Shown here: positions 1 to 64,000 of the stretch, one piece after another
Position numbering within the stretch: the first letter of the stretch is position 1
Layout: every line of letters starts with the position of its first letter
Origin: Thermococcus sp.
GTDB lineage: Archaea; Methanobacteriota_B; Thermococci; Thermococcales; Thermococcaceae
Reading direction: 5' to 3'
NCBI RefSeq assembly: GCF_017656495.1
Contig: NZ_JACDNS010000003.1
Span: forward strand, 62,001 to 126,000
DNA: 64,000 bases
Notes under the pieces: model-generated
The model's input: only the letters and a program-made list of their open reading frames with translations
The model's database searches: none
Told to the model about the DNA's origin: nothing
Translations under genes and position numbers: made by a program

Positions 1-435
1 CCTCTTGATCTTAAGCTTGTGACCAAGGCTATCGAGACTGTTAAAGTCGCTTTGCCTTTGTTTACTGCAGGACTACCGATAGTCAAGAGGGGGCCAGGTG
101 GTGAGATTCACATTGATGTTCCTACAATGTACATGGACTTTGCTATAGACAGAATTCACTATGACCCGTACTCAAAAGCCCCATCACCCAAAGGAAGGCC
201 CGTTAAGGCGTGGGGTGTTGAAATCAATCCCCAAGAAGTTCGACAAACAATTGAGGTTGCATTAAAAGAGGCTTATGTTATTGAGGCCGCAGAATTTAGG
301 GAGCCAGAAAATGCCTGGGTAATTCCAGTGGCTTGGAATAAACTCATAATAATGTATGTTAAAGTCTCCTATGATGGTAGAGAGCTTATACCTGATTATG
401 GCCTTACAGAGGAGGTAAGGAGATACGTCATTTAA
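1..435 (+). CDS. conserved hypothetical protein, 5' end outside window
   Basis: The frame is open from base 1 and stops at 433-435, giving at least 144 residues. A GTG at 19 could start it, but there is no ribosome-binding site in front, so the true start is probably upstream of the window. The protein is soluble, with no membrane segment or signal peptide. A central stretch with PSPKGRPVKAWGVEINPQEV is followed by an alternating hydrophobic region typical of a compact alpha/beta fold. I do not recognise the family. The next gene starts 28 bases downstream on the same strand. Confidence 0.6.
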   Translation, partial: PLDLKLVTKAIETVKVALPLFTAGLPIVKRGPGGEIHIDVPTMYMDFAIDRIHYDPYSKAPSPKGRPVKAWGVEINPQEVRQTIEVALKEAYVIEAAEFREPENAWVIPVAWNKLIIMYVKVSYDGRELIPDYGLTEEVRRYVI

Positions 436-463
436 TCCTAGAGGATTAATTAGGGCCATAGCA

Positions 464-1546
464 TTGTATGCTAAAAGAGAGTGGTTTCTAACGCTCCTAG
501 TGTTACTCTATGTGTTCCTCTCGTTTATAGACCCATCGCTACCTAGTAAAAGCTTGAGACTCATAGATTATGAGAGCTTAGCAACAATAATCTCCCTTCT
601 TGTGGTTTCAAGAGGACTTGAGATCTCTGGAGCTTTCACTAGGATCGCTCCCAGGATAGTGGAGCTGTCTGGGGGCTCTGAGGTTAAGTTACTTGCTCTC
701 ATCATGCTTACAGTGGCCATTTCTTCAGCGGTGATAATGAACGACACTGCCATGTTTATTTTTATTCCTCTTGTCTTGACGATTTCAAGAATTACAAAAA
801 CAGACAGAGTCAGGACAGTAACATTAACAGCTATAGCAGCCAATATTGGCTCTGCTTTAACACCAATAGGCAACCCTCAAAACATAATCATTTGGAGAAC
901 GTATGGGATTTCAGTATATGAATTTATTTCAGGCATGTTACTTTATGTTTCGATTTGGATAGGGCTTTTACTTTTGTTTGTTTGCTTAACATGCAAGGGA
1001 AAATCTGTCAAAAGTTTTGTAATACCCAGAGTAAGGGTTAACAGAGTATTGCTGTTTATTTCGACAATTCTTCTTATAGTTGATGTGATACTTACCCAAT
1101 TTGGATATGCCTTTATAGGGCTTGCACTCACTTTGGTTATACTGGCACTTATTGGGAGAGAAGCGCTCCTATCACTTGATGTTGCCTTAGTAGCAATATT
1201 CGCACTTATATTCATAGATTTTAGAGAACTCTCCTTTATCATAGCTCCTCTCAATTTCATGTCACTTCAAAGAAATCCAATAATGACTGTCGCACTATCA
1301 GTAGGATTAAGTCAAATAATCAGTAACGTGCCAGCAACTGTTCTGTTAACGTCATCCAATGTAAAGCCTGAGTGGATTCCATTAGCAGTTGGTGTTAACC
1401 TTGGGGGAACTGGAATAATAATAGGTTCCCTAGCGAACTTCATAGCTGTCAGGATTTCAGGCATTAGTTTGAAGGAGTTTCATAAGTATTCATTACTATA
1501 TTTCCTGGTTGCGCTTGGCATTACCATCCTTCTTGTTGGACTGTGA
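464..1546 (+). CDS. ArsB/NhaD/SLC13-type ion transporter
   Basis: A 360-residue integral membrane protein with about ten hydrophobic segments. The GNPQN motif after a small-residue stretch (around residue 138) and the second-half segment GVNLGGTGIIIGSLANF are the paired re-entrant signatures of the ion transporter superfamily (ArsB, NhaD, SLC13). Substrate could be an anion such as arsenite, phosphate or dicarboxylate, or Na+/H+; the sequence does not decide it. The start is TTG, with a purine-rich stretch about 15 bases upstream; no better in-frame start is seen. Proximity to the metal genes makes an oxyanion plausible, but that is inference. Confidence 0.75.
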   Translation: MYAKREWFLTLLVLLYVFLSFIDPSLPSKSLRLIDYESLATIISLLVVSRGLEISGAFTRIAPRIVELSGGSEVKLLALIMLTVAISSAVIMNDTAMFIFIPLVLTISRITKTDRVRTVTLTAIAANIGSALTPIGNPQNIIIWRTYGISVYEFISGMLLYVSIWIGLLLLFVCLTCKGKSVKSFVIPRVRVNRVLLFISTILLIVDVILTQFGYAFIGLALTLVILALIGREALLSLDVALVAIFALIFIDFRELSFIIAPLNFMSLQRNPIMTVALSVGLSQIISNVPATVLLTSSNVKPEWIPLAVGVNLGGTGIIIGSLANFIAVRISGISLKEFHKYSLLYFLVALGITILLVGL

Positions 1547-1572
1547 ATTTTTATTCTCAAGACTTCAGTAAG

Positions 1573-1580
1573 GTTTATAA
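1573..1580 (+). promoter_or_regulatory. TATA box for the ArsR-ATPase operon
   Basis: GTTTATAA lies about 25-30 bases before the expected transcription start and 41 bases before the ArsR ATG. It is immediately followed by a palindrome at 1584-1605, so an occupied operator would block the initiation region. Confidence 0.65.
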
Positions 1581-1583
1581 GAA

Positions 1584-1605
1584 CATTTGCACAATTGCTC
1601 AAATG
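1584..1605 (+). promoter_or_regulatory. probable metal-responsive ArsR/SmtB operator
   Basis: A 22-bp imperfect palindrome: CATTTG, CA, CAATTG, CT, CAAATG. Nine of eleven base pairs are symmetric about 1594/1595. It sits between the TATA box and the ArsR start codon. SmtB/CadC operators are hyphenated palindromes in this position, so autoregulation by the downstream repressor is the simplest reading. Confidence 0.65.
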
Positions 1606-1620
1606 AGAAGGTGATGAAAA

Positions 1621-1968
1621 ATGGCAGAAGTGTGCAAGGTGCATGAGGAACATGAAGAAAAGATTGCTAAAGTTAAAGAAAAGCTTCCAAATGATGAGTT
1701 GATAGTAGAAATGGCAAACTTCTTTGATGCATTTGGTGATGTAACGAGGCTTAAGATTTTATTAGCCTTAATGGAAGAAGAACTCTGCACTTGCGATTTA
1801 TCGAACATTACTGGTCTATCAGTTTCAGCGATCTCCCATCAGCTTAGGGTTTTAAAGGATAGGAGAATTGTTAATTATAGAAGAGAAGGAAAGAATGTCT
1901 TCTACCGCTTGGATGACGAGCACATAAGGGAGATTTTGAAGATTGCACTCAAGCATTTAGGTGAATGA
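1621..1968 (+). CDS. SmtB/CadC-type zinc/cadmium-sensing ArsR repressor
   Basis: A 115-residue winged-helix repressor with both classical metal sites visible. The alpha5 site is complete: D99, H101, H112 and E115 have the same spacing as D104/H106/H117/E120 of SmtB. An alpha3N-type site is suggested by C56 and C58 in ELCTCDL plus N-terminal C5, H8 and H11. The recognition helix is around SVSAISHQLRVL (67-78). Start ATG follows GAAGGTGATG. The stop overlaps the Shine-Dalgarno region of the P1B-ATPase gene, so the two are cotranscribed. In the family, metal binding releases the repressor from DNA; here the likely target is the palindrome at 1584-1605. Confidence 0.9.
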   Translation: MAEVCKVHEEHEEKIAKVKEKLPNDELIVEMANFFDAFGDVTRLKILLALMEEELCTCDLSNITGLSVSAISHQLRVLKDRRIVNYRREGKNVFYRLDDEHIREILKIALKHLGE

Positions 1969-1969
1969 A

Positions 1970-4033
1970 ATGCCAAAGAAGCTTAAGCTTGAGGGCCTTG
2001 AGTGTGCTAGCTGTGCCTATGAAATTGAGAAAGCACTGAAAAAAGAAGGCTTTGAGTTTGCGTTAGTTAATTTCACAACAAGCGAGCTAGTTATTGAAGG
2101 AGATATTGAGAAGGCTAAAGAGATAGTGAAAAAGGTTGAGCCAGGTGTTAAGATAATTGAGAAGAAAGAGCACCACGATCACGACGAAGATCCAAGGAAG
2201 ATGCTTTATTTTATAATACCTTCGCTTGTGCTCTTCACAGTGGGAATGCTGTTAAGATATTATTACAACCACGACAATGCCTTAGTGCTTGGAATATTTG
2301 TCGCGAGCTACCTTCTTGTGGGCTGGAAAGTGCTGAGGAATGCTTTCATCAACTCAGTGCATGGAAACGTCTTTGATGAGAACTTTCTCATAGCTATAGC
2401 TACACTGGGGGCATTTGCAATTCGGGAATACCCCGAAGCTGTGGGGGTAATGCTATTCTACACCGTTGGTGAGTTCTTCCAAGATTTAGCCGTTAATAAG
2501 TCAAGGCGCTCCATTAAGGCATTGCTCTCATTAAAAGCCGAATATGCAAACCTGAAAGTCGGGGATAAGATAGTCAAAGTCAAGCCAGAGGAGCTCAGAG
2601 CGGGAGACATTATAGTTATTAAACCTGGAGAAAGAGTTCCTGTGGACGGAATTGTTTTAGAAGGGAGCTCAAACGTTGATGCCTCTGCTCTAACGGGAGA
2701 AAGCGTTCCAAGAAGTATAAAAGAAGGGGATGAGATTCTCTCTGGAATGGTAAACCTCAGCGGTCTTTTGACAGTTAGAGTTACAAAAGAGCTTGGGGAA
2801 TCAACTATCTCAAGGATCCTAGAGCTTGTTGAAAATGCAAGTGCCAGGAAAGCTAAAACGGAGAAGTTCATCACGAAGTTCGCTCACTACTATACTCCAG
2901 CAGTTGTGGGATTAGCTGCACTAGTTGCCTTAATTCCCCCGCTGGCGTTTGGAGAACCCTTCTCCAAGTGGCTCTACAGGGCTTTAGTGCTCTTGGTAAT
3001 CTCATGTCCCTGCGCTTTAGTGCTTTCAATACCGCTCGGCTACTTCGGAGGGATTGGAAGAGCAGCGAGAGAGGGCATACTCGTCAAGGGCTCGAACTTC
3101 CTCGATGCCCTCAGCAAAGCCACAATCGTAGCTTTTGACAAGACGGGTACACTGACGAAAGGTGTTTTTAAGGTCACGAGGATAGAGACGAGAAACGGCT
3201 TCAGTGAGGAAGAAATCATTAAGTTCGCGGCTTTGGCAGAGGCACACTCAAACCACCCGATTGCAAAGGCGATAAAAGAGGTTTATGGAAAAGAAATTAA
3301 CGAAGCTCAAATAAAAGAGCATGAAGAAATAGTGGGACATGGCGTCAGAGCAAGAATAGATGGCATCGAAGTAATGGTTGGAAATGATAGATTATTGCAC
3401 AAATTCAATATAGAGCACGATACATGCCACGTAAAGGGAACCGTCGCTCATGTGGTCGTTAACGGGAAGTACGCAGGTTATATAGTGATTTCTGACGAGA
3501 TAAAGGAAGATGCTCCAAAAGCCGTGAGAGAGCTAAAGCGTTTAGGCGTTAGAAAGGTTATAATGGTAACTGGAGACAGCAAAGATATTGCAGAGGAAAT
3601 AGCAAAGCAGATTGGCTTGGACGAGTTCTATGCTGAACTACTACCAGAGAACAAAGTGAAAATCATTGAAAAACTCGAAAAAGAGAAGAAAGACAATGAA
3701 AAGATAGTCTTTGTAGGCGACGGAATAAATGATGCCCCAGTTATCGCAAGAGCCGATGTAGGAGTTGCAATGGGAGCCTTGGGAAGCGATGCCGCTATAG
3801 AGACCGCTGATATCGTCATAATGGATGACAAGCCATCAAAGCTACCGAAGGGTATTAAAATAGCTAGAAAGACCAAGAGAATAGTGTGGGAGAACGTAAT
3901 CTTCGCTCTTGGGATCAAGTTAGCTTTCATAAGCCTTGGAATCCTTGGAGAGGCTACAATGTGGGAGGCTGTCTTTGCGGATGTGGGTGTTGCTCTCATA
4001 GCGGTGTTTAATGCGATGAGGATTTTGAGGTGA
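1970..4033 (+). CDS. P1B-2-type Zn/Cd/Pb-exporting ATPase (ZntA/CadA-like)
   Basis: A 687-residue heavy-metal P-type ATPase. In order: N-terminal HMA domain with C12-A-S-C15, a His/Asp linker (HHDHDED, about residues 66-72), transmembrane helices, actuator loop with TGES, the CPC metal motif (C346-P-C348), phosphorylation site D390 in DKTGTLT, SNHPIA, and GDGINDAP. The last helix carries ADVGVALIAVFNAMRIL, the Asp-Gly pattern of P1B-2 pumps, which fits Zn2+, Cd2+ or Pb2+ rather than Cu+. ATG at 1970 is preferred over the upstream GTG at 1961, because that GTG forms part of the AGGTGA ribosome-binding site. It follows the metal sensor directly, so expression is probably metal-inducible. Confidence 0.92.
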   Translation: MPKKLKLEGLECASCAYEIEKALKKEGFEFALVNFTTSELVIEGDIEKAKEIVKKVEPGVKIIEKKEHHDHDEDPRKMLYFIIPSLVLFTVGMLLRYYYNHDNALVLGIFVASYLLVGWKVLRNAFINSVHGNVFDENFLIAIATLGAFAIREYPEAVGVMLFYTVGEFFQDLAVNKSRRSIKALLSLKAEYANLKVGDKIVKVKPEELRAGDIIVIKPGERVPVDGIVLEGSSNVDASALTGESVPRSIKEGDEILSGMVNLSGLLTVRVTKELGESTISRILELVENASARKAKTEKFITKFAHYYTPAVVGLAALVALIPPLAFGEPFSKWLYRALVLLVISCPCALVLSIPLGYFGGIGRAAREGILVKGSNFLDALSKATIVAFDKTGTLTKGVFKVTRIETRNGFSEEEIIKFAALAEAHSNHPIAKAIKEVYGKEINEAQIKEHEEIVGHGVRARIDGIEVMVGNDRLLHKFNIEHDTCHVKGTVAHVVVNGKYAGYIVISDEIKEDAPKAVRELKRLGVRKVIMVTGDSKDIAEEIAKQIGLDEFYAELLPENKVKIIEKLEKEKKDNEKIVFVGDGINDAPVIARADVGVAMGALGSDAAIETADIVIMDDKPSKLPKGIKIARKTKRIVWENVIFALGIKLAFISLGILGEATMWEAVFADVGVALIAVFNAMRILR

Positions 4034-4038
4034 TATAG

Positions 4039-4602
4039 ATGCTCTATGCACTTGGCGTTGTTTTCTTTCTCCTTCTATCTGTCTACTCATGGTTTGGGAT
4101 AAAGAGGGCTTATGAAAAGGGAGAAACCTTGCCTCTCCACGTTTCGGCTGCGATATGGATAGGTGATACACTTCACTTCATTCTGGTGCTCTGGGCCTCT
4201 TTGAGAGGGTTTTGGCTGATGCCCATTAATGCAACTGTTGCTTTAATCGGCGGCTCTGTGCTCGCTGTTGTGGGGCTTGTCGTAATGCTCCTCGGCCTAT
4301 TGGAGTTCCGCTCGTTTAAGAGAATGTCTGGTTTGGATTCCTCAAAACTCATAACTGCAGGTATATATCGCTACAGCAGGAACCCTCAGTATATCGGATG
4401 GTTTTTAGCTCTCATTGGAGTATCTATTATGGGACGCTCACTTCTCGCGCTCCTGCTTACGGTGGCACTCCTTATTGGAATACACTTGTATAACGTTAAG
4501 CTTGAGGAACCATACTTAGAGCGCATATTCGGGGAAGAATACAGGAGGTACAAAGAGAACACCCCTAGATATTTTGGGAGGTTAAAGGGAGGGCTTTTTT
4601 AA
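4039..4602 (+). CDS. ICMT/PEMT-like membrane methyltransferase
   Basis: A 187-residue membrane protein with four or five hydrophobic helices. The C-terminal half has the isoprenylcysteine methyltransferase-type SAM-binding pattern: GIYRYSRNPQYIGW, then LEEPYLERIFGEEYRRYKENTPRYFG. Bacterial and archaeal members methylate lipids or unknown substrates and are often called DUF1295 or isoprenylcysteine methyltransferase-like; a protein substrate need not exist. It begins 5 bases after the ATPase stop, so it belongs to the same operon, which may link membrane modification to metal stress (inference). A T-run at 4595-4600 may end the transcript. Confidence 0.75.
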   Translation: MLYALGVVFFLLLSVYSWFGIKRAYEKGETLPLHVSAAIWIGDTLHFILVLWASLRGFWLMPINATVALIGGSVLAVVGLVVMLLGLLEFRSFKRMSGLDSSKLITAGIYRYSRNPQYIGWFLALIGVSIMGRSLLALLLTVALLIGIHLYNVKLEEPYLERIFGEEYRRYKENTPRYFGRLKGGLF

Positions 4603-4634
4603 GCTTCATTTCTGAAAATTTTGTTCTATTTTAT

Positions 4635-4650
4635 TTTCAACTTTGACAAA
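4635..4650 (+). promoter_or_regulatory. candidate CopR site upstream of copB
   Basis: TTTCAACTTTGACAAA lies directly before an AT-rich TATA-like stretch (4653-4663) and the copB start at 4700. It contains the perfect inverted repeat CTTTG-A-CAAAG (4641-4651). It matches the sequence upstream of the Lrp-TRASH regulator gene (8967-8982) at 12 of 16 positions. Assignment to CopR is inference. Confidence 0.35.
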
Positions 4651-4699
4651 GATTAATTATATTAGCTTTCATTGTGTTATATTTAGCGAGGGTGATTTA

Positions 4700-6772
4700 A
4701 TGAATAATGATGAAAAAGAAATGCACAAAGAGCACATGCATGAAGATCATAAGATGCACAGTCACGAGATGGAGGAAGAAAAGCATGAACACATAAATCA
4801 TGAGCATGAAGAACACAAGCACTCGCATGCAGAACATCACAAAATGATGATGGAGGACTTTAAGAAGAGATTTATAGTCTCTACCATACTTACGATTCCA
4901 ATACTGCTCCTATCTCCACTGATTCAAAAGTTCCTTGGTTTTACATTCACGTTCACGGGCGATAGATACGTTCTCTTTGCGCTATCGACAGTGGTCTACT
5001 TCTATGGTGGGAAGCCGTTCCTGACGGGAATGAGGGATGAGCTCAAAAAGAGAACGCCAGGAATGATGACGCTAATAGCTTTGGCAATCACGGTTGCCTT
5101 TTTCTACAGTGCTGCAGTAACCTTTGGTTTGCCTGGAAAGACGTTCTATTGGGAGCTTGCAACGCTTATTGACATCATGCTTTTGGGGCACTACATAGAG
5201 ATGCGCTCTGTTCTCGGCGCTTCGAGGGCTTTAGAGGAGCTAATAAAGCTCATGCCAACTGATGCCCACCTAATAACCCCGGAGGGAATAAAAGACGTTC
5301 CAGTAAGCGAGCTCAAGAAGGGAGATATAGTTTTAGTCAAGCCCGGCGAAAAGATACCCTCAGATGGCATCATAATTGAGGGAGAGACGAGTGTAAACGA
5401 GGCAATGCTCACTGGTGAGTCAAAGCCCATCTATAAGAAACCTGGTGACATTGTTATTGGTGGATCGATAAACTTGGAAGGCTCAATTAAAGTGAGGATC
5501 GAGAAGACTGGGAAAGAGACGTATTTGATGCAGGTGGTTGAGCTTGTAAAGCAGGCCCAAGAGACGAGGTCAAAAACTCAAGACTTAGCTAATAGAGCAG
5601 CGTTTTGGCTCACACTCATTGCAATAACTGCTGGAAGCGCAACTCTGGGAGCTTGGCTCTACTTAGGAAAGCCGTTTGTGTTCGCTTTGGAGAGAATGGT
5701 CACTGTAATGGTAATTACATGCCCCCACGCTTTGGGATTGGCTGTTCCGTTGGTGGTTTCAGTTTCTACATCAATCTCGGCAAGGAAGGGAATACTCATC
5801 AGGAACAGGGAAGCCTTTGAGAGGACAAAGGATGTCCAGGTGGTTGTTTTTGACAAGACGGGAACACTAACGGAAGGAAAGTTTGAGGTAACGGACGTAA
5901 TTCCATTGGACGAGCTTAGTGAGGAGGAAATCTTGAGGCATGCGGCAGCGCTGGAGAGCCATTCGGGGCACCCAATCGCTCAGGGAATAGTGGAGAAAGC
6001 AAAGGAAAAGAAGATTGAGCTTTATGACGTTAAAAACTTCAAAACAATTCCAGGAAAGGGTGCCCAGGGCGTTATCAACGGTAGAGAAGTGCTCATTGTA
6101 AGTCCGCAGTTCTTGAAGGAAAAGGGCCTCTGGAAAGAGGATGAGCGCGTTAACAAAGTCCTAGAGCAGGGCAAGACAGTGGTGTTTTTAATCATCGGTG
6201 GAAAACTGGTCGGTGCCTTAGCTTTAGCTGATAAGATAAGACCGGAGTCAAGGGAAGCCATAAAGAGGCTTCATGAGATGGGAATTAAAGCCTACATGCT
6301 CACGGGAGATAACGCTAAAGTTGCCAAATGGGTTGCAGAGGAACTTGGCTTGGATGGTTACTTTGCTGAAATTCTGCCCCATCAGAAGTCGGAGAAGATT
6401 AAGGAGCTTCAAGAAAAAGGCTTTGTCGTGGCAATGGTTGGGGATGGAATAAACGATGCTCCAGCACTAATCCAGGCGGACGTGGGTATAGCAATTGGGG
6501 CTGGAACCGATGTGGCAATAGAGAGCGCGGACATAATCCTTGTCAAGAACGACCCGAGGGATGTAATAACTGCCATACACCTCGCGAAGGCGACCTACAG
6601 AAAGATGGTTCAAAACTTAGCATGGGCAACTGGCTACAATACATTTGCGATTCCTTTGGCAGCTGGAGTGCTCTACAGCTACGGAATACTGTTAAGCCCA
6701 GCGATGGGTGCTCTGCTGATGAGCATGAGCACGGTTATAGTTGCTATAAACGCGAGGTTTTTGAAAGTTTGA
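4700..6772 (+). CDS. copB: P1B-3-type copper ATPase (CopB-like)
   Basis: A 690-residue P-type ATPase. The first 50 residues are dominated by His, Met and Glu (HKEHMHEDHKMHSHEMEEE is typical) in place of an HMA domain. The membrane metal motif is C341-P-H343, the hallmark of CopB pumps, compared with CPC in the zinc ATPase upstream. D385 in DKTGTLT is phosphorylated; GHPIAQ and GDGINDAP are present. CopB proteins export Cu+/Cu2+ and occasionally Ag+. ATG 4700 is chosen because GAGGGTGAT precedes it; an upstream in-frame TTG lacks such a site. The gene has its own 97-base upstream region with a candidate CopR site. Confidence 0.9.
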   Translation: MNNDEKEMHKEHMHEDHKMHSHEMEEEKHEHINHEHEEHKHSHAEHHKMMMEDFKKRFIVSTILTIPILLLSPLIQKFLGFTFTFTGDRYVLFALSTVVYFYGGKPFLTGMRDELKKRTPGMMTLIALAITVAFFYSAAVTFGLPGKTFYWELATLIDIMLLGHYIEMRSVLGASRALEELIKLMPTDAHLITPEGIKDVPVSELKKGDIVLVKPGEKIPSDGIIIEGETSVNEAMLTGESKPIYKKPGDIVIGGSINLEGSIKVRIEKTGKETYLMQVVELVKQAQETRSKTQDLANRAAFWLTLIAITAGSATLGAWLYLGKPFVFALERMVTVMVITCPHALGLAVPLVVSVSTSISARKGILIRNREAFERTKDVQVVVFDKTGTLTEGKFEVTDVIPLDELSEEEILRHAAALESHSGHPIAQGIVEKAKEKKIELYDVKNFKTIPGKGAQGVINGREVLIVSPQFLKEKGLWKEDERVNKVLEQGKTVVFLIIGGKLVGALALADKIRPESREAIKRLHEMGIKAYMLTGDNAKVAKWVAEELGLDGYFAEILPHQKSEKIKELQEKGFVVAMVGDGINDAPALIQADVGIAIGAGTDVAIESADIILVKNDPRDVITAIHLAKATYRKMVQNLAWATGYNTFAIPLAAGVLYSYGILLSPAMGALLMSMSTVIVAINARFLKV

Positions 6773-6947
6773 CTTTCTTACTGCTTTATTTTTTGAAAGT
6801 ATAAGGCACTGTTTTTACATTTTTGCAAGAATAAGGGATATAGCTCTTTGCAATGAGTAATAGGTGAGGCAGCAAAATGATGTTTGAAAGTATTAACGCT
6901 GGGAGATTTTTAGTCCACGTTGGAGAAACTGAATGAGGTGGTACGAC

Positions 6948-7178
6948 ATGATGGGATTTGGTTATTTTGGAATCTTTGGAGCAATATTCATGATCCTGTT
7001 TTGGGTTGCAATAATAGCTGGAGTAGTGTGGCTTATTAAGTGGTTGCTGGAAAGCTCGAGTGGGACATCAAAGATATCAAAAAATCGAGCGCTTGAAATT
7101 CTAGACGAGAAGTATGCAAGAGGAGAAATAGACGACGAAGAGTATGAGAGAAGAAAGAGGAAGCTCTTAGAGAGTTAA
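6948..7178 (+). CDS. small membrane protein with SHOCT domain
   Basis: A 76-residue protein: one transmembrane helix (about residues 4-31, GIFGAIFMILFWVAIIAGVVW), a short linker, then a SHOCT domain (about 47-74) with ALEILDEKYARGEIDDEEY and a basic end. SHOCT modules are short oligomerisation or interaction domains seen at the ends of unrelated proteins. ATG 6948 is chosen because GAGGTGG lies six bases upstream; an in-frame ATG at 6933 lies before that site. Its place between copB and other copper genes suggests a role in the copper response, but there is no direct evidence. Confidence 0.75.
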   Translation: MMGFGYFGIFGAIFMILFWVAIIAGVVWLIKWLLESSSGTSKISKNRALEILDEKYARGEIDDEEYERRKRKLLES

Positions 7179-7221
7179 TAAAGCCTATCTCTCTTTGTTT
7201 GGTTATGTTTTCTTCTTAAAT

Positions 7222-7827
7222 TTATTTTGTAGCAATTATAAGCCTCACAATATCAAAGAAGAGATTTTCAACTTTCTCTATCTTAAAACCAGCTTTTTCA
7301 ATATTCTTCTGCGTTTCTCTCACCATTGAAGTTCCTACTAATGCTTTTGTTATTGGATCCATTAAGTAGAGCAGGATATTCAAAAGCTTTGATTTGCTTT
7401 TCATGTGCTCCAAAAATATCGCTTTTCCTCCAGGCTTTAAGACCCTATAAACTTCCTTTAACCCTTTGATAGGATTAGGCACTGTACAAAACACAAAAGT
7501 GCTTACGATAGTGTCAAACATCTCATCTTCAAACTCCAAGTTTTGAACGTCCATGAGCATTAGCTTAACGTTCTCCAGGCCAAGTTCTTTTCTCCTTCTC
7601 TCAGCTTTCTCAAGCATTCCTTTGCTGAAGTCTATCCCAATAACTTCAACATCTTTTGGGTAGTATGGCAAATTTTTGCCCGTTCCAACACCTACTTCAA
7701 GAACTTTACCTCTAGCTAAGCTTAAAGCTTTCTTTCTGTATTTTGAGAAAGCTCTCCTTTCCATTAAACTCTCAAAGGAATCATAAATCTTTGAAAACTT
7801 ATCATACTTTTTGGCAGTCTCAGCCAT
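7222..7827 (-). CDS. class I SAM-dependent methyltransferase
   Basis: A 201-residue Rossmann-fold methyltransferase of the UbiE/Methyltransf_11 type. Motif I is LEVGVGTGKNLPYY, the acidic residue after beta2 is in VIGIDFS, motif II is FDTIVSTFVFCTVPNP, and motif III is VLKPGGKAIFLEH. No substrate can be inferred. The gene runs against its neighbours and lies between the SHOCT protein and the Met-rich protein. Related methyltransferases near metal genes are sometimes annotated as arsenite methylases, but the three Cys needed for that reaction are not seen here. Confidence 0.85.
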   Translation of the reverse strand: MAETAKKYDKFSKIYDSFESLMERRAFSKYRKKALSLARGKVLEVGVGTGKNLPYYPKDVEVIGIDFSKGMLEKAERRRKELGLENVKLMLMDVQNLEFEDEMFDTIVSTFVFCTVPNPIKGLKEVYRVLKPGGKAIFLEHMKSKSKLLNILLYLMDPITKALVGTSMVRETQKNIEKAGFKIEKVENLFFDIVRLIIATK

Positions 7828-7904
7828 TCTCTATCACAATTTATGATCGTGTAAACTTTGAATTAACCTTATCCTTTCATCTTGTGAAATCTTGGCGGTT
7901 GTAA

Positions 7905-7920
7905 TTTACACATTGGAAAT
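7905..7920 (+). promoter_or_regulatory. candidate CopR-like site upstream of the Met-rich protein
   Basis: TTTACACATTGGAAAT matches the copR upstream site TTTACACTTTGGTAAA at 13 of 16 positions. It lies about 30 bases upstream of the TATA-like ACTTATAG (7951-7958) for the gene at 7990. Shared control is inference. Confidence 0.4.
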
Positions 7921-7989
7921 GATAAGCCTATTACCTTTTGCTCCATAGTGACTTATAGAAATAACAAAATAACAAAAAGGTGATGTAAA

Positions 7990-8277
7990 ATGGAGTGGAA
8001 ATCAATATTAGTTGGGTTTATACTAGGAGCGCTCATAGCAATTCCTATCGGTTTGGCTCATTCGGGGGCTGACTTTGACGATGAGAAAGTTTTCAGAGGT
8101 CCAACATGGGGCTGGGGAATGCATGGTGGAATGATGAGCTATGGAATGATGTATGAACAGCACGAAGAAATGGAAGAAGAGATGGAGCCAATAATGGAGA
8201 AGTACATGAGCGAAGGCTGGAAGGAAATGCATGAATTCTGCGAAAGAGCGATGGGCATTGAAGAAGATGAAGAGTGA
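7990..8277 (+). CDS. Met/His-rich exported or membrane-anchored protein, possible copper binder
   Basis: A 95-residue protein with an N-terminal hydrophobic segment (residues 6-23) that could be a signal peptide or anchor. It is followed by a region rich in Met, His, Trp, Gly and Glu (GWGMHGGMMSYGMMYEQHEE) and a Cys in MHEFCERAMG. Clusters of Met and His outside the membrane commonly bind Cu+. The start ATG follows AAGGTGATG. It lies between the copper ATPase and the TRASH regulator and shares an upstream motif with the latter. I know no named family; a copper-chaperone or sponge role is inference. Confidence 0.7.
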   Translation: MEWKSILVGFILGALIAIPIGLAHSGADFDDEKVFRGPTWGWGMHGGMMSYGMMYEQHEEMEEEMEPIMEKYMSEGWKEMHEFCERAMGIEEDEE

Positions 8278-8307
8278 GCCAATTTTGCTCTAAATCATTT
8301 CTTTTTG

Positions 8308-8913
8308 CTAATGTTCATGGTGTTCATGAGCATGAATCTCGTGTTCTTTTAGCTTGGACTTCTCTATGTTTTCTCTTGTTCTCTTGAATTCTCTCAGGCA
8401 GGTAGGACAGCAGAAGAAGTAAACTCTGTTGTGATACTTATAGACTATCGGCTCTCCGACAATCTCTTTTCCACAATAGTCACACTTGAACGGCACCTTG
8501 ATCTTTGGAGGGTGTTCTTTCTCGATGCTCTCTAGGATGGGCATTATTTCTAGCACTTCAAAACCAGCTCCCTCTATGACGTTCCTCAGCCCCTCCATGT
8601 CCTCGACAGCTACTTTTATGAGGTACTTCTTGCTCGTAAAGCGGTTAATCTCGATGATCTCCTTGAACTCCTCTAACTTCTCAGGCTCGTCTGTTTTGAT
8701 TATCAGGGCAACGACGTTGTGAGCCCTCTGGAGTTCAGGGTTAAGTTTGATTGTATAGCGCTGAATAACTCCCTCTTTCTCAAGACGTTCCAGTCTAGCT
8801 TTCACTGTCGGCCTGCTAACCCCAAGCCGCTCAGCCAGCTCTGAAATGCTTAAACGTGAGTTGTCCATAAGAAGATAAATCAACTTCAAATCAAGTTCAT
8901 CCAACTTTACCAT
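8308..8913 (-). CDS. copR: Lrp/AsnC-type regulator with C-terminal TRASH domain (CopR-like)
   Basis: A 201-residue transcription factor. Residues 1-60 form an Lrp-type helix-turn-helix (SISELAERLGVSRPTVKARL), then an RAM-like central region. The C-terminal TRASH domain has CDYCGK, a 20-residue spacer, and FFCCPTCLREF, a Cys set used by archaeal copper sensors. The end is His-rich (EHEIHAHEHHEH). Archaeal CopR/CopT proteins sense Cu and control copper ATPase genes, and the surrounding genes agree. ATG 8913 is chosen because GGTG sits six bases upstream; the upstream GTG at 8922 is part of that site. A partly palindromic motif at 8967-8982 suggests autoregulation. Confidence 0.85.
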   Translation of the reverse strand: MVKLDELDLKLIYLLMDNSRLSISELAERLGVSRPTVKARLERLEKEGVIQRYTIKLNPELQRAHNVVALIIKTDEPEKLEEFKEIIEINRFTSKKYLIKVAVEDMEGLRNVIEGAGFEVLEIMPILESIEKEHPPKIKVPFKCDYCGKEIVGEPIVYKYHNRVYFFCCPTCLREFKRTRENIEKSKLKEHEIHAHEHHEH

Positions 8914-8966
8914 GATAAACACCAGCAGTTATTTATTTTCAAAATATAAAAGTTCTCTGGTTAATA

Positions 8967-8982
8967 TTTACACTTTGGTAAA
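8967..8982 (-). promoter_or_regulatory. candidate operator of copR
   Basis: TTTAC-N6-GTAAA (reads TTTACACTTTGGTAAA on the plus strand) lies just upstream of the TATA-like stretch (8941-8952) that serves copR on the minus strand. Similar sequences occur at 7905-7920 and 4635-4650. Confidence 0.4.
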
Positions 8983-9115
8983 AATAACCCCTCTAAAATC
9001 TGCTGTTAGTAAATATCTGTGATAGTTAATGAAACTGAGCGGGGAGTATAATGGAATGGATTTTGAACGTGGGAGAGAATATCTCGGTGATGCTAAAAAA
9101 CCATTCCTGAGATTC

Positions 9116-9137
9116 ACTAGAACTTCTCAGTTCTAGT
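9116..9137. repeat. perfect 8-bp stem hairpin in the copR-sRNA intergenic region
   Basis: ACTAGAAC and GTTCTAGT are exact inverted repeats around the 6-base loop TTCTCA. The 8914-9180 region otherwise holds the copR promoter and no supportable gene. The hairpin could be an RNA structure or an operator; it lies about 45 bases before the C/D sRNA. Confidence 0.5.
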
Positions 9138-9181
9138 CTATGGAAAAGTTTTAAGAGTAATCAAACTATATACGGAAATGT

Positions 9182-9248
9182 CCGATGATGAGTGTCATCC
9201 CAGCCGAGCCTCAAAGAGCCATGACGACGTTTTATCCCCACCTGAGGT
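9182..9248 (+). ncRNA. box C/D guide sRNA
   Basis: All four boxes of an archaeal C/D sRNA occur with normal spacing: C ATGATGA (9185-9191), D' CCGA (9204-9207), C' ATGACGA (9221-9227), D CTGA (9242-9245). The guides between them are 12 and 14 bases. Such RNAs direct 2'-O-methylation of rRNA or tRNA with fibrillarin, Nop5 and L7Ae. The D box is part of CTGAGGTGATC, which is also the ribosome-binding site for the gene at 9255, so RNA end and mRNA leader share bases. Targets were not determined. Confidence 0.8.
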
Positions 9249-9254
9249 GATCAA

Positions 9255-9719
9255 ATGTTTGGATTTCTGAAAAGAAAGAAAAAGGAAAAATTTGGACCTT
9301 TGATTTATCTAAGTGAGCCTACTATAATTTATCACACCCAGACAGAGAAAGTCATCCTTAAAATTCTTGAAGAAAAGCTCGGTTCAAATAATGTTGTTCT
9401 ACCTTCAGACTATGGGCTTAAAGGAACAAGCCACATGATAAAAGACGCAGAATTTTTTGTTGCAGTTGCAATAATTGGCAAATTTACCTCTTTAGTTGTA
9501 AATGAAATCAGGATCGCTCAGGAGCTTGGGAAGAAAATCTACACGCTCAATATTGCGAGAAAAGGGGATGAAATTGAATATATATTTACAGAGGGAATAC
9601 CTGAAGATATTGAATGGTTAACTCCAGAAGAGACAAATCAGCTCTATGAAGACTTTAGAGGGGAGGAATTCTCTGGTTTTATGAAATTTTTCTTTGGTGA
9701 TAGAAGGAGAGAGTGGTAA
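9255..9719 (+). CDS. conserved hypothetical protein, Rossmann-like
   Basis: A 154-residue soluble protein. It starts with a basic tail (MFGFLKRKKKEKF), then alternating strands and helices. DAEFFVAVAIIGKFTSLVVNE followed by EIRIAQELGKKIYTL resembles the core of nucleoside deoxyribosyltransferase- or TIR-like folds, where a bound small molecule is kept between a strand end and a helix. Catalytic residues are not clear, so no function is given. ATG follows GAGGTGATCAA, a site that overlaps the upstream sRNA. Transcription may run through from the sRNA promoter. Confidence 0.65.
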   Translation: MFGFLKRKKKEKFGPLIYLSEPTIIYHTQTEKVILKILEEKLGSNNVVLPSDYGLKGTSHMIKDAEFFVAVAIIGKFTSLVVNEIRIAQELGKKIYTLNIARKGDEIEYIFTEGIPEDIEWLTPEETNQLYEDFRGEEFSGFMKFFFGDRRREW

Positions 9720-9764
9720 CAAAACTCTATTAAATCTTGAACTCAACTATTTTTGGTGGTGTTC

Positions 9765-11297
9765 ATGAAGCGAGTTATTGTGTTGTTTGTTGCATTAGTT
9801 TTGTTGCCACTCTCATTGGCTCAAGAAATCAATTACTTAACTTGGGGTGGGTCAGCTTATGACATTGGTACAGCACTCATTCCTTACGATGATAGCGTTT
9901 TCATGATAGGCTCAAGCAACAGTTTTGGCGCAAATAGGGTAGGCTTCGTTATAAAGATGACGGGGGATAGATTTGACTTTCAGAAAATAATAGAAGGCTC
10001 AGAGGACATTTGGGTCAAAGGAGCGGTGCTCTGGAAAGAAAATCTCTATTTAGTCGGACAGATTGGATCAACGGCATTCGAAAATTCAGATGCATTCATT
10101 GCAAAATTGAATGTTGATGGCAATTTAGAATACTTCAAAACATTTGGCAGGAGCTTCAACGACGAGGCAAATGACATTACATTTGATAATGGATATTTAT
10201 ATGTAGTGGGTTATACGAAGCCAACAGGAAAGACTAAGGAGGGTTTTGTTGCAAAGTTAACTCCTAACGGGGATATAGTTTGGTTTGTTCAGTTTGGAAC
10301 AGGAAATACCGAAGCAAAAGCTGTCACGGTATCTTCAGATGCCGTATATGTTACTGGCACTGACAATGACGATGTCTTTGTTGTAAAATTCAACAAAGAA
10401 GGAGAGTTGGAATGGGCAAAAATATGGACAACAAATGAAAGAGAGGATGTGGGTGATATAATTTTTGATGATTTCTTGTATGTAAGTGGTTCAACAGGTG
10501 AGAGCTTAGCTTTTGGAGATGGGTTCCTGCTTAAAGTTTCCCCTGACGGATCTTTAATAAATGTTATGAATTTTGGGCTCGGTTATCAGGATAAGATAGT
10601 CTCAGTGATTCCAAATGGCACTGAGCTGATATTACTTGGAAACACTGGGAATTTTGAAACGAGGGATAAAGACACATTCATCGCAAGATTCACAAGAGAT
10701 GGTGAATTATTATGGTTTGGAAAGTTCATTGGAGCTGGTTCTGACCTTATAACTAATGCACTCATGCAAGACTCTATTATTTATGTTGCTGGCTATACTG
10801 AAAGCCCCTCTTGGGATTTCATAATTCCAAACGTATCAGATGTAACTAAAAAAACGCTCTATGGGACACTTAAGATTTCTTGGGATGATTATGGGTTAAA
10901 GATGAACAAAGTTACTCTCGCTTCACAGCTTCGCTCTGTTAAATTAATCCCAGTTAAAGGAATACTCAATGCACCTCATGCTGGAGATGCATGGTTCTTC
11001 ACTTTTGGAAAGAAACCAAAGAAAGAAACACCAAGTCCAACTACTACCACAACCACGACGACAACTACAACTACGCCAACTCCAACAAAAACAACCACAA
11101 CCTCTTCAGCTACAACAACCACAACAACCACAAAGACAGAAACCACAACAACTACTACAACAACCACTACATCCTCATCCTCAACCATTACAACACCATC
11201 TTCCACAACAACCACAACTGAAAAAGGTGGAATATGTGGACCGGCTTCATTTCTGGTGCTCTTTGTAGGGGTATTACTGATAAAAAGGAGGCGATGA
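9765..11297 (+). CDS. secreted beta-propeller surface protein with Thr-rich stalk and CGP-CTERM anchor
   Basis: A 510-residue exported protein. It has a signal peptide (MKRVIVLFVALVLLPLSLAQ), then roughly seven repeats of about 50 residues with the SBBP/propeller pattern (GxxxDxF, VKGAVLWKENLYLVGQ, LYVVGYTK, VYVTGTD). A Thr/Ser/Lys-rich stalk (about residues 425-487) follows, and the end is GGICGPASFLVLFVGVLLIK plus RRR. That tail matches the CGP-CTERM sorting signal found in Thermococcales surface proteins: Cys-Gly-Pro, hydrophobic helix, basic end. ATG 9765 has GGTGGT upstream. The stalk is likely glycosylated. It ends one base before the next gene. Confidence 0.85.
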   Translation: MKRVIVLFVALVLLPLSLAQEINYLTWGGSAYDIGTALIPYDDSVFMIGSSNSFGANRVGFVIKMTGDRFDFQKIIEGSEDIWVKGAVLWKENLYLVGQIGSTAFENSDAFIAKLNVDGNLEYFKTFGRSFNDEANDITFDNGYLYVVGYTKPTGKTKEGFVAKLTPNGDIVWFVQFGTGNTEAKAVTVSSDAVYVTGTDNDDVFVVKFNKEGELEWAKIWTTNEREDVGDIIFDDFLYVSGSTGESLAFGDGFLLKVSPDGSLINVMNFGLGYQDKIVSVIPNGTELILLGNTGNFETRDKDTFIARFTRDGELLWFGKFIGAGSDLITNALMQDSIIYVAGYTESPSWDFIIPNVSDVTKKTLYGTLKISWDDYGLKMNKVTLASQLRSVKLIPVKGILNAPHAGDAWFFTFGKKPKKETPSPTTTTTTTTTTTTPTPTKTTTTSSATTTTTTTKTETTTTTTTTTTSSSSTITTPSSTTTTTEKGGICGPASFLVLFVGVLLIKRRR

Positions 11298-11298
11298 G

Positions 11299-12093
11299 AT
11301 GGCCGAATTCAAAGTGCCTAAATCTCATCCTCGATATTGGAGTCTTTACTATCGGCACAAGCTTGAAGAAGCTCTAGAAAAAGGAATTTTGGCAACAACT
11401 GGACTAATAGCCCACGGTAGAGGGGAGGCTTTTGATTATCTTATTGGTGAAAAAACAATTGAACCAGCAGAAAAAGCCATGAGAGCAGCGGTTGCGAAGC
11501 TTTTACTAGCCGAGTATCCAGTTCTCTCTGTAAACGGCAATGTGGCTGCGTTAGTTCCTAAAGAAACTATTGAATTAGCAAAAGTCCTCAATGCAAAGAT
11601 TGAGATAAATCTCTTCTACCGCACGGAAGAGAGGGTTAAAGCGATAGCAGAAGCATTAAGAGAAGTTGACCCGGATGTTGAGCTTTTGGGCATAAATCCA
11701 ACAAGGAGGATTCCAAATCTTGAAAGCGAGAGAGGAAAAGTTGATGAGAATGGTATATGGAAAGCTGACGTTGTTGTTGTACCATTGGAGGATGGAGATA
11801 GGACTGAGGCATTAGTTGCCATGGGCAAGTTTGTCATCACGATTGACCTCAATCCTCTCTCAAGGAGTGCTAGAATGGCAGATATCACAATCGTAGACAA
11901 CATAATAAGAGCATATCCACGAATGATTGAAATAGCAAAAGAGCTGAAGAAAAAACCAGAGGAAGAGCTTAAAGCGATTGTGGACAATTATGACAATGGG
12001 AAAATCCTCAGCGAAGTTCTGCTTCATATGAAGAACAGATTAGAAAGGTTGGCTAACCAAAACATATGGAGAATGAAGGAGCTACCTTTTTGA
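11299..12093 (+). CDS. 4-phosphopantoate--beta-alanine ligase (phosphopantothenate synthetase)
   Basis: A 264-residue protein of the archaeal phosphopantothenate synthetase family (COG1701). It joins 4-phosphopantoate and beta-alanine using ATP in the archaeal coenzyme A route, replacing bacterial PanC/PanK. Recognisable blocks are GLIAHGRGEAFDYLIGE, AEYPVLSVNGNVAAL, LGINPTRRIPNLESERG and the C-terminal TIVDNIIRAYPRM. Length agrees with the family. ATG follows GGAGGCGATGAG, one base after the surface-protein stop. It is convergent with, and one base from, the XRE regulator. Confidence 0.88.
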   Translation: MAEFKVPKSHPRYWSLYYRHKLEEALEKGILATTGLIAHGRGEAFDYLIGEKTIEPAEKAMRAAVAKLLLAEYPVLSVNGNVAALVPKETIELAKVLNAKIEINLFYRTEERVKAIAEALREVDPDVELLGINPTRRIPNLESERGKVDENGIWKADVVVVPLEDGDRTEALVAMGKFVITIDLNPLSRSARMADITIVDNIIRAYPRMIEIAKELKKKPEEELKAIVDNYDNGKILSEVLLHMKNRLERLANQNIWRMKELPF

Positions 12094-12094
12094 T

Positions 12095-12826
12095 TCAGAG
12101 TTCTTTTTCTCTCTTTTCTACAAGCTTTCTGAGATTCATTATAAGCTCACTTTCACTTTCCACTTTTGAGACTACTAATGGAACCCTCTCCTTCTCAGCT
12201 ATTTTAACTGCCAGCTCATCAAGTCTCTTAACTCCATGTAGCACTACAACAGCTGGTTTTAGTCCTTGGACTCTGATAGCAATCATGGGGCTCCTCCCAG
12301 TTGTCACCTTTGTGAAAACTAAGGCTCTCTCTGTTGTCCAGCCATATAGCTTAAGGAATTCCTCGCTGCTCATTTCGAGGATTGCCTGAATGCTGTCCAC
12401 AACGGTGTATCCATAAATCCGTCTATCAAGCAAGTCAATGTTGGCAGCAACCTCTCCTTTAACCGCATCAACTATGTCTTTTACAGTCACTGGGAGAGCG
12501 AATTCCCTAATGTCGAGAATGGCACTAGTTGGAAACTCACTTCCAAGCGTTTTGCTGAAAGCTTTAATTACGTTTCCTCCCCTTCTCTCATCAATTTCAA
12601 GCAAAGCCTCGACAAACTTTCTTATTGTCGAAGCACCAGGGCTTTTTCTTCTACCGCCTTCATAATCGCTAATAACCGAAGAAGAAACCCCCAAATACTC
12701 AGCTAACTCTGTCTGGCTAATTCCGAAAATCTCTCTCCACTTGCGCATGGTTTTTCCGGGGTCTGAAGAAAGCGTAATCTCCCCTGCAATTCTCTTAGCC
12801 AAAGCTTCCTTTTCCTTCTCAAGCAT
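12095..12826 (-). CDS. archaeal XRE-family transcriptional regulator
   Basis: A 243-residue protein. An N-terminal helix-turn-helix of the XRE/Cro type spans about residues 24-63 (WREIFGISQTELAEYLGVSS, then VISDYEGGRR). A C-terminal region of about 150 residues has GYTVVDSIQAIL and VVVLHGVKRLDELAVKIAEKE, typical of the conserved archaeal COG1709 family. The ligand or target is unknown. The ATG starts 37 bases upstream of a palindrome at 12863-12872 that may be its own operator. Confidence 0.8.
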   Translation of the reverse strand: MLEKEKEALAKRIAGEITLSSDPGKTMRKWREIFGISQTELAEYLGVSSSVISDYEGGRRKSPGASTIRKFVEALLEIDERRGGNVIKAFSKTLGSEFPTSAILDIREFALPVTVKDIVDAVKGEVAANIDLLDRRIYGYTVVDSIQAILEMSSEEFLKLYGWTTERALVFTKVTTGRSPMIAIRVQGLKPAVVVLHGVKRLDELAVKIAEKERVPLVVSKVESESELIMNLRKLVEKREKEL

Positions 12827-12862
12827 GGTATATTTTTCTCTTTCTGTGATTATAAATGTTTC

Positions 12863-12872
12863 GGCAATTGCC
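12863..12872. promoter_or_regulatory. palindrome upstream of the XRE regulator
   Basis: GGCAATTGCC is a perfect 10-bp palindrome immediately upstream of the minus-strand TATA-like CATTTATAAT (12849-12858). Its place over the BRE position fits autoregulation by the XRE protein; this is inference. Confidence 0.4.
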
Positions 12873-13115
12873 TAAGGATAGTTTAATATTTCTGTTATCA
12901 GTTGACCAAAAGTAGTGGTAGTGGATTTAGGGAGAATGCTCATTTTTGTTCAGTCTTTTACTCGACTTTCTTTTGACTAATAGGGTTCTTGAAAATGCAG
13001 TTGGAAAGTAAGAATTCACAAAAAAAAAGCGTAATGAATTACAACTCATAAAAGGAAAAATTTATAAGTCTTGAAGTCAAAAGTATCATTGCAATATTGG
13101 ATAGGAGGTGCAAGC

Positions 13116-13928
13116 ATGAAGAGATTGCTTGCACTACTTGTTGGGTTGTTCTTGCTGGTAGCTACGGCGAATAACTTTATCTCTGCTGAAAGTCATAAAG
13201 AAAGATTAGACAAGCAAACATTAGTTATTCTCGATAGCCAGGTAACTCTAATAGTCAAAGACTTTGAAGAAAGACTGTGTAAAATGTCTGATGAGGAAAT
13301 GCTTAAGGAGGGTCTGACAAAAGAAGAAATCAAAAAAGTAAAGATTTTCTGCAGTCTACCGAAAGAAAGGAAGGAAGAAATAATTCTTAACAAACTGATA
13401 ACAGCAAAAGTGGAAAGGAAAAAGATTTGTTCTTTGAATAAATTTACAACAGGTTATATCAACCCAATGTCTTCAAGTGGTACATATAGTTGCCGTTATA
13501 GATTAATTTATGCCACAGGTATACCAACGCACTCAAAGCTTGGGGCAATACCCTGCTCATGGAACAAGCCGGGAAGCTCATCTTCATGCAAGGTAGAGAA
13601 AGGTGTTGCATGCCTCTGGGGTTGTACAAATGTTGATCCAAAACTTGGATGGTCAAGCAATTATAAATATTTCCCAAATCTTGAAAGCTTTAAACAAGAA
13701 GTGACGAGCAAAGGATATCACAAAACTGCCCGTTATGCAGCATATGGAGCATACGGACGAGATTTCACAAGAGGTATTGGGTATGGATATAGATACGAAG
13801 CCAGATATGGCCCCTCTACACATATGGGATACGTCGAAGGTCCAGAGCCAAATCCAGAGGCCAACTGGTATGGATATATTCATAACTTTTGGCCAACATT
13901 AGTTTATATTTGGCATGAAAGATGTTAA
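13116..13928 (+). CDS. orphan secreted Cys- and Gly/Tyr-rich protein
   Basis: A 270-residue exported protein with a signal peptide of about 26 residues (MKRLLALLVGLFLLVATANN). A charged helical middle (about 30-115) follows, then a domain with many Cys (YSCRYR, IPCSWNK, SSCKVEK, VACLWGC, final HERC) and a Gly/Tyr/Arg-rich tail (ARYAAYGAYGRDFTRG). Paired Cys suggest extracellular disulfides. I do not recognise the family. ATG 13116 follows GGAGGTGCAAGC; a TATA-like ATTTATAAG is at 13060-13068. It is followed within 11 bases by another membrane-anchored orphan. The 289-base stretch before it holds only divergent promoters. Confidence 0.65.
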   Translation: MKRLLALLVGLFLLVATANNFISAESHKERLDKQTLVILDSQVTLIVKDFEERLCKMSDEEMLKEGLTKEEIKKVKIFCSLPKERKEEIILNKLITAKVERKKICSLNKFTTGYINPMSSSGTYSCRYRLIYATGIPTHSKLGAIPCSWNKPGSSSSCKVEKGVACLWGCTNVDPKLGWSSNYKYFPNLESFKQEVTSKGYHKTARYAAYGAYGRDFTRGIGYGYRYEARYGPSTHMGYVEGPEPNPEANWYGYIHNFWPTLVYIWHERC

Positions 13929-13939
13929 GGTGGGAGAAA

Positions 13940-14641
13940 ATGAGACTTAAATTTGTTTTTGTATTTTTCTTTTTGACCTTGGGGTTATTATTCTTCATCT
14001 CGCATGTTCCTTTTTGGAATCAAAGTGGAGAGAGATTTCTTACCGAATCTGTAAAATTTGAAGCTGTGAATCTTCACTCTATTAAGAACAAGGATAATAT
14101 AACCCTCATTTATAGAATGGTTGAGTACTCAGGTAGCAAATTGGTAGACAATTCAACTCGCCTGTTTAGGATTTACAAAAATGGGACTACAATTATTATC
14201 AAAGAATACGTCCAAACTGAGTGGTGGGAACCGAGCTATTCATATTTTAGAGGTGAGGGAGGCAAAGCTGAAATTGTGAATTCGCATATAAAGCTACTCC
14301 AACCAGATGGGTCGGAATACATGGAAGGAGAACAGGCAGAGGCCGAGCTCCTTAGAATTGGGTACCCCTATGTCCCTCTGTTCTCGAAGCTTCCTTTAGA
14401 GGAGGATTACTCATATACTTCAAAGTATTTTACCTTAACAGTTGTTGATATTAAGGAAATATATGGAAGAAAGTGTCTATTGGTACAGGCTAAAACAAAT
14501 GATGCCATTTTATTGCTTGCAATTGATTCAGAGACAAGAATGTTGCTCTGGTTAAAAGGAGAATGTACCTCAAATGACTGCAAAGGATGGAGTTGGGAAC
14601 AGCAACTGACGCTAATAGATGATAAAACAAGGAAAATATGA
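13940..14641 (+). CDS. orphan exported or membrane-anchored protein
   Basis: A 233-residue protein with an N-terminal hydrophobic segment (LKFVFVFFFLTLGLLFFISH) serving as signal peptide or anchor. The outer domain is mostly beta, with several N-glycosylation sequons (NQS, NIT, NST, NGT) and two late Cys (CTSNDC). The family is not recognised. GGTGGGAG lies just before ATG 13940; an in-frame ATG at 13922 overlaps the preceding stop and lacks such a site. Spacing indicates cotranscription with the Cys-rich protein, so the two may act together outside the cell. Confidence 0.6.
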   Translation: MRLKFVFVFFFLTLGLLFFISHVPFWNQSGERFLTESVKFEAVNLHSIKNKDNITLIYRMVEYSGSKLVDNSTRLFRIYKNGTTIIIKEYVQTEWWEPSYSYFRGEGGKAEIVNSHIKLLQPDGSEYMEGEQAEAELLRIGYPYVPLFSKLPLEEDYSYTSKYFTLTVVDIKEIYGRKCLLVQAKTNDAILLLAIDSETRMLLWLKGECTSNDCKGWSWEQQLTLIDDKTRKI

Positions 14642-14656
14642 AATAGGAGCCAATGA

Positions 14657-15715
14657 TCATGTAGTTGAGGCTTCCTCATCGTTGTAAATGTCCTCATCCT
14701 TTATTTCCTCTTCATAGCCCTTTGAGCCTTCAAGAGTCTGAATTCTGAACATGTAGCTCTTGTACCAGTTGTACTTTGGCTTAACTTTCATTGGAAGCAA
14801 TCTCCAAGCCCTTGTCTCCTCTTCATAACCCCAGTTTACGTATTCATTGAAGTTTCTGATTATATCAGTTATGACAACGTTGAACTCATTCAAGAGGAGC
14901 TTCTGAATCTCTCTCCACTTGTTCAATGAGCTTTCCCTTCTCGTTATTCCAAAGTAGCCGGCACAGCCTGGACCTTTGAGCGTAGCGATACCACGGCCAA
15001 CGAAAGCTCTTATGGCATCAACTGTCTCTGGTGGATCTGTTATGAAGGTGTCAAACTTTCTAAGTGCATAATCTGGGAGAGGCTTTCTTAAGTCGAATGT
15101 GAAAATCTCAATGTTGCTGTAGCCAATTTCATCCGCAGTTTTTTCAATGAACCTAGTTAGTCTCTCATCAATGTCCAAAACAGCTATTCTCTTTGGCAAG
15201 CCAGAGAGCATTAAGGCAATGCTCGTTAAGTCATCATCGCCGAGGACGAAGACTTCCTTGTTCTCCAAATCTCCTCTCGTGTGCATGAGGATTATTCTCG
15301 CCACTGTAGTTTCGGGGGTTACATAGGCTTGGTCAAATTCATGCTTTGGCTGTGGTCTGTCCTTGACCATCTCTTTAAACTGCTCAAGGAGGTCACTAAA
15401 GGCATTAATATCAACAGTTTTTCCTTCACAGTGAGGGCATGTGTAGTCTTCCCTTTTACCAATTCCATACTCCTCAGCAAATTTTTTGCCCTTCTCTGTC
15501 AAAAATACACCATCTTTGAACTCTACATAGCCAAGCTCGTTCAGCGTTTCAAGAACTACAACGACTAAAGGTAAAGGTTCCTCACTTAAATCTACAATCC
15601 TCCATATGTCGCTGCTCGCTTGAACTGCGCTCACAACGTTCTCTATTGTTCTCTCATAAACGGGGATCTTTGTTTTCTCCTTTACTTTAGCTATAATCTC
15701 TCTCACCTTAAGCAC
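14657..15715 (-). CDS. bpsA: branched-chain polyamine synthase
   Basis: A 352-residue aminopropyltransferase of the BpsA family, which adds two aminopropyl groups from decarboxylated SAM to the inner nitrogen of spermidine, giving N4-bis(aminopropyl)spermidine. An N-terminal winged-helix region is followed by a CPHC pair (about residue 92), the VLGDDDLTSIAL motif that binds the substrate in place of the linear-enzyme Gly-rich loop, DIDERL, and FDTFITDPPET. Length and motifs match the Thermococcus enzyme. Branched polyamines stabilise nucleic acids at high temperature. Upstream ATG has AGGTGCTT in front. Confidence 0.92.
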   Translation of the reverse strand: MLKVREIIAKVKEKTKIPVYERTIENVVSAVQASSDIWRIVDLSEEPLPLVVVVLETLNELGYVEFKDGVFLTEKGKKFAEEYGIGKREDYTCPHCEGKTVDINAFSDLLEQFKEMVKDRPQPKHEFDQAYVTPETTVARIILMHTRGDLENKEVFVLGDDDLTSIALMLSGLPKRIAVLDIDERLTRFIEKTADEIGYSNIEIFTFDLRKPLPDYALRKFDTFITDPPETVDAIRAFVGRGIATLKGPGCAGYFGITRRESSLNKWREIQKLLLNEFNVVITDIIRNFNEYVNWGYEEETRAWRLLPMKVKPKYNWYKSYMFRIQTLEGSKGYEEEIKDEDIYNDEEASTT

Positions 15716-15806
15716 CTCCCAAGTTTTTAAGCTCTTAAAAAGCTCGTAAAGAAAGTTGAGTAGGCCTATTTTAAAGTTTTTTGGATAAAATTTTGGAGAA
15801 AAGAAG

Positions 15807-16274
15807 TTAAAACTCTAACTCTTGAACTAAGATTTCAACTAATTTTTCTGCACTCTCCCTTACCTCTTCACTCATCTCTACAAAAAGACCCAGCTGCTTT
15901 GGCTGACATCCAATTAAGATGAACTTTGCGCTTATATTCTGCTTTAAGTACCCAACTAAGAGCTTAAGAGGAAGCTTGTGAGTTGAAAAACTTTCTCCCA
16001 GCGTTCCCTCAGGGTCTGCAATTACAATTTCTCCAGGTTTACCTCCAAAGTCAACTGCGTCTATAAATATAACGTGTGTAGGGTTCTCGTTGATTATTTT
16101 GCCGACATAACTCTCTGGGACTTCCCCACAGTTGAGAATGACAATTTTGTCACTTTTCAGTCTGTTTTTAAGCTCTTCTGCCACTATGACTCCGAAAGCG
16201 TCATCTCCTCTAACGTCATTCCCAATGCCACAGATTACAACCTTTTTAGCTCCTCGGAGAAAATCCTTAAGCAT
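15807..16274 (-). CDS. hycI: NiFe-hydrogenase maturation protease
   Basis: A 155-residue HycI/HyaD-type endopeptidase that trims the C-terminal tail of a hydrogenase large subunit after the nickel is inserted. The family motif GIGNDVRGDDAFG is near the N terminus, with conserved acidic ligands in the following helix and in FIDAVDFGG, and a His in STHKLPL. ATG 16274 is chosen because GGTGATAG precedes it; a longer in-frame start at 16316 would overlap the upstream gene and has no site. It follows the HypB-like gene by 25 bases. Confidence 0.88.
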   Translation of the reverse strand: MLKDFLRGAKKVVICGIGNDVRGDDAFGVIVAEELKNRLKSDKIVILNCGEVPESYVGKIINENPTHVIFIDAVDFGGKPGEIVIADPEGTLGESFSTHKLPLKLLVGYLKQNISAKFILIGCQPKQLGLFVEMSEEVRESAEKLVEILVQELEF

Positions 16275-16299
16275 TTCTATCACCAAAAATAAAATGAAA

Positions 16300-17025
16300 T
16301 TAGAGCTTCTCAGCAACTTCTCTTATCTTCTCTGTGAATTTACTCTTTAAAAGCTCTTCAATGTTGCCAATTTTTGCGTCTAAGTCTCTGTAAAGCGGAA
16401 TGCCAATTAAGTATGGAACTCCAAACTCTTCGGCTAGCTTTTGGATGTCTTTTTCATCGTTTAATTTCATGTTCTCGATGATACCAATTATCTTGAGATT
16501 CTGCTCCTTAAGGAGTTCAAGCAGTTTTTTAACAACATTTACAGCAAGCTTTGAGGGTGTAGCAACAACCAGAAATTCTCCTCTCTTTAGGAATCTCAAA
16601 ACATCTAAGAACTGATCGCCCATTCCGGGGGGCATGTCTATAATTAGGAAATCTAAATCCTCCCATCTTGTGATTGCTAAAAGTTCTATTAGAGCATCGC
16701 TAATTTCATGCCCTCTCAAGGGTGTTGGTTTATCCTCTGAGTAAAAAACGATGCTCATGAACTTTATCCCATGAACCTCTGGAGGAACTATTCCCCTGTC
16801 TTCTTCTGGGAACTCTTTTGGCTCAAATCCTAAAATCACATGGTCGCTTGCTCCATGAAAATCTAAGTCCAACAGGCCAACTTTGTATCCCTTTTTAGCT
16901 AGAACTAATGCTAAGGTGGTTGAAACCAGTGACTTCCCCACTCCCCCTTTACCGCTCACGACTGGAATAATTCTCTTAACCTTCTCAAGTCTCGCTTCAA
17001 TTGCTTTTATTCTTGGGTCGATCAT
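16300..17025 (-). CDS. hypB: Mrp/MinD-type ATPase acting as HypB with HypA
   Basis: A 241-residue P-loop ATPase of the Mrp/NBP35/MinD group. It has a deviant Walker A, VVSGKGGVGKSLVSTTLA, followed by LLDLDFHGASDH and DFLIIDMPPGMGD. It lacks the GTPase motifs of bacterial HypB. In Thermococcus an Mrp-type ATPase forms a complex with HypA and assists nickel delivery, and the gene here overlaps hypA by 4 bases (ATGA), strongly supporting that role. General Fe-S carrier function is the alternative. Confidence 0.85.
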   Translation of the reverse strand: MIDPRIKAIEARLEKVKRIIPVVSGKGGVGKSLVSTTLALVLAKKGYKVGLLDLDFHGASDHVILGFEPKEFPEEDRGIVPPEVHGIKFMSIVFYSEDKPTPLRGHEISDALIELLAITRWEDLDFLIIDMPPGMGDQFLDVLRFLKRGEFLVVATPSKLAVNVVKKLLELLKEQNLKIIGIIENMKLNDEKDIQKLAEEFGVPYLIGIPLYRDLDAKIGNIEELLKSKFTEKIREVAEKL

Positions 17026-17438
17026 TGTTCTTCACCCTCAACCTTTATTGCGGCAACATAAACTCCCCTACCCTTCACAACTTCAAAGTCTCTGCTTCCA
17101 CATTTTGGGCATGAGAGAAAGACATGGACAACCTCGGGAATGAAGTGAATGTCCTCTTTTATGCGCTCATCGAACTTGTGCTTGACCTCCTTGAGCTTCC
17201 ATACATGACCACAATCTCTGCACTTAAATTCTGCTTCCTCAATCACAAATTCAATCTCTGCATCCTCAGCTATTGTTCCCTTCTTAAGCTCATCTATGGC
17301 AAACTTGAGAATTTCCTCATTGACGTCTTGTAATTCGCCAAGGACAACCCTAATGCCAAGAATCTTATCTTTTCCGTGCTGTCTGGCGAAGTCAATGGCA
17401 GTTCTCACAATCCCATCTGCTAAAGCCCATTCGTGCAT
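17022..17438 (-). CDS. hypA: hydrogenase nickel-insertion protein HypA
   Basis: A 138-residue nickel metallochaperone. Starting at ATG 17438 gives MHEWALADGIV, placing the nickel-binding His at position 2 followed by Glu3, as the family requires. The GTG at 17444 is rejected because it lies in the GGAGGTG site. A zinc ribbon has CRDC and CPKC pairs (about residues 71-74 and 109-112), separated by a long insert typical of Thermococcales HypA. It heads the hypA-hypB-hycI operon. A TATA-like GTTTATAAAC (minus strand, 17471-17480) lies upstream. Confidence 0.92.
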   Translation of the reverse strand: MHEWALADGIVRTAIDFARQHGKDKILGIRVVLGELQDVNEEILKFAIDELKKGTIAEDAEIEFVIEEAEFKCRDCGHVWKLKEVKHKFDERIKEDIHFIPEVVHVFLSCPKCGSRDFEVVKGRGVYVAAIKVEGEEQ

Positions 17439-17616
17439 CTTCACACCTCCCAGAGAATTAGTGTGACTGAGGTTTATAAACTATGCAGTTTGCAAGCGTG
17501 GGTTAAAAAGTTCAGAAAAGCAAATGAGAAAGTTAAACAGCATGGACTTCTTGTATGCATTTTAGGCATGTATGCTCCTATAGAGTTGGGAAGCTTAGAT
17601 GAAATTAAGTAAACTG

Positions 17617-18048
17617 CTACCCTTTGTTGTTGGAGAATATATGCATGCCAGTCGGCTTAACTTTGCCCTCTCTTTCGAGCTTCTTTCTCAGCTCCTCAAG
17701 CTTTCTTCTCGATTTCGTAACTGCCAACGCCTCATCTCTGTATTTTCTTAAAACCCCTATATGGGGGAAGATTATTGCATCCCTTGGACACATCTTTGCG
17801 CAGGTGTCGCAACCGACCATGCAGTTGTAGGGTCTAGCAACTACAGGATGCATCTTCTCGAAGTCCCAATCATAGACTACCCTTCCACTGCAGGTCATAA
17901 AACAGAGACCACAGCCTATGCACCTGTCATAGTCTATTTGGGGATACCACGGAATTTCTTTTCTGTCAATCCCCCACCATTTGATCTTTGAGTAATCCCT
18001 AATCTTTCTCCCTAAGATGTCTTCGCCTATTATAGGGACTTCACTCAT
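17617..18048 (-). CDS. dicluster 4Fe-4S ferredoxin-like protein
   Basis: A 143-residue soluble protein with two 4Fe-4S sites: CIGCGLCFMTCSG (about 42-54) and CMVGCDTCAKMCP (about 76-88). The first cluster lacks the usual CP ending (it ends CSG), and the second has an extra residue between its first two Cys. Long N- and C-terminal extensions, WWGIDRKEIPWYPQ and a basic helix, go beyond a standard 2x4Fe-4S ferredoxin, so it may serve as a dedicated electron-transfer partner. No membrane segment is present. The flanking hypA and sufC-like genes suggest Fe-S or hydrogenase chemistry. Confidence 0.8.
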   Translation of the reverse strand: MSEVPIIGEDILGRKIRDYSKIKWWGIDRKEIPWYPQIDYDRCIGCGLCFMTCSGRVVYDWDFEKMHPVVARPYNCMVGCDTCAKMCPRDAIIFPHIGVLRKYRDEALAVTKSRRKLEELRKKLEREGKVKPTGMHIFSNNKG

Positions 18049-18174
18049 ATGATCACCATTACAAATGAAAATATTTTCATTTAAAAGTCTTTCCTCCCTT
18101 TAAAGTTTTAAACCTTTAGTTATACTCAAAACTGTCTAGAAAGCTTTAAAATCCTATAGATAAAGGATTAGACG

Positions 18175-18864
18175 ATGGAAATGCTCTGCTTACGGAACAT
18201 AACTTATGAAGACAAAAACAGGTGCATCATTGAGAATGTAAACATGACGTTTAGGGAAGGTATCATCTATTCTATCCTTGGCCCAAATGGAGCTGGAAAA
18301 TCAACCCTTGCACACATCATAATGGGTGTTAAAAAGCCAACTGAAGGGAGAGTTATCCTTGATGGGGAGGATATAACTAATCTCGGAGTTTCGGAAAGGG
18401 CTAAGCATGGGATAAGCCTTCTATGGCAGGGACCTGCTCGATATGAGGGCATAACTGTGGAAGAGTACCTTACACTTGGAGGAGCGCTAAAGGTTGAGAG
18501 GAGAGAGCTTAAGGAGGTATTGAGGCTCGTTGGTCTACCCTACGAGCTTTATGCAGGGAGGTTTGTTGATAAAAGCTTAAGCGGTGGTGAGAGGAAGAGG
18601 GTTGAGCTTGCTTCAATCATGTTGCTGAAGCCTAAGTATGCTATTTTGGATGAGCCTGATTCTGGGGCTGGATATAACATCGGGGGAGCTCATTGAGAAT
18701 GTAATCCAATACGTTAAAGCATATAGGAGCACCGTAATACTGATTACTCATCACGAGGAAATAGCGGCTAAGACAGAGTTCAGTTACTTTATGTGCGGGG
18801 GAAGGTTGTTCGAAAAGGATTTTCAAAAGAGGTTATTGAACACTACAAAAAGTCCTGCAGATGA
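18175..18864 (+). pseudogene. sufC: sufC-like ABC ATPase, two compensating frameshifts
   Basis: A SufC-type ATPase of about 229 residues if repaired. Walker A is LGPNGAGKSTLAHI, the Q-loop LLWQGPARYEGI, signature SLSGGERKRVELAS, and Walker B YAILDEPDSG. After DSG, an extra G in the GGGG at 18664-18667 moves reading to a second frame (LDITSGELIENVI, VILITHHEEIA). A missing base near 18797-18803 returns it to the first frame (KVVRKGFSKEVIEHYKKSC). That frame ends at 18862-18864, exactly overlapping the next ATG as ATGA, which confirms the repaired reading. It is either a decaying gene or contains sequencing errors. Confidence 0.8.
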
Positions 18865-19816
18865 TGTCTCAGATGACCATCAGGATAAATGATGAATACA
18901 GGGTACTCATAAACCTCTACAAGAGAGAGGGTCTAGATCTATCTCTCTTTGAAAAGAGGATGGCTGCTGTAATAATAAACGGTAGCAGAATTTTGCACCT
19001 AAACACTGTGGAAGGTGTTAGTATAGAGGGAAGTGAAGCTGAAGATGGTGTAACTGCTGAAATAAAAATAGAGGAGGGAGTTAAGCTACCTTTTCCAATC
19101 CACCTCTGTACAGGTTTTCTAAGGAATGAGGGCTTTCAAAAAGTCATTTTTAACATTAATGTTGGTGCAGATGCTGAGGTGAGGTTCCTATCCCACTGCA
19201 TATTTCCATATGCCAAAAACTTTACACATGAGGCAATCGCAAGGATAAAAGTTGGTAAAAATGCCATTGTAACATATGATGATACGCATGTTCATGGAGA
19301 AGGTGTTAGAATGATTAGTAAGAGCGATGTTGAGGTTCTGGATGGGGGAAGATACATAGGAAGATTCTCCCTGACTAAGCACAGGGCAAAAGAACTAAAA
19401 TTTGAAACAAACGTGAAACTTGGGAATTACTCCTCCGCTGAGATTTCTTCCAAGGTCAAAGCTGTAAGAGATGATAATGTTGAGATGAAAGAAGTCCTAA
19501 GCTTGGAGGGCTCCTATTCTAGGGGTAGAATAAAGAGCATAGTAATAGCATCAGATGAAGCAAGAGTCAATGTAATCAATGAAGTTTATGGCTTGGAGAG
19601 TACTCAAAGGGACATGTAGAGTGTAATGGGATTGTGCGAGGAAAAGCTGATGTTCAAACGGTTCCTCTTCTGAGGGTCAAAAGCGAAACCGCGGAACTTA
19701 CTCATGAAGCCGCTATAGGGAGAATAAACGAAGCTCAGCTGGTTCAGCTAATGGCAAAAGGATTAACAGAAGAAGCCGCTGAGCTAATAATAAGAGGCTT
19801 ACTTAGGGGATTTTAA
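18861..19816 (+). pseudogene. sufB: sufB/D-like Fe-S scaffold, frameshifted
   Basis: A SufB/SufD-family protein of about 318 residues if repaired. The first frame runs to a stop at 19617-19619. A missing base in the GG at 19595-19596 is needed to read on as GEYSKGHVECNGIVRGKADV and then LTHEAAIGRINEAQLVQLMA, KGLTEEAAELIIRGLL, the conserved SufB C terminus, ending at 19816. In the SUF system SufB with SufC assembles Fe-S clusters. The ATGA overlap with sufC shows translational coupling. With two further frameshifts in sufC, this is a damaged operon or a poorly sequenced patch. Confidence 0.8.
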
Positions 19817-19823
19817 AAAAGGA

Positions 19824-20828
19824 TTAAGAAAAGAAAACATGCTTTAGGGTTTTAATTCCTGTTATTAGCCATAGAGCAAAGAGAAGCCAGTAAAGGGCAA
19901 ATCCAAAGCTGTCTATGATGCTTATTTTAAAAGCTAGGGCAACATTATGTGTTGCGCTCACATAAGCTCCAAGTGGGAATATGAACGCCCACCAAGCCAA
20001 GCTGTATGGTAAATTGAGCTTTCTAATGTAATGAAGTGTCAAGACAACGGCCATTACAAACCACCAGACACCGAAGCCCCAGAATATCAGCCCAAAAGCG
20101 AAGAAAGCTTCTTTTGCTGTTATGAAGTTCGAGTTCTTTATGAGCATGTATAATGTTGAGGTTCCTGCTCCAATAGGACCAAGATTAATCCAAATTGCTG
20201 GAGCAATTCCGCAGGGTAAAGGCTCGTGGGCAATGAAGCGGTGCATAACTACTGCAAAGAGAGCCAAATAAAGGAAAAATCCAGCTCCCCATGCGGAATA
20301 GTTTATGAATATCATGATCTCTTTCCAAATTCCAGAGAATGTATTTATCAACGCACCTCCACTTAGAGGAATTACGATTAGACCAACGGGGGGAATGAAC
20401 CAAGCCGGAGTAACGTTCTTGATATCTATCCTCTCCTGTATGAACATCAGATATGGGATTAGAAAGGCGAAGAATATTGTTAGAGCCACACCGATCAGCC
20501 AAAAAGCTTTTGCAAGGGCGATCCTCTTTAATATCAGCAGATAATCAGCTGAGAGGACGAGCAGGGCTATTGCTATCGTTCCATAGAAATGGCAGATTAC
20601 TGGGTGATATAAATCCTTCAGAGCCTCCTCTCTGTATTTGAGCCATCTCAAAATCCATGGGATTAAAAGAATGAAGAACAACGCTGTATTTAAATACGTC
20701 AATCCAACTGCAACGCTTTTTAGTGCTGACACTTTGCTTGAATATGCCAAACTAACCAGAGCTAGTGCTCCAGTCCCCATGACACTTGCAAACCAAGAAG
20801 GCGCAAAATCTTTCACACTTATTTTCAT
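19824..20828 (-). CDS. TDT-family (TehA/SLAC1-like) transporter
   Basis: A 334-residue protein with about ten transmembrane helices. It opens with APSWFASVMGTGALAL, the first-helix signature of the tellurite-resistance/dicarboxylate transporter family, and has YHPVICHFYG near helix 3. Members include malate permeases, sulfite exporters and SLAC1 anion channels; substrate is not evident. The ATG follows AGGTGAATAAAA on the minus strand. It is convergent with the damaged suf pair at 7 bases. Confidence 0.82.
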   Translation of the reverse strand: MKISVKDFAPSWFASVMGTGALALVSLAYSSKVSALKSVAVGLTYLNTALFFILLIPWILRWLKYREEALKDLYHPVICHFYGTIAIALLVLSADYLLILKRIALAKAFWLIGVALTIFFAFLIPYLMFIQERIDIKNVTPAWFIPPVGLIVIPLSGGALINTFSGIWKEIMIFINYSAWGAGFFLYLALFAVVMHRFIAHEPLPCGIAPAIWINLGPIGAGTSTLYMLIKNSNFITAKEAFFAFGLIFWGFGVWWFVMAVVLTLHYIRKLNLPYSLAWWAFIFPLGAYVSATHNVALAFKISIIDSFGFALYWLLFALWLITGIKTLKHVFFS

Positions 20829-20925
20829 TTTTATTCACCTGTCTTTTTCTTCACATGAGAAAATTTTGTTATGAAATTTTTAAATATTTTTCTTAAACTC
20901 CCAAGAAAATTAAAATGAGAGAAAA

Positions 20926-22533
20926 TTAGGCGTGAATCTCCTTTACTCTCTTTTCCCAATTGCTTTTAAGAGATTTTTCTCCAACAATCCCAAGGGTTTC
21001 ATAATAGCTTGGGAAATAGAGCAGAGGAGTACGGATAGCAACATTCTCATCAACCCAATTTATCCCAGTAATTCCTCTTATCTTTTTGTGTTTAAGGATA
21101 TTATCCCATACTCGTCTGTTTATTATGCAACCTGGATCGTCTCCTGTTAAGTCGAGCGTGTAGTGGTAGGCCCTTGCACGACAACCACCGCAGATGTACT
21201 TGTATGGACAGTTGCCGCACTGGCCTTCCCAGCTGTCTCGGTCGCGGAGGATGTTGAAGATTTTACTATTTTCCCATATCTCTTTGAAGGGCCTGTTCCT
21301 GACGTTGCCGACCGGAAGTGGCAGGAACACACAGGGAACAACAGTTCCATCTGGCTCTATACCCGCATAAATCCTCCCCGCTCCGCAACCACCGATGAAC
21401 TCTGCGAGTGTCCTTACCGAGTTGTTCCCCCCGATGTAGAAGTGCGCAGGGGTTACCTCCTTTCCACTGCTCATCAGCAGGGTTACTCTCGCGTACTGGG
21501 GTGCCGTCGTGAGTATCTCAAGCTTCCTCCTCTTCATCTGACGGTAGATTTCTTTCATGAACTCCTCGCGCTCCTCTGGCGAGAGGTCGACCTTGACCAT
21601 GTCCTCGGCCCTTCCCGTCGGCACGAGGTTGAAGAAGATGACACGCTTTACTCCTATGCTCTCTGCGAGCTCAAGGATGTCGTCTATCTCCTGAAACGTC
21701 TCTTTGTCCATTATCGTTGCCATCCCATGGCTTACTCCGAGCTCTACAGCATTCTCAAGGGCTTTTATAGCATGTTCCCATGAGCCAGGAATTCCTCTGA
21801 ATTTGTCATGCTTCTCTGGGTTTGCTGAATCTACACTAACCTCTACGTACTTTATGCCTGCATTAACGGCTCTCGTAAGTTCCTCTTTATTAGCGAAAGT
21901 CCAGCCATTGGTAGCGACTGAGGTGTGTATCCCTCTATTTGAGAGTTCCCTTACAATTCTCAGGAAGTGTGGATGAATTGTTGGTTCACCTCCACTAAGG
22001 GCGACAGCTGCAACTCCAGCTTTATCAAGCTGTTCAACAAGGTTCAGTTTTTCCTTTAGTGAAAGTTCGCTTGAAAGCGGTTTGTCAGCTCTTTGATAAC
22101 AGTGTTGACAGCGGAGGTTGCACATATTGGTGAAGTTCCACACTATAAGAAATGGTCCTGCTAAACGTTGAGGTACTGTAATTCCATATCTCGCAATACC
22201 CTCAAGGACGACCCAAATACCACGCCTTATATGCGGATCCCGGAGAAGGGCTTCCTTAACAGCTTCTTCATCACCCTTTGCAATTTTTATGCCGAGTTTA
22301 AGGAGAGTTTTTATAATCTCTGCCTGGAAGCGTATCATGAGTGGGCAGTTTATGCTTTCACCTGCATAAATGCTGAGAGCCCAGTAGAGTGCTGGGAGTT
22401 CTCTGCCTTCTATCTCATATTTTTTCAAGGCAGGCTTGATGAGGAGTCTCGCAAGGGGGTTCCCTAAAATGATTTTAAATGCCATAAGAGCTGTCGTGAG
22501 TTGGTTCTCTTTACTCTTACTACTACCTTTCAT
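20926..22533 (-). CDS. radical SAM/SPASM-domain protein
   Basis: A 535-residue enzyme. Residues 1-130 are an unassigned helical leader domain. The radical SAM core starts with CNLRCQHC (about residue 137), the three Cys binding the 4Fe-4S cluster, then ALSGGEPTIHP and EVSVDS. A SPASM-type C-terminal domain has GGCGAGRIYAGIEPDG, CVFLPL, and CGNCPYKYICGGCRAR. Such proteins modify peptides or make cofactors (for example heme maturation by NirJ/AhbD). No precursor peptide is evident nearby. It is divergent from a GbsR/MarR-type regulator, which may control it. Confidence 0.85.
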   Translation of the reverse strand: MKGSSKSKENQLTTALMAFKIILGNPLARLLIKPALKKYEIEGRELPALYWALSIYAGESINCPLMIRFQAEIIKTLLKLGIKIAKGDEEAVKEALLRDPHIRRGIWVVLEGIARYGITVPQRLAGPFLIVWNFTNMCNLRCQHCYQRADKPLSSELSLKEKLNLVEQLDKAGVAAVALSGGEPTIHPHFLRIVRELSNRGIHTSVATNGWTFANKEELTRAVNAGIKYVEVSVDSANPEKHDKFRGIPGSWEHAIKALENAVELGVSHGMATIMDKETFQEIDDILELAESIGVKRVIFFNLVPTGRAEDMVKVDLSPEEREEFMKEIYRQMKRRKLEILTTAPQYARVTLLMSSGKEVTPAHFYIGGNNSVRTLAEFIGGCGAGRIYAGIEPDGTVVPCVFLPLPVGNVRNRPFKEIWENSKIFNILRDRDSWEGQCGNCPYKYICGGCRARAYHYTLDLTGDDPGCIINRRVWDNILKHKKIRGITGINWVDENVAIRTPLLYFPSYYETLGIVGEKSLKSNWEKRVKEIHA

Positions 22534-22581
22534 CTTCCTCCCCCGATTATATGATTGGATATCTTTCTGTATAAAATTTTC

Positions 22582-22607
22582 GATATAACTGTTATAACTG
22601 TCATATC
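22582..22607. promoter_or_regulatory. tandem 9-bp repeat between divergent rSAM and regulator genes
   Basis: TATAACTGT occurs twice in perfect tandem (22584-22592, 22593-22601), flanked by GATAT and ATATC as inverted ends. It lies in the 134-base divergent region and probably binds the regulator encoded at 22668. Confidence 0.5.
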
Positions 22608-22667
22608 AAGTTCAACTGAAAAAAGCTTAAATATGCCTTCGACTTTATTTTATTAGGTGTCTGTAAG

Positions 22668-23141
22668 ATGAAGGGAGAGGATAGAGAAAGTAAAAAATTC
22701 ATTGAAATCGTTGAAAGGATGATGATAAGATGGGGCTATACTCACACTGACGGTAAAGTATATGCCCTCCTTCTATTGAATGAAAAACCCCTTACAATAA
22801 ACGAGCTTGTGCAATTGACAGGTTTAAGTCGTTCTTCAGTCTCTACATCCTTAAACAAACTTGCTCGGGATTATCTTGTAATCGTTAGAAAGAATGGTAA
22901 AACGAAGTTGTTTTATCCTATCCCCGCATTTCTCGAGAAGTTCCTAAAGCAACCCAAGGAAATTCTTGAAAAAGAGGTAAAACCCCTTAAGAATATAGTC
23001 TCTATTTTGATGAAAAAGGAGCAATCCTTTGAGCAGAAAGTAAGATTCGAGGAAATTCTCTCTGATCTTAATGCACTTGAATGCGTGCTTTCAAAAATCA
23101 TCAAAATGGAAGAAGAGGAAGTGGAGTGTTTTAAAAAATAA
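22668..23141 (+). CDS. GbsR/MarR-family winged-helix regulator
   Basis: A 157-residue protein. A winged helix spans about residues 30-85, with LTINELVQLTGLSRSSVSTSLNKL as helices 2 and 3 and the wing at IVRKNGKTKLFYPI. A long C-terminal helical region probably dimerises, and one Cys-rich end (LECVLSK, VECFKK) is seen. It resembles the GbsR/MarR-like COG1510 group. It is divergent from the radical SAM gene with a repeat in between, suggesting control of that gene and itself. Confidence 0.8.
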   Translation: MKGEDRESKKFIEIVERMMIRWGYTHTDGKVYALLLLNEKPLTINELVQLTGLSRSSVSTSLNKLARDYLVIVRKNGKTKLFYPIPAFLEKFLKQPKEILEKEVKPLKNIVSILMKKEQSFEQKVRFEEILSDLNALECVLSKIIKMEEEEVECFKK

Positions 23142-23158
23142 GTCAAGTTTCTGCTTTT

Positions 23159-23482
23159 CTATCCCTCTCTTTGCATAAAATCCTTAACAACATCTTCTAT
23201 TTTCCCATGTGCCCCTGTAACTACCTGTATTCCCAAGCTCTGGAAGTATGCTGTTGCTCTTCTTCCCATACCGTAAGCTAGGACAACTTCTCCTCCATGC
23301 TCTTTTATGAAGTTTGGCAAATCTCCTGGGCTGTGCTCTTCAAATGGAACCTCTACAATCTCTACGTTTTCAATTTTGTCGTCTTGAACATCTACAAAAA
23401 CAAAGTATCTTGCCCTTCCAAAATGCTCGCAAACCTCACTTTCTAACCCTTTGTTGTCTTTTGCTGGAATTGCAATTCTCAT
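23159..23482 (-). CDS. NifX/NifB-type dinitrogenase cofactor-domain protein
   Basis: A 107-residue single-domain member of the NifX/NafY/NifB C-terminal family: MRIAIPAKDNKGLESEVCEH, then FGRARYFVFVD, VEVPFEEHSPGDLPNFI and VVLAYGMGRRATAYF. In nitrogen fixers this fold carries Fe-Mo or Fe-S cofactor intermediates; in archaea without nitrogenase its cargo is unknown. The start is ATG 23482 with GGTGG upstream; the longer frame to 23539 runs through the promoter. It is divergent from a CooC-like ATPase and near hypE, so a part in metallocofactor handling is plausible. Confidence 0.82.
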   Translation of the reverse strand: MRIAIPAKDNKGLESEVCEHFGRARYFVFVDVQDDKIENVEIVEVPFEEHSPGDLPNFIKEHGGEVVLAYGMGRRATAYFQSLGIQVVTGAHGKIEDVVKDFMQREG

Positions 23483-23526
23483 TATTAACCACCAGCACAT
23501 TGTTGAATTCTTCTTCATATAAATCT

Positions 23527-23540
23527 TGTGCATATGCACA
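23527..23540. promoter_or_regulatory. 14-bp palindrome between NifX-like and CooC-like genes
   Basis: TGTGCATATGCACA is a perfect palindrome next to the minus-strand TATA-like ATTTATATG (23517-23525). The plus-strand gene at 23616 has its own TATA-like GTTATAAAT (23574-23582). A shared operator for the pair is plausible. Confidence 0.5.
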
Positions 23541-23615
23541 TAAATCGTTTGTAATACTAATTATCAAGAAAGTGTTATAAATCAGGTTACTGGTTTTGAG
23601 TTTGGTGATATAGTA

Positions 23616-24353
23616 ATGAAGATTTTAATATGCGGAAAAGGTGGTTGTGGGAAAAGTACAATTACAGCAATGCTCGGAAAGTACTTAGCGAATAAGGGTT
23701 ATAGAGTCCTAATAGTGGATGCAGATGAGTCTAATCCCGGCTTATACAGAATGTTAGGCTTGTCCAAAACAAAAACTTTGGCGGAATATTTAGGTGGAAA
23801 GAAGCAGGTAAAAGCGATTCTAAATAATCCAGAACTGCCCAAGACCTTTGAGGAAATTCCAGAGGAAATTCTCTCAAAAAGAGAAAACTTAAGTGTGATG
23901 AGCATTGGTAAGATTGAAGAACCTGGCGAAGGATGCGCCTGTCCATATGGGGTCTTAGCAAAGAAATTTCTAAAGAGCTTACAACCAAAGAAAGGAGAAA
24001 TTGTCTTGGTTGATACCGAAGCTGGGATAGAGCACTTTGGGAGAGGAATAGACTTGGAAGTTGATGGTATAGTAAACGTTGCAGAGCCCAATTTGGAGTC
24101 AATTGAGCTTTCAAGAAAGATTGAAAAATTGGCTGAAAAAGCTGGCTTAAAGCATATTTTTGTTCTAAATAAGGCTTTACCGGAAATTTTGGACAAAGTT
24201 AATGTTAAGCCCGATGTGATCATTCCATTCACTCAGAAGTTCATTTACGAGAGTTTGGAGGGTAAAGAAATAGAGATAGTTCCGCAAATAGAGGAATTGT
24301 GGAGGTGCATCAGCATACTCTGGGAACAGGATCCCCAACTGGGGGCTCCATGA
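23616..24353 (+). CDS. CooC-like nickel-insertion ATPase
   Basis: A 245-residue MinD-type ATPase with deviant Walker A CGKGGCGKSTITAML, the DADESNPGLYRMLG region, and the CxC pair C107-A-C109 in GEGCACPYG. A CxC at this point is used by CooC to bind metal at the dimer interface while maturing CO dehydrogenase. No CODH gene is in the window. The ORF overlaps the 3' end of hypE, on the other strand, by 44 bases, leaving a C-terminal WEQDPQLGAP tail that may not be conserved. The ATG has GGTGATATAGTA upstream. Confidence 0.82.
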   Translation: MKILICGKGGCGKSTITAMLGKYLANKGYRVLIVDADESNPGLYRMLGLSKTKTLAEYLGGKKQVKAILNNPELPKTFEEIPEEILSKRENLSVMSIGKIEEPGEGCACPYGVLAKKFLKSLQPKKGEIVLVDTEAGIEHFGRGIDLEVDGIVNVAEPNLESIELSRKIEKLAEKAGLKHIFVLNKALPEILDKVNVKPDVIIPFTQKFIYESLEGKEIEIVPQIEELWRCISILWEQDPQLGAP

Positions 24354-25320
24354 ACCTTTTGCCACCAATTCCAGTCTCCAAGATAACTTTGCCTTTATAT
24401 TCAGCGATAACTTCTCCAATTATTGCGGCATCTTTTCCTCTCTTTGTCTTTCTCATGGCTTCAAGTGCTTCCTCAGCATACTCCCTTGCAACAACCATAA
24501 CAACCTTGCCCTCATTTGCTACTTCATAGGGGCTTATTCCGAGCATGTCACTTGCTGCTCTAACTTCTGGCTTTACTGGAATATCACTTTCTCTTACGAG
24601 AATCCCAACGTTACTCTTCTTCGCTATTTCATTTAAGGCGTTGCTCAGTCCACCTCTTGTAGGATCCTTCATTGCGTGAATATTTTCCCATCCAATTGCA
24701 TCGGCAACTGCTCTGACAACTTCCCAAATTGGTGCGACATCGCTTTTGAGCTCAGTTTCAAATGCTATTCCCTCACGATGGCTCATTATAGCTATTCCGT
24801 GGTCTCCAACTGTCCCGCTGAGTAAAACGACATCTCCAATCTTCGCTCCAGAATCTGTGATGACTCTCTCAGCTATTCCAAGTCCAGCTGTAATCACAAA
24901 GATTCCAATCTTGTCTTCAACGACTTTGGTATCTCCTGTGACTATGGGAACTGGGACCTCTCTGGCTGTTTCGTCCATTGACTGTAAAATTCTCTCAAGA
25001 TCTTCACTGCTGAATCCTTCTTGAATGATCATAGAATTTGCTAAGGCTAAAGGCTTTGCTCCCATCACTGCCAAGTCATTAACTGTTCCGCTGACAGCCA
25101 ATCTTCCAATATCTCCACCTGGGAAAAAGAGAGGCTTAACTGTGTGCCCGTCAATTGTGAAAACTATGTGCTTGTCTCCAAAAGGAATGCTCGCTCCGTC
25201 ATCCAAAGCTTCCAATCCAACTCCACCAGCTGATTTTAAGCTTAAGTTCTTTAAGATGAAGTCTTTAATGAACTCTTCCATTAACTCTCCACCAGCTCCA
25301 TGTTCAAGTTTAATTTTCAT
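24310..25320 (-). CDS. hypE: hydrogenase maturation protein HypE
   Basis: A 336-residue PurM-like enzyme that dehydrates a carbamoyl group on its C-terminal Cys to thiocyanate, the source of CN ligands in NiFe hydrogenases. It begins LEHGAGGELMEEFI and has DDGASIPFG, DHGIAIMSHREG, MKDPTRGGLS and ends PRVC, with the essential terminal Cys intact. ATG 25320 has GAGGTGACC upstream, whereas GTG 25329 is part of that site. It is convergent with the CooC-like gene and followed upstream by hypF, the enzyme that supplies its carbamoyl group. Confidence 0.95.
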   Translation of the reverse strand: MKIKLEHGAGGELMEEFIKDFILKNLSLKSAGGVGLEALDDGASIPFGDKHIVFTIDGHTVKPLFFPGGDIGRLAVSGTVNDLAVMGAKPLALANSMIIQEGFSSEDLERILQSMDETAREVPVPIVTGDTKVVEDKIGIFVITAGLGIAERVITDSGAKIGDVVLLSGTVGDHGIAIMSHREGIAFETELKSDVAPIWEVVRAVADAIGWENIHAMKDPTRGGLSNALNEIAKKSNVGILVRESDIPVKPEVRAASDMLGISPYEVANEGKVVMVVAREYAEEALEAMRKTKRGKDAAIIGEVIAEYKGKVILETGIGGKRFMEPPVGDPVPRVC

Positions 25321-25405
25321 TTTGGTCACCTCTGAAACTTTAATGGAATGGGTATTTTAAGCTGTTTTGGGTCATTTTTGGGTAATAAAAATTTGAGAGA
25401 AAGAG

Positions 25406-27718
25406 CTAAAGCATCAGATCCTCCTTGCTTAAGTATCCCTCCAAGTAAAGCCCACCCAAAAATGCTTGTCCAACGTTTATGCCGTTGTCCCCTCTGGGAA
25501 CTTCCTGAGTGACGTAGAATTTTAGTCCGTTGCGCTCAACGATTTTCCTGATTGTTTTGACTATTAGCTCGTTGTATGCAACACCACCGCTTATTCCAAC
25601 ATTCTTTACTCCAAATTCCTTTGCTTTTTCAACTGCTATCTCCCCAAAAGCTCTTCCAAGGGCTAAGTGGACGGAGTAAGCAATGTCTGTGGGATTTGCG
25701 TTCACTTCAAGGGCCTGCCTGAACAGCTCTTCAACTTTAATCTTCTCACCATCAATCGGGATACTAAATCCTAAATCATTTTTACCTCTGAATGCAAAGC
25801 TCTCAAGCTTCATGGCTGGTTCTCCTTCGTATGTTCTCCTGTAGGCGACATTCAGCATAACAGCAAAAGCATCAAGGACTCTTCCTGTTGAAGATGCATA
25901 ACTGACGTTTATCTCTCTCGCAAGCTGATTTAGGATTACATTGAACTCGACTTTGCCATATTTTAGGCTCTCAACGGCTTTTGGACAGCATCTTTGGACA
26001 ATTTCCTTGACTTCTTCTATGTCGTATATTTTGCTTAGAATGCCCATCAAGGCTCTAAGGGGGTAGTAGCTTGCCAGATCTCCTCCAGGAAGTGGGTAGT
26101 AATCAACATGTGCTAATCTTTCCACATCTTCATAGCTCATGTAGATGACTTCTCCTCCCCAAGTGTTGCCGTCAACCCCATATCCGACACCGTCAACAGC
26201 TATTCCGATTATTTCATCTAGTTTGTTTTCTGCCATCACTGAGGCTATGTGCGCATAATGGTGTTGCACTTGCAGAAACTCAACTCCCTCATTTTCAGCT
26301 ATCTCCATAGCAAGTTTTGTTGTGTTGTAGAGGGGATGTAAGTCCGATATGACCAAGTCAAGATTTTTAATCCTCAAAATTTTGCGGAAATGTGCTATGG
26401 CTTCGCGCATGAACTCAAGAACTTCTACTTTTGAAGTGTTGCCTATGTACTGACTTGGGTAAATCCTTCCATTCTTGGCAAAGCCGAAGGCATTTAAGAG
26501 CTCTGCACCAACAGCTAGGCCAGTGAACTCAAATGGAATATCTATCGGCAGAGGCACAAAACCTCTGCTCCTTCTAATGACTGCTCTTTTTCCATCTACA
26601 AACCTTATTACACTGTCATCACATCTGTTGAGGATTTTTCTATTATGGAGGAGGAAGTAATCGGCCAGATCTTTGAGCTCTTTGAAAGCTTTATCATTAT
26701 CTTTGACCATCGGCAGGCCGGGATAGTTTGCAGAGGTCATGACATAAACGGGGCTCTTTGAGTAGTGGAAGAGTAAGTAATGAATGCCGGAATATGGAAG
26801 CATGACACCTATCGTGTGCAGACCCGGAGCTAAAGCTTCTGGAAGCGGGAAAGGCTCTTTCTTGCGAAGGGCAATTATTGGTTTCCTATAGCTCAAAAGC
26901 TCATCTTTTTCAGCGTTACTAACTATAGCAAAGCTCTCAATGGTTTCTAAGTCTTTTGCCATTAAAGCAAAAGGCTGCTGGGGTCTTAAGATTCTCCTCC
27001 TGAGTTCTTCAACGACATCTTCGTTCGTTGCGTCGCAAGCAATGTGTATTCCGCCGATCCCCTTGATTGCCACGATGTATCCCCTATCAATCAGTTCTGC
27101 CGTCTTTTTTATTGGATCTCCAGTGATTTCCTCCCCATCTCTTGTGTAGAGCCTGTAAGATGGCCCACAAACAGGACAGCAAACAGGTTCAGCATGGTAT
27201 CTTCTGTTTAGCGGGTCTTTATACTCGCTCTCACAGAATTCACACATCTCAAACTCTCGCATTGTCGTATTGATGCGATCATAGGGTAAGTCTTCAATTA
27301 TAGTGAACCTTGGTCCGCAGTTTGTACACACAATGAAGGGATACATATACCTCTTGTCGGTTGGGTCAAAAAGCTCTCTAACACAGTCTTCACAAATTGA
27401 AACGTCGGGAGGAATTATTGAATCTCCACCAGAGCCGCCTTGGGAACTTTTTTCTATGTAAAAGCTGTCGAATCCTTGAGGAGGTATCTCCTTTTTCTTA
27501 ACTTTTTCGACTTTAGCAAGTGGAGGGGCTTTGTACTTTAAATCATGAAGAAAAGCTTCAATGTCACGTTCTTCTCCTTCAACAACGATTTCAACCCCTG
27601 CGTCTCCAAGGTTTTTAACATAGCCTCTTAAATTATGCTCATGGGCTATTCTATAAACGAAAGGCCGAAATCCAACCCCTTGAACTATGCCTTCAACGTG
27701 AATGTGATAAGCCTTCAT
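25406..27718 (-). CDS. hypF: carbamoyltransferase HypF
   Basis: A 770-residue enzyme that activates carbamoyl phosphate and passes the carbamoyl group to HypE for cyanide-ligand synthesis. Domains in order: acylphosphatase (VEGIVQGVGFRPFVYRIA, residues about 7-24), two zinc-finger pairs (CEDCV, CTNCG, CEFCE, CPVCG; about 105-185), YrdC-like domain (RRRILRPQQPFALMAKDLET), and the Kae1-like carbamoyltransferase (VQHHYAHIASVMAE, VDGVGYGVDGNTWGGEV). ATG 27718 follows AGGTGAGAAG; the longer frame to 27766 has no such site. No frameshift is seen. Confidence 0.95.
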   Translation of the reverse strand: MKAYHIHVEGIVQGVGFRPFVYRIAHEHNLRGYVKNLGDAGVEIVVEGEERDIEAFLHDLKYKAPPLAKVEKVKKKEIPPQGFDSFYIEKSSQGGSGGDSIIPPDVSICEDCVRELFDPTDKRYMYPFIVCTNCGPRFTIIEDLPYDRINTTMREFEMCEFCESEYKDPLNRRYHAEPVCCPVCGPSYRLYTRDGEEITGDPIKKTAELIDRGYIVAIKGIGGIHIACDATNEDVVEELRRRILRPQQPFALMAKDLETIESFAIVSNAEKDELLSYRKPIIALRKKEPFPLPEALAPGLHTIGVMLPYSGIHYLLFHYSKSPVYVMTSANYPGLPMVKDNDKAFKELKDLADYFLLHNRKILNRCDDSVIRFVDGKRAVIRRSRGFVPLPIDIPFEFTGLAVGAELLNAFGFAKNGRIYPSQYIGNTSKVEVLEFMREAIAHFRKILRIKNLDLVISDLHPLYNTTKLAMEIAENEGVEFLQVQHHYAHIASVMAENKLDEIIGIAVDGVGYGVDGNTWGGEVIYMSYEDVERLAHVDYYPLPGGDLASYYPLRALMGILSKIYDIEEVKEIVQRCCPKAVESLKYGKVEFNVILNQLAREINVSYASSTGRVLDAFAVMLNVAYRRTYEGEPAMKLESFAFRGKNDLGFSIPIDGEKIKVEELFRQALEVNANPTDIAYSVHLALGRAFGEIAVEKAKEFGVKNVGISGGVAYNELIVKTIRKIVERNGLKFYVTQEVPRGDNGINVGQAFLGGLYLEGYLSKEDLML

Positions 27719-27792
27719 CTTCTCACCTATGTCTAACTTTGAAAAAACTAATTTATATCTTTCCAAAACCTAAAGTTGAAAACTAAAGAGGA

Positions 27793-27810
27793 GTTTTTAA
27801 CCAAAGGGTT
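27793..27810. promoter_or_regulatory. possible SurR-type site between hypF and mnhE
   Basis: GTTTTTAAC at 27793-27801 matches the palindromic half GTT-N3-AAC of the Thermococcales SurR consensus, followed by GTT at 27808-27810. The usual spacer to that GTT is 5; here it is 6. SurR controls hydrogen metabolism genes, so placement between hypF and the antiporter operon is suggestive only. Confidence 0.3.
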
Positions 27811-27923
27811 AAAATTAAAGGAGTAAATTTGAGGAGACATAATTTTTGGACAGTTCCCTATCTGGAAAGTCTCTGTTAAAATCTGCAAAAAGGGTTATAA
27901 CCTTCAAAAACGAATATTAAACT

Positions 27924-28529
27924 ATGAGTAGAATCCCCTTCTACCTTAAAGAGAGACTAGAAGAAGTTCAGAAGAGAGTCCTCTATGAAAGTTATGAGGC
28001 TCAAAAACTCCCAGTATGGGAGCGAATAACGTTAACTTGGATAGTATTATTTTCCTTTTGGATTGTTATAACTGCAAATACCTCTTTGGACAATCTTATT
28101 ATAGGTGGCATTGCAACACTCATTATTGCGTCATTTATGAGGGACATGCTTATGGAGGATGTTAGGCATAAAGGACACCTAATTGAGAAAATTATCTATT
28201 TCCTGTTACTGTACGCTCCCCAATATCTCATAATAATGGCTTTTCGTCTTATTGAAAGCAACATAAAAGTTGCGAAAAATGTCATCTTCATGGATATTAA
28301 ACCGGGAATCATGAAAATAAGGACAGACTTGCACTCGGATACAGGGGTTACTATATTAGCAAACTCGATAACTTTAACCCCTGGAACATTAACGCTGGAT
28401 GTTTCAAAAAAGCTTGGGGAAACATATTTGTATGTGCATTGGATTTATGTTGAGACCCTTAACAGGGAAAAAGCAGGAGAAAAAATTAAGGGGGACATTG
28501 AGGAATGGTTGAAGAAAATCTTCTGGTAA
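27924..28529 (+). CDS. mnhE: Mrp Na+/H+ antiporter subunit E
   Basis: A 201-residue membrane protein, first of an eight-gene Mrp operon. Hydrophobic helices at about 36-70 and 86-108 are followed by a cytoplasmic domain with SITLTPGTLTLDV, the family signature. An N-terminal extension of about 35 residues is longer than in most bacterial MrpE. There is no ribosome-binding site, and the TATA box TTATAA (27895-27900) lies about 27 bases before the ATG, so the mRNA is probably leaderless. The end overlaps mnhF by 25 bases. Confidence 0.88.
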   Translation: MSRIPFYLKERLEEVQKRVLYESYEAQKLPVWERITLTWIVLFSFWIVITANTSLDNLIIGGIATLIIASFMRDMLMEDVRHKGHLIEKIIYFLLLYAPQYLIIMAFRLIESNIKVAKNVIFMDIKPGIMKIRTDLHSDTGVTILANSITLTPGTLTLDVSKKLGETYLYVHWIYVETLNREKAGEKIKGDIEEWLKKIFW

Positions 28530-28786
28530 CGCCTTTTGGTTGGGGAGTTTTGGTTCTAATATTTACAAGTATCTTGCTAACCTATAGAGTACTCTTTGGA
28601 CCTACTTTGGCCGATAGGATAGTTGGGTTGAACACCATAACTACCAAGATGGTCATAATGATAGCAATCCTCTCAGTAATTAGCAAGCAGTATTTTCTGA
28701 TAGACTTAGCAGTTGTTCTTCTAATGGTCAATGCAGTTGGTGGACTGATTTTATCAAAATATCTGGAGAGGAGGGGCAAGAGGTGA
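28505..28786 (+). CDS. mnhF: Mrp antiporter subunit F
   Basis: A 93-residue protein with three membrane helices and the MrpF pattern YRVLFGPTLADRIVGLNTIT, then FLIDLAVVLLMVNAVGG. It corresponds to MbhB in membrane-bound hydrogenase. It starts inside mnhE and ends in a GTGA overlap with mnhG. Confidence 0.88.
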   Translation: MVEENLLVTPFGWGVLVLIFTSILLTYRVLFGPTLADRIVGLNTITTKMVIMIAILSVISKQYFLIDLAVVLLMVNAVGGLILSKYLERRGKR

Positions 28787-29097
28787 TTGAATACCTTCTT
28801 TTAGCCTTTGGAGAGGTTGTAATGATATTTGGAGCTTTGGGGATAATTCGCTTTCCTGATGTCTATACTCGACTGCATGCGGCTACAAAGTGTGACACTG
28901 GTGGTGCCATGACAATTCTCTTAGCTTTGGCGCTCTACATTGATGCCTCCGTTTTCATCAAACTTAAGTTACTTGTCTTGACCTTCCTCATAGCTTTGAT
29001 AAACCCCATGATTTCTCATGCAATAGCTAAAGGGGCTTATAAATATGGGATAAAACCAGAAGTTGTGGTGGATATGTATGCGTGGGATAATCCATGA
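28783..29097 (+). CDS. mnhG: Mrp antiporter subunit G
   Basis: A 104-residue protein with three helices. FGALGIIRFPDVYTRLHAAT followed by KCDTGGAM is the MrpG signature; it equals MbhC. It starts with GTG in a 4-base overlap with mnhF and overlaps the next gene by 20 bases. Confidence 0.88.
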   Translation: MIEYLLLAFGEVVMIFGALGIIRFPDVYTRLHAATKCDTGGAMTILLALALYIDASVFIKLKLLVLTFLIALINPMISHAIAKGAYKYGIKPEVVVDMYAWDNP

Positions 29098-29326
29098 GTT
29101 TTTACTGTTTGTTATGATAGTCATAGCAATAGCTGTAATCGAGGAGAATAATTTAATTAGTGCAGTAGTCAAGTATGCTCTGCTCAGCTTAGTCTTTATT
29201 CTTGTCCTCTTTCAGCTTAAAGCCCCAGACGTTGCTTTATCCGCTATAGTTGTTGGGGCTATCATTATCGGGATTTTTCTGTTCACGATAGAAGAAGTAG
29301 AAAAGTCGGAGGGGACAAAGAAGTGA
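29078..29326 (+). CDS. DUF4040 antiporter subunit (MbhD-like)
   Basis: An 82-residue protein of three helices. FQLKAPDVALSAIVVGA is the conserved core of DUF4040, equivalent to MbhD and to the C-terminal part of bacterial MrpA. ATG 29078 is preferred, with GGTGG upstream, over an in-frame ATG at 29063. It forms part of the antiporter's ion pathway in Mbh structures. Confidence 0.82.
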   Translation: MRGIIHEFLLFVMIVIAIAVIEENNLISAVVKYALLSLVFILVLFQLKAPDVALSAIVVGAIIIGIFLFTIEEVEKSEGTKK

Positions 29327-29568
29327 AGAGAATTATTGGAATTCTAATTGTCCTTTCATTGGCACTCATATTTTTGCAGCTGGATTATTCAAAGGTGGAA
29401 GGGGGAAGTTATGAATACTACACTTCACACTGGCGAGAAGTGAACATTCCAAATCTTGTAACAGCAATCTTAGCTGACTGGCGTGCTTATGACAGCCTTG
29501 GAGAGGCAACTCTGCTTTTTACTGCCGTTACTGGGTTTTATTTGTTGTTGGGAGGTAAGAAAAAATGA
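29323..29568 (+). CDS. MbhE-like antiporter subunit
   Basis: An 81-residue protein with two helices and a short outside loop. DWRAYDSLGEATLLFTAVTG is the MbhE/MrpA-C-terminal signature. GTG start in a 4-base GTGA overlap with the previous gene; it ends in an ATGA overlap with mnhB. In bacteria this segment is fused within MrpA. Confidence 0.82.
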   Translation: MKRIIGILIVLSLALIFLQLDYSKVEGGSYEYYTSHWREVNIPNLVTAILADWRAYDSLGEATLLFTAVTGFYLLLGGKKK

Positions 29569-29987
29569 AGATGAGCACAGTTGTGCGAACAACTACAAAG
29601 CTGATCAGTCCTTTTCTTGTGACTTATGCAGCTTATCTGATGGTATACGGGCATTTAAGTCCCGGGGGAGGTTTCCAAGCGGGTGTTATACTGGCAGTTA
29701 GTGTCATACTTCTCATAACATCACATGGATACAAAAGGGTTAGGAAGAAATTCAAATTCAAAGAAGTTGGCATTATAGAGAGTTCTTCAGCAGTTTTTCT
29801 CGTGTGCATTGGTTTAGTAGGAGTGTTGTTTGGTGGATTTTTCTACAACTTTCTAAATGGAGGGAAGTTCGGATCACTTTTGAGTGGGGGAATAGTTCCG
29901 CTCTTTAATATAGCAGTTGGGCTAAAGGTCGGAGCCGCTTTTACATTCCTATTTTACATCCTGCTGAGGTGGGTTGAAAGTGATTAA
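29565..29987 (+). CDS. mnhB: Mrp antiporter subunit B
   Basis: A 140-residue protein with four helices, containing VYGHLSPGGGFQAGVILAV, the MrpB hallmark, and IVPLFNIAVGLKVGAAF. It equals MbhF. It overlaps neighbours by 4 and 8 bases, so translation is coupled. Confidence 0.9.
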   Translation: MKMSTVVRTTTKLISPFLVTYAAYLMVYGHLSPGGGFQAGVILAVSVILLITSHGYKRVRKKFKFKEVGIIESSSAVFLVCIGLVGVLFGGFFYNFLNGGKFGSLLSGGIVPLFNIAVGLKVGAAFTFLFYILLRWVESD

Positions 29988-30273
29988 TGCCGAAACAGCC
30001 GGAATAATGATTATGCTAATTGGCTTATATGGGCTGATAACAAAGAGGAATTTAATTAAGCAAGTTCTGGCAATTAATGTGCTCTCAACTGGGTTGGTTC
30101 TATTTTTTGTAGGAACTGGGTATGTGGAAAATGCAGAAGTGCCGATTCTGCCTCAACAAGCAGTTGTTGACCCTTTACCTGCAACTTTGATGCTAACAAC
30201 TCTCGTCGTTGATGTTGCAATTACATCTCTAGCCTTAGCGTTGATTTTGAGAATGAGGAGGGAGGAGACGTGA
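29980..30273 (+). CDS. mnhC: Mrp antiporter subunit C
   Basis: A 97-residue NuoK-like subunit of three helices: MLIGLYGLITKRNLIKQVLA and VDPLPATLMLTTLVVDVAIT are the MrpC signatures. It equals MbhG. GTG 29980 has GAGGTGGG upstream; TTG 29974 is the alternative. The end overlaps mnhD by 4 bases. Confidence 0.88.
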   Translation: MINAETAGIMIMLIGLYGLITKRNLIKQVLAINVLSTGLVLFFVGTGYVENAEVPILPQQAVVDPLPATLMLTTLVVDVAITSLALALILRMRREET

Positions 30274-31796
30274 TTCCTACTTTAGTAGCTTTTTCTCTGC
30301 TTGCGGCATTTCTAGTTACCCTTTTTGAAACTTTGAAGGTTAAAGAAGGAAAAATCAAAGCAGTCTTTTTAGCTGGAATTCTCTCATCATGGCTGATTTT
30401 CGGTTATGTTACTACAAAGATGCCTCTGAGTGAAATTATCGGGAATCACGCAAAAGAAGCTGGAATACAGGTTTCTCTTGACATTTACAGCTTCTATTTC
30501 ATATTAGCCGAATTGATTCTGTTCTCTCTTGTGGCTGTTTATTCAATGAGTTACTTCAAACAACGCGCAAAAAATGGGAAGATTTATGCACTTTTACTTT
30601 TAATGCATGCTGGACTATTGGGAGCTTTCATCAGCAGAGATTTGTTCAACTACTATATTTACATGGAAGTTGCCTCAGTATCCTCTTTTGCTTTGGTAGC
30701 TCTATCAGATGAAAAAGGGGCGAAAAAAGCTGCATATAAATACTTGGCATTTTCCCTTGTAGCATCCTATCTTTTCATCTTTGCAATTGGCATAATTTAT
30801 TTAAAAACTGGTTATCTGAATGTTGAGCTAATAAAGAGCAGTGTTGTTGTCTCAAGAGAAATTAATGTTGCTTTGGCAGTTGCTTTCTCTGCTTTAATTT
30901 TGAAGGCTGGAATTTTTCCACTTCACTTCTGGCTCCCAGATGCCCACTCAAAGGCCCCAAATCCGATAAGTGCTTTGCTCTCTGGAATTGTTGTTAAGGC
31001 CCCAATCTATGGAATGTTACTTTTATATCTTGCTTTGCCAATTGAAGAGTCCCTCTTAAACTTACTTACTCTTATAGCGTTCTCATCAATGTTAGTTGGG
31101 GTTATTTTTGCCCTTCTCCAGAAGAATGCAAAGCGCCTATTAGCATATCATACAGTTTCTCAGATGGGTTATGTGCTTTTGGGTATAGCGACATCAAATC
31201 CTCTTGGAGCAATTTATTATGCCTTTGCCCACACTCTATTTAAAGGTGGACTCTTTTTGAGTATTGGAACATTGATAAACGCTCAAAAAACAAAAGATTT
31301 AGAAAAGCTCACATACAGACACGATAAAATTTTGATGACAAGTATAATAATGCTCAGCCTGGCAATTGGGGGAATACCGCCTTTTATAGGAGCTTTTGGA
31401 AAAAAGTTTCTTTTATCCAATCTCAATGGAATTCGGTTGTATCTGTTCTACATAGCTGGAATTGGAACGCTTGTATCGTTTACTAAGTTGAACTACTACC
31501 TGATGGAACCAGGAAAAGCAATTAAAAGCAATTTAACACAAAAAGTGCTTTCATTAATCATCGCAGTATTAACTTTAGCTTTTGGAGTGTATTTTGGTCT
31601 GGTAATCTCATATAGGGATTTATTAGTTATTTTAGTTGCAATATTGACTTTTTGGCTATTGCAGAGAGTTGGATTTTTCAATATAACTCTAAAAAAGTAT
31701 TTTGGAGAGAGCATGGAAGAAACAGGAAGAGAGGTAAATGCATACATGGTTCTCTTTTCATTGTTTTTGTTAGTTTTGTTACTCCAAAGCTTTTAG
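30270..31796 (+). CDS. mnhD: Mrp antiporter subunit D (NuoN/MbhH-like)
   Basis: A 508-residue protein with about 14 membrane helices of the proton-translocating NuoL/M/N family. Key parts are YIYMEVASVSSFALVALS with the conserved Glu, HFWLPDAHSKAPNPISALLS, a Lys in VVKAPIYGM, and LAYHTVSQMGYVLLG. It is the only large NuoL/M/N-like subunit here: there is no MrpA N-terminal protein. Start GTG in a GTGA overlap. The end overlaps the convergent AbrB-ACT gene by 18 bases. Confidence 0.9.
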   Translation: MIPTLVAFSLLAAFLVTLFETLKVKEGKIKAVFLAGILSSWLIFGYVTTKMPLSEIIGNHAKEAGIQVSLDIYSFYFILAELILFSLVAVYSMSYFKQRAKNGKIYALLLLMHAGLLGAFISRDLFNYYIYMEVASVSSFALVALSDEKGAKKAAYKYLAFSLVASYLFIFAIGIIYLKTGYLNVELIKSSVVVSREINVALAVAFSALILKAGIFPLHFWLPDAHSKAPNPISALLSGIVVKAPIYGMLLLYLALPIEESLLNLLTLIAFSSMLVGVIFALLQKNAKRLLAYHTVSQMGYVLLGIATSNPLGAIYYAFAHTLFKGGLFLSIGTLINAQKTKDLEKLTYRHDKILMTSIIMLSLAIGGIPPFIGAFGKKFLLSNLNGIRLYLFYIAGIGTLVSFTKLNYYLMEPGKAIKSNLTQKVLSLIIAVLTLAFGVYFGLVISYRDLLVILVAILTFWLLQRVGFFNITLKKYFGESMEETGREVNAYMVLFSLFLLVLLLQSF

Positions 31797-32186
31797 AGTG
31801 ATCTCTCTAACCTCCTCTATTTCACTCAATTCTTTTTTCAGTTCTTCGAGGCCAATTTTCATTTCACTTACATCAACAACAGCTACAATTGCAGCAAGTC
31901 CAATACCTTCGAGTTCTTCGGCCTCACTAAATAGAATATTTGCTTTATTTCTTCCCAACGTTCCGCTAATTTTTGCAAGAACCCCGGGTTTGTCTTCAAC
32001 TACCAGCTCAATTTCAACCAGTTTTTTGCCCGGAAGTGCTACTCTCTCTATGTGTACTTCCTTCAGATCAGTGTCAATTTCAATTAAGAAGTATGAGCCC
32101 TTAACAAGCCCTATCTCATATGCAAATTCAAGAGGGATTTCGATTTTTCCGTTTTCTTTTATTTTTACAATTTCATAGTGCCTCAT
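31779..32186 (-). CDS. AbrB-like plus ACT-domain regulator
   Basis: A 135-residue protein. Residues 1-45 resemble an AbrB/SpoVT swapped-hairpin DNA-binding domain (YEIVKIKENGKIEIPLEFAYE). Residues about 55-130 form an ACT domain (VEIELVVEDKPGVLAKISGT) that would bind an amino acid or other small ligand. The combination suggests a ligand-responsive regulator; target and ligand are unknown. It is convergent with the antiporter operon and overlaps mnhD by 18 bases. Confidence 0.72.
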   Translation of the reverse strand: MRHYEIVKIKENGKIEIPLEFAYEIGLVKGSYFLIEIDTDLKEVHIERVALPGKKLVEIELVVEDKPGVLAKISGTLGRNKANILFSEAEELEGIGLAAIVAVVDVSEMKIGLEELKKELSEIEEVREITLKALE

Positions 32187-32335
32187 GGTGCATCAAAGCT
32201 GATTAGTATCCCTCAATAATAAACTTTGCGAATTAACGTTCGAAATTTCTCTATAGAGTCCAAAATTTATCCGCATGTCGAAAAGTTTTCCAAAAAATTT
32301 TTAATAATGGGTTTCATAAATAAATAGGGATTCGC

Positions 32336-33472
32336 GTGGACGTTGTAGGATACGTTTTTGTCATCATTGCAGTGGCAAGAATTTTGGCAGAAATATTTGA
32401 AAGATTAGGCTACCCTGGATTTCTTGGTGAGATAAGTGCTGGTCTTTTCCTTGGTGTAGTTTTAACAAATCTCCCAAGAGAAGACATGAGCTTGTTGGCT
32501 GAGCTTGGTATTTTCTTCTTAATGATTTATGCAGGTCTCGAGCTAACCCCTGAGGAGATTCATCTTGGAGGAAAGAAAAGTCTGCCGATATATATTGTTA
32601 CATATATAACAATGCTTTTCCTAACACTTCCTTTTACAGACTATGTGCTCTCAACAGATAATCTGATAGTGGCATCAATCTTAGCTGTGGCCTCAGCTCC
32701 GATTGTTATTCGATTTACTAGATTTTTTGGTCAAGAATTTCTCCATGTAGCTCTTTCATATGCAGTTATTAGCGAAGTTGGGAGTTTGGTAATTCTATAT
32801 TTACTTATAAATTTTGAGTTACACCACTTAAGTTATACAGAGCTTCTCTTTGAGCTTATCAAGGATATTGTGTTTTTGGGCACTGTTCTTGGATTGAATT
32901 ACTTTATTGGGATTCAGCACAAAGTTTGGATTATAAGAGCATTAAGGAGATTAAAGAGCGATGAAGCAGTATTTGGACTGGTGATGGTCCTTGCAACTTC
33001 TTTGGCTTTAATAAGTGAGGAGATTGGTCTCCATTTCAGCATTGGGGCGTTCTTAGTAGGTTTAATCCTTCACAGCGACTTAGTTGGTACAAAGCAGTAC
33101 GAGAGAGTGCACACAATAATTTCTGGTGTTACCTATGGGATCTTCGCCCCAATTTTCTTTGCTTGGAGGGGCATAAACTTTGAGACTGAGTTTTCCCTGG
33201 AGGTTGTTTACTTCTTTATAATGATTTATCTAGTCAGAGTTCTCTTAACAACAATTCTCCTTTGGGAAGATAATCTAAAAACATCTTTGGCTAGAGGAGC
33301 TGGAGTAGCAAGTTTTGGAGTTCTAGGCCTTTTAGTTGGTGAGATTGGGTATACCTATGGGGTGTTAAGCCAGCATATGTATGCCCTGGCATCTCTTGCA
33401 AGTATCATGGGAATTTTTGTTTCAGCGACGATTGGTAGGGTTATATCTCATATTAACAGTAAAGAAACATGA
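32336..33472 (+). CDS. CPA2-family cation/H+ antiporter (KefB/NapA-like)
   Basis: A 378-residue protein with about 12 helices. The first part has GYPGFLGEISAGLFLGVVL, and ELGIFFLMIYAGLELTPEE follows, both typical of CPA2 exchangers. It lacks C-terminal RCK/TrkA-N domains found in Kef proteins. It probably exchanges Na+ or K+ for H+, complementing the Mrp antiporter upstream. It starts with GTG about 33 bases after TATA-like TTTAATAAT, with weak ribosome-binding site, so a short or absent leader is likely. The 223 bases after it hold the pdaD promoter. Confidence 0.82.
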   Translation: MDVVGYVFVIIAVARILAEIFERLGYPGFLGEISAGLFLGVVLTNLPREDMSLLAELGIFFLMIYAGLELTPEEIHLGGKKSLPIYIVTYITMLFLTLPFTDYVLSTDNLIVASILAVASAPIVIRFTRFFGQEFLHVALSYAVISEVGSLVILYLLINFELHHLSYTELLFELIKDIVFLGTVLGLNYFIGIQHKVWIIRALRRLKSDEAVFGLVMVLATSLALISEEIGLHFSIGAFLVGLILHSDLVGTKQYERVHTIISGVTYGIFAPIFFAWRGINFETEFSLEVVYFFIMIYLVRVLLTTILLWEDNLKTSLARGAGVASFGVLGLLVGEIGYTYGVLSQHMYALASLASIMGIFVSATIGRVISHINSKET

Positions 33473-33584
33473 AACAAAAACTGTTTTTAGCTGTTCGTTT
33501 TTCTTTTAATCAGTTTATTCTTGGTTATTTTGGAAGTAATTAAATATTTATTGGCTATTTTAAATTTTGACTGAAAGCGAAAGA

Positions 33585-33593
33585 CTTATAAGC
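33585..33593 (+). promoter_or_regulatory. TATA box of pdaD
   Basis: CTTATAAGC is preceded by the purine-rich BRE-like GCGAAAGA. Transcription would start near 33615, giving an mRNA leader of about 80 bases ending in GGGAGGTAAAGGGAG before the pdaD ATG. Confidence 0.55.
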
Positions 33594-33695
33594 AAACTGG
33601 CAAGTATGGATTAATTGAACCTAAAATTTCGCAATAATTTTTATTAAAATTGGGATTAAGTGGTTAAAAATAGCCAAAATGGGAGGTAAAGGGAG

Positions 33696-34169
33696 ATGAG
33701 CTGGACAACACCGAAAAAAGCAATTATGCTCGCCGCGAGCGCTGAAGGTGGGACTAAGTTAAATGCATTTGACAATGCTCTGCTTAAGATGGGGATAGGG
33801 AATGTTAACCTTGTAAAGCTCAGCAGTGTTATTCCATCACACATAGAATGGATTGAGAAAGTTCCAGAGGTTCCAATTGGAATGCTCCTTCCGACAGTTT
33901 ATGCGCACATTGAGAGCGATGAGCCTGGCACAACAATAAGTGCAGCTTTGGGGGTCGGAATAAGCGAGGGCAACGAAGGTGGATTGATTTATGAATATAG
34001 TGGCTACTGCACAAAAGAAGAAGCCACAGAAATGGTAAGAAGAATGGTCGAAGAAGGCTTTAGAGTTAGGGGATGGAAACTCAAAGAATTCAGAGTTGCT
34101 GCTGCGGAGATAACTGTGAAAAATAAACCTGCTGCTGCTGTTGCTGCTGTAGTAATGTTTCCTTACTGA
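33696..34169 (+). CDS. pdaD: pyruvoyl-dependent arginine decarboxylase
   Basis: A 157-residue proenzyme that decarboxylates arginine to agmatine, the first step of polyamine synthesis in Thermococcales. It self-cleaves between two serines in VKLSSVIPSHIEW (S43/S44), turning the second Ser into the pyruvoyl group. The C-terminal part has EGGLIYEYSG and the basic KGWKLK-like region. Length agrees with the family. It is followed by speH after 48 bases, so agmatine and decarboxylated SAM are made from adjacent genes. Confidence 0.95.
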   Translation: MSWTTPKKAIMLAASAEGGTKLNAFDNALLKMGIGNVNLVKLSSVIPSHIEWIEKVPEVPIGMLLPTVYAHIESDEPGTTISAALGVGISEGNEGGLIYEYSGYCTKEEATEMVRRMVEEGFRVRGWKLKEFRVAAAEITVKNKPAAAVAAVVMFPY

Positions 34170-34217
34170 TTCAAATTTTTGAGAAGAGGTGAAGAGCAAT
34201 GGAGGGAGGTGATTGCG

Positions 34218-34592
34218 ATGGTTCAAGTAACTGTAGACACTCCAATTGGAATGCATGTTGTCCTAGACTTATACGAATGCGATCCACAGATTTTAGACGA
34301 TATAGAGAAGATAGAGGAAATTTTAACTAAAGCGGCTGAAATAGCAAATTCCACAATTATTGACAAGAGGTTTCACAAATTCTCCCCTCAAGGCGTTTCT
34401 GGTGTTGTTGTCGTTTCTGAAAGCCACATCGCAATTCACACATGGCCAGAGCATGGCTATGCAGCAGTTGATGTTTATACTTGCGGTGACCACACAATGC
34501 CACTGAAAGCGAGCGAGTATATAATCAAAGAGCTCAAGTGCAAAAGGCCAACAGTTGTTAAGCTTGATAGAGGGCTGCTTTTTAAAGATTAA
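34218..34592 (+). CDS. speH: S-adenosylmethionine decarboxylase proenzyme
   Basis: A 124-residue pyruvoyl enzyme that makes decarboxylated SAM, the aminopropyl donor for SpeE and BpsA. The autocleavage site is E68-S69 in VVSESHIAIHTWPEHG, and catalytic H74 and C89 lie at the same offsets from that Ser as S63, H68 and C83 in the Thermotoga enzyme. ATG 34218 is chosen because GGAGGTGA precedes it; the in-frame start at 34179 has no site. It lies between pdaD and speE. Confidence 0.95.
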   Translation: MVQVTVDTPIGMHVVLDLYECDPQILDDIEKIEEILTKAAEIANSTIIDKRFHKFSPQGVSGVVVVSESHIAIHTWPEHGYAAVDVYTCGDHTMPLKASEYIIKELKCKRPTVVKLDRGLLFKD

Positions 34593-34826
34593 ATCCTTTA
34601 CTTCTATTATCTTCTGCTTTTTCTGAAACCTTTTAACTTTCTAACCTTTGAGGTTGTCATGTCTTGAAAGTTCCTTAATCTCTTTTGATAGGTTTAAAGA
34701 GCTTTTTGCAGAGAAGCTTCATAATTGCGTTCCCTGAATACCCAAGTTAAAATAGGAGGATTTATAACCTTAACCTTTCACTAAAGTTTAAAACTCATCT
34801 CCAAAAGAAGTTATCAGGTGAGAGAC

Positions 34827-35663
34827 ATGTATTTCATAGAGTGGTATCCGAGAGGGTATGGTGTTGCATTCAAGGTTAAAGAAAAATTATTTGAAACTCA
34901 AAGCAGATATCAAAGGATTGAGATTTATGAGACAGAAGGGTTTGGAAAGCTTTTGGTTTTAGAAGGAACTGTTCAGTTAGTAGAGCAGGGAGAGGAAAGC
35001 TATCACGAACCCTTAGTTCACCCCGCTTTGTTGGCTCATCCTAATCCAAGAAAAGTTCTCATCATTGGTGGCGGTGATGGAGGTACACTTAGAGAAGTTT
35101 TAAAACACAAAACTGTTGAAAAAGCTGTTATGGTCGAGATTGATGAAATGGTTGTTGAAATTTCAAAGATTTATCTTGGCATTGATAGGGGAGCATTTGA
35201 TGACCCGAGAGCAGAAGTTATAATTGGAGATGGTGTAGAATTCGTGAAAAACACAAGAGAAAAGTTTGACATAATAATTGTTGACTCAACAGATCCAGTT
35301 GGGCCTGCTAAGCAACTTTTCAGTGAAGAGTTCTACAAGACTGCATACAATGCATTAAATGATAATGGAATTCTCATAACACAAGCTGGCAGCGTTTACT
35401 TGTTTACAAACGAGCTGTTAGATGCTCATAAAGCCATGAAGAGTGCATTTGATAAAGTTTACTACTTCAGCTTTCCAGTAATTGGCTATGCTTCACCATG
35501 GAGTTTCTTGATTGGAGTTAAAGGAAACATTGACTTTGCAAAAATTGACCTAAAAAGAGCAGAGGGGCTTGAACTTATCTATTACGACCCAGAAAAACAT
35601 GAGACCTTGTTCCAAATGCCAAAATATGTTAGGGATCTACTGGAAGGAAAGCTTAATCTTTAA
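34827..35663 (+). CDS. speE: aminopropyltransferase (spermidine synthase family)
   Basis: A 278-residue enzyme. The N-terminal beta domain has [19 protein letters not shown], and the Rossmann domain has [26 protein letters not shown] and [14 protein letters not shown]. In Thermococcales this enzyme prefers agmatine, giving N1-aminopropylagmatine on the route to spermidine. ATG 34827 follows AGGTGAGAG. It has its own TATA-like GATTTATAACC (34758-34768), 235 bases after speH; the stretch 34593-34750 shows no gene. The end overlaps a convergent regulator by 4 bases. Confidence 0.93.
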
Positions 35664-35983
35664 AGTATCCTATTTGCTTCCTTTTCGAAGATTTTTATGA
35701 GTTCTTCCATCTTAGAGAGAAGAGAATTCAATGCTTCCTTTGGTGCCTTAGCCTTGTAGATATAGCCAAGCCATCCCCTATTTATTAGCTCCCTTTCAAC
35801 TAATCCCAGCTCAAGGAGGTGTTTAAGTTTCTCTCTGACAACCCTCTCAGATAAATTAAGTTTTTTTGCTATTTGTCTCGGTGTTAATTGTTCCTTTAGA
35901 AGAAGGGAGTATATCTTAATCTCTGAGTTTGTAAGCTCAAATTTTTCGAGAGTGTCTGTAAGGGCTTTTAACAACTCTTCCAT
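35660..35983 (-). CDS. small winged-helix regulator (TrmB-like DNA-binding domain)
   Basis: A 107-residue protein. Residues about 15-80 form a winged helix: [16 protein letters not shown], then [22 protein letters not shown]-terminal helix probably dimerises. It resembles the TrmB N-terminal domain without the sugar-binding part. It is divergent from the UbiA gene across 92 bases, so it may control that operon. Confidence 0.75.
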
Positions 35984-36033
35984 ATCTAATCACTATGAAA
36001 ATTTTTCTTCATACCTATTCACGATTTGGTGAA

Positions 36034-36045
36034 AACACTTATAAA
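36034..36045 (+). promoter_or_regulatory. TATA box of the UbiA operon
   Basis: AACACTTATAAA is placed so that transcription would begin about 10 bases before the ATG at 36076. This argues against longer in-frame starts at 35995 and 36058. Confidence 0.5.
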
Positions 36046-36075
36046 CCTTTTCGGGGGATGTTCAATGGTGGGGGT

Positions 36076-36870
36076 ATGTTACGAGCTATAATAAAAAACA
36101 CGAGAATAATTGATGGTAAATCGTTCATAGGTATGGGACTGCTTGGTTTGATAATGAATTTTAAATATAATCCTGATTTTAAAGGTGCCTTCATGCTCTT
36201 GATGTCTCTGATATTGTACGTCGCATATGCCTTTGCTGTGAATAATTGCTTTGATATAGACACTGATTTAATGAATCCTAGAAAGAGAAATAAAAATCCA
36301 ATAGCCAGTGGAGAGCTCAGCTTGAGAGCAGGTATTTTGTCATCAATTGCAATTGCAACTTTGGGAATATTCTTTGCGGCTTCCCTTAGCTATGAGGAGC
36401 TCTTAATATATGTTTCAATGATACTCCTAGCAACTCTTTACTCAGCACCTCCGAGACTTAAGGCTCAGCCTATTTTAGATGTCTTATCCCACGGAATATT
36501 CTTTGGAGCAATGCCGTTCTTTTATGGAGCATTTTTTGATGGAGTTTTAACAAAATATGAAATTGCGATAGGTTTAGCCCTCTTATTTTATTCATTTGCA
36601 ATGGAACTGAGAAATCATCTTGAGGACTATGAAAGTGACTTAAGCGCAAATTTAAGAACCACCCCAATTGTTATCGGTAAAAATCTATCAGAAAAACTCA
36701 TTGTAATGTTTTCTGGTCTCTCAATAGCCCTGCTCTTAGCAACTTTAAATATCCCATTTGGGGCTTTAGGAATTATGGTTGTGGGGGTTAGGGTGAATTA
36801 TAGAACCCTTGACATGGTTGTCGTTTTCCTTTTAATTCTACATGCTTTAAGGGTGTTACTGGGTGCATGA
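36076..36870 (+). CDS. UbiA-family prenyltransferase
   Basis: A 264-residue membrane protein of eight or nine helices. The first Asp-rich motif is NNCFDIDTDLMNPRKRNKNP with IASG following; the second is NHLEDYESDLSANLRTTP. These bind Mg-pyrophosphate of a prenyl donor. UbiA enzymes attach prenyl chains to aromatic rings, sugars or glycerol phosphates; the NPRKRNKNPIASG form resembles phosphoribosyl-polyprenyl synthases as much as lipid synthases. ATG 36076 is chosen from the promoter position and GGTGGGGG upstream. It ends one base before the next gene. Confidence 0.82.
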   Translation: MLRAIIKNTRIIDGKSFIGMGLLGLIMNFKYNPDFKGAFMLLMSLILYVAYAFAVNNCFDIDTDLMNPRKRNKNPIASGELSLRAGILSSIAIATLGIFFAASLSYEELLIYVSMILLATLYSAPPRLKAQPILDVLSHGIFFGAMPFFYGAFFDGVLTKYEIAIGLALLFYSFAMELRNHLEDYESDLSANLRTTPIVIGKNLSEKLIVMFSGLSIALLLATLNIPFGALGIMVVGVRVNYRTLDMVVVFLLILHALRVLLGA

Positions 36871-36871
36871 T

Positions 36872-37792
36872 ATGGATAAGAAACGAGTGTTTACACTAAT
36901 TGCTCTCTTAATTTCACTTGGATACCTATACAAAAACATTAATGTTAATGAGCTTGAATTAGCTCTAAAAACTGCCTCCCGTGAGTATCTTCTCATAGCT
37001 TTTATGCTCTCGGTTTTTACAGTGCTTTTATCATCTCTTAGATGGTATTTGTTTTTAAGAGAAGTTCAAGAAACAAGTTTTAAGAAAACTCTTAAAGCTT
37101 TCTTAAGTGGCTATTATCTAATGACTATCCTTCCCCCAAGTGTAGGCCATATAGCAAAAGTTAAGCTCGTTGGGGGAGATTACTTCAAAGCTTTATCATC
37201 GCTTGTAATTGGGTTAAGCACGGAATTTTTAGTAGTCCTTTCATTTGCACTTATCTTCGTTGGCTTTACAAAGCTTGGGATTTTTGGATTAGTTCTTATT
37301 TTGATTGCTCTTATTTATGAAAAGGGCATATACAAAGCTCTTGATTCCCTACTGAAGTTTTGGGAGAGTGTTGGACTTAAAGGATTAATCTCAACTCTTA
37401 GGAGCTATCTAGAGCGGATACATAAAGGGTGGAGTGAGGCAAAAGAAAACAAGACGGTTTTTCTTCTGTCTTTCTTACTTTCTGTGGCTATAATCTTCCT
37501 CCAGGTTTTTGGAATTATTACAGTTGGAAAAGCATTCAACCTGGAAATCTCAATGAAACAGGCTTTATATGGGTTCTTAATGAGTGTGCTCTTTGCTTCC
37601 GTTAGCGGCATTCCTGCGGGATTTGGAGCAAATGAATTTGGACTTGTCCTTGGTATCGGTGTCTCAACAAAAGCCACAATAACAGCATTCATTTATAAAT
37701 TCCTCTTTCAGTATATATACTCAGTAGTAGGGGCAGCGATGTTTTATGGGGCTTTAAGTGAAGGTGATAAAAATGAGAATAGCTCTCGTTAG
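36872..37792 (+). CDS. LPG-synthase-type membrane protein (flippase-like, UPF0104)
   Basis: A 306-residue protein with about eight helices of the lysylphosphatidylglycerol-synthase transmembrane family (AglD/UPF0104). Signatures are LSSLRWYLFLREV, FLSGYYLMTILPPSVGHIAK and SVLFASVSGIPAGFGANEFG. Family members move or modify lipid-linked groups. ATG 36872 has GGGTG six bases upstream; GTG 36863 is part of the previous gene's end. Its place between a prenyltransferase and a glycosyltransferase suggests handling of a prenyl-linked sugar. Confidence 0.8.
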   Translation: MDKKRVFTLIALLISLGYLYKNINVNELELALKTASREYLLIAFMLSVFTVLLSSLRWYLFLREVQETSFKKTLKAFLSGYYLMTILPPSVGHIAKVKLVGGDYFKALSSLVIGLSTEFLVVLSFALIFVGFTKLGIFGLVLILIALIYEKGIYKALDSLLKFWESVGLKGLISTLRSYLERIHKGWSEAKENKTVFLLSFLLSVAIIFLQVFGIITVGKAFNLEISMKQALYGFLMSVLFASVSGIPAGFGANEFGLVLGIGVSTKATITAFIYKFLFQYIYSVVGAAMFYGALSEGDKNENSSR

Positions 37793-38909
37793 CGACTGGT
37801 ATTATCCAAAAATTGGTGGCGTTGCAAGTCATATGCACCATTTAGCCTTAAAACTCAGAGAAATGGGGCATGAAGTTGCTATTGTTACTAACAACAGAGA
37901 AACTGGAAAGGAGGGAGAATTAGAAAAGAATGGAATTGAACTCATAAAAATCCCTGGCGTAGTAAGCCCAATTCTTGAAGTGAATATCTCATATAGCCTA
38001 AAATCTACAAAAGAACTTAATGAGTTCTTAAGCGACTTTGATGTCATTCACTCCCATCATGCATTCACCCCCTTAGCTTTAAAGGCAGCAAAAGCTGGAA
38101 GAGAAATGGGAAAAGCAACAGTACTAACAACTCACAGCATTTCTTTTGCTCATGAATCAAAGCTCTGGGAGGCTTTGGGTTTAACATTTCCAATGTTCAG
38201 CAATTACCTACGGTACCCCCATAAGATAATTGCAGTTAGCAAGGCTGCCAAAGCTTTTATAGAGCATTTTACGGATACTCCGATAGAAATTATCCCAAAC
38301 GGGGTTGATGACAAACTTTTCACACCAAACTGGAATAAAGAAGAAATTAAAGCTGAGTTTGAGATTGAAGATAGGGTTGTGCTATACGTAAGTAGGATGA
38401 GTTATCGAAAAGGGCCTCATGTTCTTCTCAATGCCTTCTCAGAAATTGAAGACGCAACTTTGGTTATGGTGGGCTCTGGAGAAATGCTTCCATTCTTAAG
38501 AGCACAGGCGAAGTTCTTGAGAATTGAGGATAGGGTTAAGTTTTTGGGATATGTGGATAGTAAGATGCTACCAAAGATTTTTGGAATGGCAGATATATTT
38601 GTTCTCCCCTCCATAACAGCTGAGGCATTTGGGATCGTGATCTTAGAGGCAATGGCATCTGGTTTACCAGTTATTGCAACAAATGTAGGAGGAATTCCTG
38701 AGATTATAAGGGAGAGCGAAAGTGGACTTTTAGTCCCTCCAGGTAATGAACTTGAGCTAAGAAAAGCAATTCAAAAGCTTCTCCTTGATGATAATCTTAG
38801 AGAATGGTTCGGAAACAATGGAAGAAAGGCTGTAGAAGAGAGATATTCTTGGGATAAGGTTGCAGAACGGATTGAAAAAACTTATGAAGAAATTCTGTCA
38901 AAAATCTAA
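37773..38909 (+). CDS. GT4-family glycosyltransferase
   Basis: A 378-residue GT-B enzyme. The acceptor domain opens MRIALVSDWYYPKIGGVASH, and the donor domain has IIPNGVDDKLF, LYVSRMSYRKGPHVLLNAF and the EX7E motif in AEAFGIVILEAMASGLPVI. It is retaining and uses a nucleotide sugar, often for phosphatidylinositol mannosyl- or similar transfer. ATG 37773 has AGGTGATAAA upstream and lies 20 bases inside the previous gene, indicating translational coupling. Confidence 0.88.
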   Translation: MRIALVSDWYYPKIGGVASHMHHLALKLREMGHEVAIVTNNRETGKEGELEKNGIELIKIPGVVSPILEVNISYSLKSTKELNEFLSDFDVIHSHHAFTPLALKAAKAGREMGKATVLTTHSISFAHESKLWEALGLTFPMFSNYLRYPHKIIAVSKAAKAFIEHFTDTPIEIIPNGVDDKLFTPNWNKEEIKAEFEIEDRVVLYVSRMSYRKGPHVLLNAFSEIEDATLVMVGSGEMLPFLRAQAKFLRIEDRVKFLGYVDSKMLPKIFGMADIFVLPSITAEAFGIVILEAMASGLPVIATNVGGIPEIIRESESGLLVPPGNELELRKAIQKLLLDDNLREWFGNNGRKAVEERYSWDKVAERIEKTYEEILSKI

Positions 38910-38921
38910 AGGGGATTTAAA

Positions 38922-39632
38922 ATGCGCATGGAAAACTTAACATGGGATGAGTTTGATGAAATTAGAAGGAGAATTGATACTATAATTCTGCCAATTGGAA
39001 GTGTCGAGGCTCATGGAAAGCATTTACCTCTTGGCACTGATGTATTCGCTCCAGTTGAGATAGCAAGAAGGGTTGAGGCTAAGCTGAAAGAAAAGGGAAA
39101 AGAAATTCTAATTGCTCCTCCAATCTGGTATGGGCACAGTTTCGTTCTCAATATCTTTCCGGGAACTATAAATGTTAAAGCTGACACCTTAAGGAGATAT
39201 GTCCGTGATGTTATGGAAGAATTTGCAGAAGAGGGTTTCAAGAGGATCATTTTGATAAATGGGCATGGTGGGAATTATTATCCGCTTGTTGAAGCTAGCG
39301 AAGAGGTTGCTGGGAAATATGATGTTGAAGTGTGGCTAATAAATTGGTGGATTGACTTTAGGGAAGACATTCTAAGCATATGCTCTTCTCAAGGTCACGC
39401 CGGAGAAGACGAAACCTCTGTTATTTTGGCAATAAAGCCTGAATTAGTCAAGATGGAAAAAGCTGAAGGCAAAAAGAGAACTTCAAAAGTTAGGATAATT
39501 AGGAAAGATATAGCTCTTGAGCTCTTTCCAAACGGAGTAAATGACGATCCAAAAAGTGCAACAAAAGAAAAAGGTGAGGCAATTTTAGATATTGTTAGTG
39601 AAAAGATTGCTCGCTTTATCTTAGAGGGCTAG
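38922..39632 (+). CDS. creatininase-family amidohydrolase
   Basis: A 236-residue metal-dependent amidohydrolase: ILPIGSVEAHGKHLPLGTD supplies Glu and His metal ligands, then INGHGGN and QGHAGEDETS. Relatives include creatininase, the ArfB formamide hydrolase of archaeal flavin/F420 synthesis, and MftE peptidase. Substrate is not clear here. ATG follows AAGGGGATTTAAA, 12 bases after the glycosyltransferase stop; it is in the same run of genes. Confidence 0.85.
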   Translation: MRMENLTWDEFDEIRRRIDTIILPIGSVEAHGKHLPLGTDVFAPVEIARRVEAKLKEKGKEILIAPPIWYGHSFVLNIFPGTINVKADTLRRYVRDVMEEFAEEGFKRIILINGHGGNYYPLVEASEEVAGKYDVEVWLINWWIDFREDILSICSSQGHAGEDETSVILAIKPELVKMEKAEGKKRTSKVRIIRKDIALELFPNGVNDDPKSATKEKGEAILDIVSEKIARFILEG

Positions 39633-39634
39633 AG

Positions 39635-40303
39635 ATGAGAGGCATGGAGAAGGTATTTAAAGAAATAGAAAAGCGAATAAAAAGATTGGAAGCAGAAATT
39701 GAGCTAGCTGAAAAAAGACTTGAATTGCTTGAAGAGACAGGAGCTGCTCATAAATATCAGATTTGGGAAAAAAGAAAGAGCTACTCAGAATACTATTTAA
39801 TATTCATCGCAATATGGATGATAATGGGTCTAATGCTTCTCCTTTATATTAAAAACAAGTATGCCCAGAGAATCCCTCTTTCTTTAACTCCGTACATAAT
39901 CCTTGCATTTGTTTTGATTATCCTTCCTTTGATTTACGTAGTCTGGAAATTCATGTACAAAGAAGAAATTGAAAGCCCGCTGGAGTATTTGAGCAAAAGA
40001 GAGAAAAATGCCCGCATTGTTTTGAATGCGTTTTATCTTCCTCTAAAAGAGGCATTAGAGAATGAGAATGAAGAAAAACTTCGTCGTATTGCTGATAATC
40101 TCTTAACGAGTGAAGGACTTGCAAGGGCAATTGAGGAGGAAAATGAAGGAGATCCAAAAGTAATGGCGTATGCTATTTATTTATATTTGAACAGAGATAA
40201 AGACGTTAAAGACGAAATTGAAGAAACAGTAAAACTCTTAAGAAACAAACCGCTAAAAGCTCTTCTCTCTTTCCTTCTTGAGAAGGATCGAGAAACTTTA
40301 TAA
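39635..40303 (+). CDS. two-helix membrane protein with coiled coils
   Basis: A 222-residue protein. Residues 1-40 are a charged coiled coil (KRIKRLEAEIELAEKRLELL), followed by two transmembrane helices (about 54-72 and 87-108), and then a helical cytoplasmic region of about 110 residues. No known domain is recognised. GAGGG precedes ATG 39635; an ATG nine bases on is also possible. It starts 2 bases after the creatininase gene. Confidence 0.65.
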   Translation: MRGMEKVFKEIEKRIKRLEAEIELAEKRLELLEETGAAHKYQIWEKRKSYSEYYLIFIAIWMIMGLMLLLYIKNKYAQRIPLSLTPYIILAFVLIILPLIYVVWKFMYKEEIESPLEYLSKREKNARIVLNAFYLPLKEALENENEEKLRRIADNLLTSEGLARAIEEENEGDPKVMAYAIYLYLNRDKDVKDEIEETVKLLRNKPLKALLSFLLEKDRETL

Positions 40304-40334
40304 CTTATCCTTTTAATTATCTTTGGGGATCCAA

Positions 40335-41144
40335 ATGAGATTCGAAGTTTTAAGTAAAGAAGATATGATTGAGCTCTCAAAAGAGCTTAGTAAGGCTGGA
40401 ATTATGAATAAAACAAAAGAGGAGCTTGGCTGGGAGATTCAGCACTTCATCATGATTAAAGGGAAATACTCTGAGTTAGTTGCAAAAAGTGAGGATTTTG
40501 ATGTGATTGATGAAAAGCTTGGCGAGATTCAGCAGACTTTCGAGAGGCTTATGGAAAAGTGGCAAGTTGGGGAAGAAAAGGAAATTAGTGAATTATTTGA
40601 TGAGGTTGATATAAACAGACTCGTGGTTTTATCAGCGCTGATTGAAGGGGGATATGTTGTCGGGGAAGAAAAGCTGAAGCTCGTGGAAAAACCTAAGCTC
40701 GATGATTTGGTTATTGAGTTGAGATTTCCAATAGATGAAGTTGAGGAATTTTTAGACGAACTCGAAGAAAAGATGGATGCAAAACTCATCACTGAGTTTA
40801 CTTTTATGAAGAGGTATTATGTTGAAGTTCTTGAAGTTGAGAAGGATTTAGTTCAAGAAGCTCTCGAGATAGCAGAGGAGTATGCCACTGAAGAATCTTT
40901 GGTGGATGCAATGTTTGTAGGTGTGGCAAAATCTGTTTTAGCAGAGATTATCCTTGAGTTAGTTAAGCAGAAGAACAAGAAAAATGAACTCATTGAGACT
41001 TTGCTTGAAAGGGAACCCATCCCAATAGAAGGGAAAAGGGAAAAGATAAACATTTACTTTGACGAAGAAGCTCTGGAGGATATCCTCAAAGAGCTGCAAA
41101 GCTTGGGATACATTAAGGTTAAGGGCAACAGAATCTGGTGGTGA
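40335..41144 (+). CDS. conserved hypothetical acidic protein
   Basis: A 269-residue, highly charged, mostly helical protein with strongly acidic stretches (EVEEFLDELEEKM). The end, EALEDILKELQSLGYIKVKG, resembles the last part of a winged helix. No known catalytic motif is seen. A TATA-like CTTTATAAC at 40294-40302 would start transcription close to ATG 40335, so this may head a second transcript with the PP-loop protein. It ends in a GTGA overlap with that gene. Confidence 0.65.
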   Translation: MRFEVLSKEDMIELSKELSKAGIMNKTKEELGWEIQHFIMIKGKYSELVAKSEDFDVIDEKLGEIQQTFERLMEKWQVGEEKEISELFDEVDINRLVVLSALIEGGYVVGEEKLKLVEKPKLDDLVIELRFPIDEVEEFLDELEEKMDAKLITEFTFMKRYYVEVLEVEKDLVQEALEIAEEYATEESLVDAMFVGVAKSVLAEIILELVKQKNKKNELIETLLEREPIPIEGKREKINIYFDEEALEDILKELQSLGYIKVKGNRIWW

Positions 41145-41887
41145 CTTTGCTTAAAGTGGTGGGAGAGGATTTTGTGAAGCGTTACAGACTACAGCAGTCT
41201 CTTGAAGCTCTTGAGAGAGTTAGAGGGAGAATTAGTGAGCAAAGCTATGAAAGATTGAAAGCATTAGTTGAGTATAGGCTTTTTGGCAAAGAATTTGATA
41301 GAACGCCTATTGACGAAAAAATAGTGGTTGCGTTTTCTGCTGGTAGCGACAGCACCGCAACAGTAAAAATTCTCAGATGGGCAGGTTTTGAAGTAGTTCC
41401 AGTTATGGTAAAGCTACCTCAAATAAGAGAGCCTGTTCTCTTGAATGCTGAATCTTACGGTGCCGTTTTTGTCGAGATTCCTAATTATATGGAAGTGATG
41501 AGTGAGCAAATCGAGAAAGGTGCTCCAATTTGTGGTAAATGCCACTCAATGATAATGGAAGCTGTTAAAGACTATGCAAAGAGAAGGGGAATTAAAATAG
41601 TAGCCTCGGGGGATTTGCTAAGTGTGGGGAGCATTTCAATATACTTGGAAGGAGATGTGGTTAAGTTAAACCTCCCAGCTTTTCTTGCCATGGATAAGAG
41701 AGAAGCTATAAGCGTCTTGGGAAGAAAATATGCTCTCGGATTCGGATGCTCTCTCTGGGAATCAGCTGCTCGTAAATCACCAATTTTAAAGAAATTTGCT
41801 ATCCAGCGGGTTCTGAGAGAATTGAGAGCTGGGGCAATAGATGAGGAGATTGCAAGGAAGCTTATATTTGACATACTGAAGAAATGA
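41141..41887 (+). CDS. PP-loop ATP pyrophosphatase-superfamily protein
   Basis: A 248-residue N-type ATP pyrophosphatase homologue. The PP-loop is VVAFSAGSDSTATVKILRWA (SAGSDS in place of SGGxDS). CGKCHSMIMEAV gives a CxxC pair (about residue 129), and IVASGDLLSVGSI follows. Relatives adenylate tRNA bases or carboxylates during thiolation or amidation. The CxxC recalls tRNA-thiolation enzymes, but zinc-finger pairs of TtuA/Ncs6 are absent, so the substrate is unknown. GTG 41141 overlaps the preceding stop; an in-frame GTG at 41138 and TTG at 41147 are alternatives. Confidence 0.78.
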   Translation: MTLLKVVGEDFVKRYRLQQSLEALERVRGRISEQSYERLKALVEYRLFGKEFDRTPIDEKIVVAFSAGSDSTATVKILRWAGFEVVPVMVKLPQIREPVLLNAESYGAVFVEIPNYMEVMSEQIEKGAPICGKCHSMIMEAVKDYAKRRGIKIVASGDLLSVGSISIYLEGDVVKLNLPAFLAMDKREAISVLGRKYALGFGCSLWESAARKSPILKKFAIQRVLRELRAGAIDEEIARKLIFDILKK

Positions 41888-41966
41888 ACATAGCCCCTTA
41901 ACGGTAATCAAAAATGACCCAAAAGGTTTAAATCTGTTATCTAAGAGGGAAGTTTAGGTGAAGGAA

Positions 41967-42299
41967 ATGAGTGAAGAGAAAAAAATTGAAGAAGTTAAGC
42001 TCAGCAAGGAGCTTGTCTTGGAGAAGCTTAAAGAAGTTGTTGACCCTGAGATTGGTATCGATGTTGTTAATTTGGGTTTGATTTATGAGGTTGATATAAA
42101 ACCAGACAACACTGTTTACGTAAAGATGACAATGACAACTCCTGGCTGCCCATTAACTATGTGGCTTTTAAAGGCAGTTGAAGAGAAGGTACTTGAAATT
42201 CCTGGGGTTAAGGATGCAGAAATTGAGCTAACGTTTGATCCTCCATGGACACCTGAGAGAATAAGTGAAGAATACAAGAAGAAGCTTGGACTTATTTGA
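41967..42299 (+). CDS. DUF59/MIP18-family Fe-S assembly protein
   Basis: A 110-residue protein of the MIP18/SufT type: LKEVVDPEIGIDVVNLGLIY and MTMTTPGCPLTMWLLKAVEE are the family core, the second with the conserved Cys. Such proteins help deliver Fe-S clusters. ATG 41967 has AGGTGAAGG upstream. It stands alone, just before three ferredoxin genes, which fits an Fe-S role. Confidence 0.88.
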   Translation: MSEEKKIEEVKLSKELVLEKLKEVVDPEIGIDVVNLGLIYEVDIKPDNTVYVKMTMTTPGCPLTMWLLKAVEEKVLEIPGVKDAEIELTFDPPWTPERISEEYKKKLGLI

Positions 42300-42426
42300 C
42301 TTTTTTCAAAATTTTTTGATTTCTCTTTGATGTTTTTGATATCTATTTCTGATAAAGATAAAGCTTTATTTGCTATTTATGTCATAGTTTTGTCATTTTT
42401 GTCAAAATATTGCTACTTTTAGAAAG

Positions 42427-42446
42427 TTTAACGAAAGGTTTATAAC
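42427..42446 (+). promoter_or_regulatory. promoter copy 1 of duplicated ferredoxin unit
   Basis: TTTAACGAAAGGTTTATAAC matches 18 of 20 bases of the stretch at 42741-42760. It contains the TATA box GGTTTATA, 41 bases before the first ferredoxin ATG. Confidence 0.6.
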
Positions 42447-42478
42447 AAAAAGTTTATAAAAAAACATTGGTGATTGCA

Positions 42479-42685
42479 ATGCCCAGATGGAAGGTCTGGA
42501 TTGATAGGGAACTTTGTGTTGGAGACGCAGTTTGTGTCAGCTTTTGTCCTGAGGTCTTCCAGCTTGATGATAATGGGAAGGCAATTGTTTTGAAGGAAGT
42601 AATTGATGAAAGTCTCTATGATTGCGTAAAAGAAGCAGTTGACGCTTGTACTGCTGCTTGCATCTATATAGAACGGATAACATAA
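42479..42685 (+). CDS. ferredoxin 1, Asp-ligated 4Fe-4S type
   Basis: A 68-residue single-cluster ferredoxin like that of Pyrococcus. The cluster motif is C13-V-G-D16-A-V-C19, with Asp in place of the second Cys, then VSFCPEVF; the C-terminal ligand is in VDACTAAC. The Pro usually after the last ligand Cys is replaced by Thr, and an extra Cys (C62 region) is present, so the cluster surroundings differ from copy 2. An N-terminal MPRWKVWIDRE strand is typical. ATG follows GGTGATTGC. Confidence 0.88.
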   Translation: MPRWKVWIDRELCVGDAVCVSFCPEVFQLDDNGKAIVLKEVIDESLYDCVKEAVDACTAACIYIERIT

Positions 42686-42740
42686 ACACTTTTCAGTGCT
42701 TTTCACTTTATCATGTGAAATTGTTTTTGCATGTCTCCAT

Positions 42741-42760
42741 TTTAACAAAAGGTTTATATC
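42741..42760 (+). promoter_or_regulatory. promoter copy 2 of duplicated ferredoxin unit
   Basis: TTTAACAAAAGGTTTATATC has the same BRE/TATA arrangement as 42427-42446, about 42 bases before the second ferredoxin ATG. It shows that gene duplication included the promoter. Confidence 0.6.
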
Positions 42761-42773
42761 CAAAGGTTTGTAA

Positions 42774-42998
<225 letters not shown>

Positions 42999-43102
42999 GT
43001 TTTATGGCTTTTAATCTTTTCTCTTTATTGTTTAGGTCTTTGGCGATTTTGAGTATTTGCTAATAAGTAGTTATACACCTTTGGTTGAAAAAACTCTTTT
43101 AA

Positions 43103-43333
<231 letters not shown>

Positions 43334-43380
43334 TTTTCTTCTCACTTTATTTTATATTGTTAACATAAAGAAAGAAAAGT

Positions 43381-44553
43381 TCATTCTAAGGTGAGATTGA
43401 ATTTCTTGGCCTGCTCTAGGACGTATTCTCTGATATCTCTTGCTTTGGGCAATTCTGCAACTATTTCACCGTTTTCAATGAGAGGCTTTAAGAGTGGCTC
43501 TACTTTTGCCCCGCATATTGGACAGCGTTCGAGCTTCTTCTTGGCTGGAACTCTATGGTAGTGTCCGTTCTCACAGCGGTAAACTTGTTTTCTTCCGCTT
43601 AACTTACCTCGCTTGGTTATTGGCTTTCCTTCTATCTCCACTATGTCAAGTGAGAAGTCAACGGGCTTTGCTGAAGCTATTGACCCACCAACTCCAAAGG
43701 CATCAGCAACATCCACAAGCTCTTTTATGCTTTCTTCATCAAGTCCGCCGCTGAGGAAAATCTTAACATGGCTGTATCCCCTTAAGTCAAGCTCCCAGCG
43801 AACCTCTTCGACTATCTTTCTAAAGTTTCCTCTTCTTGAGCTTGGAGTATCAAGCCTAACCGCAAAAAGTCTTTCCCCTAAGGCTTCAGCCGCCATCAAT
43901 GCCTCAAACTTCTCATCACAGAAGGTATCAACCAACGCAGTCCTTGGAACTTCTGGTTCAACAACTTCATCAAAATATTTCCAAGCTTTCACTTGGTTTC
44001 CAACTGTCAGAATCAAAGCATGTGGCATTGTTCCAACGGGTTTTTCGCCAATCATCTCAGCCCCCAAAACTCCGCTTACTCCATCACAGCCCCCTATAAA
44101 AGCTGCTCTATCAATCATTGGGGCTATAGCTGGATGCATGTGTCTTATTCCAAAGGAATAGGTGGGCTTAAACTTTGCAGCTATTTTTACTCTTAAGGCT
44201 GCTGTTGCAATTCCGCTTGCTTGGCTGAGCATTCCCAATAAGGCAGTCTCATAAATTCCAAACTCCTCATAATAACCCTCAATTTGCATAACTGGTTCAT
44301 ATGGGTGGAATATTGTCCCCTCCGGCATGGAATAAACGTTCACTGGTAGGCCTTCCAAAAGTTTGGCAACCTCTTCAACTCCAGCCAAAACTCCCCACTT
44401 CCATCCCTTAGGAAGAGAAGTTGTTGAAACATCTGCAAGAACCTTCTTATGAATACCTTTTGCCTCAAGTATCTTCTTTGTTCTGATGAAGTAAACATCA
44501 GTAGTTTTTCCAGCTTTTATGTCATCTTCATGGGCAATGTAAAAGTCTTTCAT
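43381..44553 (-). CDS. pncB: nicotinate phosphoribosyltransferase
   Basis: A 390-residue NAPRTase that turns nicotinate and PRPP into NaMN for NAD salvage. Conserved parts are the N-terminal TTDVYFIRT, FGIRHMHPAIAPMIDRAAF, ALVDTFCDEKFEAL, VRLDTPSSRRGNF and IFLSGGLDE. A C-terminal zinc ribbon (YRCENGH, CPICGAK) is found in archaeal forms. ATG has GAGGTGAGAAA upstream. It is divergent from the flavodoxin gene. Confidence 0.92.
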   Translation of the reverse strand: MKDFYIAHEDDIKAGKTTDVYFIRTKKILEAKGIHKKVLADVSTTSLPKGWKWGVLAGVEEVAKLLEGLPVNVYSMPEGTIFHPYEPVMQIEGYYEEFGIYETALLGMLSQASGIATAALRVKIAAKFKPTYSFGIRHMHPAIAPMIDRAAFIGGCDGVSGVLGAEMIGEKPVGTMPHALILTVGNQVKAWKYFDEVVEPEVPRTALVDTFCDEKFEALMAAEALGERLFAVRLDTPSSRRGNFRKIVEEVRWELDLRGYSHVKIFLSGGLDEESIKELVDVADAFGVGGSIASAKPVDFSLDIVEIEGKPITKRGKLSGRKQVYRCENGHYHRVPAKKKLERCPICGAKVEPLLKPLIENGEIVAELPKARDIREYVLEQAKKFNLTLE

Positions 44554-44667
44554 TTTCTCACCTCCGATGCTTTAACTTTTACATTAGACAAATTTAGAGT
44601 TTTTGGTTTTGAGCGTGATAAAATAGTTATAACTGATCTGCCCTACTTCAACATTGAGTGGAGAAAA

Positions 44668-45120
44668 ATGAAGGTTTGCGTCATCTATGACACAAAGAAA
44701 GGCTCAACTGAAATGATAGCTAACTGGATGAGAGAGTCTATAGAAAGGAAAGCTGAAGTTAGGATGATGCATGTTACCAAAGTCGATAGCCTAAAAGATT
44801 GTGACTTAGTTGTAATTGGAAGTCCCATATATTACGAACGCCCATTGAAGAGTGTTCTTAAGTTTTTGGAGCAGCGTCAAAATGAACTTAAAGGCAAGAA
44901 AGTTGCTGTCTTTGTAGTCTGCATGGCTGGAATATTTGGACATGCTGGTAAAACTTATGCCGAGAAGCGCTATGTTGGAGCTTTGATTAAAAGAGTTCCA
45001 GGAAAAATCATCGGGACAGCCATCATTAGAGGATGGATTAGAAAGCCTGATTTCTCACAAAAGGTGGTGGTTCAAAAATGGATTAAAGAACTTCTCAAAA
45101 ATTTAGAAGTCAAATCTTGA
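44668..45120 (+). CDS. flavodoxin-domain protein
   Basis: A 150-residue FMN-binding protein. The phosphate loop is YDTKKGSTEMIANWM near the N terminus, followed by LVVIGSPIYYERPLKSVLKF and VCMAGIFGHAGK. It resembles the flavodoxin domain of HemG-type protoporphyrinogen oxidases and of rubredoxin:O2 enzymes. No membrane part is present. ATG 44668 is chosen; a longer frame from 44449 would run antisense into pncB. The end overlaps a convergent hydrolase gene by 11 bases. Confidence 0.82.
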   Translation: MKVCVIYDTKKGSTEMIANWMRESIERKAEVRMMHVTKVDSLKDCDLVVIGSPIYYERPLKSVLKFLEQRQNELKGKKVAVFVVCMAGIFGHAGKTYAEKRYVGALIKRVPGKIIGTAIIRGWIRKPDFSQKVVVQKWIKELLKNLEVKS

Positions 45121-46012
45121 AAGGCAACTCTGCATCTTCTCCCTTCTCGATTTTATGCAGCTCCTTTCTATATGCCTCTAGTGGCTTATCTTCCCTTTTG
45201 AGGAACCGTGCAAAAGTTAAAGGTTCTTTCTCAAGCTGAGCAAAGAATTCTGGGTAGCGTTTGTCTCTGATAAGATGATGGTCGAGGATTATCTGAGCGT
45301 TGGTCTCTTTTATGATTTCATTTAGATTTTTGAGTCCCGTGTTCCAAGCGTCCTTGACCCTATAACCTTCCAAATACGTCGGGGGACCCCCCGTGATGAG
45401 GACGTCTGGCATCTGTTTTATTATCCAGTCCACGGCTTTTCTATTTAAAAGCTGAATGTCGCTTGCGTGAACCAATCTCTTCGTTCCATCATCAATCATA
45501 ACCATGAGGACAAAGCCGAGTTTAGTTCCTTCACTTCCATGGGGAACTGCGGGGGAAAATTCCATTATGAAGTCTCCAAAGTCAAAAAATTTCCCATCCG
45601 CGTATTCGATCCTTTTGGCTATCTTTTCTGCCTCTTTAAGGAAATTCCAAGCTCTTTTTCGCTGGCTGAAATTTATGTTCTCCTTTGGATGCTTAATGAG
45701 CAAAATTTTTCTCTCATAAATCTCCCTTGCTTTTTCTGGGGATGAGCTCTCATAAATTCCTTCAAAGAAAGGTGTGTGGTGGTCATAATGATAATGAGAA
45801 ATTGTAACTATATCCGCTTTTTTGGCATAGGATTGGATTTTCTCCCTTGCTTTCATCAATGCTTCGAGCTCAGCTTTTGCTGGGGGTAAAGAGTATCGTT
45901 TGGGTCCTAAGGCTGCACCTGGGTCAATCAAAATTCCAGTTTTATCAATTTTAACATAAGTGGCCAGACTCCTAACACCCAAGCTCTCAGATGCTAAGGG
46001 GATGATTTTCAT
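45110..46012 (-). CDS. metallo-beta-lactamase-fold hydrolase (UPF0282)
   Basis: A 300-residue protein with the HxHxDH metal motif in TISHYHYDHHTPFFEG, later His/Asp ligands in VPHGSEG and VHASDIQLL, and LDHHLIRD near the end. It belongs to the archaeal UPF0282 group. Substrate is unknown. ATG 46012 is preferred, having GGTGG upstream; a longer in-frame extension to 46429 would be antisense to the aor coding region in composition and has no start signal. It follows aor by 61 bases on the same strand. Confidence 0.82.
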   Translation of the reverse strand: MKIIPLASESLGVRSLATYVKIDKTGILIDPGAALGPKRYSLPPAKAELEALMKAREKIQSYAKKADIVTISHYHYDHHTPFFEGIYESSSPEKAREIYERKILLIKHPKENINFSQRKRAWNFLKEAEKIAKRIEYADGKFFDFGDFIMEFSPAVPHGSEGTKLGFVLMVMIDDGTKRLVHASDIQLLNRKAVDWIIKQMPDVLITGGPPTYLEGYRVKDAWNTGLKNLNEIIKETNAQIILDHHLIRDKRYPEFFAQLEKEPLTFARFLKREDKPLEAYRKELHKIEKGEDAELPFKI

Positions 46013-46073
46013 AAGACCACCAAGAAAAGAACTGCAGAGGAAAATAAAAAGGCAACGGTGAAAAAGAGAAAAA

Positions 46074-47891
46074 TCAAGCAAACTCTTCAAGTCCAAGCTC
46101 CTTGATCTTCTCCTCTGGGATCTTTCCGTCCTCTGTCCATCCTCTGAACTTGTAGTACCTTGGAAGCATCTCCTTGAGTCTAACGACGTGTCCCTTGTTT
46201 GGTCCTGACTTAACGGGCTCCTCAAGGAGTCTCTTTGGCAATGTGTCCTCCTTGAGTGGGTCAAGTCCGGCTTTGAGGTTGAAGAGCCTCTCTGCGTTCC
46301 AGATTCTCTCACCGATCTTGAGATATTCCTCAGTTGTGAAGTCCCAGCCGAGAGCTGCGTTGAGCAGGTCTCTGTAGTCATCAGCTCCAAGACCGAATGT
46401 TGTGAAGAGACATAATCCTGCTGCATCAATTAATGCTGTTAAGTCTTGGAAGAGGATGACCATCTTCACTTTCTCGTCGCTTATGTCGTGTGGATCCATC
46501 TTGTATGGGTATCCTAAGATTTCTGGGCTGATCATGTACTGCTTGATGTGACAGCCACCTCTGTTGTTTGTTGCATAACCTAGTCCGTGACCTTCGGCAC
46601 CTCTTGGGTCATAGGCTGGAAGCTCTTGCTTCTTAACACCCATGAAGTACTCGACACCGTTAAACTTCTCAGCGAGTCTGTAACCACCTTCAGCCAAGAT
46701 GTCTCCAAAGCCCTCTCTGAATGTCAGCTTTTCAATGTAGTAGTGCAGAACTTCAGTGTTTCCAAACCTGAGTGGTGGAGCATCTCCTATGTCTTCGGGC
46801 TTTATGAGGCCTCTCTCATAGAGCTCCATTGCTGTTGCCAAGGTACCACCTGTTGAGATTGTATCTAGTCCATACTCGTCACATAAGTGGTTTGCCTCAA
46901 TTATGCTTGCAAGGTCATTGATTCCCAAGTGTGCACCGAGAGCCCAAATGCTCTCATACTCTGGGCCTTCAGTCTCTCCAAGGGTTGGGAGAACGTTAAC
47001 TCTTCCACATCCAATTGGACATGCGAAACATGGCTTGTTCCTCTTGAGGTACTTTGCCCTCATGGCTTCACCACTCTGTTCTTCGGCATACTCGAATTGG
47101 CTCTCTTGGAAGTTTCTTGTTGGGTAGAGACCGTTTGAATTGATGATGTTAACCAGAACTGCAGTTCCATAGTTTGGCAGTCCGCCACCAGCAACCGGGT
47201 CTTTCTTGAGCTTCTCAATCTTCTCCTTAACAACGCTTGTGAATTTCTGCCTGTCAGCGATCTCAACTCTCTTGTGTCCTCTTACGACAACAGCCTTAAG
47301 GTTCTTTGATCCCATTACAGCACCAACACCGCCTCTACCTGCTGCTCTGTGTCCGTTGTTCATCACGGCAGCGAATCTGACTAAGTTTTCACCAGCTGGT
47401 CCAATTGATGCGATCTGTACCCTCTTGTCTCCAACTTCCTCTGTGAGAATCTTCTCTGTCTCGCTGACGACTTTGCCCCACACGTGTGAGGCATCCCTCA
47501 GCTCAACTTGGTCATCATTTATGTAGAGGTAAACGGGGTGGTCAGCTTTTCCTTCAAAGATTATCGCATCCCATCCGGCAAACTTGAGCTCTGCACCGAA
47601 GAATCCACCAGAGTTTGCCATTGCGATATAACCTGTTAGTGGGCTCTTTGTGATGACCATGTATCTACCGCCTGTTGGGGCGGTTGTTCCTGTTAGTGGA
47701 CCTGTTGCAAAGATTAACTTGTTCTCTGGGCTGAATGGGTCAACCTTGGGATCCATTTCTTTGAGAAGGTAGTAGATTCCGAAACCTCTGGTTCCAAGCC
47801 ACTTCTTGGCAAATTTCTCATCAATTTTTTCTTCACTAATCTTTCCTGTTGTCAAGTTTACCCTCAAAATTTTGCCTTGGTATCCGAACAT
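46074..47891 (-). CDS. aor: tungsten-containing aldehyde:ferredoxin oxidoreductase
   Basis: A 605-residue enzyme, the same length as P. furiosus AOR. It oxidises aldehydes from amino-acid breakdown to acids, reducing ferredoxin. The N-terminal domain has GPLTGTTAPTGGRYMVITKS and RAAGRGGVGAVMGSKNLKAV; 4Fe-4S Cys are in CFACPIGCG (about residue 288) with the fourth in AAGLCLF; pterin-binding motifs DPRGAEGHGLGYAT and DAAGLC are present. The maturase gene cmo lies just upstream on the same strand. A 175-base gap with an AT-rich stretch likely carries its own strong promoter. Confidence 0.96.
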   Translation of the reverse strand: MFGYQGKILRVNLTTGKISEEKIDEKFAKKWLGTRGFGIYYLLKEMDPKVDPFSPENKLIFATGPLTGTTAPTGGRYMVITKSPLTGYIAMANSGGFFGAELKFAGWDAIIFEGKADHPVYLYINDDQVELRDASHVWGKVVSETEKILTEEVGDKRVQIASIGPAGENLVRFAAVMNNGHRAAGRGGVGAVMGSKNLKAVVVRGHKRVEIADRQKFTSVVKEKIEKLKKDPVAGGGLPNYGTAVLVNIINSNGLYPTRNFQESQFEYAEEQSGEAMRAKYLKRNKPCFACPIGCGRVNVLPTLGETEGPEYESIWALGAHLGINDLASIIEANHLCDEYGLDTISTGGTLATAMELYERGLIKPEDIGDAPPLRFGNTEVLHYYIEKLTFREGFGDILAEGGYRLAEKFNGVEYFMGVKKQELPAYDPRGAEGHGLGYATNNRGGCHIKQYMISPEILGYPYKMDPHDISDEKVKMVILFQDLTALIDAAGLCLFTTFGLGADDYRDLLNAALGWDFTTEEYLKIGERIWNAERLFNLKAGLDPLKEDTLPKRLLEEPVKSGPNKGHVVRLKEMLPRYYKFRGWTEDGKIPEEKIKELGLEEFA

Positions 47892-48066
47892 ATTTGGAAC
47901 CTCCTAAATGCTTTCAGAATGATTTTAGATATTTTATGGCTAATAAATTTGACGAAAGCAAAGGCGTTTATTGACGAAGATATTGTTAAATTGATTTGTT
48001 TGCATACCTATTATGATAAAAACAAAACCAAAGAACTTAACAATTAGAAACAATTTGATTTCTTAG

Positions 48067-49197
48067 CTACCAGAAACCTTTAACACCTTTTTCTGGAATG
48101 GGACACATGACAATTCTTCTGGCCCATAAACAATCGCCACAACTTGGAGTGTTGCTCCAGCAATCCGCATTTGTGTCTTCAACAAAGCTGCATGAATCAA
48201 CAAGTGGGCAGTCTGTGCATGAGGGGTATAAGGCATTTTTTACAACAAATCTAAACCATGTATAGTCCCTACTTGTCCATATTTCCTTGAGAGACTTTTC
48301 TTTAACATTTCCGAAGGAATAGGCATATACTTTCTTTTCTCTACCAAAGATTATCTCTGGATATGTGTGGAGGAAGCGGTAGCAAGGAGCAACTTCTCCG
48401 TCCCACCTTATAACTGCAACATTCTTCTCTACAAAATCACAATGTCTTTCTGTTCTTAATTGAAATTCTGGTAGCTTGAGGAGGAACTGCTTGTAAGCTT
48501 TGGCATAGAGTTCATCGATGTAAGGTTGCAAATTAACACTTCCATCGTAGACTATCTGATTCGCATGCTTCTTTTCTATTGGGATTATGTTTGAAAAGAG
48601 TAAGACATCTATGCCTAAATCTCCAAGATAATCCGCTATATGAGGCATTTGCCAGTAGTTTTCTTTTGTTACAACGACTTCAACACCTATGTGGGGGAAG
48701 TCTTTTCTTTGGCGCTTTTTTTCTTCAATAATCTTCTTTATTCGATCAACAGCGACACTCGGCATTATATGTCCAATTCTGGTCTCTTGGGTTGGTATTG
48801 CATCAAGCGAAATGTAGATTAAGTCCACATCTAACTCTACAAGTTCTTTGATTCTCTTATCTGTGAGAAGGAATCCATTGGTTGACATTCCAAATGCGTA
48901 GCCTCTCTTTTTGACTTCTTTTACCATGTCCATGAAGCGCGGATGAACTGTTGGCTCCCCTATACCTCCGAAATATATCATCCCGAGCTCTGGAAATTCC
49001 TCCGCATCATCAAGGATTTTTAAGAAAAGATTATAGTCCATATCCCCCTCTTCATCTTCCCAGTACTGCTTAAAGCACATCTCGCATCTCAAATTGCACC
49101 GATTTGTTATTTCAATGTAAAGGTACTTTAAATCTGGCTCCTTTGGAATTAAAATCAAACTATTATCAAAGGTGAACCTGTGCATTTTGTCTTTCAT
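48067..49197 (-). CDS. cmo: radical SAM maturase for tungsten oxidoreductase
   Basis: A 376-residue radical SAM protein: CNLRCEMC cluster motif (about residue 34), FGGIGEPTVHP, STNGFLLTD, and a SPASM-like C terminus with CTDCPLVDSC and CGDCLWARRIVMC. This family is found next to aldehyde:ferredoxin oxidoreductase genes and is thought to modify the cofactor or enzyme. ATG 49197 has GGTGGAGT just upstream; ATG 49185 is the alternative. Confidence 0.9.
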   Translation of the reverse strand: MKDKMHRFTFDNSLILIPKEPDLKYLYIEITNRCNLRCEMCFKQYWEDEEGDMDYNLFLKILDDAEEFPELGMIYFGGIGEPTVHPRFMDMVKEVKKRGYAFGMSTNGFLLTDKRIKELVELDVDLIYISLDAIPTQETRIGHIMPSVAVDRIKKIIEEKKRQRKDFPHIGVEVVVTKENYWQMPHIADYLGDLGIDVLLFSNIIPIEKKHANQIVYDGSVNLQPYIDELYAKAYKQFLLKLPEFQLRTERHCDFVEKNVAVIRWDGEVAPCYRFLHTYPEIIFGREKKVYAYSFGNVKEKSLKEIWTSRDYTWFRFVVKNALYPSCTDCPLVDSCSFVEDTNADCWSNTPSCGDCLWARRIVMCPIPEKGVKGFW

Positions 49198-49298
49198 ACT
49201 CCACCACTGAATAGAAAAAAGATTCATCTGAATATATAAACTTTAGGCAACAAAGTTGACCTCTAGATTTTTAAGCTGAAATTAATAACTTGTGCTGA

Positions 49299-49376
<78 letters not shown>

Positions 49377-49427
49377 GCAAATTTTTCAACAACTCCTGTT
49401 GATGGGATACAAAAGCGGTGAAGTGAA

Positions 49428-50228
49428 ATGGCGATCTACTTCATAGGGTTGGGATTATATGATGAAAAGGACATCACGCTCAAGGGTCTTGAGATAGCGA
49501 GAAAATGTGATCTAGTCTTTGCAGAATTTTACACATCTCTGCTTGCAGGAACAAGGATAGAGAAAATCGAGGAGCTGATTGGAAAGCCAATTAGAGTTTT
49601 AAATAGGGAGGAGGTAGAGCTACATTTTGAGAGGATTGTACTAAGTGAGGCTAAAAACAAAGATGTGGCATTTTTAACAGCTGGTGATCCGATGGTGGCA
49701 ACAACTCATGCCGATTTAAGAATTAGGGCAAAGCAAATGGGAATTGAAAGCTATGTAATCCACGCTCCTTCCATTTACTCAGCTGTTTCAATCACAGGCT
49801 TGCAGATTTACAAGTTTGGTAAAAGCGCAACAGTTGCTTACCCTGAAAAGAATTGGTTCCCAACGAGCCACTACGATGTGATAAAGGAGAACAAGGAAAG
49901 GGGACTTCACACATTGCTTTTCCTCGATATAAAAGCTGATCAAGGGAGATATATGACAGCAAACGAAGCGATGGAGATTCTTCTCCAAGTTGAAGAGATG
50001 AAGAAGCAGAATGTGTTTACGCCTGAAACTTTTGTGGTGGTTCTTGCAAGGGCTGGCTCACTCAATCCTACACTTAAAGCTGGTTATGTGAAAGACATGA
50101 TAAAAGAAGACTTTGGAAAGCAACCCCACATAATGGTAGTTCCGGGAAGACTTCACATCGTTGAGAAGGAGTATCTTGTAGCATTTGCCGATGCTCCGGA
50201 AGAGATACTTAGGCGGAGAGATTTATAG
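49428..50228 (+). CDS. dphB: diphthine synthase
   Basis: A 266-residue SAM-dependent methyltransferase of the tetrapyrrole-methylase fold. It adds methyl groups to the modified His of elongation factor 2 on the way to diphthamide. It begins MAIYFIGLGLYDEKDITLKG and has AFLTAGDPMVATTHADLRI and VIHAPSIYSAVSITGLQIYK. Length matches the family. ATG has GGTGAAGTGAA upstream; it is placed between two tRNA genes. Confidence 0.96.
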   Translation: MAIYFIGLGLYDEKDITLKGLEIARKCDLVFAEFYTSLLAGTRIEKIEELIGKPIRVLNREEVELHFERIVLSEAKNKDVAFLTAGDPMVATTHADLRIRAKQMGIESYVIHAPSIYSAVSITGLQIYKFGKSATVAYPEKNWFPTSHYDVIKENKERGLHTLLFLDIKADQGRYMTANEAMEILLQVEEMKKQNVFTPETFVVVLARAGSLNPTLKAGYVKDMIKEDFGKQPHIMVVPGRLHIVEKEYLVAFADAPEEILRRRDL

Positions 50229-50271
50229 CGAAAGCTTTATATTTTTCGCTCTTTTCATTATTGCCGGGAAT

Positions 50272-50349
50272 GGGCCCGTGGTCTAGACTGGTTATGACGC
50301 CGCCCTCACAAGGCGGAGGTCCGGGGTTCGAATCCCCGCGGGCCCACCA
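50272..50349 (+). tRNA. tRNA-Val (anticodon CAC)
   Basis: Acceptor GGGCCCG pairs with CGGGCCC; anticodon stem CCGCC/GGCGG with loop CTCACAA, anticodon CAC; T arm with TTCGAAT; discriminator A; encoded CCA at 50347-50349. There is no intron. It reads GUG. A TATA-like CTTTATATTT precedes it. Confidence 0.95.
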
Positions 50350-50350
50350 G

Positions 50351-50616
50351 CAAACTTTTCGTCAAAAAAGTTTGATCAAAATTTGTTTATCCTTCTCCAA
50401 ATGCTGCTCTTCGGATGGATTCTTAACCAATTGACACTCCTTTTAGGGTTTCACTCAAAAAGTGTACAACGGACGCAAAAAGAAAAGAAACTACTTTAAG
50501 AGAATTATATAACTGAATCCATGCTAACTTGATATGACTTCTAGAGGATAAAGGAACTTTTCGCACTCTTCAGGCGATCTAGACATTTTGATCAAACTTT
50601 GCGCAAGCAAAGTTTG
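50351..50616. mobile_element. 266-bp non-coding element with 31-bp terminal inverted repeats
   Basis: The left end (50351-50381) and the reverse complement of the right end (50586-50616) agree at 25 of 31 positions: both begin CAAACTTT and end AAAGTTTGATCAAAA. Each end alone can fold as a hairpin. The element begins one base after the tRNA-Val CCA. Its interior (50382-50585) has no supportable gene. This looks like a MITE-type or tRNA-associated repeat, although no target-site duplication is clear. It could also be a pair of processing or termination hairpins. Confidence 0.5.
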
Positions 50617-50622
50617 TTAGTA

Positions 50623-50648
50623 AAGCTTAAAAATCAAGCTTAAAAATC
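50623..50648 (+). repeat. tandem 13-bp duplication with TATA-like core
   Basis: AAGCTTAAAAATC occurs twice without spacing (50623-50635 and 50636-50648). Each copy contains CTTAAAAAT, a TATA-like element. The upstream copy is well placed to drive the zinc-finger gene at 50668. Confidence 0.6.
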
Positions 50649-50667
50649 AAAGCACGGGGGTGGAGAG

Positions 50668-50811
50668 ATGGCGGTGTTGAAAGCAATAAAGGTCAAGGAC
50701 AGGGATGGTGAGATATTCTTCAGATGCCCAAGATGTGGGATGGTCTTTAAGAGGAGCAAAGATTATATCAAGCACATAAACAGAGCACACGGCCATCTCT
50801 TCAAGAAGTGA
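50668..50811 (+). CDS. 47-residue C2H2-type zinc-finger protein
   Basis: A very small protein: [18 protein letters not shown], then C-P-R-C, a 12-residue loop ([12 protein letters not shown]) and H-x4-H (HINRAH), ending HLFKK. The spacing CxxC...HxxxxH is that of a single classical zinc finger, and basic residues around it suggest nucleic-acid binding. ATG follows GGGGGTGGAGAG, a strong site, and the frame has the codon pattern of a real gene. Single-finger proteins of this size are known in Thermococcales; role unknown. Confidence 0.8.
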
Positions 50812-50856
50812 GTCCTTTTCTTAATTTTTATTAAGAAAAAAGCAAAAATTCTAAAG

Positions 50857-50914
50857 GGGATGAGGAAACAGCCAGGACCCTGAGTTGTGATGAGCGGTTG
50901 GGCTTTCCGACCGA
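50857..50914 (+). ncRNA. probable box C/D guide sRNA
   Basis: C-like box GGGATGA (50857-50863), D' CTGA (50880-50883), C' GTGATGA (50887-50893), and D-like CCGA (50907-50910 or 50911-50914). The D' guide is about 16 bases and the D guide 13-17. The C and D boxes depart from consensus at one position each, so confidence is moderate. It lies between the zinc-finger gene and the convergent end of the CWB2 gene. Confidence 0.5.
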
Positions 50915-51925
50915 CTACTCCTTAAGATTTATCTCCTTTATCAGCTTTACTATAAAGGTCTTCCCAACTTTTTCCCTTGTCACAAGCTGCTTTTTCTCGA
51001 GCTCCTGGACTATTCTGCTCACAGTAGGTCTCGAATATCCAGTCAGCTCTGGCAAGTCCTCCTGCTTGACTTTTCCACCTTTCTCAAGTATTGCTTTAAC
51101 AACTATCCTTTCCTTTTCAGTTAGCACCTCAATTGGAACTCTGTTTGCTGCCCACTTCTTCTTTGCCCAGTAGAGAATTATTGGGACGGCAATTGCAAGA
51201 GATAGCACAGCACCTATAACAACCCACGGAATTGGGGAAGGTTCTTTTGGTGGTGTTATCGTAATTGTTACATTTTTGCCATACCAGAACACCGAATATC
51301 CCATCTCCTCAAGTTTTTTCTCAATTTCCGGTGATAGTCCAGCACCAATCATTATAACTTGCTTTGGATGGAGTTTTTTAAGTCCTTGGATAGCAAATTC
51401 TGACAAATCATTTTCTAGAGTTAAGAGAAGTGGGTAACCATAATTCATTGCAAATCTTGCTGCAGCTAACGCTGAACCATAATCCAGTGCACTCGCCAAA
51501 ACAACTGTATCTGCACCATCTGGGTAAAAATGAAGAGCCAGTTTTTCAGCAGTCTCTGTCCTGACATCTCCCCCTATTCTTGTAACGCTGAACCCAAGCG
51601 ACAAAAGCTCATCTTCAACTTCCTTACTCACTGCATTTGAGTTTCCAATGATCAAGACATTTTTCCATCCAAACTGCACATATGACTGCAGTTGAGCCTT
51701 TGTTTTATCATCAAGCGTTTTGGGATTTACAGGGAGAATTGGGATGTCAAGCTTTTTAGAATAGGGAAGAGCCACAATGTAGTCAATTAGGTCATCGTTC
51801 CTAACAATTATTAAATCGTATTGATGAGTGTTTTCCTGCGCTTTTACAGGAAGAAGAGTGAAGCTCACCAGAGACACTGCCAGCAATATGAGCAGTGAAA
51901 GTGAAATCCAGACTTTATTCTTCAA
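50915..51925 (-). CDS. membrane protein joining CWB2-like outer region to cytoplasmic winged helix
   Basis: A 336-residue protein. Signal peptide or anchor (KVWISLSLLILLAVSLVSFT), then about 200 outer residues with repeats resembling cell-wall-binding repeat 2: NVLIIGNSNAVSKEVEDEL, TVVLASALDYGSALAAARFA and QVIMIGAGLSPEIEKKLEEM. A second helix follows (WVVIGAVLSLAIAVPIILYW, about 228-247), and the last 75 residues are a winged helix (VLTEKERIVVKAILEKGGKV and LTGYSRPTVSRIVQELEK). This is a one-protein sensor that would bind DNA while held in the membrane. TTG 51925 has GGTGAT upstream; GTG 51934 is the alternative. Confidence 0.8.
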   Translation of the reverse strand: MKNKVWISLSLLILLAVSLVSFTLLPVKAQENTHQYDLIIVRNDDLIDYIVALPYSKKLDIPILPVNPKTLDDKTKAQLQSYVQFGWKNVLIIGNSNAVSKEVEDELLSLGFSVTRIGGDVRTETAEKLALHFYPDGADTVVLASALDYGSALAAARFAMNYGYPLLLTLENDLSEFAIQGLKKLHPKQVIMIGAGLSPEIEKKLEEMGYSVFWYGKNVTITITPPKEPSPIPWVVIGAVLSLAIAVPIILYWAKKKWAANRVPIEVLTEKERIVVKAILEKGGKVKQEDLPELTGYSRPTVSRIVQELEKKQLVTREKVGKTFIVKLIKEINLKE

Positions 51926-51971
51926 TCTTATCACCAGAATAAAGCTAAAAGAAAAGAGTTTAAAAGGTTTT

Positions 51972-52649
51972 TCAAAGCTCGAAGGTTTCTCCAGGCTTGA
52001 GGATTATGACTTCTGCTTTGTTGCCAACAAGCTTCTTAAATTCTTCTGGATCTTGTGCAATTGGTGGCCAAGTGTTGTAGTGCATTGGAATTACATATTT
52101 GGGCTTTAACAATTCGACAGCCTTTGCTGCTTCTTTTGGTCCCATTGTGAAGTGCCCTCCGATTGGGAGCAAAGCGACATCAATTCCATAAAGCTCGGCA
52201 AATAGCTCCATGTCCTTAAAGACGTAAGTATCTCCAGCATGGTAGATTTTTACTCCATCGATTTCTACAATATATCCACAAGCATTGCCTACCATGAAGC
52301 CCTCCTCTGCTCCGCTTGAATGCCAGGCTGGGACTTGGACGATCTTAACCCCATCTATCTCAGTTGGTCCATAGTTCATTCCAATTGTTGTTATGCCTTT
52401 ATTTTTCTCAACGAGGTAGTTTGCTATGTCATACATTGCCACAATTTTTGCTCCAGTTTTCTGTGCGATTTTCACAGCATCACCAACGTGGTCGCCATGC
52501 ATGTGGGTGACTAGGATCAAATCAACCTTGTCAAAGTCCTCGGGCTTTACAGCTGCAGTGGGATTTCCTGTTAAGAATGGATCAATGAGGATTTTCTTAC
52601 TTCCCTCGATCTCAAAGGCTGCATGTCCTAAAAACCTTATCTTCACCAT
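51972..52649 (-). CDS. UPF0173 metal-dependent hydrolase
   Basis: A 225-residue metallo-beta-lactamase-fold protein: VKIRFLGHAAFEIEG, VTHMHGDHVGD (the HxHxDH metal site), VPAWHSSGAEEG, YHAGDTYVF and VIPMHYNTWPPIAQD. These are the UPF0173 motifs. Substrate unknown. ATG 52649 has GGAGGTGATAAAG upstream. It is followed by the membrane-bound regulator on the same strand after 46 bases. Confidence 0.9.
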   Translation of the reverse strand: MVKIRFLGHAAFEIEGSKKILIDPFLTGNPTAAVKPEDFDKVDLILVTHMHGDHVGDAVKIAQKTGAKIVAMYDIANYLVEKNKGITTIGMNYGPTEIDGVKIVQVPAWHSSGAEEGFMVGNACGYIVEIDGVKIYHAGDTYVFKDMELFAELYGIDVALLPIGGHFTMGPKEAAKAVELLKPKYVIPMHYNTWPPIAQDPEEFKKLVGNKAEVIILKPGETFEL

Positions 52650-52898
52650 CTTTATCACCTCCAGAAGCCCCATCAGAAATAATAACAAAAGATTACTTAA
52701 ACGTTTCGAAAAGCCAGCTAAAAATTTTTAGGATGAGAGGTATGTGTGGTATTGTTTTGGGTTTGTTGATGTCTATCTAAATGAAAGATTTCCAAGTAAA
52801 ACTTTACATATCTTTGCACATTAGTGTTGTTTTTGCCTCATCAGAGAATATTCTCCTTTATTTGTGCTCAAAAACGTCTAACTGTCTGTTTTCGGAAA

Positions 52899-52907
52899 AC
52901 TTATATA
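52899..52907 (+). promoter_or_regulatory. promoter of the ACS alpha gene
   Basis: CTTATATAG, with BRE-like GGAAAA before it, lies 36 bases before the ACS start. It is followed by the inverted repeats TTTAC-N4-GTAAA and ACCGA-N8-TCGGT (52911-52933), which could be an operator. Confidence 0.5.
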
Positions 52908-52942
52908 GACTTTTACCGATGTAAAATTCGGTGATTGTAAAA

Positions 52943-54307
52943 ATGACGTTCGATTATTTCTTCAAACCTAAGGCAATAGCTGTAATTGGTGCTTCTAATG
53001 ACCCTTTAAAGCTCGGTTATGAAGTTTTTAAGAACCTTAAGAAGTACAAAGATGGCAAAGTTTATCCAGTAAACGTAAAAGATGAAGTTGTTCAAGGAGT
53101 TAAAGCTTACAAGAATGTCAAAGACATTCCAGACGAAGTGGATTTAGCAGTAATCGTTGTTCCTAAGAAATTTGTAAAGCAGACAGTAATTGACTGCGGT
53201 GAAAAAGGAGTGAAAGGAATTGTTCTCATCACGGCTGGATTTGGAGAAACTGGAGAAGAAGGGAAAAGAGAAGAGAGGGAACTCGTTGAGATTGCTCACA
53301 AATATGGTATGAGGATTATCGGTCCAAACTGTGTCGGAATAATGAACACTCACAACGATATGAATGCAACATTCATCATGGATGCAAAGAAGGGGGACAT
53401 AGCATTTGTTTCCCAGAGCGGTGCGTTGGGAGCTGGAATTGTTTATAAAACTGTCAAGGAAGGAATTGGCTTTTCTAAGTTCATAAGCATTGGAAACATG
53501 GCTGATGTTGACTTTTCAGAGCTCATGGAGTACTTAGCAGACGATCCAGAGAGCAAGGCAATAGCTCTGTATATTGAAGGTATCAAAGACGGAAGGAAGT
53601 TCATGGAGGCTGCTAAAAAAGTCACCAAGAAAAAGCCTGTCATTGTTCTCAAGGCTGGAAAGAGCGAGAGCGGAGCGAGGGCTGCTTCAAGTCATACAGG
53701 TTCATTAGCTGGAAGTTACAAGATTTATGAGGCAGCATTTAAGCAGACCGGTATTTTGGTTGCGAATACAATTGATGAGATGCTCAGCATGGCAAGAGCG
53801 TTTACTCAACCTCTTCCAAAGGGCAACAAAGTTGCAATTATGACAAACGCTGGTGGTCCTGGAGTATTAACGGCTGATGAAATTGACAGGCACGGGCTTA
53901 AGCTAGCCAACTTAAAGGAGGAGACAATGCAAAAACTTAGGGAGTTCTTACCTCCAATGGCTGCTGTTAAGAATCCAGTGGATATGATAGCAAGCGCAAG
54001 GGGAGAAGAGTACTACAAGACTGCCAAGCTCCTTCTGGAAGATGAAAATGTTGATATGCTCATTGCAATTTGTGTTGTACCTACATTTGCTGGAATGACT
54101 CCAACGGAGCATGCTGAAGGCGTTATAAGAGCGGTGAAGGAAGTTAACAACGGAAAGCCCGTTTTAGCATTGTTCATGGCTGGCTATGTCAGCGAGCCAG
54201 CTAAAGAACTTCTCGAGAAAGAAGGCATTCCAGTTTATGAAAGACCTGAAGATGTGGGAATAGCGGCATATGCCCTTTGGGAAATCGCAAGGAGAAAGAA
54301 TAAATGA
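52943..54307 (+). CDS. ADP-forming acyl-CoA synthetase alpha subunit
   Basis: A 454-residue subunit of ADP-forming acetyl-CoA synthetase. It binds CoA through a Rossmann domain (AIAVIGASNDPLKLGYEVF) and the next domains include IIGPNCVGIMN, FVSQSGALGAGI and the phospho-His region AASSHTGSLAGS. The enzyme makes ATP from an acyl-CoA. The position directly before iorAB matches the aryl-acid ACS II arrangement in Pyrococcus, so substrates are likely arylacetyl-CoAs. The beta subunit (ATP-grasp) is not in the window. ATG 52943 has GGTGATTG upstream. Confidence 0.92.
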   Translation: MTFDYFFKPKAIAVIGASNDPLKLGYEVFKNLKKYKDGKVYPVNVKDEVVQGVKAYKNVKDIPDEVDLAVIVVPKKFVKQTVIDCGEKGVKGIVLITAGFGETGEEGKREERELVEIAHKYGMRIIGPNCVGIMNTHNDMNATFIMDAKKGDIAFVSQSGALGAGIVYKTVKEGIGFSKFISIGNMADVDFSELMEYLADDPESKAIALYIEGIKDGRKFMEAAKKVTKKKPVIVLKAGKSESGARAASSHTGSLAGSYKIYEAAFKQTGILVANTIDEMLSMARAFTQPLPKGNKVAIMTNAGGPGVLTADEIDRHGLKLANLKEETMQKLREFLPPMAAVKNPVDMIASARGEEYYKTAKLLLEDENVDMLIAICVVPTFAGMTPTEHAEGVIRAVKEVNNGKPVLALFMAGYVSEPAKELLEKEGIPVYERPEDVGIAAYALWEIARRKNK

Positions 54308-54319
54308 GGAGGGAGTTAT

Positions 54320-56254
54320 ATGGCAAAAGTTACTGACATAGTTTTGTGGGATAAGCCTGGGGAAAGAGTTCTCCTTTTAGGAAATCACGCAATTGCAAGA
54401 GGTGCCCTTGAGGCAAACATAGCTGTTTTCGCAGCTTATCCTGGAACGCCAAGTTCTGAGCTTACAGACACAATGGCTGCTGTGGCTGAGAAGGCTGGCG
54501 TTTATATGGAGTATTCAACAAATGAAAAGGTTGCATTTGAGACAGCCTTAAGTGCAGCATGGAGCGGTCTCAGAGCTATGACAGCAATGAAACACGTTGG
54601 ATTGAACGTTGCCGCAGACACTTTTCTCAGCGCTGTTGGTATGGGTGTTGAAGGTGGATTTGTCATAATGGTTGCCGATGATCCGAGTATGTGGTCATCA
54701 CAGAACGAGCAGGATACAAGGGTTTATGCAAAGTTTGCCCAGGTTCCAGTTCTTGAGCCTTCAAGCCCACATGAAGCAAAGGAGATGACAAAATACGCCT
54801 TTGAGCTCAGCGAGAAGTTCAAGCACATGGTTATCTTGAGAACCACAACGAGGATTTCACACGCAAGGGGAGATGTCGTTTTAGGTGAACTCCCAGAGGA
54901 GATTAAGCAGGCAAAGAGGAAATTTGGTGACTTCAAGAAAGATCCGTCGAGGTTTGTTGATGTCCCATCCAACGCAAGAAGGTTCCACCCAATAATTCTT
55001 GAAAAGATTGAAAAGATTAGGGAAGAGCTAGCTGAATGTCCATTTAACTGGATTGAAGGCAAAGAGGACGCCAAAGTAGGTATCATAGCTCCAGGATTAG
55101 CTTATTCATATGTGAAAGAGGCCTTAGCATGGCTTGGCGTTGATGACGTAAAAATCCTAAAGCTTGGCACGCCGTTCCCAGTTCCATACAAACTGCTTGA
55201 GAAGTTCTTTGATGGATTGGAAAGAGTTCTCATAGTTGAAGAGCTTGAGCCGGTTGTTGAGGAGCAGGTTAAGGTATGGGCATTTGACAACGGCATAAGA
55301 ATCCCAATTCATGGAAAAGACTACGTTCCAAGAGTTTATGAAATGACAACAAGGAGGGCTGTAACTGCAATAGCAAAGTTCCTTGGACTCGAAACTCCAG
55401 TTAACTTTGAGAGCATCGATGAGAAGTACAAGAAAGTCTCAGCCATCGTTCCGCCGAGACCCCCAAGCTTATGTCCAGCATGTCCTCACAGGAACACATT
55501 CTATGCAATAAAGAAAGCCGCTGGACCAAATGCAATATTCCCAAGCGATATTGGATGCTACACCCTTGGATTGCTGCCACCACTTAAGACTGTTGACACG
55601 ACGGTTGCAATGGGTGCATCAATAGGTGTTGCTCACGGATTGGATGTTGCATTGAATGGAGTTCCTGGCGAGAAAGAGACTAAAGAGAAGAAAATTATCG
55701 TTGCCACAATTGGTGATTCAACATTCTTCCACACAGGACTGCCAGCTTTGGCAAACGCAATATACAACCGCTCAAATGTCGTCATAGTGGTTATGGACAA
55801 CCTTGTTACAGCAATGACCGGAGATCAGCCCAACCCGGGAACGGGCGATACTCCACACGGCCCAGGCAAGAGGATTCTCATTGAAGACGTTGCAAAAGCT
55901 ATGGGAGCTGACTTCGTTGAAGTAGTTGACCCGTATGACATAAAGGCAACATATGAGGTCATGAAGAAGGCTATTGAGACGGAAGGAGTTAGCGTTGTCG
56001 TCGCAAGGAGAATATGTGCTCTCCATAGAGTTGGAGAGATGAGGAGAAGAGGTGAGAAGTGGCCAATCTACACAGTAAATGAAGAGAAGTGTACAGGATG
56101 TAAGATTTGTATCAACGCCTACGGCTGTCCAGCAATTTACTGGGATGCAGAGAAGAAGAAAGCTCAAGTTAATCCGCTCATATGTTGGGGATGTGGTGGA
56201 TGTGCACAGGTCTGTCCATTTGGAGCATTTGAGGTCATGAAGGAGGGTGAGTGA
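54320..56254 (+). CDS. iorA: indolepyruvate ferredoxin oxidoreductase alpha subunit
   Basis: A 644-residue subunit that oxidises aryl pyruvates from Trp, Phe and Tyr to arylacetyl-CoA. The N-terminal domain has [20 protein letters not shown]; the TPP domain has [22 protein letters not shown] and [18 protein letters not shown] with [10 protein letters not shown]; two 4Fe-4S sites lie at the C terminus ([14 protein letters not shown] and [12 protein letters not shown]). The first cluster has the family's usual CxxCxxC-x4-C spacing. It follows the ACS alpha gene by 12 bases and is followed by iorB after 1 base. Confidence 0.96.
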
Positions 56255-56255
56255 G

Positions 56256-56867
56256 ATGGTTAAGGAGTACAACATTGTCATCACTGGTGTTGGTGGTCAG
56301 GGAATTCTCACAGCTGCCAACCTCTTAGGCTGGGCTGCTCTTCATGCTGGTTACAAAGTGAGAGTTGGTGAGGTTCACGGAATGAGCCAGCGTTTCGGTT
56401 CAGTAATTGCTTATGTTAGATTCGGTGAAGATGTCTATGGTGCAATGGTTCCAGAAGGAAAAGCTGATGTTATCTTAGCTTTCGAGCCGGTTGAAGCTTT
56501 GAGATACATCAACTATCTCAAAGAGGGCGGATTAGTTATAGCAAACTCAAATCCGATTCCCCCAGTCCAGGTTTCAATGGGCTTAGCGACATATCCGAGC
56601 ATGGAGGAAATCAAGAAGATCATCGAGGAGGACTTCAAGGGCAAGCTCATAACCTTAGATGCTGAAAAATTGGCTTTGGAGGCTGGAAATGTCATCACGA
56701 CAAACGTTGTCCTCATTGGAGCCTTAACCCAAACACCAGGATTCCCATTGAGTGCTGAACACGTTAAGGAAGTCATCAGACTCAGTGTTCCGAAGAAGGC
56801 TGTTGATATCAATATGAAGGCCTTTGAGCTTGGTGTCAAAGCCGCTAAGGAATTGCTTGGGCTTTGA
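56256..56867 (+). CDS. iorB: indolepyruvate ferredoxin oxidoreductase beta subunit
   Basis: A 203-residue gamma-type subunit partner of Ior[21 protein letters not shown] and [20 protein letters not shown] are the signatures. ATG 56256 has AGGAGGGTGAG upstream; the GTG at 56247 is inside iorA. With the ACS gene it forms a three-gene operon coupling aryl pyruvate oxidation to ATP formation. Confidence 0.95.
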
Positions 56868-56882
56868 GGTTTTTATTTTTCT

Positions 56883-57887
56883 TTAAATCTCCCACCATTC
56901 CCTCAAAATCTCTTTAACTTTTCCAACAACTTTAAGTGCTTCGTAACTTGGCTTTATGGTCTCTTCCTCAGTTTCACCTTTGAGGTAACCCTCAATGAAT
57001 GCTGGCAGTCCTTTTTCAAGTCCTATACTATACCCTCCTTCAAGAACCACAGCGAGGCTATAATCAGAAAGACTTGCTCCAGCAAAGGCATAAAATCTCT
57101 CCGTTAGCTGAATTGTTGCTAATCCATCACCCTTAAATGCATCAAAGCCTGCTGAAATCAAAATAACCTTTGGTTTGACTTCATTTACGATTGGTATAAC
57201 TATCTCGTGCCATGCAAAGATATAATCGTCATCGCTTGAATAAGAGGTCATTGGGATGTTTATCTTCGTTCCTTCTGCCCCTTTTCCACCAACTTCCCAT
57301 TCATAGCCACTCCATGGATAAATGTCTCTCTCGTGAAGGTCTATGTGAATTATATTTTCATCATTCCAAAAGATTTCTTGAGTTCCGTTGCCATGATGGA
57401 CGTCAAAATCTATAATCAATGCATTTCCTTCAAGACTTTCAAGGAGCTTAGCTGCTCCAGCAACGTTGTTGAAGATGCAGAAGCCCAATGTAGAGGCATA
57501 GAACGCTCTGCCGCTTTTTCCAGCATGATGTCCGGGTGGTCTCACTAAAGCTAAGTAAATTCCCTTTTCCTCCAAAGCCATGAGAGCCGCTTCTCTTGCC
57601 GCCCCAAATGCGTAAAGTGCAGCATCCCATGTTTTCTCGCATACGTAAGTATCTGGGTCTATGTAATGAAACCCCATTTGTGAAGCTTTTCTTATCCTCT
57701 CAACATAATTCTCAGAATGAACATCTAAAATTTCATCAATGCTTGCTGGATTCGGTTCAATTACGTTTTCCCACAAGTTTTTGGCTTTTAATCCTTCAAT
57801 TGCAAAATCCAAGCGTTTAGGATTTTCTGGATGATAATCGAGAGGTTTGTGCTCCTTAAAGATGAGAGAGTAGAGAATCCTAAGCAT
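56883..57887 (-). CDS. histone deacetylase-family hydrolase
   Basis: A 334-residue zinc hydrolase of the HDAC/AcuC/acetylpolyamine amidohydrolase superfamily. Visible motifs: RPPGHHAGKSGRAF, DFDVHHGNGTQEIF (metal Asp and His), ISAGFDAFKGDG and VLEGGYSIG. In archaea substrates may be acetyl-lysine or acetylpolyamine; the polyamine genes in this window make the latter attractive, but that is inference. ATG 57887 is chosen over GTG 57896. It is next to the TBP gene on the same strand. Confidence 0.9.
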   Translation of the reverse strand: MLRILYSLIFKEHKPLDYHPENPKRLDFAIEGLKAKNLWENVIEPNPASIDEILDVHSENYVERIRKASQMGFHYIDPDTYVCEKTWDAALYAFGAAREAALMALEEKGIYLALVRPPGHHAGKSGRAFYASTLGFCIFNNVAGAAKLLESLEGNALIIDFDVHHGNGTQEIFWNDENIIHIDLHERDIYPWSGYEWEVGGKGAEGTKINIPMTSYSSDDDYIFAWHEIVIPIVNEVKPKVILISAGFDAFKGDGLATIQLTERFYAFAGASLSDYSLAVVLEGGYSIGLEKGLPAFIEGYLKGETEEETIKPSYEALKVVGKVKEILREWWEI

Positions 57888-57916
57888 GAGCACCACAAAA
57901 GAAAAATTGTAAAAAT

Positions 57917-58489
57917 TCAGAATTCTTCCTCTTCTTCAATCAAGCCATACTTCTCAAGCTCTCTAAGGAGCTTTCTAACAGCTTCCCATGCATCATGTTC
58001 GCTTTTTGCGCCTGAACAGACAATTTTTCCTGAGCTGAAGAGCAGAATAACAGCCCTTGGCTCTTTAACACGGTAGATAACACCGGGGAACTGCTCTGGC
58101 TCATACTCACAGTTTGGCAGTACTAAAGCGACTGCATCCAAATTGAATTCCATTCCAATGTCTCCACTAAAGACCATGTTTTGAATATCAATTTGCGGCG
58201 CTCTCTGGAATTTGGTCCCAATCTTTGAGAGCATCTGGACAAGCTTTGAGACAGCTCTTTCAATGTCTTCAACGCTTTTAGCACCGGTAACAACGAGCTT
58301 ACCTGAGCTGAAAACTAAGAGGGCAACTTTGGGCTCATCAAAGCGACAGATGATACCAGGGAATTCCTCGGGGTTATATTTGGAATTGGGACAAATTTCA
58401 ATTACCTTCTCCAAGTCCAAAGACGTAAACAAATCCACAGAAGCAACAATATTTTCAATCCTAAGCTTTACCTTGCTCATGTCGACCAT
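57917..58489 (-). CDS. tbp: TATA-binding protein
   Basis: A 190-residue general transcription factor of two imperfect repeats: [20 protein letters not shown] with FPGIICRF and LVVTGAKS, and [20 protein letters not shown] with FPGVIYR and IVCSGAKS. The acidic tail EEEEEF is typical of Thermococcales TBP. ATG 58489 (MVDMSK) has GGGGGTG upstream; it fits known Pyrococcus TBP starts. It recruits TFB and RNA polymerase at TATA boxes like those noted here. Confidence 0.97.
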
Positions 58490-58614
58490 AATTACACCCC
58501 CAATTAGTGGGCTTAAAAACCCTTTATAAATACCTCACTTTGGGTTTTTAAAGCTTTAGGCAAATTGAACTCGTGTAAAGTTGGTAAAGGTAAAGTTAGA
58601 AGTAGAAAAAAGAT

Positions 58615-60318
58615 TCATGCGTAAGCCTCAACCAAAATCTTTCCAGCCTCTGTTAGGCTCTTCTCACCAAGGAAGCCTAAAGCCCTCAAGATTGTTAGTG
58701 CCTTTTTGATTTCATCTTCACTTAGGCTGAGGTGCTTCTTAATAACATCCACCTCATCTTGCTTGTATCCCTTGATTTCTTTGCTTTCCTTCCAAATTCT
58801 GTTGAACACCTCGAGGTTCTCGTAAATTACCTTAAGAACGTTGTAGGTTGTTGGTGTAACTCCAAATTTTGTCTTAATAACCTCTTGAACTTTTGCGTTC
58901 TCTATAGCTGTCTTCACTTTTTCCCCGAGCTCTGTAAGTTTAACCATCTTGTTCTGTAGCTCAACTATGAATCCCTTAGCCTCTGCTTCTCCTATCGCTT
59001 TGATGATTGCCTTCTCATCACCGCCCACATAATCATGAACGAGCTTAACGAGCTCATCCCTGTGGATGTACTTTTTCCTTGGCATCTTAACGAGTATCGC
59101 TGAATCATACATTGTCAAATACGGCTTTCTCTTAATTGATTTGCTTAGCTTTAAGTAGAATCTTCCCTTATCAGTGATTCCGTAAGCGATAAGTCCCTCT
59201 TTCTTCGCTTGAATTACCCATTCAGCTATTGGCACGTCGCCGCTTTCAGCGTATGTTATGGCTTTCATTCCATCTGGACTGACGGTTCCAAATTTTATGG
59301 CCTCTCTTCCCCATTCGGTGAGCCAGTATGTGTCCTTGTTCTTAACAAGTTCTCTTCTGATGAGCTCTTTTGATTCAAGCAGGTGGAGAATTTCCCCCAA
59401 GTCATCAACCTTTGCAATTTTCTCAATTTCTTTATATGTTGGCAGTATGTCTGGATTCTTTTCGTATTTGCCTTCGATCTCTTGGATCGCTTTTAGCACT
59501 GCAAGCTCATCGTCAAGAATGTATATTGGTAGAACTTTCTCTTCCCTCCTACCCATAGCCTCATAGGTGTTCATTATGGCCTTTCCAAGCTCCGTGGTTC
59601 CCTTCTCATCTGCAAGCCCCATATCCCTAAGCTGGGATGTGCTCTTTCCAGCTTTGAGCATCTCGAAGTCCTCTTTTCTCAGAACTATTGCTCTTGCAAA
59701 TACTGGGATCATTTGAACAGCCTTGAGGGCAAGCTTAGCGGCTGGAGTTGTTGCAAATGCTTTTCCTTTTTCAGTTTGAGGTGAAACCAGCAGCAAGCGC
59801 ATTGCTTGAAGAGCATTGATTATGTTGTCACCGTACTGTCTTGAATTCTTATATGTGATGAGTTCATCCAACGTTCCAATTTTTGGCATTCCCCTGAGGA
59901 ATGAAACTATTTCTGGTGTGAGATAAACCAATGGGTGTGTCTCTTTGTAAACTTCTAAAATAGCTTTCCCGATCTCTGTTAAACCATTGTTGTCTGCTAA
60001 CTTGCGCTCCTTAAGTAAAGCCAGCCATTCTTCTGGAACTTGTCCTGTCTCTTCTAAAAGCTCTAATATCTTTATGATTTCGGAGTCAACAAAAATATCT
60101 GGTAGCTCATCAATGTTGATCTTTCCAGCTATCTCCAACAGCTTTCTGCCAGCTTCTGTGAACTTTATTTTATTTCCTTCAAGTTCTGCGAATCCTAATA
60201 TATAAAGCTCTAGCGCTCTAATCTGAAACTCTTCTGGGAGCTTTTCTTGAATTTCGACCTGGTTTTCAGTTTTTGCCATCTCTTTGATTATCTCCAAATG
60301 TCTTTTCTTTAGAAACAT
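58615..60318 (-). CDS. DUF505-family multi-winged-helix protein
   Basis: A 567-residue soluble protein built of repeated winged-helix-like units, each ending in LTEAGRKLLEIA, LTEIGKAILEVY, LTEWGREAIKFG or LTELGEKVKTAI. This pattern matches the archaeal DUF505 family. Up to about seven such units may be present. Molecular role is unknown; nucleic-acid or protein scaffolding is possible. ATG 60318 has AGGTGGTGAAAAG upstream; the longer frame to 60390 has none. Confidence 0.78.
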   Translation of the reverse strand: MFLKKRHLEIIKEMAKTENQVEIQEKLPEEFQIRALELYILGFAELEGNKIKFTEAGRKLLEIAGKINIDELPDIFVDSEIIKILELLEETGQVPEEWLALLKERKLADNNGLTEIGKAILEVYKETHPLVYLTPEIVSFLRGMPKIGTLDELITYKNSRQYGDNIINALQAMRLLLVSPQTEKGKAFATTPAAKLALKAVQMIPVFARAIVLRKEDFEMLKAGKSTSQLRDMGLADEKGTTELGKAIMNTYEAMGRREEKVLPIYILDDELAVLKAIQEIEGKYEKNPDILPTYKEIEKIAKVDDLGEILHLLESKELIRRELVKNKDTYWLTEWGREAIKFGTVSPDGMKAITYAESGDVPIAEWVIQAKKEGLIAYGITDKGRFYLKLSKSIKRKPYLTMYDSAILVKMPRKKYIHRDELVKLVHDYVGGDEKAIIKAIGEAEAKGFIVELQNKMVKLTELGEKVKTAIENAKVQEVIKTKFGVTPTTYNVLKVIYENLEVFNRIWKESKEIKGYKQDEVDVIKKHLSLSEDEIKKALTILRALGFLGEKSLTEAGKILVEAYA

Positions 60319-60433
60319 CTTTTCACCACCTCTTATGCTTATTTTTATTAACAAGTTGTTTTTAAAACTTTCGGTAACTAAAAATGCCAAACCTTTAAAA
60401 ACTCAAAAGATAAGCAGACCTTAGGTGAAAGTA

Positions 60434-60844
60434 ATGTTAAACACGATTGTATTAATAAGGACTGATAACTTTGACAAAGCAATGGTGGCTTTGGCAGATT
60501 TAGTCCGTTATGGCGGAATGCAAATTAGGGGGGATCCAAGGATAGTACCTCCTGCACTTTCAGATTGGGCGTTTGAAAAGATTGTTGGGGAAAAGCCAAG
60601 GAAAAAATACAGAGCTCATGTGGTTGCTCAGATTGATTTGCCCCCAGCTAAAGCAATCGGTCGGTTAAGGGACATTCATCCTCCCGCTCATATAATTGTA
60701 ATTCCTCCGGGAAGTCCAGTTCACAAGGAACTTTTGCGCTTATGGGGGACTTTTGAGAAGCTTAAGGGCTTTCATCCGCCGAAGGTTAAGAAGATTGAGC
60801 AGAAAAGTGAGAAAGTGGAAGATGAAGAAGAGGAGTTCTACTGA
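60434..60844 (+). CDS. DUF356-family archaeal protein
   Basis: A 136-residue protein with the features of DUF356: TIVLIRTDNFDKAMVALADL, IRGDPRIVPPALSDWAFEKI and VGEKPRKKYRAHVVAQI. The C-terminal tail is acidic. The function is unknown. ATG 60434 has AGGTGAAAG upstream. It is divergent from DUF505 with only 115 bases between starts. The following 143 bases show no gene. Confidence 0.75.
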   Translation: MLNTIVLIRTDNFDKAMVALADLVRYGGMQIRGDPRIVPPALSDWAFEKIVGEKPRKKYRAHVVAQIDLPPAKAIGRLRDIHPPAHIIVIPPGSPVHKELLRLWGTFEKLKGFHPPKVKKIEQKSEKVEDEEEEFY

Positions 60845-60987
60845 AGTATTTTTGCTCTTTTGCTTCTCATCCCTCTCATTAGTGCGCGTATAGAAGGCAT
60901 TAATTTTGAGTGGCTTAGTGATAGGACTAATGTTTTCTTGGTGTCTGCAGTGTTATCTTCTGGTGGCTTCTCTAACCTCTTTATTCT

Positions 60988-61521
60988 TCACTTTTTCTTC
61001 CTTTTCTTAATCCTTATCCTTGCAATGTCGCCGAGCGTTGGTTCATAGTCCTTTGGAATGCTGACTTTTTCCTCATGCACTTCTTCAACCCTTTCAATGA
61101 GCTTTATCTTGAAATATCTCTCCAACTTTTTGGCTTCATCAATAGTTGGCATGTACTCACCATGGGCAATTCTTCTCAGCACGTTGACAGAAAGTCCTAC
61201 TCTGTGTGAAAGTTCCTCATAGCTTAACCCGCTTCTCTGTATCGCTTGGTAAACTCTCTCAGCGTAATCCTCAACAATGTCCTCGGTATAGAGAGGTCTC
61301 TCACGGTAAGGTTTTTGCTGCGGCCTTGGTCTTGGTTTATATGCTCTTCTGGGCTCTCTCCCAGTCGGCATTATGCTGAACGTTCCTGGCTTCTTTCTTC
61401 CATATTTTCTATAACAGTTAGAGCAAACTAGGAGCTCTGCGCCTTCGATTTTTATAGTGTGCCCCTGTCCCCTGATTTCAGCACCGCAAATTTCGCAAAT
61501 TTTTGGCTTTGCCTTTCCCAT
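60988..61521 (-). CDS. archaeal multiprotein bridging factor MBF1
   Basis: A 177-residue protein with an N-terminal zinc ribbon (CEICGAEI, VCSNCYRKYG), a basic Pro-rich linker (YKPRPRPQQKPYRERP) and a C-terminal XRE helix-turn-helix (LSYEELSHRVGLSVNVLRRI and AHGEYMPT). This is the archaeal MBF1 layout; archaeal MBF1 associates with ribosomes and may act in translation or transcription. ATG 61521 has GGTGGTTTTA upstream. Confidence 0.92.
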   Translation of the reverse strand: MGKAKPKICEICGAEIRGQGHTIKIEGAELLVCSNCYRKYGRKKPGTFSIMPTGREPRRAYKPRPRPQQKPYRERPLYTEDIVEDYAERVYQAIQRSGLSYEELSHRVGLSVNVLRRIAHGEYMPTIDEAKKLERYFKIKLIERVEEVHEEKVSIPKDYEPTLGDIARIRIKKRKKK

Positions 61522-61605
61522 TAAAACCACCTTCTCTTGCTCTACTCTCTCCCTCAAACCATAAAAACCCTATGCTTTTTAAGTCCATCTCTTAACTTAA
61601 TAGTG

Positions 61606-62136
61606 ATGACGATGAAAGAGGAAGTAAAGATAGAAAAGCTGGAAGAATTCAACCAAGAGGTTCTGGAAAAGCTTGTTGATATTTACATGAGAGGTTATGA
61701 GGATATGCCGGAGTATGGTGGAGAAGGGAAGAGATATGCACGGAGATATTTACGATGGTGTTGGAATAAAGCTAAAGACGGCTTTTTTATTGCTAAAATC
61801 AGTGATGAAATTGTTGGATTTATCGTTTGTGATAAAGACTGGTTCAGCAAATATGAAGGAAGAGTTGTCGGGGCTATCCATGAGTTCGTGGTTGATAAGC
61901 GTTACCAAGGTAAGAGCATTGGAAAAAAGCTCATGGATAAATGTCTCTGCTATCTGAGCAAATACAACGACAAAATAGAGCTCTGGGTTGGAGAGAAGAA
62001 TAAGAAGGCGATTAAGTTCTATGAGAAGTATGGCTTCAGAGTTGCTGAGCAAAGCGGGATTTGGGTTAGGATGGTTAAGGATGTTCAAACTGGAAAATCA
62101 GAAAAAGAGAATAAGAGACAAGCTATTCCTTGCTGA
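61606..62136 (+). CDS. GNAT-family N-acetyltransferase
   Basis: A 176-residue acetyltransferase. The acetyl-CoA loop is VVDKRYQGKSIGKKLMDKCL, preceded by IVGFIVCDKDW and followed by NKKAIKFYEKYGFRVAE. Substrate unknown. The start is ATG 61606 or 61612. The end meets the convergent DUF35 gene with no gap. Confidence 0.85.
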   Translation: MTMKEEVKIEKLEEFNQEVLEKLVDIYMRGYEDMPEYGGEGKRYARRYLRWCWNKAKDGFFIAKISDEIVGFIVCDKDWFSKYEGRVVGAIHEFVVDKRYQGKSIGKKLMDKCLCYLSKYNDKIELWVGEKNKKAIKFYEKYGFRVAEQSGIWVRMVKDVQTGKSEKENKRQAIPC

Positions 62137-62544
62137 TCATTTAATCGGTGGCCTAAACTTGTACCCATAGAGGATTATTCCGTCTTCGTTGAATTCTCTT
62201 ATCTTTCTCGTGACCATCTCAACTTCCATGCCGAAGGTAATTTCTTCTGGGTCAACGTCTGTGAGCTGTGCTAAGATGATAGGCCCTTCTTCAAGCTCAA
62301 TTAATGCCAGTGGATATGGCTTGTAATATTCAAAGCCGCTTGGAGGGTTTCTCACAATAGTCCAGCTGATGACCTTTCCTCTTCCACTGAGCTGTATCTC
62401 TTCCATCTCTCTGCTTCCACACTCATTACACACTTGCCTTGGAGGGAAGTGAATCTTTCCGCACTTTTTGCACTTGCTCCCAACTAAGCGGTACTTCTCT
62501 TTAAAGTGTCTCCAAAATCTTGAAACCTGCATTGGCTTCCCCAT
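62137..62544 (-). CDS. DUF35 zinc-ribbon/OB-fold protein, thiolase partner
   Basis: A 135-residue protein. A zinc ribbon has CKKCGKIHFPPRQVCNECGS (four Cys), then an OB-fold with GKVISWTIVRNPPSGFEYYK and PLALIELEEGPIILAQL. In archaea it bridges thiolase and HMG-CoA synthase and helps channel acetoacetyl-CoA. ATG 62544 has AGGAGGGT upstream, a site that overlaps the thiolase end. Confidence 0.92.
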   Translation of the reverse strand: MGKPMQVSRFWRHFKEKYRLVGSKCKKCGKIHFPPRQVCNECGSREMEEIQLSGRGKVISWTIVRNPPSGFEYYKPYPLALIELEEGPIILAQLTDVDPEEITFGMEVEMVTRKIREFNEDGIILYGYKFRPPIK

Positions 62545-62546
62545 TT

Positions 62547-63707
62547 TCAAACCCTCCTAAGGATTGTTACGGTTATGTTTGAACCCGTTCCTCCGATGTT
62601 CTGCGTTAGTGCAATCTCTGCATCGGGCACTTGATTTGGTGCTTCTCCCCTAAGCTGTAAAGCTGCTTCAACGGTCTGATAAACTCCTGTTGCACCAACT
62701 GGATGTCCTCTCGCCTTAAGTCCACCCATTGTTTGGATTGGATAGTCACCGTCAATTGCGATCTGTCCTTCCTTAGCCAACTGTGCACCCTTACCGCGTT
62801 CAGCAGCACCTATGGCTTCCAAGCTCAAAGCAGCCATGATTGTGAATGCATCGTGAATCTCAAACAAATCAATGTCCTTGACATCTACACCGGCCATCTT
62901 GTAGGCTCTCTCGGCTGCAACTTTAGCAGCTTTAAGCGTGAGCAAGTCCTTTCTGTTTGCCAAGTTGATTGTATCAATTGCTCTTCCCATCCCAGCTACC
63001 TCAACCCACTTTTCTTCTGGAATTCCAAGCTCTTTTGCCTTCTCTGGGGTTGTTATGATGACGGCTGCAGCACCATCACAGACTGGAGAGGCATCAAACA
63101 GCTTGAGCGGGTCGGCTATGTATGGACTCTTAAGCACAGTCTCGACCTTTATTGGCTTCTTGAACATTGCATATGGATTCTTTGCACCATTTATGTGAGC
63201 GTTAACAGCGAATAAAGCCAAATCCTCCTCTGTATAACCATAGGTGTGCATGTAGTAGCGCATAACAAGAGCGTTTAAAGCGACAAAGCTCGCTCCATGG
63301 AATAGCTCCCACTCAGCATCAGCAGCGTAGGCTAAGTATCTTGTAGCATCGCTCGGCCAAACATCTGTCATCTTTTCTACTCCAACGACGGCAACAACGT
63401 CTTCAAGGCCGCTCATGACGGCTTTAGCACCTTCTTGAACTGCAGCTCCTCCAGAGGCACAGGCGGCCTCAATTTTTACAGCTGGAATGTGTCCCAAACC
63501 AGCCCAATCTGCAATTAAAGCTCCAAGATTTTCCTGTTCAACGAATGGCCCAGAAATCATATTTCCTACATAGAGGGAATCAACTTTGTCAATGTTAGCG
63601 TCATCCATTGCATTCAGCAAAGCCTCAACGGCCAAATCTCTCAGGCTTGTCTTCCAGTGCTCTCCAACGGGAGTCATGCCAACTCCAATTATCACAGCCT
63701 TTCTCAT
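62547..63707 (-). CDS. acetyl-CoA C-acetyltransferase (thiolase)
   Basis: A 386-residue thiolase that condenses two acetyl-CoA in the first step of the mevalonate pathway. KIEAACASGGAAVQEGAKAV carries the nucleophilic Cys, HDAFTIMAALSLEA the His region, and GGLKARGHPVGATGVYQTVE the second His. ATG 63707 has GAGGTGGTTGAG upstream, overlapping the end of the HMG-CoA synthase gene. With its neighbours it forms the archaeal thiolase/HMGCS/DUF35 complex operon. Confidence 0.94.
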   Translation of the reverse strand: MRKAVIIGVGMTPVGEHWKTSLRDLAVEALLNAMDDANIDKVDSLYVGNMISGPFVEQENLGALIADWAGLGHIPAVKIEAACASGGAAVQEGAKAVMSGLEDVVAVVGVEKMTDVWPSDATRYLAYAADAEWELFHGASFVALNALVMRYYMHTYGYTEEDLALFAVNAHINGAKNPYAMFKKPIKVETVLKSPYIADPLKLFDASPVCDGAAAVIITTPEKAKELGIPEEKWVEVAGMGRAIDTINLANRKDLLTLKAAKVAAERAYKMAGVDVKDIDLFEIHDAFTIMAALSLEAIGAAERGKGAQLAKEGQIAIDGDYPIQTMGGLKARGHPVGATGVYQTVEAALQLRGEAPNQVPDAEIALTQNIGGTGSNITVTILRRV

Positions 63708-63717
63708 CTCAACCACC

Positions 63718-64000
63718 TCACATAATGAGCTTTCCTCTGTGCTTCACGTACAGTGCATAGTCAATGTACTTCTTCCTGTTTATGTAGTCCCATGTCTTCG
63801 GTGCCAAGTCTCTCTTTTCCTCAATTGCATCTTGCACGACTAAGCTGAAAGCGTCACTTCCTGCTCCAGAACCGAATGAAACCCAAAGGATTCTCTCGCC
63901 TGGCTTTGCTATGTCTAAAACAGCAGAAACTCCAACTAAAGTTGCACCGCTGTATGTGTTGCCTATCACTCCGCTGAGAAGACCCGGTTTAACCTTCTCA
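63718..64000 (-). CDS. hydroxymethylglutaryl-CoA synthase, C-terminal part
   Basis: The last 93 residues of an archaeal HMG-CoA synthase; the gene continues beyond the right edge. [20 protein letters not shown], then [19 protein letters not shown] and [20 protein letters not shown] are typical. The enzyme joins acetyl-CoA and acetoacetyl-CoA. It is the first visible gene of the mevalonate operon with thiolase and DUF35. An internal GTG at 63969 is not the start. Confidence 0.93.

Follow-up and report, generated by a model that had tools for sequence, protein, structure and literature searches.

A predicted membrane-bound winged-helix regulator with a CWB2-type outer domain and its candidate regulon of secreted CWB2 proteins in Thermococcales

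The regulator gene and its predicted domains

The window analysed in this study, a stretch of 64,000 nucleotides from a Thermococcus genome, carries on its minus strand a gene whose single-chain product combines a signal sequence, two repeats related to CWB2, a transmembrane helix, and a winged helix-turn-helix (Table 1); we refer to this protein as the regulator. Of the possible start codons, we take the TTG at 51923-51925 as the real one, because the ATG codons of the orthologues, which directly follow a GGTGAT Shine-Dalgarno sequence, align at this position. The original prediction for this locus had placed the gene at 50915-51925, which coincides exactly with the start chosen by the orthologue alignment. 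The BRE/TATA-like element of the regulator is kept in most of the non-Pyrococcus-like genera that were compared. A small convergent open reading frame with a single C2H2-type zinc-finger-like motif is located on the plus strand at 50668-50811, and an antisense open reading frame recurs at this position next to the regulator in several genera.

Table 1. Coordinates of the regulator gene, its parts and neighbour, and the AAC arrays of the secreted genes
Feature	Position	Strand	Basis or remark
Regulator coding sequence	50915..51925	minus	336 aa from TTG 51925; open reading frame reaches GTG 51934, 339 aa
Shine-Dalgarno-like GGTGAT	51930..51935	minus	Sequence; kept in orthologues
Signal sequence, basic start then hydrophobic	51839..51925	minus	Hydropathy >1.5, residues 4-33
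CWB2 repeat 1, predicted outside, ORF residues 41-136	51527..51814	minus	Pfam, AlphaFold model, Foldseek
CWB2 repeat 2, predicted outside, ORF residues 143-218	51281..51508	minus	Pfam, AlphaFold model
Transmembrane helix, ORF residues 235-257, then KKKW on the predicted cytoplasmic side	51164..51232	minus	Hydropathy, positive-inside bias, model
Predicted cytoplasmic winged helix-turn-helix, ORF residues 273-331	50942..51118	minus	DUF7343, MarR_2, model
Putative DNA-recognition helix SRPTVSR, ORF residues 302-314	50993..51031	minus	Class-wide alignment, model
BRE/TATA-like promoter of the regulator, TTTGAAAAACCTTTTAAAC	51958..51976	minus	Overlaps the stop codon of the UPF0173 gene upstream
UPF0173-like metallo-beta-lactamase-fold hydrolase gene, upstream	51972..52688	minus	Neighbour only; linkage not kept in Pyrococcus-like genomes
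Promoter stretch with the AAC array, secreted gene L002	G000:C1:268724-268846		
Promoter stretch with the AAC array, secreted gene L004	G000:C7:85566-85688		
Promoter stretch with the AAC array, secreted gene L038	G000:C4:41497-41619	minus	

Pfam assigns CWB2 (PF04122) to two stretches of the regulator with an E-value of 5.5e-14 and 52.9 bits, the curated cut-off being 24.9, and a phmmer search against the PDB retrieves the C. difficile proteins Cwp8 (1.3e-16) and Cwp6 (6e-16). The AlphaFold model of the mature protein, built with 34 orthologues, consists of the outer domain, a long helix, and then a typical winged helix; its mean pLDDT is 86.9, with values above 90 across most of the outer domain, and its pTM of 0.61 means that the relative placement of the outer and inner parts is not fixed by the model. 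When this model was submitted to Foldseek, the best 11 PDB matches were all C. difficile CWB2 proteins (SlpA, Cwp6, and Cwp8, with E-values from 1.7e-9 to 2e-7), and MarR-type winged helices, including DNA complexes, ranked next. These results bear out the relationship to CWB2 that had been proposed for the outer repeats, and the fold prediction suggested as a check of that proposal returns the CWB2 fold.

According to both Pfam and the model, the ectodomain comprises two CWB2 repeats, one fewer than the three of the C. difficile anchoring module. It has been reported that cell-wall anchoring in C. difficile needs all three repeats (PMC4973711), so that a C. difficile-like mode of wall-polymer binding is not to be assumed for the regulator. 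At the place of the PILL-type motif, both repeats have an invariant proline followed by hydrophobic residues (PILP and PLLL in this protein), and repeat 1 departs from the motif at the fourth position in many sequences. Both the proline and further Asp, Tyr, Pro, and Arg positions in the repeats are invariant in a class-wide alignment of 22 sequences.

The regulator has two hydrophobic stretches, namely the signal sequence and residues 232-258, and hydropathy peaks at 2.47 in the transmembrane helix. Hydropathy and helix prediction identified the transmembrane region in all 46 orthologues examined; Lys and Arg are richer on its C-terminal than on its N-terminal flank in 43 of them, and the mean net charge is +3.1 on the C-terminal flank and -0.2 on the other. 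On the basis of this positive-inside bias, the winged helix is predicted to lie inside, so that the single transmembrane helix and cytoplasmic winged helix of the original prediction are upheld as a predicted topology. The winged helix itself matches DUF7343 (4e-11, 43 bits, cut-off 27.6) and MarR_2 (1e-7, 32.5 bits, cut-off 27) in Pfam. Across the class, the putative recognition helix and the wing belong to the best-conserved parts of the regulator, and the Ser-Arg-Pro that opens this helix is invariant in the 22 aligned sequences. Taking sequence and model together, the regulator very probably consists of a signal sequence, two exported CWB2 repeats, one membrane helix, and a cytoplasmic MarR-like winged helix.

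Two further proteins of the same genome (L003:781-1710 and L005:856-1689) have a signal sequence, other outer domains, a transmembrane helix, and a related winged helix. They are examples of the DUF7343 (PF24034) archaeal membrane-linked winged-helix proteins, which share the layout of the regulator, and no CWB2 match was found in the outer domains of these two. Since the same scaffold is joined to different outer domains, the lineage appears to use exchangeable sensors. The L003 type is absent from Pyrococcus-like genomes and from one Thermococcus subclade.

Distribution and gene neighbourhood

We identified a match to the regulator in 80 of 94 Thermococcales genomes, and most of the 94 have a full-length orthologue. 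Of 21 genomes from the same phylum but outside this order, 18 yielded a full-length match and another two a partial one, and a full-length regulator is also encoded in four of six Undinarchaeota genomes, where the four sequences constitute one clade with 47-51% identity between genera. As judged from these matches, the regulator is near-universal in Thermococcales, conserved in the sister orders, and present in Undinarchaeota; the search for similar CWB2 and winged-helix fusions, which had been suggested as a check, finds them in these groups. The presence of full-length orthologues in most Thermococcales and in other families of the phylum means that the architecture is not due to chance. No fusion of CWB2 with a winged helix was found in 295 Halobacteriota genomes, in which the matches span either the winged helix only or CWB2 only. 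For bacterial fusions the search was one contig scan, whose patterns came from the part of the protein around the winged helix and from the linker that precedes it. A secreted CWB2 protein resembling those of Thermococcales (L182:2443-3618) is encoded by an Undinarchaeota genome in which no full-length match to the regulator was found.

In most Thermococcus-like genera the regulator gene trails the gene of the UPF0173 hydrolase, yet it has a BRE/TATA-like element of its own, and in Pyrococcus-like genomes it sits between the genes for S6e and an EamA transporter. The UPF0173 operon was considered as a functional link and rejected, given that the pair is absent in Pyrococcus-like genomes and that UPF0173 stays where the regulator has been lost. 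In eight genomes with a readable locus of this kind, UPF0173 is in place and the regulator gene is absent, without any trace detected by tblastn. A replacement cassette at the empty locus was also rejected: the genes found there, identified by eye, look like ordinary neighbours (HAD phosphatase, ferritin-like, and ribonucleotide reductase), which points to simple loss. In one genome where the regulator is missing (G030), a dTDP-sugar, polysaccharide-type gene cluster adjoins UPF0173 (L236). In the orders related to Thermococcales (L090-L107), elongation factor 1-beta is encoded next downstream on the same strand in at least 13 of 18 loci, as assessed by eye and by pattern.

A different neighbourhood was identified in Undinarchaeota: in each of the four genomes that encode the full-length protein (L163, L179, L180, and L181), the regulator gene is part of a surface-glycan gene cluster, with a GT4 glycosyltransferase gene on one side and a DUF354 gene on the other. 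A PF00953 sugar-phosphate transferase comes next in the cluster, together with a varying set that includes an NAD epimerase, a family-2 glycosyltransferase, DUF2304, and a PF03706 membrane protein; this annotation comes from Pfam on one genome and two genes of another. Because these genomes belong to one lineage, the cluster counts as one conserved association. It is the best clue that the regulator may belong to surface-glycan biology. The original prediction had guessed at an S-layer glycan as the ligand; what stands of this guess is a surface glycan as a candidate ligand only, favoured indirectly by the Undinarchaeota neighbourhood.

Secreted CWB2 proteins, their promoters and co-loss with the regulator

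This genome also encodes three secreted proteins (L002 on contig C1, L004 on C7, and L038 on C4), in which a signal sequence is followed by two CWB2-like repeats and then by a helical second half. In a profile-profile comparison, the N-terminal half of these secreted proteins matches the regulator ectodomain with a probability of 95.9 and an E-value of 5.5e-9. The model of L002 matches CWB2 structures, and PF04122 is clearly above the cut-off only in L002, with L004 and L038 just below it. The secreted proteins and the regulator have the same homologous two-repeat CWB2 ectodomain; unlike the regulator, the secreted ones continue into a helical C-terminal half, in which neither a transmembrane helix nor a winged helix was seen.

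When six genomes of the genus were compared, the sequences upstream of the three secreted genes had a block in common, GATTTCRTGAAAAAAGCTTAAATA, which contains a BRE/TATA-like element and the near-palindrome TTTCRTGAAA. Allowing up to three mismatches, this block has exactly three sites in the 2.05-Mb genome, one before each secreted gene, and the reversed pattern, used as a control in the same genome, has none. Further upstream lies YTTAAACNNNRATAAACGNTYNNRAACNNTNKTTAAC, an array of four AAC sites at a 10-bp period, which was matched 19 times across seven genomes of the genus (three each in six, and one in the seventh, which is 75% complete). Eighteen of the 19 matches fall in the sequences that had been retrieved from upstream of the three secreted families, the remaining one falls just upstream of the family member on its contig, and a control pattern gave no match in the seven genomes. 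It is important to consider that both patterns were derived from these promoters and therefore match there by construction; the informative part is that no matches occur elsewhere.

The distance between the two elements is also conserved. The array is located exactly 98 bp upstream of the proximal block in 31 of 38 upstream regions from five genera, which are not independent because the spacing is partly inherited, and such an array does not occur at any of the 128,000 strand positions of the 64-kb window. In two further regions (G047 and G048) the proximal block has diverged, and all or some of the array is present. A third conserved block, TAAACAAA, was found in an ungapped alignment of 21 sequences 42 bp past the fourth AAC site, a distance equal to four helical turns at 10.5 bp each. 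Only two or three AAC repeats, at a 10-11-bp period, make up the array in Pyrococcus-like genomes and one Thermococcus subclade; the patterns for this reduced form were written after inspecting the sequences, and their background in the window is 0.008-0.03 per kb. The AAC repeat of the reduced form had no match in G006 and G018. The recognition helix hardly changes where the array is reduced or unmatched.

The regulator's own promoter was searched for the AAC array and none was found, so autoregulation through the array was rejected. SurR and EarA were evaluated as possible readers of the array and were also rejected, the former because its motif, GTTn3AAC (PMC12162507), is missing from two of the three promoters, and the latter because its motif, A(C/G)(C/G)TACA(T/C) (PMC10665913), differs. 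No Rfam match to a known RNA was found in the upstream regions.

The regulator and the secreted genes tend to be present or absent together. Among the 94 Thermococcales genomes, 76 have both, 12 have neither, four have only the regulator, and two have only secreted genes (Fisher p 3e-10, ancestry ignored). In a single-gene tree (IOR alpha, 70 genomes) with mixed supports, eight of the ten branches on which loss of the regulator is inferred also lose all secreted genes; two of these eight coincidences (G046 and G051) rest on incomplete genomes. When losses were placed at random 20,000 times, weighted by branch length, the maximum was six coincidences and eight were never reached. The L003-type regulator served as a control: its absence is clade-wide, and inside the clade the co-loss persists (12, 0, 4, 12; p 7e-5, ancestry ignored). 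The discordant genomes are G077 (96% complete) and G083 (82%), which have secreted genes with intact arrays and no detectable regulator; G024, G063, and G070, which keep the regulator and have no secreted genes detected; and G062, likewise without detected secreted genes, which has a regulator fragment only. The secreted CWB2 paralogues, their unique shared promoter array, and their co-loss with the regulator had been missed by the original prediction.

Interpretation and alternatives

Our best overall reading, with a probability of roughly 0.55, is that this protein is a one-component, single-pass transmembrane transcription regulator that controls a small regulon of its own, made up of CWB2 surface proteins. 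The signal sequence would export the two CWB2 repeats, the helix would cross the membrane, and the winged helix would stay in the cytoplasm, where it would bind the AAC sites, spaced by one turn, upstream of the promoters of the secreted genes; the scheme would apply to an activator or a repressor alike. The co-loss and the unique shared promoter elements suggest that the regulator may control the secreted CWB2 genes by binding the array, a proposal to which we give an even chance. With all AAC sites facing the same side of the DNA helix, several of the winged helices held at the membrane could bind next to one another, and, as an argument of fit, such sites suit winged helices that are held in the plane of the membrane. 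The idea of a kinase-free reporter from the surface to DNA, put forward in the original prediction, gains support at the level of sequence, and its function is a predicted one: the regulator has a predicted DNA-binding domain, at least one transmembrane region, and a predicted cytoplasmic location for that domain, which corresponds to the definition of transmembrane transcription regulators (PMC10269533).

The regulator may respond to the condition of the surface layer, sensed through either a surface glycan or the secreted CWB2 proteins, a suggestion that we make tentatively and at somewhat under even odds. It has been reported that the CWB2 repeats of C. difficile interlock as a trimer (PMC8881574). 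A chain with two repeats could need partners, and we speculate that partner assembly would therefore be a natural switch. A surface-occupancy feedback, in which the repeats of the regulator join the glycan or the secreted CWB2 proteins and thereby cluster or separate the winged helices, which would sit next to each other on one face of the array at its fixed 98 bp from the promoter and set the output of surface proteins, can be imagined and is on balance unlikely; if it were true, the assembly of the layer would be measured and corrected without a kinase.

The main competing explanation retains the CWB2 sensor but has the regulator act on other genes, with another factor reading the AAC array; the co-loss would then follow from a surface ligand shared by the regulator and the secreted proteins. 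The regulator promoter without an array agrees with this explanation, as do the arrays kept by G077 with no detectable regulator and the three genomes that keep an intact regulator without secreted CWB2 genes, and the Undinarchaeota glycan cluster could itself be the target. Against it, the two candidate readers do not fit the promoters (SurR motif missing from two of three, EarA motif different), and a factor dedicated to the regulon should vanish alongside it, which is what the regulator gene does. We consider this explanation possible but rather doubtful. It would also be conceivable that the CWB2 repeats do no more than keep the regulator attached to the surface layer or membrane, with the input arriving via the membrane or the juxtamembrane region. 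In C. difficile, CWB2 serves for anchoring (PMC4973711), and the transmembrane properties have been proposed as the cue in some regulators of this type (PMC10269533). However, the ectodomain has many class-wide invariant residues, including the C. difficile-type P-hydrophobic motif positions, and both the glycan-gene linkage and the co-loss with the secreted proteins speak for a function of the outer domain, so that pure anchoring is improbable.

Winged helices can bind proteins. This one, whose DNA binding is predicted, might therefore be off transcription altogether, as a cytoplasmic anchor or protein-interaction module, such as a tether between chromosome and membrane. Such a role is very improbable considering that the putative recognition helix and the wing rank with the best-conserved parts across the class, that the structures matched by the model include DNA-binding MarR proteins, some of them in complex with DNA, and that in L003 and L005 the same pair of winged helix and transmembrane helix is coupled to other outer domains.

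According to a census, transmembrane transcription regulators occur widely, with an enrichment in Thermococci (PMC10269533). Like ToxR, CadC, and their relatives as described there, the regulator would be a single chain with a single-pass helix, a cytoplasmic DNA-binding domain, and no kinase; it differs from them in the order of its parts, which is outer domain, membrane, winged helix, and in its CWB2 outer domain. We found no mention of CWB2 in the available portion of the main text of that census, and no description of CWB2 regulators or of an AAC promoter array in the open-access literature. The remark in the original prediction that no characterised case is known in archaea calls for a correction: ArnR and ArnR1 of Sulfolobus acidocaldarius are membrane-bound one-component regulators of surface-structure genes (PMC6396743). 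Given that archaeal membrane-bound transcription factors have already been characterised, only the CWB2 sensor is unusual. In ArnR and ArnR1 the helix-turn-helix is N-terminal, the proteins are phosphorylated by ArnC and ArnS (PMC13286277), and no CWB2 domain is described in the portions available, whereas the winged helix of the regulator is C-terminal. The C. difficile proteins SlpA, Cwp6, Cwp8, Cwp2, and Cwp66 (PMC4973711, PMC8881574) have the same CWB2 fold as the regulator and comparable sequence motifs; they carry three repeats arranged as a pseudo-threefold tile that binds the anionic polymer PSII, in contrast to the two repeats, transmembrane helix, and winged helix found here.

An archaeal gene regulator conserved in several orders would have a bacterial wall-binding fold as its outer part. 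How archaea without a peptidoglycan wall monitor and adjust their surface is largely unknown, and our study supplies a conserved predicted sensor, the regulon proposed for it, and a precisely defined element in the promoters. As Thermococcales have established genetics, the proposed link from surface to DNA is directly testable. In the secretome of T. barophilus (PMC10667668), TERMP_01791 is a secreted 48.5-kDa protein of S-layer-like arrays, whose size would suit a candidate secreted CWB2 protein.
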